From NCBI GenBank assembly GCA_023512255.1, contig JAILZY010000130.1, forward strand, positions 1 through 8,152: a stretch of 8,152 nt of DNA, read 5' to 3'. Shown here piece by piece: positions 1 to 8,152 of this stretch; the first letter of the stretch is position 1; the number at the start of each line of letters is the position of its first letter. The position numbers and the translations under genes were made by a program. Source of the stretch: a bacterium (GTDB lineage: Bacteria > SZUA-182 > DTGQ01). The notes beneath the pieces were generated by a model, which did no database searches, was not told where the DNA came from, and was given only the letters and a program-made list of their open reading frames with translations.

Positions 1-92
1 ACTTTCTTCTCTCTTTATTTTCTCTCCTCCCCTTTATATTTTCAACATTATTTTTTCAACATGGGGAACATCTGTCAGTAGATTTTTTTCTA

Positions 93-180
93 CCTTGCCC
101 TTCCTTAATGGGAGGCTTGCAAAATTTGGGTGGGATGAGGCTTCTCCTGGAAAACCTTGCTCTCCTTCGATGGGAGGCGG
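93..180. repeat. Pair of short GC-rich hairpin direct repeats
   Basis: Two similar units, 93-119 and 155-180, both begin CCTTGC and share the core ATGGGAGGC. Each can fold on itself, with CCTTCC or TCTCC pairing with GGGAGG across a short loop. The minus-strand translation gives Pro/Gly-rich text such as PPPPIEGEQGFPGE, which is typical of short intergenic hairpin repeats read as protein and not of a gene. I see no ribosome binding site or conserved domain supporting either strand as coding. Confidence 0.5.
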
Positions 181-219
181 GGGAATGTGGGTAAGATATG
201 TGGACGGGGAGTATCCCCC

Positions 220-262
220 TTGTGATTTCTTGACAAGAGAGGGTATAATAGAAGCTGTCAAG
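220..262 (+). promoter_or_regulatory. Possible promoter within a TTGACA/TGTCAA dyad
   Basis: A perfect TATAAT hexamer lies at 244-249. The best -35 at acceptable spacing is TTGTGA (220-225, 18-nt spacer, four of six matches). The hexamer is also bracketed by a 7-bp inverted repeat, CTTGACA (229-235) and TGTCAAG (256-262). The left arm of that dyad is itself -35-like but only 8 nt from TATAAT, so it cannot be the matching -35. A transcript from here would cross repeat copy 1 and could reach the ParB-like gene at 613. This is a sequence-level suggestion only. Confidence 0.3.
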
Positions 263-272
263 CTAAACGATT

Positions 273-388
273 CTTTCGCTAAGTGCGTAACACAAGGTAG
301 GGGTTTGGTTTTAAACCCACCCCTAAGTCTAGGGCGGCCCTTGGGGTCCGCCGCAGCTTGCGCACTTTGTTTGCGAAAAGACCACTAA
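273..388 (+). repeat. Dispersed palindromic repeat, copy 1 (MITE-like)
   Basis: The ends are inverted: CTTTCGCTAAGTGCG on the left (273-287) and CGCACTT...GCGAAAAG on the right (361-380). The left end carries the 13-mer TGCGTAACACAAG (284-296), identical in all three copies. The right end CCGCCGCAGCTTGCGCAC and the trailing GACCACTAA (380-388) recur in copy 2. The interior holds two hairpins: 298-325, where TAGGGGT pairs with ACCCCTA-like sequence, and 333-352, where GGCGGCCC pairs with GGGTCCGCC. It contains no ORF of note, so it resembles a non-autonomous palindromic element or structured repeat. No target-site duplication is obvious. Confidence 0.75.
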
Positions 389-612
389 ATCTAAACCCTA
401 GATCCGGGACACGATTTTTGAAATTTAAAAATTCCCATTAAATTAGGTCAATCTTACCATTTACCCTAATGGGTGAAGACAATTTGGCTTATCCGTTTGA
501 GAATTATGGCCAATAATAAAGTATTCACGGATTTAAAATAAATATCGAGGAAGGAGATTCGATTAATCCTCACCAAAGAAGCAATAACCATAAGGAGAGT
601 GTTGGCCAGAAA

Positions 613-1614
613 GTGAATAGTAACCTTCTCTTTCCTATTCGATACGTTGAGATAGAAAAATTTGATCTCCAGCATCAGCCCTATATCATTCGCTATCCAT
701 TTGCTCTACATGGCGAGGGAGCTACGGCTGTCTGGCTGGAAGAGCTGATTAGCTCTATTAGACGCTTTGGTCTTCTTTCGCCTCTTATAGTCCATGTTGG
801 GAAAGAAGATAGGGGCTTTATCATTCATGGAGTAAGGCGTTTTTTGGCCTGTCAGGCCCTAGGCTGGACCAGCCTACCCTGTCGGGTTATTCCGTCCGAC
901 AAAGCGCCTTCCGAGCTCTATCAACTTAGTTTGTCGATTTTTCTCAGCCATCATAAGCCAAACGTCATGGAGCAGGCCAGAATTATCCAAAGGCTTCAAA
1001 CCCTTCTCCCGCAGGAGGTGATTATTCAGGAGTTTTTGCCTCGGCTTGGGCTTTCGCCCCAGCGAAAAGTGCTTGAGCGGATAAGCCAACTTGCTGGGCT
1101 AGAGGATGAGATTGCTGAACATCTGGCCCTTGGAGAAACAGACCCTCAGCTTGGCTGGCGGCTCATTAAGCTTACCCCTTCTTCGGCCAGACTGGCCATG
1201 CATCGCTTTTTGCGCAAGCTCCCCTTCACCTTGAGTCAGCAGTTTGAGATTGTCGAATATGTACAGGAGATCGCCCACAGGGAGCAGCGTTCGGTTGAGG
1301 ATTTGCTTGGGGCACAGGCAGTGCTGGAGCTTTTTGCCTCTGATCTTGATCAGCGGCAAAAAGCCAATGCCGTTCGGCTCTTTTGGCGTAGCAGGCGCTA
1401 TCCAAGACTGACTGCCCTTGAGGAGGAGTTTAACCAGCAGAAAAAAGCGCTTCGGCTGCCGGAGCATCTTGAGCTTTATCCGCCGCATAACTTTGAGCAC
1501 GGAAGCTATAAGTTTGAACTAAAGTTTGCTGACCTGGCCGAATTGCGGCAAAAACTGAAATTTTTAAATAATTTGATATCTTGTGAAAAATTTAAAAATA
1601 TTATCAAATCATAA
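613..1614 (+). CDS. ParB/Spo0J-like nuclease-fold protein
   Basis: 333-residue protein with an N-terminal ParB/Spo0J-type fold (about residues 4-95). The pattern LISSIRRFGLLSPLIV (45-60), a strand pair, then HGVRRFLACQALGW (72-85) and LPCRVIP corresponds to the family's 'GERR' box, with Val replacing the usual Glu. Residues about 136-190 (FLPRLGLSPQRKVLERISQL... then AEHLALGETDPQLGWRLIKL) resemble the ParB helix-turn-helix, so DNA binding is plausible. The C-terminal third is not recognised, and its last 18 residues are encoded by very AT-rich DNA. It starts with GTG; AAGGAG lies at 592-597, 15 nt upstream, which is longer than ideal. The frame is open back to 520 without an ATG, so the start is uncertain. 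There is no ParA partner; the next gene is an SPL-like radical SAM protein 26 nt downstream, which argues against ordinary chromosome partitioning. Confidence 0.8.
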   Translation: MNSNLLFPIRYVEIEKFDLQHQPYIIRYPFALHGEGATAVWLEELISSIRRFGLLSPLIVHVGKEDRGFIIHGVRRFLACQALGWTSLPCRVIPSDKAPSELYQLSLSIFLSHHKPNVMEQARIIQRLQTLLPQEVIIQEFLPRLGLSPQRKVLERISQLAGLEDEIAEHLALGETDPQLGWRLIKLTPSSARLAMHRFLRKLPFTLSQQFEIVEYVQEIAHREQRSVEDLLGAQAVLELFASDLDQRQKANAVRLFWRSRRYPRLTALEEEFNQQKKALRLPEHLELYPPHNFEHGSYKFELKFADLAELRQKLKFLNNLISCEKFKNIIKS

Positions 1615-1640
1615 TCTACCTAATCTGCCAAGAGCTGATC

Positions 1641-2717
1641 ATGCCTCCATATCTGCCAAAAAGAATTATTATTAGCCCACAGCTTTCCTCATCCTCTCCG
1701 CTGGTTGAAAGTATTCTCCGCCATGCTCCTTGCGCTCAGGTGGAATATAGGAAAATCGATCAGGATTGCCTTCATCTGCTCACCGCGGATGATCTTGTGG
1801 TAACTCGGCATCAGGGCAGTTTCTATAAGCCCTGCCCCGGCACTCAGCACTATCTTTGCTGCCAGTATAAGATTTTGCACATTGGCGCAAACTGCCCTCT
1901 GTCCTGCACTTATTGTATCCTGCAAGCTTACCTGGACCATCCGGCCTTGATTGTCCATGCTAACGTGGAAGAGATGCTGTCAGAACTAGATGAGCTTTTT
2001 TTTCGCTTCCCCTCAAGTTTTTTTCGGATTGGTACCGGTGAGCTTACCGATAGCTTAGTGCTGGACCACCTGACTGGGCTGTCAACTATCCTCGTCCCAT
2101 ATTTTGCCGCCCAAAAAAATGCCTGCCTGGAGCTTAAGACCAAGACCACCAATGTTGGCCATCTGAAAGACCTAGATCACAGGGGAAAAACCATTGTAGC
2201 TTGGTCATTGAATTCGGCCAGTGTGGTCTGTCGGGAAGAGCTTGGCGCACCCTCGGTTGAGGAGCGGCTGCTGGCAGCCAGAGCCTGTCAGGAGTGGGGA
2301 TATCGGCTGGCCTTTCACTTTGATCCTATTATCTATTATCCAGGCTGGGAAAAAGAGTATCAAGAAACCATAGAGCAGCTTTTTTCCACCATTAAGTCAT
2401 CTCGGATTGCTTGGATCAGCCTGGGCTGCTTTCGGTATCTGCCTCGGCTAAAGCCGATCATTCAGGAAAAATTCCACCATAGCCGGATTATCTATGAGGA
2501 GTTTATCCAGGGGCTTGACGGGAAGATGCGATATTTGGAAATCCTGCGCCAGCAGATCTATGCCAATATGGTTCGATGGATCAGGCAGAGGGCTCCTGAG
2601 TGTTTTCTGTATCTTTGTATGGAAAGCCCTAAGGTATGGCGAAACAGTTTAGGATTTGCTCCGGCTAGCAATCAGGAGCTTCAATCATGGCTTGATCAGC
2701 GTGGCCGCAATTTTTGA
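1641..2717 (+). CDS. Spore photoproduct lyase-family radical SAM protein
   Basis: 358 residues, close to the usual SPL length. The radical SAM cluster motif is Cys85-x3-Cys89-x2-Cys92 in IGANCPLSCTYC, the CX3CX2C spacing that should bind a [4Fe-4S] cluster and S-adenosylmethionine. The upstream segment HQGSFYKPCPGTQHYLCC and the downstream segments RIGTGELTDSLVLDHL (129-144), LELKTKTTNV (163-172) and RLAFHFDPII (222-231) follow the SPL-type layout. Bacillus SPL uses a cysteine after the cluster motif (about 141) as hydrogen donor. The aligned segment here reads GELTDS with no Cys, so repair of spore photoproduct should not be assumed. The ATG at 1641 has only a weak AGAG upstream, and the gap to the ParB-like gene is 26 nt, so co-transcription is likely. 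No sporulation genes are seen. Family assignment is firm; substrate is unknown. Confidence 0.85.
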   Translation: MPPYLPKRIIISPQLSSSSPLVESILRHAPCAQVEYRKIDQDCLHLLTADDLVVTRHQGSFYKPCPGTQHYLCCQYKILHIGANCPLSCTYCILQAYLDHPALIVHANVEEMLSELDELFFRFPSSFFRIGTGELTDSLVLDHLTGLSTILVPYFAAQKNACLELKTKTTNVGHLKDLDHRGKTIVAWSLNSASVVCREELGAPSVEERLLAARACQEWGYRLAFHFDPIIYYPGWEKEYQETIEQLFSTIKSSRIAWISLGCFRYLPRLKPIIQEKFHHSRIIYEEFIQGLDGKMRYLEILRQQIYANMVRWIRQRAPECFLYLCMESPKVWRNSLGFAPASNQELQSWLDQRGRNF

Positions 2718-2766
2718 AGGCCGTATTAACTAGAAATTATTCGAAAAGCCGGGCTAGCTCCAATTT

Positions 2767-4365
2767 TCAATTTTCGGACTCATCCATTTGATAGACCTCA
2801 AAGCTGATATCAGGGAAAAGGTTATCGGCCCTTTCTATACTCTCAAGCCAGTCGGTGTCAATAGAGCCAGCCAGGACCTGATGACAGATACGGTTAAATT
2901 GCTCAAGGTGGGCAATGGTGCGCCTTATAGCGTATTGGACACAGGTTTTGTTATGGATGATAAAGGCCCAGTCACTCCCCTGGGCCAGCAGGAGTTCACG
3001 GCTGGCCTGATTGAGAGCCCTTCGCACCTCAGCATTGCTGCCGGCAAACCGCGCCGCCAAAAACTCCATAAGCTGTGCGGCCTTGAACAGAGGAGGATAG
3101 ATCCATTTATTGGTGCTATTGAGCCACATCTCATTATACCCTTTCCATCCCCAACTGGAAGCGGCAGGCTGGACAACCTGATTGATGGGAAATCTTTCCA
3201 GATATTCCGAGGGAGTGATCATCCTGAGCGAGCCCCCACTGGCCGCGATCTCCCGAATCAGGAAGTTGAGCCAGTCAGGTCCTTCATACCACCAGTGGCC
3301 AAATAGTTCTGCGTCGTAGGGAGCAACAAATAGAGGGGGGCGATCCATCTGCCGACTTAGGAAAAGGCTGTAGCTTTCATGGCTGCGAAAGCAATCCCTG
3401 GCGTGCTCTCTGGCTCTGGCTAGAGCTTTTGGTGGATGGTAAAAATCCTTGTGCCTGCCAGATCCGGTAATCCGATAATATTTTATCCCAGTATCAACCC
3501 TCAGATTCTGATGGAGGTATGGCCTGATATACTCATAGTCAAGGTCATGGCCAACATCACGGTAAAATTCCCGATAATCAGGATCCGCCGGATACCCCTC
3601 CTGGGCACTCCACACTTGCCTGGCTGACCTTTGATCACGTCCGAAAGCAGCTACTCCTGACGGGCAATAGACAGGAGCATAGACCAAATACTTGGGCCGA
3701 GGGTGAGCATAGGCAAGCCCGTGGGTATCTAAAAAAAAGAATCGCAGGCCAAAAGAGCGCAGTAGCTGGTCAAGACCGGGATAGTAACCACACTCAGGCA
3801 GCCAAATGCCGCGAGAGGTTTGTCCAAACACCTTCTGATAATAATCTAGTGCTACGGCAATCTGGGCCCTTACCGAGGATGGGTTCATCTTTAAGAGGGG
3901 CAGATATCCGTGCGTTGCCGGACAGGTAATAATCTCAAGCTTCCCCAGGGTCTGAAAATGGGAGAAGGCCGAGAGGAGGTTTCGCTCATACCTTTGTTGA
4001 AAAAGGCGCTTATTGGTCAGAAATTTTTCATGGTATAGGGAAGATAGAGGCAGAAGTTCCTGATGGTGCCTATTTCTTAGAATCTCTTTTTCTGCCAGTT
4101 CTATAAGCCTGTCCAGATACCGAATAAATCTTTCCTGAAGGAGTGGATCAACGAGCATGGCCATCAGGGTAGGGCTTAGACTTAAGGTAAGCCGAAAATC
4201 CACCCCTTCCTCAACCAGATTCTCCAGTACTTGAAGCAGGGGGAGATAACTCTCATTGATGGCCTCAAACAACCAGCGCTCCTCCAGGCATTCATCCTGT
4301 TCAGGATGTCGGACAAAGGGGAGATGGGCATGGAGAATCAAGCAAAAATAGGCCCGCGACTCCAT
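2767..4365 (-). CDS. GH57 1,4-alpha-glucan branching enzyme
   Basis: 532 residues, matching bacterial GH57 branching enzymes (about 520-530). It transfers alpha-1,4 glucan segments to alpha-1,6 positions in glycogen synthesis, in the cytoplasm; no signal peptide is seen. The family motifs appear in order: HAHLPFVRHPE (12-22), ATHGYLPLL (150-158), GIWLPECGYYPG with the predicted nucleophile Glu191, GVAAFGRD in the mobile-loop region (237-244), PYDAELFGHWWYEGPDWL with the predicted acid/base Asp351, and SSWGWKGYNEMWLN (403-416). The C-terminal helical domain carries LLLAQGSDWAFIIHNKTCVQYA, also typical. The layout matches the Thermococcus TK1436 type, and all key residues are present. The ATG directly follows the TAA of the DUF4912 gene, with GGAG 5 nt upstream (4371-4374), implying coupled translation. 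It converges on the SPL-like gene across 49 nt, in which I see no clear terminator. Confidence 0.95.
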   Translation of the reverse strand: MESRAYFCLILHAHLPFVRHPEQDECLEERWLFEAINESYLPLLQVLENLVEEGVDFRLTLSLSPTLMAMLVDPLLQERFIRYLDRLIELAEKEILRNRHHQELLPLSSLYHEKFLTNKRLFQQRYERNLLSAFSHFQTLGKLEIITCPATHGYLPLLKMNPSSVRAQIAVALDYYQKVFGQTSRGIWLPECGYYPGLDQLLRSFGLRFFFLDTHGLAYAHPRPKYLVYAPVYCPSGVAAFGRDQRSARQVWSAQEGYPADPDYREFYRDVGHDLDYEYIRPYLHQNLRVDTGIKYYRITGSGRHKDFYHPPKALARAREHARDCFRSHESYSLFLSRQMDRPPLFVAPYDAELFGHWWYEGPDWLNFLIREIAASGGSLRMITPSEYLERFPINQVVQPAASSWGWKGYNEMWLNSTNKWIYPPLFKAAQLMEFLAARFAGSNAEVRRALNQASRELLLAQGSDWAFIIHNKTCVQYAIRRTIAHLEQFNRICHQVLAGSIDTDWLESIERADNLFPDISFEVYQMDESEN

Positions 4366-5613
4366 TTAATCTCCGCTTGTTCTGATTTTTTGAAACCAGA
4401 TAGGAATAAATTCGCGCACCTCTCCCCCTTGCGGCAACTGGGCTCGTAAACAAATCCAGTGTTTGCCCTGACGGCCAAGGTTTAGACGCCAGGAAAAGCT
4501 CCCGTCTGGATGAACCGGAACGGCATCCTCACCAATATAAATAGCCACTCCTGGTTGGGTGCGTCCATAGATTACAAGATCAAGGTCATACTGGAAAGAG
4601 GCCTCAAGACGCGAGGAGGCCGCTTTTTCTGAATGGCGAATATCCCCCCTCGAATAACTGCTCAAGGCAGCAGAAGAGAGGATGCTAATTGGGCTGCCGA
4701 AGAAGTCTCCAAGCTCTAGGCTCGAGAGGCTGCTCGGCAGATTATCTGAGGCTACGAAAGATGAGCCGAAAGAGGAGCTGCTTAAGCTGCTAAGGCTAGC
4801 TAGGCTACTCCACTCCGGTGCGCTCAAGCCTTCCTGTTCTCTTGCTTCAGAGAAAGCAGCCTCTGTGGGGATAAGGCCCTCAGGCTCTCTGGATTCCTTA
4901 CCCTGGGCCGCCTCATACTGGCCAGCAGGTGCTCCTTCCAGCCTTGTTATCTCCGCCGCTTTCTTGGGCTGGTGTTGAGACAACAGGTGGCGATAATACT
5001 CTTCCACCATTTCCTGACTGATGGGGTATTTTGAAGATGGCCTTTGGGCCAAAAGCTCTTCAGAGCTGATGAGGCTCACGGTTTCGTATTCGCCGAGAAC
5101 CTTCATCCACTTCTCCTGGCACTGAGGTGAGGAGATGGTATTTTTCGGAGTTTTGACCACATTTGACCGTTTGATGACATAAAATTCACCCGAGGCTAGA
5201 GATTTCAATCCCAATTCGGCGAAATAGAGCCTATCTGATCGGGGAACCTCTATATACCAGTCATTTTTCCATCCCTCAACCGGAAGATCAAAATATGAGC
5301 CAAATTGCTGCCTACCATTATCTTCTTCACCTTCAATTATCCGCAAGGTAAGCTGGCTATTTTGAAAAATATCCTTCTTTTGCGCACCTATGGCGGCCAA
5401 ATCTTCTGGCCACACTTCCCAGCAGGCGTAGAGATGCCTTGGATCAACCTCCAAAAGGAGCAAGAGAGGTGAAATCCACTCTGTAGATAGATCTGCCCTC
5501 TCCTTTGCTGGATAAGAATTTTGGCTATTGGCCGTTGCATGACTTGCGTGCATTTCACCGCTTTCTCGGGTAGCTTCCTTCCTAAACTCGGGCTTAAGTG
5601 GTTTCCTTGCCAA
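4366..5613 (-). CDS. DUF4912 domain protein with Ser-rich linker
   Basis: 415 residues if translation starts at the TTG at 5613. Residues about 44-165 match DUF4912 (SPLLLLLEVDPRHLYACWEVWPEDL, then QLTLRIIEGEE and DWYIEVPRSDRLYFAELGL). Residues about 344-395 match the conserved C-terminal part (DLVIYGRTQPGVAIYIGEDAVPVHPDGSFSWRL), probably a beta-sandwich. Between them a charged stretch (about 210-265) leads into a strongly Ser/Leu-rich linker (about 268-320). No signal peptide or membrane segment is seen. DUF4912 has no established biochemical role but is often found beside GH57 genes, and here it is immediately followed by the branching enzyme. The TTG has no good ribosome binding site and lies inside repeat copy 2. 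The first in-frame ATG is residue 21 (5553), preceded by GGTG, and the frame closes at 5638-5640. The N-terminus is therefore uncertain. Confidence 0.87.
   Translation of the reverse strand: MARKPLKPEFRKEATRESGEMHASHATANSQNSYPAKERADLSTEWISPLLLLLEVDPRHLYACWEVWPEDLAAIGAQKKDIFQNSQLTLRIIEGEEDNGRQQFGSYFDLPVEGWKNDWYIEVPRSDRLYFAELGLKSLASGEFYVIKRSNVVKTPKNTISSPQCQEKWMKVLGEYETVSLISSEELLAQRPSSKYPISQEMVEEYYRHLLSQHQPKKAAEITRLEGAPAGQYEAAQGKESREPEGLIPTEAAFSEAREQEGLSAPEWSSLASLSSLSSSSFGSSFVASDNLPSSLSSLELGDFFGSPISILSSAALSSYSRGDIRHSEKAASSRLEASFQYDLDLVIYGRTQPGVAIYIGEDAVPVHPDGSFSWRLNLGRQGKHWICLRAQLPQGGEVREFIPIWFQKIRTSGD
4371..4374 (-). promoter_or_regulatory. Ribosome binding site for the branching enzyme
   Basis: On the minus strand GGAG lies 5 nt before the ATG at 4365. 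It sits within the last codons of the DUF4912 gene, whose TAA abuts the ATG. This supports the chosen start and translational coupling of the two genes. Confidence 0.7.
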
Positions 5614-5801
5614 ATGCGTAACACAAGTGGGAGCGAATCAATTATCCTGAATCCAGAGAGAACACCTGAAAAGCTTTGTATTCCAGAATGTTAACTCACA
5701 CATTTTGTGAAAATTATGGCATAAGGATTACGCTATCAATTGTAGGTGCAGACCTTGTGCCCGCCCAGCCTTGTGCACTCTATTAGCGAAAAGACCACTA
5801 A
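5604..5801 (+). repeat. Dispersed palindromic repeat, copy 2 (expanded)
   Basis: Same orientation as copy 1. The left end carries the shared 13-mer TGCGTAACACAAG (5615-5627). The right end (5741-5801) ends in TTAGCGAAAAGACCACTAA, nearly as in copy 1. The 21 bases at 5741-5761 are identical to the reverse complement of 7425-7445 in copy 3. Aligned with copy 3, this copy carries about 83 extra bases between two ATTA tetramers (5641-5644 and 5727-5730), suggesting either a secondary insertion or a deletion in copy 3. The element fills the gap between two collinear genes: it ends 7 nt from the GH57-like stop codon and overlaps the TTG start of the DUF4912 gene. Confidence 0.78.
5713..5739 (-). 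promoter_or_regulatory. Weak candidate promoter for DUF4912 and branching enzyme
   Basis: On the minus strand a TTGATA (5739-5734) is followed after 15 nt by CATAAT (5718-5713). Each matches the sigma-70 consensus at five of six positions, but the spacing is short. It lies inside repeat copy 2, partly in the extra 83-base segment, and would give a leader of about 95 nt. Reported as a possibility only. Confidence 0.22.
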
Positions 5802-5808
5802 GTAAGGT

Positions 5809-7050
5809 TTACCATACCTGCCTTTTTACCTCCTTCAGGAGGATGAGAGCTGGCTTTATGTTATCATAGACTTTTGCCGCCCAGGATTCATCCTCTTCCG
5901 AGAAATAGCAATCGGTTTGAGATCTCAGCAGCCACTTCTGAACCCTTTCTAACAGGTCAGCCAAATCTACTACCTGCCCCTGGTGGAGGCAGCGGTCTGT
6001 TTTCTGCAATAGGGCTGCCCTTACCTCATGATATTGCTGACTCAAACGCCAGACCTCTTCAATCGCCCGCTTGCGTTCAGATGGGCTGCATCTGCCAATT
6101 GAAGCAAAATGGCCATTCTCTTGGAAATCCGCAATGCGGATATTTTCTACTTGAAGAGTTAACGGCGGCCGCATTTTCATCTCAGGCACAAGTTCTCTAA
6201 GAAGCACACTCCGTGGTGCAATCGCAGACTTGTATCTCCACTTAAGATAAGGGGAAAAATATCCCTCCCAAAACTCGCAGTCTTCGGGCAGGCTGCTAAT
6301 CTTTCGACCGATCAGATCATCAATGACCAGCCAGTCAACAATGAGCGAATCTTGCTGCCCAGCCGCAAGACTTGCTCCATCCCTAGACGGCAGGGCCGCT
6401 GGTAGCTTGGTTGGGCTGTCCCCTGCCCTAAGATGATCGAAGCCATTACTGATAAATACAGCACCAATTTCGGCTTGACGATAAATCAGGCTCCCGATCG
6501 AAGAATACCGATCATGGCCACAGCAGTTTCCCACTGCCTCTTTGATTTTTGGTTTTACTGCTGATCTATCCAGAATAACATATTCATATCCATACTTTTT
6601 GAGGATAGGTATCATCTGCGGACAAAAGCCCTTGGCTGAGGGGAAAAAACCTCTTGGCTCCTGCCCGAAAACCTCCCTGGCTATCTCCTTCCCTTGGGCA
6701 ATCTGCGCATCCCAATCTACAGTCGGAATCAGGGTAAACAGGGGATGAGAGTATCCAAGGCCGATAATTTCGACATTCTTTGACTCTCGGCATCCATTCA
6801 GCATGGATGGAATATCAATAATTTTGCGGCAAGCATCAATAACTTCCCTGGAGAGAAGCTCCTCAAGAAGGACTCCTGAGAACCCAACATGGATTTTGAG
6901 ACAATCTTGATAGCTATTTAGATACTTCAATGGCATCTGATAGCTGTCGATTATTTGCAGAAGCCTTCCCATCTGATGTTCGACCAGCGTATTCAAGGTA
7001 TCAGGAGGCTGGTGCATAAGGAAACCAAGAGCATGACATACCCTGGTCAT
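5809..7050 (-). CDS. Divergent GH57-fold protein, nucleophile apparently absent
   Basis: 413 residues. The N-terminus ALGFLMHQPP (7-16) corresponds to the GH57 strand that carries the conserved HQPP. VEIIGLGYSHPLFTLIPTVDWDAQI (93-117) matches the 'GxxHPL.P' region, and GFFPSAKGFCPQMIPILKKYGYEYVILD (134-161) matches the nucleophile strand. In typical members this last segment reads PxE; here it is P137-S-A139-K, so the catalytic Glu is replaced. I also find no clear motif-4 Asp segment comparable to the branching enzyme's PYDAELFGHWW. The C-terminal part is charged and probably helical. No signal peptide is seen. The ATG at 7050 has GGAG 11 nt upstream with a purine-rich spacer. It is the first of three collinear minus-strand genes, separated from the DUF4912 gene by repeat copy 2. 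It could be a pseudoenzyme, a regulator, or an enzyme with different chemistry. Confidence 0.75.
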   Translation of the reverse strand: MTRVCHALGFLMHQPPDTLNTLVEHQMGRLLQIIDSYQMPLKYLNSYQDCLKIHVGFSGVLLEELLSREVIDACRKIIDIPSMLNGCRESKNVEIIGLGYSHPLFTLIPTVDWDAQIAQGKEIAREVFGQEPRGFFPSAKGFCPQMIPILKKYGYEYVILDRSAVKPKIKEAVGNCCGHDRYSSIGSLIYRQAEIGAVFISNGFDHLRAGDSPTKLPAALPSRDGASLAAGQQDSLIVDWLVIDDLIGRKISSLPEDCEFWEGYFSPYLKWRYKSAIAPRSVLLRELVPEMKMRPPLTLQVENIRIADFQENGHFASIGRCSPSERKRAIEEVWRLSQQYHEVRAALLQKTDRCLHQGQVVDLADLLERVQKWLLRSQTDCYFSEEDESWAAKVYDNIKPALILLKEVKRQVW

Positions 7051-7061
7051 CTTTTTTCTTT

Positions 7062-7065
7062 CTCC
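7062..7065 (-). promoter_or_regulatory. Ribosome binding site for the GH57-like gene
   Basis: On the minus strand GGAG lies 11 nt before the ATG at 7050, with an A/G-rich spacer. The spacing is slightly long but supports this ATG. A TATAAA (7077-7072) lies just upstream; I could not find a good matching -35. Confidence 0.45.
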
Positions 7066-7150
7066 AGTTTTTATAAAGTGGCACTCTCACGGTCATTGAT
7101 AAAATGAAGAAGTGATCAAGAGCTTCCGCTGCCCGGAAGAAACAGCCATA

Positions 7151-7186
7151 TAGGTATTGATATTAGTTAATAGGTATCAATATCAG
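7151..7186. promoter_or_regulatory. Operator-like dyad with 20-bp phasing
   Basis: Arms GGTATTGATAT (7153-7163) and GTATCAATATC (7174-7184) are inverted repeats with two mismatches. The same sequence also reads as two direct 16-mers, TAGGTATTGATATTAG and TAGGTATCAATATCAG, starting 20 bp apart (two helical turns). It lies about 100 bp upstream of the GH57-like ATG. This arrangement suits a dimeric regulator, but no regulator is encoded in the window and nothing else supports the role. Confidence 0.4.
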
Positions 7187-7385
7187 ATACTTTTCACTCT
7201 TTAGCTGATCCCTTGACACTCATAACCCCTTCCCTTATCAAGAGGCCATTTCAAGAGACCATTTGAAAAAGATCCGACAGGAAGCAGCGGATATAATTGA
7301 TTTTAAGATATTTAAAAATTATTGTCAATAAATAACAAGAAAGGTTTTAGATGTTCCTTATCTTTCTCCCCCCTATTTTTGGCAT

Positions 7386-7499
7386 TTAGTAGTTTTTTTG
7401 CCAATAAATTGCGCAGGCTGCGGCGGCACAAGGTCTGCACCTACATTATTATTGCGTAATTGATCCGCTGCGCACTTGTGTTACGCACTTAACGAAAAG
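7386..7499 (-). repeat. Dispersed palindromic repeat, copy 3 (inverted)
   Basis: Opposite orientation to copies 1 and 2. Read on the minus strand it starts CTTTTCGTTAAGTGCG, contains the shared 13-mer TGCGTAACACAAG (7487-7475), and ends with CCGCCGCAGCCTGCGCA (within 7411-7427), a degenerate GGCAAAAAAAC and ACTACTAA. It shares a 21-base identity with copy 2 (7425-7445), and similarity extends on both sides. It can fold because TGCGCAGCGG near the left pairs with CCGC and TGCGCA near the right. At 114 nt it matches copy 1 in length and may represent the unexpanded form of copy 2. Confidence 0.75.
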
Positions 7500-7503
7500 G
7501 CTA

Positions 7504-7537
7504 TTTAATCATTGATATAATTTAATCATTGATATAG
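7504..7537. repeat. 17-bp tandem duplication next to repeat copy 3
   Basis: TTTAATCATTGATATAA (7504-7520) is followed directly by TTTAATCATTGATATAG (7521-7537), differing only at the last base. It begins 5 nt beyond the outer end of repeat copy 3. It may be a local slippage product or a flank duplication. Confidence 0.75.
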
Positions 7538-7613
7538 ATAAGGAAAATAAATGGCAGGGGAGATTAAGGTAAAGAGGGTCTCTCTGAGTTGAATAGAAAA
7601 TAAAGTAGCTTAC

Positions 7614-7650
7614 GGGTGAGTGGAGACCGTATGTCCCACTCACCCTTTTA
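7614..7650. terminator. Strong hairpin, probable terminator
   Basis: A perfect 10-bp stem, GGGTGAGTGG (7614-7623) with CCACTCACCC (7636-7645), and a 12-nt loop. It is followed on the plus strand by TTTTATT. It lies just past the stop of the minus-strand PEP-CTERM-type gene. On that strand the T-rich stretch comes about 10 nt after the stem, so it may terminate that gene imperfectly or act in both directions. No plus-strand gene precedes it. Confidence 0.55.
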
Positions 7651-7671
7651 TTCAGACGATCATTCTGCTGC

Positions 7672-8079
7672 TTAGATGAATTTTTTCCTAATCTTAACTA
7701 GCCCAGCCAGCCCAGATAAGAAAAGGAAACCTGCACCTGGAATAGGAACCGGTGAGGATGGATAGGTTGGAGTTACCGGTACATTGGCTTCTATCTGGAG
7801 CAGATATGGCCCACTTCCTATACCGTAACTACCTTGATGGGTATTAATACCTGCAATCGCATCATCAATAGAAAGGTAAAAATCAGAGACCGCGGTTACA
7901 TAATTGCCAGCAGATAAGTCTAATGCAATATATGAATTCCACCAACCATAGGCAGATGGGACACCGTGATCATCATCATGAGTGATATAATCTGAGGCAT
8001 CGAGGGAGCCATCATTATAAAACAGGTACATATATGGATCAAAATTATCGGTGAAGGTTTGAATTATTGTATAACTAGT
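7672..8079 (-). pseudogene. 5'-truncated DVUA0089/FDP-family PEP-CTERM-type protein
   Basis: The C-terminus is a sorting signal of the PEP-CTERM class: VPIPG, a hydrophobic segment GFLFLSGLAGLV, then the basic tail KIRKKFI. Such proteins are exported and processed by an exosortase. Before it, SYIALDLSAGNYVTAVSDFYLSIDDA, GPYLLQIEAN and a Pro/Thr/Ser linker match the DVUA0089 (FDP) family. The first ATG in frame (8031) would give 119 residues, but the upstream codons still read TIIQTFTDNFDPY, containing the family's FDP motif, so the gene began further upstream. The frame ends at a stop at 8107-8109, with no signal peptide or start, where sequence resembling an insertion-sequence end begins (about 8079). 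I infer an interrupted gene. A short protein from 8031 would lack an export signal. Confidence 0.7.
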
Positions 8080-8152
8080 GTCTGTCCGAAAAAATGCCTT
8101 TTGGGATTACACCTATAATGAGCAAAATCAAATATATAGGTAACAGGCACAT
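8079..8152 (+). mobile_element. Possible insertion-sequence end, runs off window
   Basis: From TGTCTGTCCGAAAAAATGCC (8079 onward) the sequence stops continuing the FDP-family protein and looks like the terminal inverted repeat of a transposon. An open frame starts about 40 nt inside the proposed end (ATG at 8118) and reads MSKIKYIGNRH before the window ends, the position expected of a transposase start. A TATAAT overlaps that ATG (8114-8119). The other end, the target duplication and the transposase body are outside the window, so this is an inference from the broken neighbour gene and the position of the ORF. Confidence 0.4.
8118..8152 (+). CDS. Possible transposase N-terminus, partial
   Basis: Only 11 codons are visible (MSKIKYIGNRH) and the frame remains open at the window edge. 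The basic N-terminus and the position just inside a putative insertion-sequence end fit a transposase, but the fragment is too short to identify. The only upstream purine-rich match is GGGA about 11 nt away. Confidence 0.25.
   Translation, partial: MSKIKYIGNRH

Follow-up and report, generated by a model that had tools for sequence, protein, structure and literature searches.

The window analyzed here, a stretch of 8,152 nucleotides that makes up one whole contig (C150) of a draft genome of 172 contigs and 3.83 Mb, contains three related noncoding repeats, and the question that this locus raises is whether these repeats are mobile elements, structured RNAs, or something else. On the basis of their sequence, they are very probably copies of a non-autonomous MITE family with more than 150 copies dispersed through the genome, which would be new as a family but of a kind already well known. 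The observations that point to this are terminal inverted repeats (TIRs), a target duplication fixed at 5 bp, short noncoding and dispersed copies, and a paralogous empty site.

Three copies in one window

The three copies share the 13-mer TGCGTAACACAAG exactly, as had been predicted, at positions 284-296 (plus strand), 5615-5627 (plus strand), and 7475-7487 (minus strand), and the 21-base identity described for copies 2 and 3 (TGTAGGTGCAGACCTTGTGCC) is real. While the presence of three copies was thus correctly recognized, their limits had been placed about 4 to 5 bases off, as the inverted ends and the target duplications put them at 268-384, 5599-5797, and 7390-7503.

Copy 1 (268-384, plus strand, 117 bp) is delimited by a TIR pair and by a match to the sequence-only model R1 at 269-384, carries core variant B (GTAGGGGTTTGGTTTTAAACCCACCCCTAAGTCTAGGGCGG), and is flanked by the target duplication CTAAA at 263-267 and 385-389. 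Copy 2 (5599-5797, plus strand) has core variant A and a pair of TIRs showing 1 and 0 mismatches, and comparison of its flanks gave TTAAG at 5594-5598 and CTAAG at 5798-5802, identical at four of five positions. It is 199 bp long because a second dispersed repeat of about 72 to 83 bp (family 2; 5645-5727, plus strand) is nested in it, a feature that the original prediction had missed, splitting the copy between ..CAATTA and CGCTATCAATTG... Copy 3 (7390-7503, minus strand, 114 bp) also has core variant A, with a degenerate right end, a pair of TIRs showing 2 and 3 mismatches, and a model R1 match at 7391-7499; its flanks, read on the plus strand, are TTTAG at 7385-7389 and TTTAA at 7504-7508, again identical at four of five positions.

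The two genes on either side of copy 2 both run on the minus strand. Copy 2 is 12 bases downstream of the stop codon of one of them, which belongs to the GH57 family (5809-7050, minus strand), and the TTG start of the other, a mechanically called open reading frame (ORF; 4366-5613, minus strand, DUF4912), overlaps the left end of the copy. Since the homologue of the DUF4912 protein at a syntenic locus of a same-family genome (L070) starts at a different, non-repeat sequence, the true start of this ORF is probably further inside the gene.

Two further repeats were seen in the window. From the edge of copy 3 onward, at 7503-7536, the 17-mer ATTTAATCATTGATATA is perfectly duplicated in tandem. 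Positions 1-72 are nearly identical, over about 70 bp (ACTTTCTTCTCTCTTTATTTTC...AACATGGGGAACATC), to the starts of contigs C60 and C25; this repeat at the starts of three contigs is a probable cause of the assembly breaks and could be the terminus of a longer element present in several copies.

Consensus and copy number

Lined up on the 13-mer, 35 copies yielded a consensus of 113 bp, TGGTTCTTTCGCTAAGTGCGTAACACAAGTGCGCAGCGGATCAATTACGCTATCAATTGTAGGnGCGGACCTTGTGCCGCCGCAGCTTGCGCACTTTGTTAGCGAAAAGACCA, in which terminal inverted repeats of the form TGGTYYTTTCGCTAA..GTGCG enclose a short variable core. Read from the outside inward, the ends are TGGTTCTTTCGCTAA-GTGCGTAA on the left and TGGTCTTTTCGCTAACAAAGTGCGCAA on the right; about 15 bp of an end are well conserved and are followed by a gapped GTGCG block. 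The median element length is 115 bp.

The suspicion that three copies in 8 kb reflect a high-copy genomic family was borne out by searches of the genome. The exact 13-mer occurs 64 times in 3.83 Mb (reversed control, 0), the TIR 15-mer with up to 2 mismatches 326 times (control, 16), and the right-end 26-mer, allowing 3 mismatches, 148 times (control, 0), and the sequence-only model, with 150 candidates scored, has at least 164 matches. Within the 2.42 Mb covered by reading, pairing of inverted ends identified 161 elements, compared to 16 for the reversed TIR. As these 2.42 Mb are 63% of the genome and their contigs were non-randomly chosen, the whole-genome total, by extrapolation, would be roughly 160 to 250 copies. 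The median identity of a copy to its nearest neighbor is 90%, a divergence which suggests that the family grew over some time.

The ends also vary in a patterned way. In 12 oriented elements with TGGTCT on the left, the terminal hexamers TGGTTC and TGGTCT are swapped around an unchanged core (for example, C21:2955-3067 and C160:19741-19853), which could result from inversion of the core via recombination between the ends, followed by amplification. CT/CT end pairs number 0, versus 5.8 expected. A rule of end asymmetry, drawn from the negative correlation of the terminal hexamers, was considered and dropped, as a swapped-end subfamily explains the pattern better.

Target duplications and an empty site

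Target-site duplications had been proposed as a check on mobility, and exact duplications of 5 bp flank 61 of the 161 TIR-paired elements, compared to a mean of 8.0 and a maximum of 19 for shuffled flanks. Among the same elements, duplications of 3 or 4 bp show no excess over shuffled flanks, and those of 6 bp are few. The preferred targets are CTAAG, CTTAG, TTTAG, and CTAAA, with the consensus CTWAG and the palindromic form YTWAR.

One element, C114:39735-39839, sits within another dispersed repeat, so that a filled site, CTCT-TTAAC-[element]-CTAAC-ATCTTGATATT, can be set beside an empty paralogue in C29, CTCT-CTAAT-ATCTTGATATT, which is precise and has no element; further paralogues of the host repeat are also without it. 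This sole empty site is a paralogous one, in a diverged repeat within a single genome. The syntenic locus L070 is too diverged and lacks the second GH57 gene, and it is therefore uninformative as an orthologous empty site.

The anatomy of the element leads us to propose that a transposase acting in trans would bind the ends of about 15 bp, either cut the element out or copy it, and insert it at CTWAG-like sites opened by a staggered cut of 5 bp. A site of this kind inside the element's own ends (..CGCTAAG..) would explain self-insertion, and the tandem and nested arrangements that are common for this element are expected because the preferred target forms part of its end. Head-to-tail arrays of two to three copies of an end unit of about 16 bp (TGGTTTTCTCGCTAAG) were also noted (C8:38081 and 55010-55042, C3:35890, and C130:49162), and these are perhaps leftovers of self-insertion at CTAAG within the end.

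Genomic placement and folding

Elements were found wholly outside ORFs (of at least 100 amino acids) in 123 of 141 high-confidence cases, while random placements do so in 12%, and they show no preferred orientation relative to genes ending nearby (47:41) or starting nearby (46:43). The window copies had been described as foldable, which is true of copy 1 (z = -2.67) and not of copy 3 (z = +1.16); the average z of a sample of 54 copies was -3.4.

Intergenic placement and the 44 of 54 copies with z below -2 compared to shuffles are what one would expect of a structured RNA, which the original prediction had also suggested, or of a cis-regulatory element (terminator, attenuator, or mRNA-stability hairpin), with a fold selected at many genes. 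We regard this as very improbable, since folding better than that of shuffled sequences follows from the inverted, complementary ends alone and compensatory changes were detected neither in the 15-base end arms (1,653 pairings within copies versus 1,675 when shuffled between copies) nor, in a rough test on 75 copies picked by pattern, in the core hairpin (451 versus 447 shuffled). The random orientation relative to genes, the lack of an Rfam family match within the window, and the failure to find the family in relatives also argue against a selected fold, and the target duplications and the empty site speak for insertion. Single copies could still affect neighboring transcripts.

Taken together, the inverted ends, the 5-bp duplications, the empty site, the location outside genes, and a copy number above 150 all favor the other suggestion of the original prediction, a non-autonomous mobile element.

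GTAG hairpins and the RAYT

Many cores contain GTAG and an imperfect hairpin, GTAGGGGCGGACCTTGTGTCCGCCC-like. GTAG-headed hairpins define REPs (PMC3733652), and the genome encodes one RAYT, the only match to PF01797 genome-wide, so the elements might be of the REP/BIME type, with the RAYT (a Y1 HUH transposase) moving the hairpin and not the outer inverted ends. Several observations leave us with hardly any confidence in this reading: in the 2.42 Mb read, the GTAG hairpins (GTAGGGGCGG) occur almost exclusively inside TIR elements and almost never free-standing, some core variants do without the hairpin, and the REP beside the sole RAYT, GTAGAGCCTGCTTCCAGCAGGCT, is a different one. Moreover, the elements carry 5-bp target duplications, and HUH transposases are not known to make any. 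As the hairpin is nearly confined to the TIR element and the REP of the RAYT is another one, the hairpin appears to be a part of the element's core and not the element's mover.

The RAYT domain itself (NF047646, E value 1.7e-27; G000:C83 at about 29 to 32 kb, locus L059, 88-2943) is in frame in an ORF, the rest of which, together with the next ORF, matches PglX-like or type II methyltransferases. With GTAGAGCCTGCTTCCAGCAGGCT on both sides of the RAYT, the arrangement resembles a REPtron inserted into a defense methylase gene.

Search for the transposase

An autonomous partner with the same ends, which the MITE reading would call for and the original prediction had pointed to, was not found between TIRs in 63% of the genome, nor through PF01609, PF00665, PF14104, and PF01797 genome-wide. 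PF01609 (DDE_Tnp_1) has three matches genome-wide, none of them flanked by the TIRs of the element. Neither PF00665 (rve) nor PF14104 (DUF4277), which is associated with IS1634, has a match genome-wide, and parents of the rve type and of the IS1634 type found no support here. A single partial query, the first 623 amino acids of the Tn1000 TnpA, found no relative in 63% of the genome. Among TIR pairs 0.4 to 5 kb apart, judged by inspection or by their flanks and with interiors translated for some only, none was convincing, and those judged appear to be pairs formed by chance or instances of nesting. Three contigs of about 2.8 to 2.9 kb each (C54, C55, and C56 of G000) consist wholly of N and lay outside the search. 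The transposase may have been lost, or it may be encoded on sequence missing from the fragmented assembly or in its unread parts; multi-copy insertion sequences are often lost from such assemblies.

A more specific form of the MITE reading would name a parent, making the element a miniature Tn3-type, TIME-like one that has AT-rich 5-bp duplications and is moved by a transposase of the Tn3 family. Duplications of 5 bp at AT-rich sites fit TIMEs (PMC4133298). Within the ends, the inner ..CGCTAAG may resemble the inner motif of Tn3-family ends. We nevertheless consider this parentage improbable, since TIMEs have conserved ends of about 38 bp, whereas here about 15 bp are followed by the gapped GTGCG block, and they usually occur once per genome (PMC4133298), not more than 150 times; the partial Tn1000 TnpA query was also without a match in the 63% searched. 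Also unlikely, though more novel, is an origin of the ends TGGTYYTTTCGCTAA and of the palindromic 5-bp target CTWAG in a transposase family that is as yet undescribed, beyond the families searched, from a thinly sampled bacterial phylum.

Distribution and other repeat families

The MITE family was seen in this genome alone. Its right-end pattern was absent from 385 other genomes, searches of the same-genus genome and of the other seven examined genomes of the phylum did not find the family, and the model had no family match in 31 further genomes. In the nearest relatives the TIR pattern is no commoner than its control, and plasmid, phage, and viral collections yielded no match. By its GH57 protein, the nearest named relative is DAOURK010000007.1 (Pseudomonadota bacterium CSMAG_150; 68% identical), and the same-genus genome G001 has a match of 84%. 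A literature search with the core sequence returned nothing relevant.

Other short repeats are found in the same genome. Family 2, present in the window at 5645-5727 and in 18 other places, amounts to 19 copies in 2.42 Mb with 90 to 96% identity; its sequence (TCCTGAATCCAGAGAGAACACCTGAAAAG...) has short and longer 3' variants and possible target duplications of 3 to 4 bp. A second MITE-like family of about 113 bp, TCGCTCTTATTTATTAGC...ATAAGAGCGA (for example, C51:14811-14923 and C12:10859-10971), has 51 copies in 2.4 Mb, mostly 93 to 98% identical to the query copy, with target duplications of apparently about 7 to 8 bp as judged by eye, and it appears more recent than the family described here. 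Another dispersed repeat, AT-rich and at least 90 to 150 bp long (CATGAAAATCTACCAATATCC...TTGATATTATTGGC), with about 80% identity between copies, was seen at C114:39.6-39.9 kb, C122:28044, C29:5516, and C9:16634.

Although no new mechanism is revealed, our findings explain a conspicuous repeat of a little-studied lineage as a MITE burst, alongside which several other short families occur. Bursts of this kind leave their mark on intergenic regions and cause breaks in assemblies. With its diverged copies and missing transposase, this family provides a usable case for how MITEs reach high copy numbers and for asking whether they outlive their transposase.

Comparison with known systems

Among insertion sequence families, IS1634, ISH3, and IS701 make duplications of about 4 to 6 bp (PMC2266710). 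Their half-helix-turn target duplications, and the AT-rich tracts of 5 to 6 bp at IS1634 sites, are similar to what we observed, while the end signatures of IS1634 and ISH3 (C-----YT and CRGT; PMC2266710) differ from the TGGT of the present element, and the PF14104 domain expected for IS1634 is absent from this genome. The GTAG REPs and TIRYT families (PMC3733652) are likewise short, palindromic, and intergenic, and a GTAG-headed hairpin is found in the core here; REPs, in contrast, are 20 to 40 bp long and have neither this TIR nor the 5-bp duplication (PMC3733652), and the sole RAYT of this genome has another REP. The Tn3-derived TIMEs (PMC4133298) are also non-autonomous elements with inverted ends and AT-rich 5-bp target duplications, but they measure 262 bp, have ends of 38 bp, and are usually present once in a genome.

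A close description among bacterial MITEs is that of MITEAba12 (PMC6382973), which differs in having a co-resident parent, ISAba12, where no parent was found here, and in spreading between species, where the present family was observed in a single genome and its copies are more diverged. In its description, MITEAba12, too, has a consensus of 113 bp, is noncoding, is most conserved in its ends of about 16 bp, has target duplications in about 40% of its copies, and shows no preference in orientation (PMC6382973).

Follow-up and report, generated by a model that had tools for sequence, protein, structure and literature searches.

A ParB-like protein, an SPL-fold radical SAM protein and a GT2 glycosyltransferase constitute a conserved, linked gene set in distant, mostly anaerobic bacteria

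What does a ParB-like protein do when it is encoded without ParA and directly ahead of a radical SAM protein related to spore photolyase (SPL)? This question is raised by the window analysed here, a stretch of DNA that makes up the entire 8152-base contig C150 in the genome of an uncultured bacterium (Table 1). The initial annotation, made from the sequence alone, proposed an undescribed two-gene system and envisaged CTP or DNA binding by the first protein and a role of the pair in DNA modification, repair or sensing. Its reading of the gene order and spacing was borne out, and the two proteins give Pfam matches above the gathering scores. No ParA gene was found within the 8152-base window; the ordinary parA-parB genes of the genome lie on contig C48, adjoining mnmE. 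Together, these two observations led to the rejection of a partition system.

Table 1. Features of the window, with positions counted from its first base.
Feature	Position	Strand	Basis or remark
AAGGAG, likely ribosome-binding site of the ParB-like gene	592..597	+	sequence; the 15-nt spacing to GTG is long
ParB-like protein, 333 aa, GTG start	613..1614	+	ORF, PF02195, AlphaFold2 model, Noc 7nfu match
ParB-like domains: N-terminal ParB/Srx, ParB/Noc-type middle, family-specific C-terminal half	613..1614	+	
Pfam ParB_N match, residues 42-92	736..888	+	
ParB box II, GVRR in place of ParB GERR	829..840	+	alignment to canonical ParBs
ParB box III, canonical EN-LQRE-DLN replaced by IF-LSHH-KPN; E, N and R lost	937..963	+	alignment
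ParB-like residues 205-275 including the RYP motif (R262, P264); part fused to radical SAM protein in some genomes	1225..1437	+	
Gap between ParB-like and radical SAM genes, 26 nt	1615..1640	+	
SPL-fold radical SAM protein, 358 aa, ATG start	1641..2717	+	ORF, PF20903, AlphaFold2, SPL 4fhf
C65 (1833-1835), C73 (1857-1859) and C74 (1860-1862), three cysteines of the proposed auxiliary Fe-S site	1833..1862	+	
CxxxCxxC (C85, C89, C92) for the SAM-binding [4Fe-4S] cluster	1893..1916	+	invariant, 159/159 sequences
G131-T-G-E134, GGE-like motif; E134 at the place of the SPL H-donor cysteine (Gt Cys140)	2031..2042	+	
C326, fourth cysteine of the proposed auxiliary site	2616..2618	+	156/159 sequences
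Two GH57-family proteins flanking a DUF4912 protein	2767-4365, 4366-5613, 5809-7050	-	first GH57 with branching-enzyme BE_C
Short ORF with weak, below-cut-off PEP-CTERM/VPLPA-CTERM (exosortase-sorted) matches and a fitting C-terminus	7672-8031	-	
Intergenic repeat, ~117 bp	274-395; related pieces 5609-5629, 5741-5801, 7384-7497		GCGTAACACAAG ... GCGAAAAGACCACTAA

The remainder of the window belongs to a narrower context. The GH57 and DUF4912 genes lie downstream of the pair and converge with it, and they are common only to the window's own family and order; a branching enzyme beside the gene pair is retained in the relatives G001, G002 and G004. The intergenic repeat occurs in about 40 full or partial copies across the genome and has the appearance of a small repeat of non-autonomous mobile or REP type. 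A search of Rfam gave no match for an RNA element, and no terminator or promoter signal in the gap between the two genes clearly exceeded shuffled sequences. That short gap, together with the 4 nt by which the genes overlap in 14 or more other genomes, fits co-transcription and translational coupling.

Conservation of the pair was assessed in a sample of 60 and then 386 genomes (260 families), with each protein or its profile as the query. To count as ParB-like rather than as an ordinary ParB, a protein had to give a profile match reaching the C-terminal region, which ordinary ParBs leave unmatched, while radical SAM family members were accepted at E values up to 1e-80. Among the 386 genomes, the ParB-like family was present in 58 and the radical SAM family in 88. 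Both occurred together in 55 genomes against 13.2 expected (p 1.5e-39), a value to be read as a measure of strength rather than as exact odds because the thresholds were chosen after the lists had been seen and related genomes are not independent. At the level of families, co-occurrence was observed in 40 of the 260, with 10.0 expected. In 52 genomes from 42 families, the radical SAM gene is immediately preceded by the ParB-like gene on the same strand, the adjacency in one of these (G351) being taken from coordinates. This neighbourhood corresponds to 52 of the 88 genomes that carry the radical SAM gene, so orthologues of the two genes do not usually occur apart, which is what the initial annotation had named as a refutation. 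The pairing is thus far in excess of chance across distant genomes.

Exceptions and fusions refine this picture. In four further genomes, the radical SAM protein carries, fused to its N-terminus, a piece of the ParB-like protein corresponding to about residues 205-275 of the window protein. These fusions were assigned by reading the sequences, in which helices precede the RYP motif; one of them scored only 23 bits with the profile. When 13 genomes were picked because their genes seemed to be apart, mostly from Desulfobulbaceae and other Desulfobacterota, the ParB-like gene was located elsewhere in 12 of them. About 16 genomes carry the two genes unlinked, and about 13 of the 88 radical SAM genomes are without any ParB-like partner. 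At one locus (L265, G277:C1:288000-302000), a ParB-like gene is present and no radical SAM relative was found in that genome.

Clustering of the neighbouring genes identified a third member, a GT2 glycosyltransferase encoded directly upstream of the pair. In 29 genomes (23 families), it shares the locus of the other genes. The usual gene order is GT2, ParB-like, radical SAM, as seen in relatives of the window (G001 to G004) and also in distant genomes such as G009, G022, G050 and G066. Where the pair is split, the GT2 gene stays beside the ParB-like gene in five genomes; in Desulfobulbaceae, it adjoins the radical SAM gene. A profile of the GT2 protein matched 78 genomes, 63 of which also have the radical SAM gene (17.8 expected), and the ParB-like and GT2 genes occur together in 47 genomes (11.7 expected). 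In the window's own genome, the GT2 gene is on another contig, C113, and was therefore invisible to the initial annotation. By neighbourhood, co-occurrence and fusion, the ParB-like protein, the radical SAM protein and the GT2 glycosyltransferase form one linked system. The proposal of an undescribed system can accordingly be retained as regards a conserved functional unit, with the correction that it has three members rather than two. The open-licence papers searched contained no description of a combination of a ParB-like protein, an SPL-type radical SAM protein and a glycosyltransferase. The superfamily of each protein is known and the enzyme is a variant of SPL; the three-gene set itself appears to be undescribed.

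Besides GT2, PF01048 nucleosidases were the only neighbours that recurred meaningfully across families. They occur in the same gene run in at least six genomes, and one of them passes the cut-off for MTA/SAH nucleosidase. Nucleosidases of this type can clear 5'-deoxyadenosine, a by-product of radical SAM enzymes. Neighbouring purC, ssb and dnaJ genes are confined to one clade. In a further genome (locus L236), a small ORF right after the radical SAM gene resembles, by eye only, a nucleoside deoxyribosyltransferase, hinting at nucleoside chemistry once more.

The radical SAM protein is closely related to SPL in structure and diverges from it in active-site residues. It scores 94.1 bits against the Pfam SPL family (PF20903; gathering score 27) and 110.1 bits against the NCBIfam SPL equivalog TIGR04070, for which the cut-off of 400 is not reached. 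The confident AlphaFold2 model (pLDDT 93.4, pTM 0.93) has the whole SPL fold: the top matches in a fold search were six SPL structures with Z scores of about 35 (4fhf: Z 35.2, rmsd 2.1 over 314 residues), and the next family followed at Z 14.9. The CxxxCxxC motif is unchanged in all 159 aligned sequences on which the residue counts are based. In SPL, Cys141 is the H-donor and Tyr99 the radical-relay tyrosine (PMC3742179). At the position of the former (Cys141 in Bs, Cys140 in Gt), the family has Glu in 157 of the 159 sequences and Gln in two; at that of the latter (Tyr99 in Bs, Tyr98 in Gt), Ile is found in the window protein and in 115 of 159, with Tyr in 16. The Tyr96/97 position of SPL is retained as Y91. 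With its intact motif, its fold and the operon-linked MTA/SAH-type nucleosidases, the SPL-fold protein is very probably a working radical SAM enzyme.

A second set of cysteines sets this family apart. In B. subtilis SPL, the conserved cysteines number only four: Cys141 plus the CxxxCxxC triplet (PMC3742179). In the present family, C65 (155 of 159), C74 and C326 are each found in 153-156 of the 159 sequences, and C73 is found in 138. Of the sequences that lack C73 but retain the other three, all 16 have a cysteine at position 67 or 68, so that a four-cysteine set (C65, C73 or 67/68, C74, C326) is kept in 152 of 159. A metal site built from four cysteines would predict this kind of compensated swap. 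An auxiliary Fe-S site is therefore proposed, and it is likely, judging from this pattern of residues, that C65, C73, C74 and C326 form the cluster site. A second Fe-S site would in turn point to a reaction other than the simple reversal carried out by SPL.

The ParB-like protein has a recognizable N-terminal part and a C-terminal half of its own. PF02195, the ParB N-terminal domain, is matched at E 8e-8 (32.6 bits against a gathering score of 26.3), while in NCBIfam the protein falls below the ParB cut-offs and into no named family. In its AlphaFold2 model (pLDDT 91.5), residues 4-221 match Noc (7nfu, Z 14.0) and also Spo0J, ParB and KorB; the DNA-binding domain of Noc on its site (6y93, Z 8.9) is matched by residues 101-221. 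For residues 222-333, searched as part of the whole model, no solved structure matched with any strength. G53, P57, G73, R76 and E120 are conserved with ParBs. The GERR motif of canonical ParB is GxxR throughout the family, with the loss of E, and box III reads (D/E)N..R in most members and IF..H in the window protein and its close relatives. CTP hydrolysis by the window protein is unlikely given these changes in GERR and box III, and CTP binding, which the ParB fold had suggested, is doubtful for a clade that has lost the ParB box residues. The HTH carries a six-residue insert relative to canonical ParB, and this middle region is neither more basic nor better conserved than the rest of the protein, so DNA binding is supported by the fold alone. 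Moreover, seven of 93 family members are without most of the N-domain, and some consist of the C-terminal half only; DNA binding is therefore not general, as several members are without the HTH or N-domain. The best-conserved residues common to nearly all members, E295, P264 and R262, are in the C-terminal half.

The explanation favoured here, with a probability of roughly 0.4, is that the radical enzyme works with the ParB-like protein as its adaptor and that the GT2 glycosyltransferase acts on the same substrate, perhaps nucleic acid. The ParB-like protein would have been turned into an adaptor whose conserved C-terminal half docks on the radical enzyme, and the ParB N-domain and HTH, where retained, would place the complex on the substrate. 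From the fusions and truncations, such an adaptor role has about even odds. The radical enzyme would install or activate a group, and the GT2 would then glycosylate that group. Nucleic acid is the preferred substrate because the two partner folds both derive from families that act on DNA; it is less than certain given the polysaccharide-like GT2 and the weak conservation of the HTH, and sequential action of the two enzymes on nucleic acid is put forward only tentatively. The nucleic-acid role initially suggested is still inferred from the two folds. SPL chemistry generates a thymine-methyl radical. A more specific version, rather speculative as a whole, would be oxygen-independent hypermodification of nucleic acid in anaerobes, in which the SPL-fold enzyme with its auxiliary cluster might alter a base, the ParB-derived protein might set the sites and the GT2 might glycosylate the product, as an anaerobic parallel to base J.

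Other explanations account for parts of these data. The genes could instead belong to an envelope or metabolite pathway, with a sugar or lipid as the molecule that the GT2 and the radical enzyme would build or decorate, and the ParB-like protein as a present or former regulator of the operon. The G003 GT2 protein contains a PF00535 catalytic domain (127 bits against a cut-off of 23), and its closest named models, although far below cut-off, are of polysaccharide type (TuaG, EpsE, WcaA). KorB and Noc, ParB relatives that appear among the fold matches, act as regulators or at membranes, and an M23 peptidase is encoded near the genes in Desulfobulbaceae. Nevertheless, the loci showed no cluster of polysaccharide genes. 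Loss of the DNA-binding half with continued adjacency would be unexpected in a regulator, as would fusion to the enzyme, and the linkage of the ParB-like protein to the radical enzyme at least equals its linkage to the GT2. Such a pathway is considered unlikely.

Direct-reversal DNA repair, as carried out by SPL, would have C65 as the H donor and the ParB-like protein as the means of delivering the enzyme to DNA. Both the ParB/Noc-type DNA-binding fold and the wide gap in the fold search between SPL and the next family (Z 35 against 15) agree with it. The SPL of Clostridium acetobutylicum uses Cys74 instead of a Cys141-type cysteine (PMC5368176), and C65 aligns with Ser76 of Gt SPL, the residue changed in the engineered S76C mutant, and hence lies at the Cys74 position. 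The missing Cys141 alone does not, therefore, exclude SPL-like repair. Against this reading stand three more near-invariant cysteines that SPL lacks, the Ile found in most members at the Tyr99 position, the NCBIfam SPL score of 110 against 400 and a glycosyltransferase partner for which repair offers no role. Repair of this type is accordingly improbable, and the UV repair function once envisaged for the pair finds no support among the neighbours, in addition to the loss of both Cys141 and Tyr99.

The ParB-like protein, or a protein that it carries, might also be the substrate of the radical enzyme and the GT2. Modification of a protein or peptide would give a reason for the near-invariant E295, P264 and R262, and RiPP-type radical SAM enzymes do appear in the fold list, at background level. 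These RiPP enzyme matches have Z scores below 15, far below those of SPL, and no conserved short precursor-like ORF stood out at the loci in a clustering that covered ORFs from 80-90 aa upwards. This possibility is quite improbable. Finally, a chance arrangement of neighbours, or an orphan partition protein that happens to lie next to an unrelated gene, would agree with the lack of a nearby ParA and with the unlinked genes in about 16 genomes, but the conservation data, with adjacency in 42 families, four fusions and co-occurrence p values of 1e-39 to 1e-18, together with the separate parA-parB of the genome, refute this reading and leave it a negligible probability.

The carriers are distant, mostly anaerobic bacteria. 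Named relatives are mostly Desulfobacterota, including Desulfobulbus, Desulfocapsa, Desulforhopalus, Desulfacinum and Desulforhabdus, and further relatives are found in Zixibacteria, Caldithrix, KSB1, Acidobacteria and Aminicenantes. Among culturable carriers, Desulfobulbus rhabdoformis and D. elongatus have the enzyme and the GT2, and Desulfacinum infernum has the adjacent pair. IMG/VR viral contigs yielded no relative, searches of plasmids and phages found only distant SPLs, and PADLOC defence models gave no match; as none of these searches lent support, a mobile element or defence system was rejected. The distribution fits a function encoded on the chromosome, mostly in single copy. Being of this kind and conserved across families, the system likely performs something routine.

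The wider meaning concerns both proteins of the pair. The SPL fold, known for reversing one spore DNA lesion, extends to a large branch found outside spore formers, in which the active-site residues differ, a second Fe-S site is probable and the partners are constant, and the ParB-like protein offers an example of a ParB protein that may have turned enzyme partner. The identity of the substrate would reveal either a DNA or RNA modification of a new kind or, for glycan chemistry, a novel radical route, and whether this is a new kind of modification system hinges on it.

Among known systems, base J offers an analogy only. In the base J pathway, a thymine hydroxylase with a DNA-binding domain is followed by a GT-A glucosyltransferase. 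The elements in common would be an oxidative enzyme acting on thymine, a part that targets DNA and a GT-A glycosyltransferase; the present set differs in having a non-homologous first enzyme, anaerobic chemistry and no modified base known. Compared with the CTPase clamps ParB, Noc and KorB, the ParB-like protein has the same N-terminal ParB/Srx fold and helical DNA-binding domain fold. Unlike them, it has GxxR for GERR, an insert in the HTH and no ParA, the window clade is without the E-N and R of box III, and the N-domain is missing in several members. The GT2 protein has the catalytic GT-A domain with DxD in common with PF00535 enzymes such as TuaG, EpsE and WcaA-like proteins, but constitutes a subfamily of its own, marked by EIW.RNG..N..K.H.K, CEDYDLWLRI and KRGGHxDQLS, which tracks the radical SAM gene.

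For the radical SAM protein, the closest comparison is SplB (PF20903, TIGR04070), with which it shares the whole fold, CxxxCxxC and the tyrosine at the Tyr96/97 position. It differs from SplB in having Glu134 for Cys140/141, no Tyr98/99 and four extra cysteines, in scoring below the NCBIfam SPL cut-off, and in its ParB-like and GT2 partners. Lipoyl synthase LipA, which has an auxiliary cluster near its N-terminus, likewise has cysteines just ahead of CxxxCxxC, and the cluster proposed here would occupy the same place in the sequence as that of lipoyl synthase. LipA structures align with the radical SAM model from residue 57 on (Z ~14), whereas the cysteine spacing, C326 as the fourth ligand and the SPL fold are different, and the cluster in the present family is a prediction. 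Other SPL-like proteins are found in still other settings. At one locus (L020, 1465-3672, minus strand), a 735-aa protein apparently joins two radical SAM domains, the second of them SPL-like. At another (L019), a different, distant SPL-like protein overlaps the three-Cys-motif partner protein TcmP (TIGR04474, 172 bits; minus-strand genes at 1180-2214 and 2211-3425). Proteins of the SPL type thus seem to have recruited several unrelated partners.
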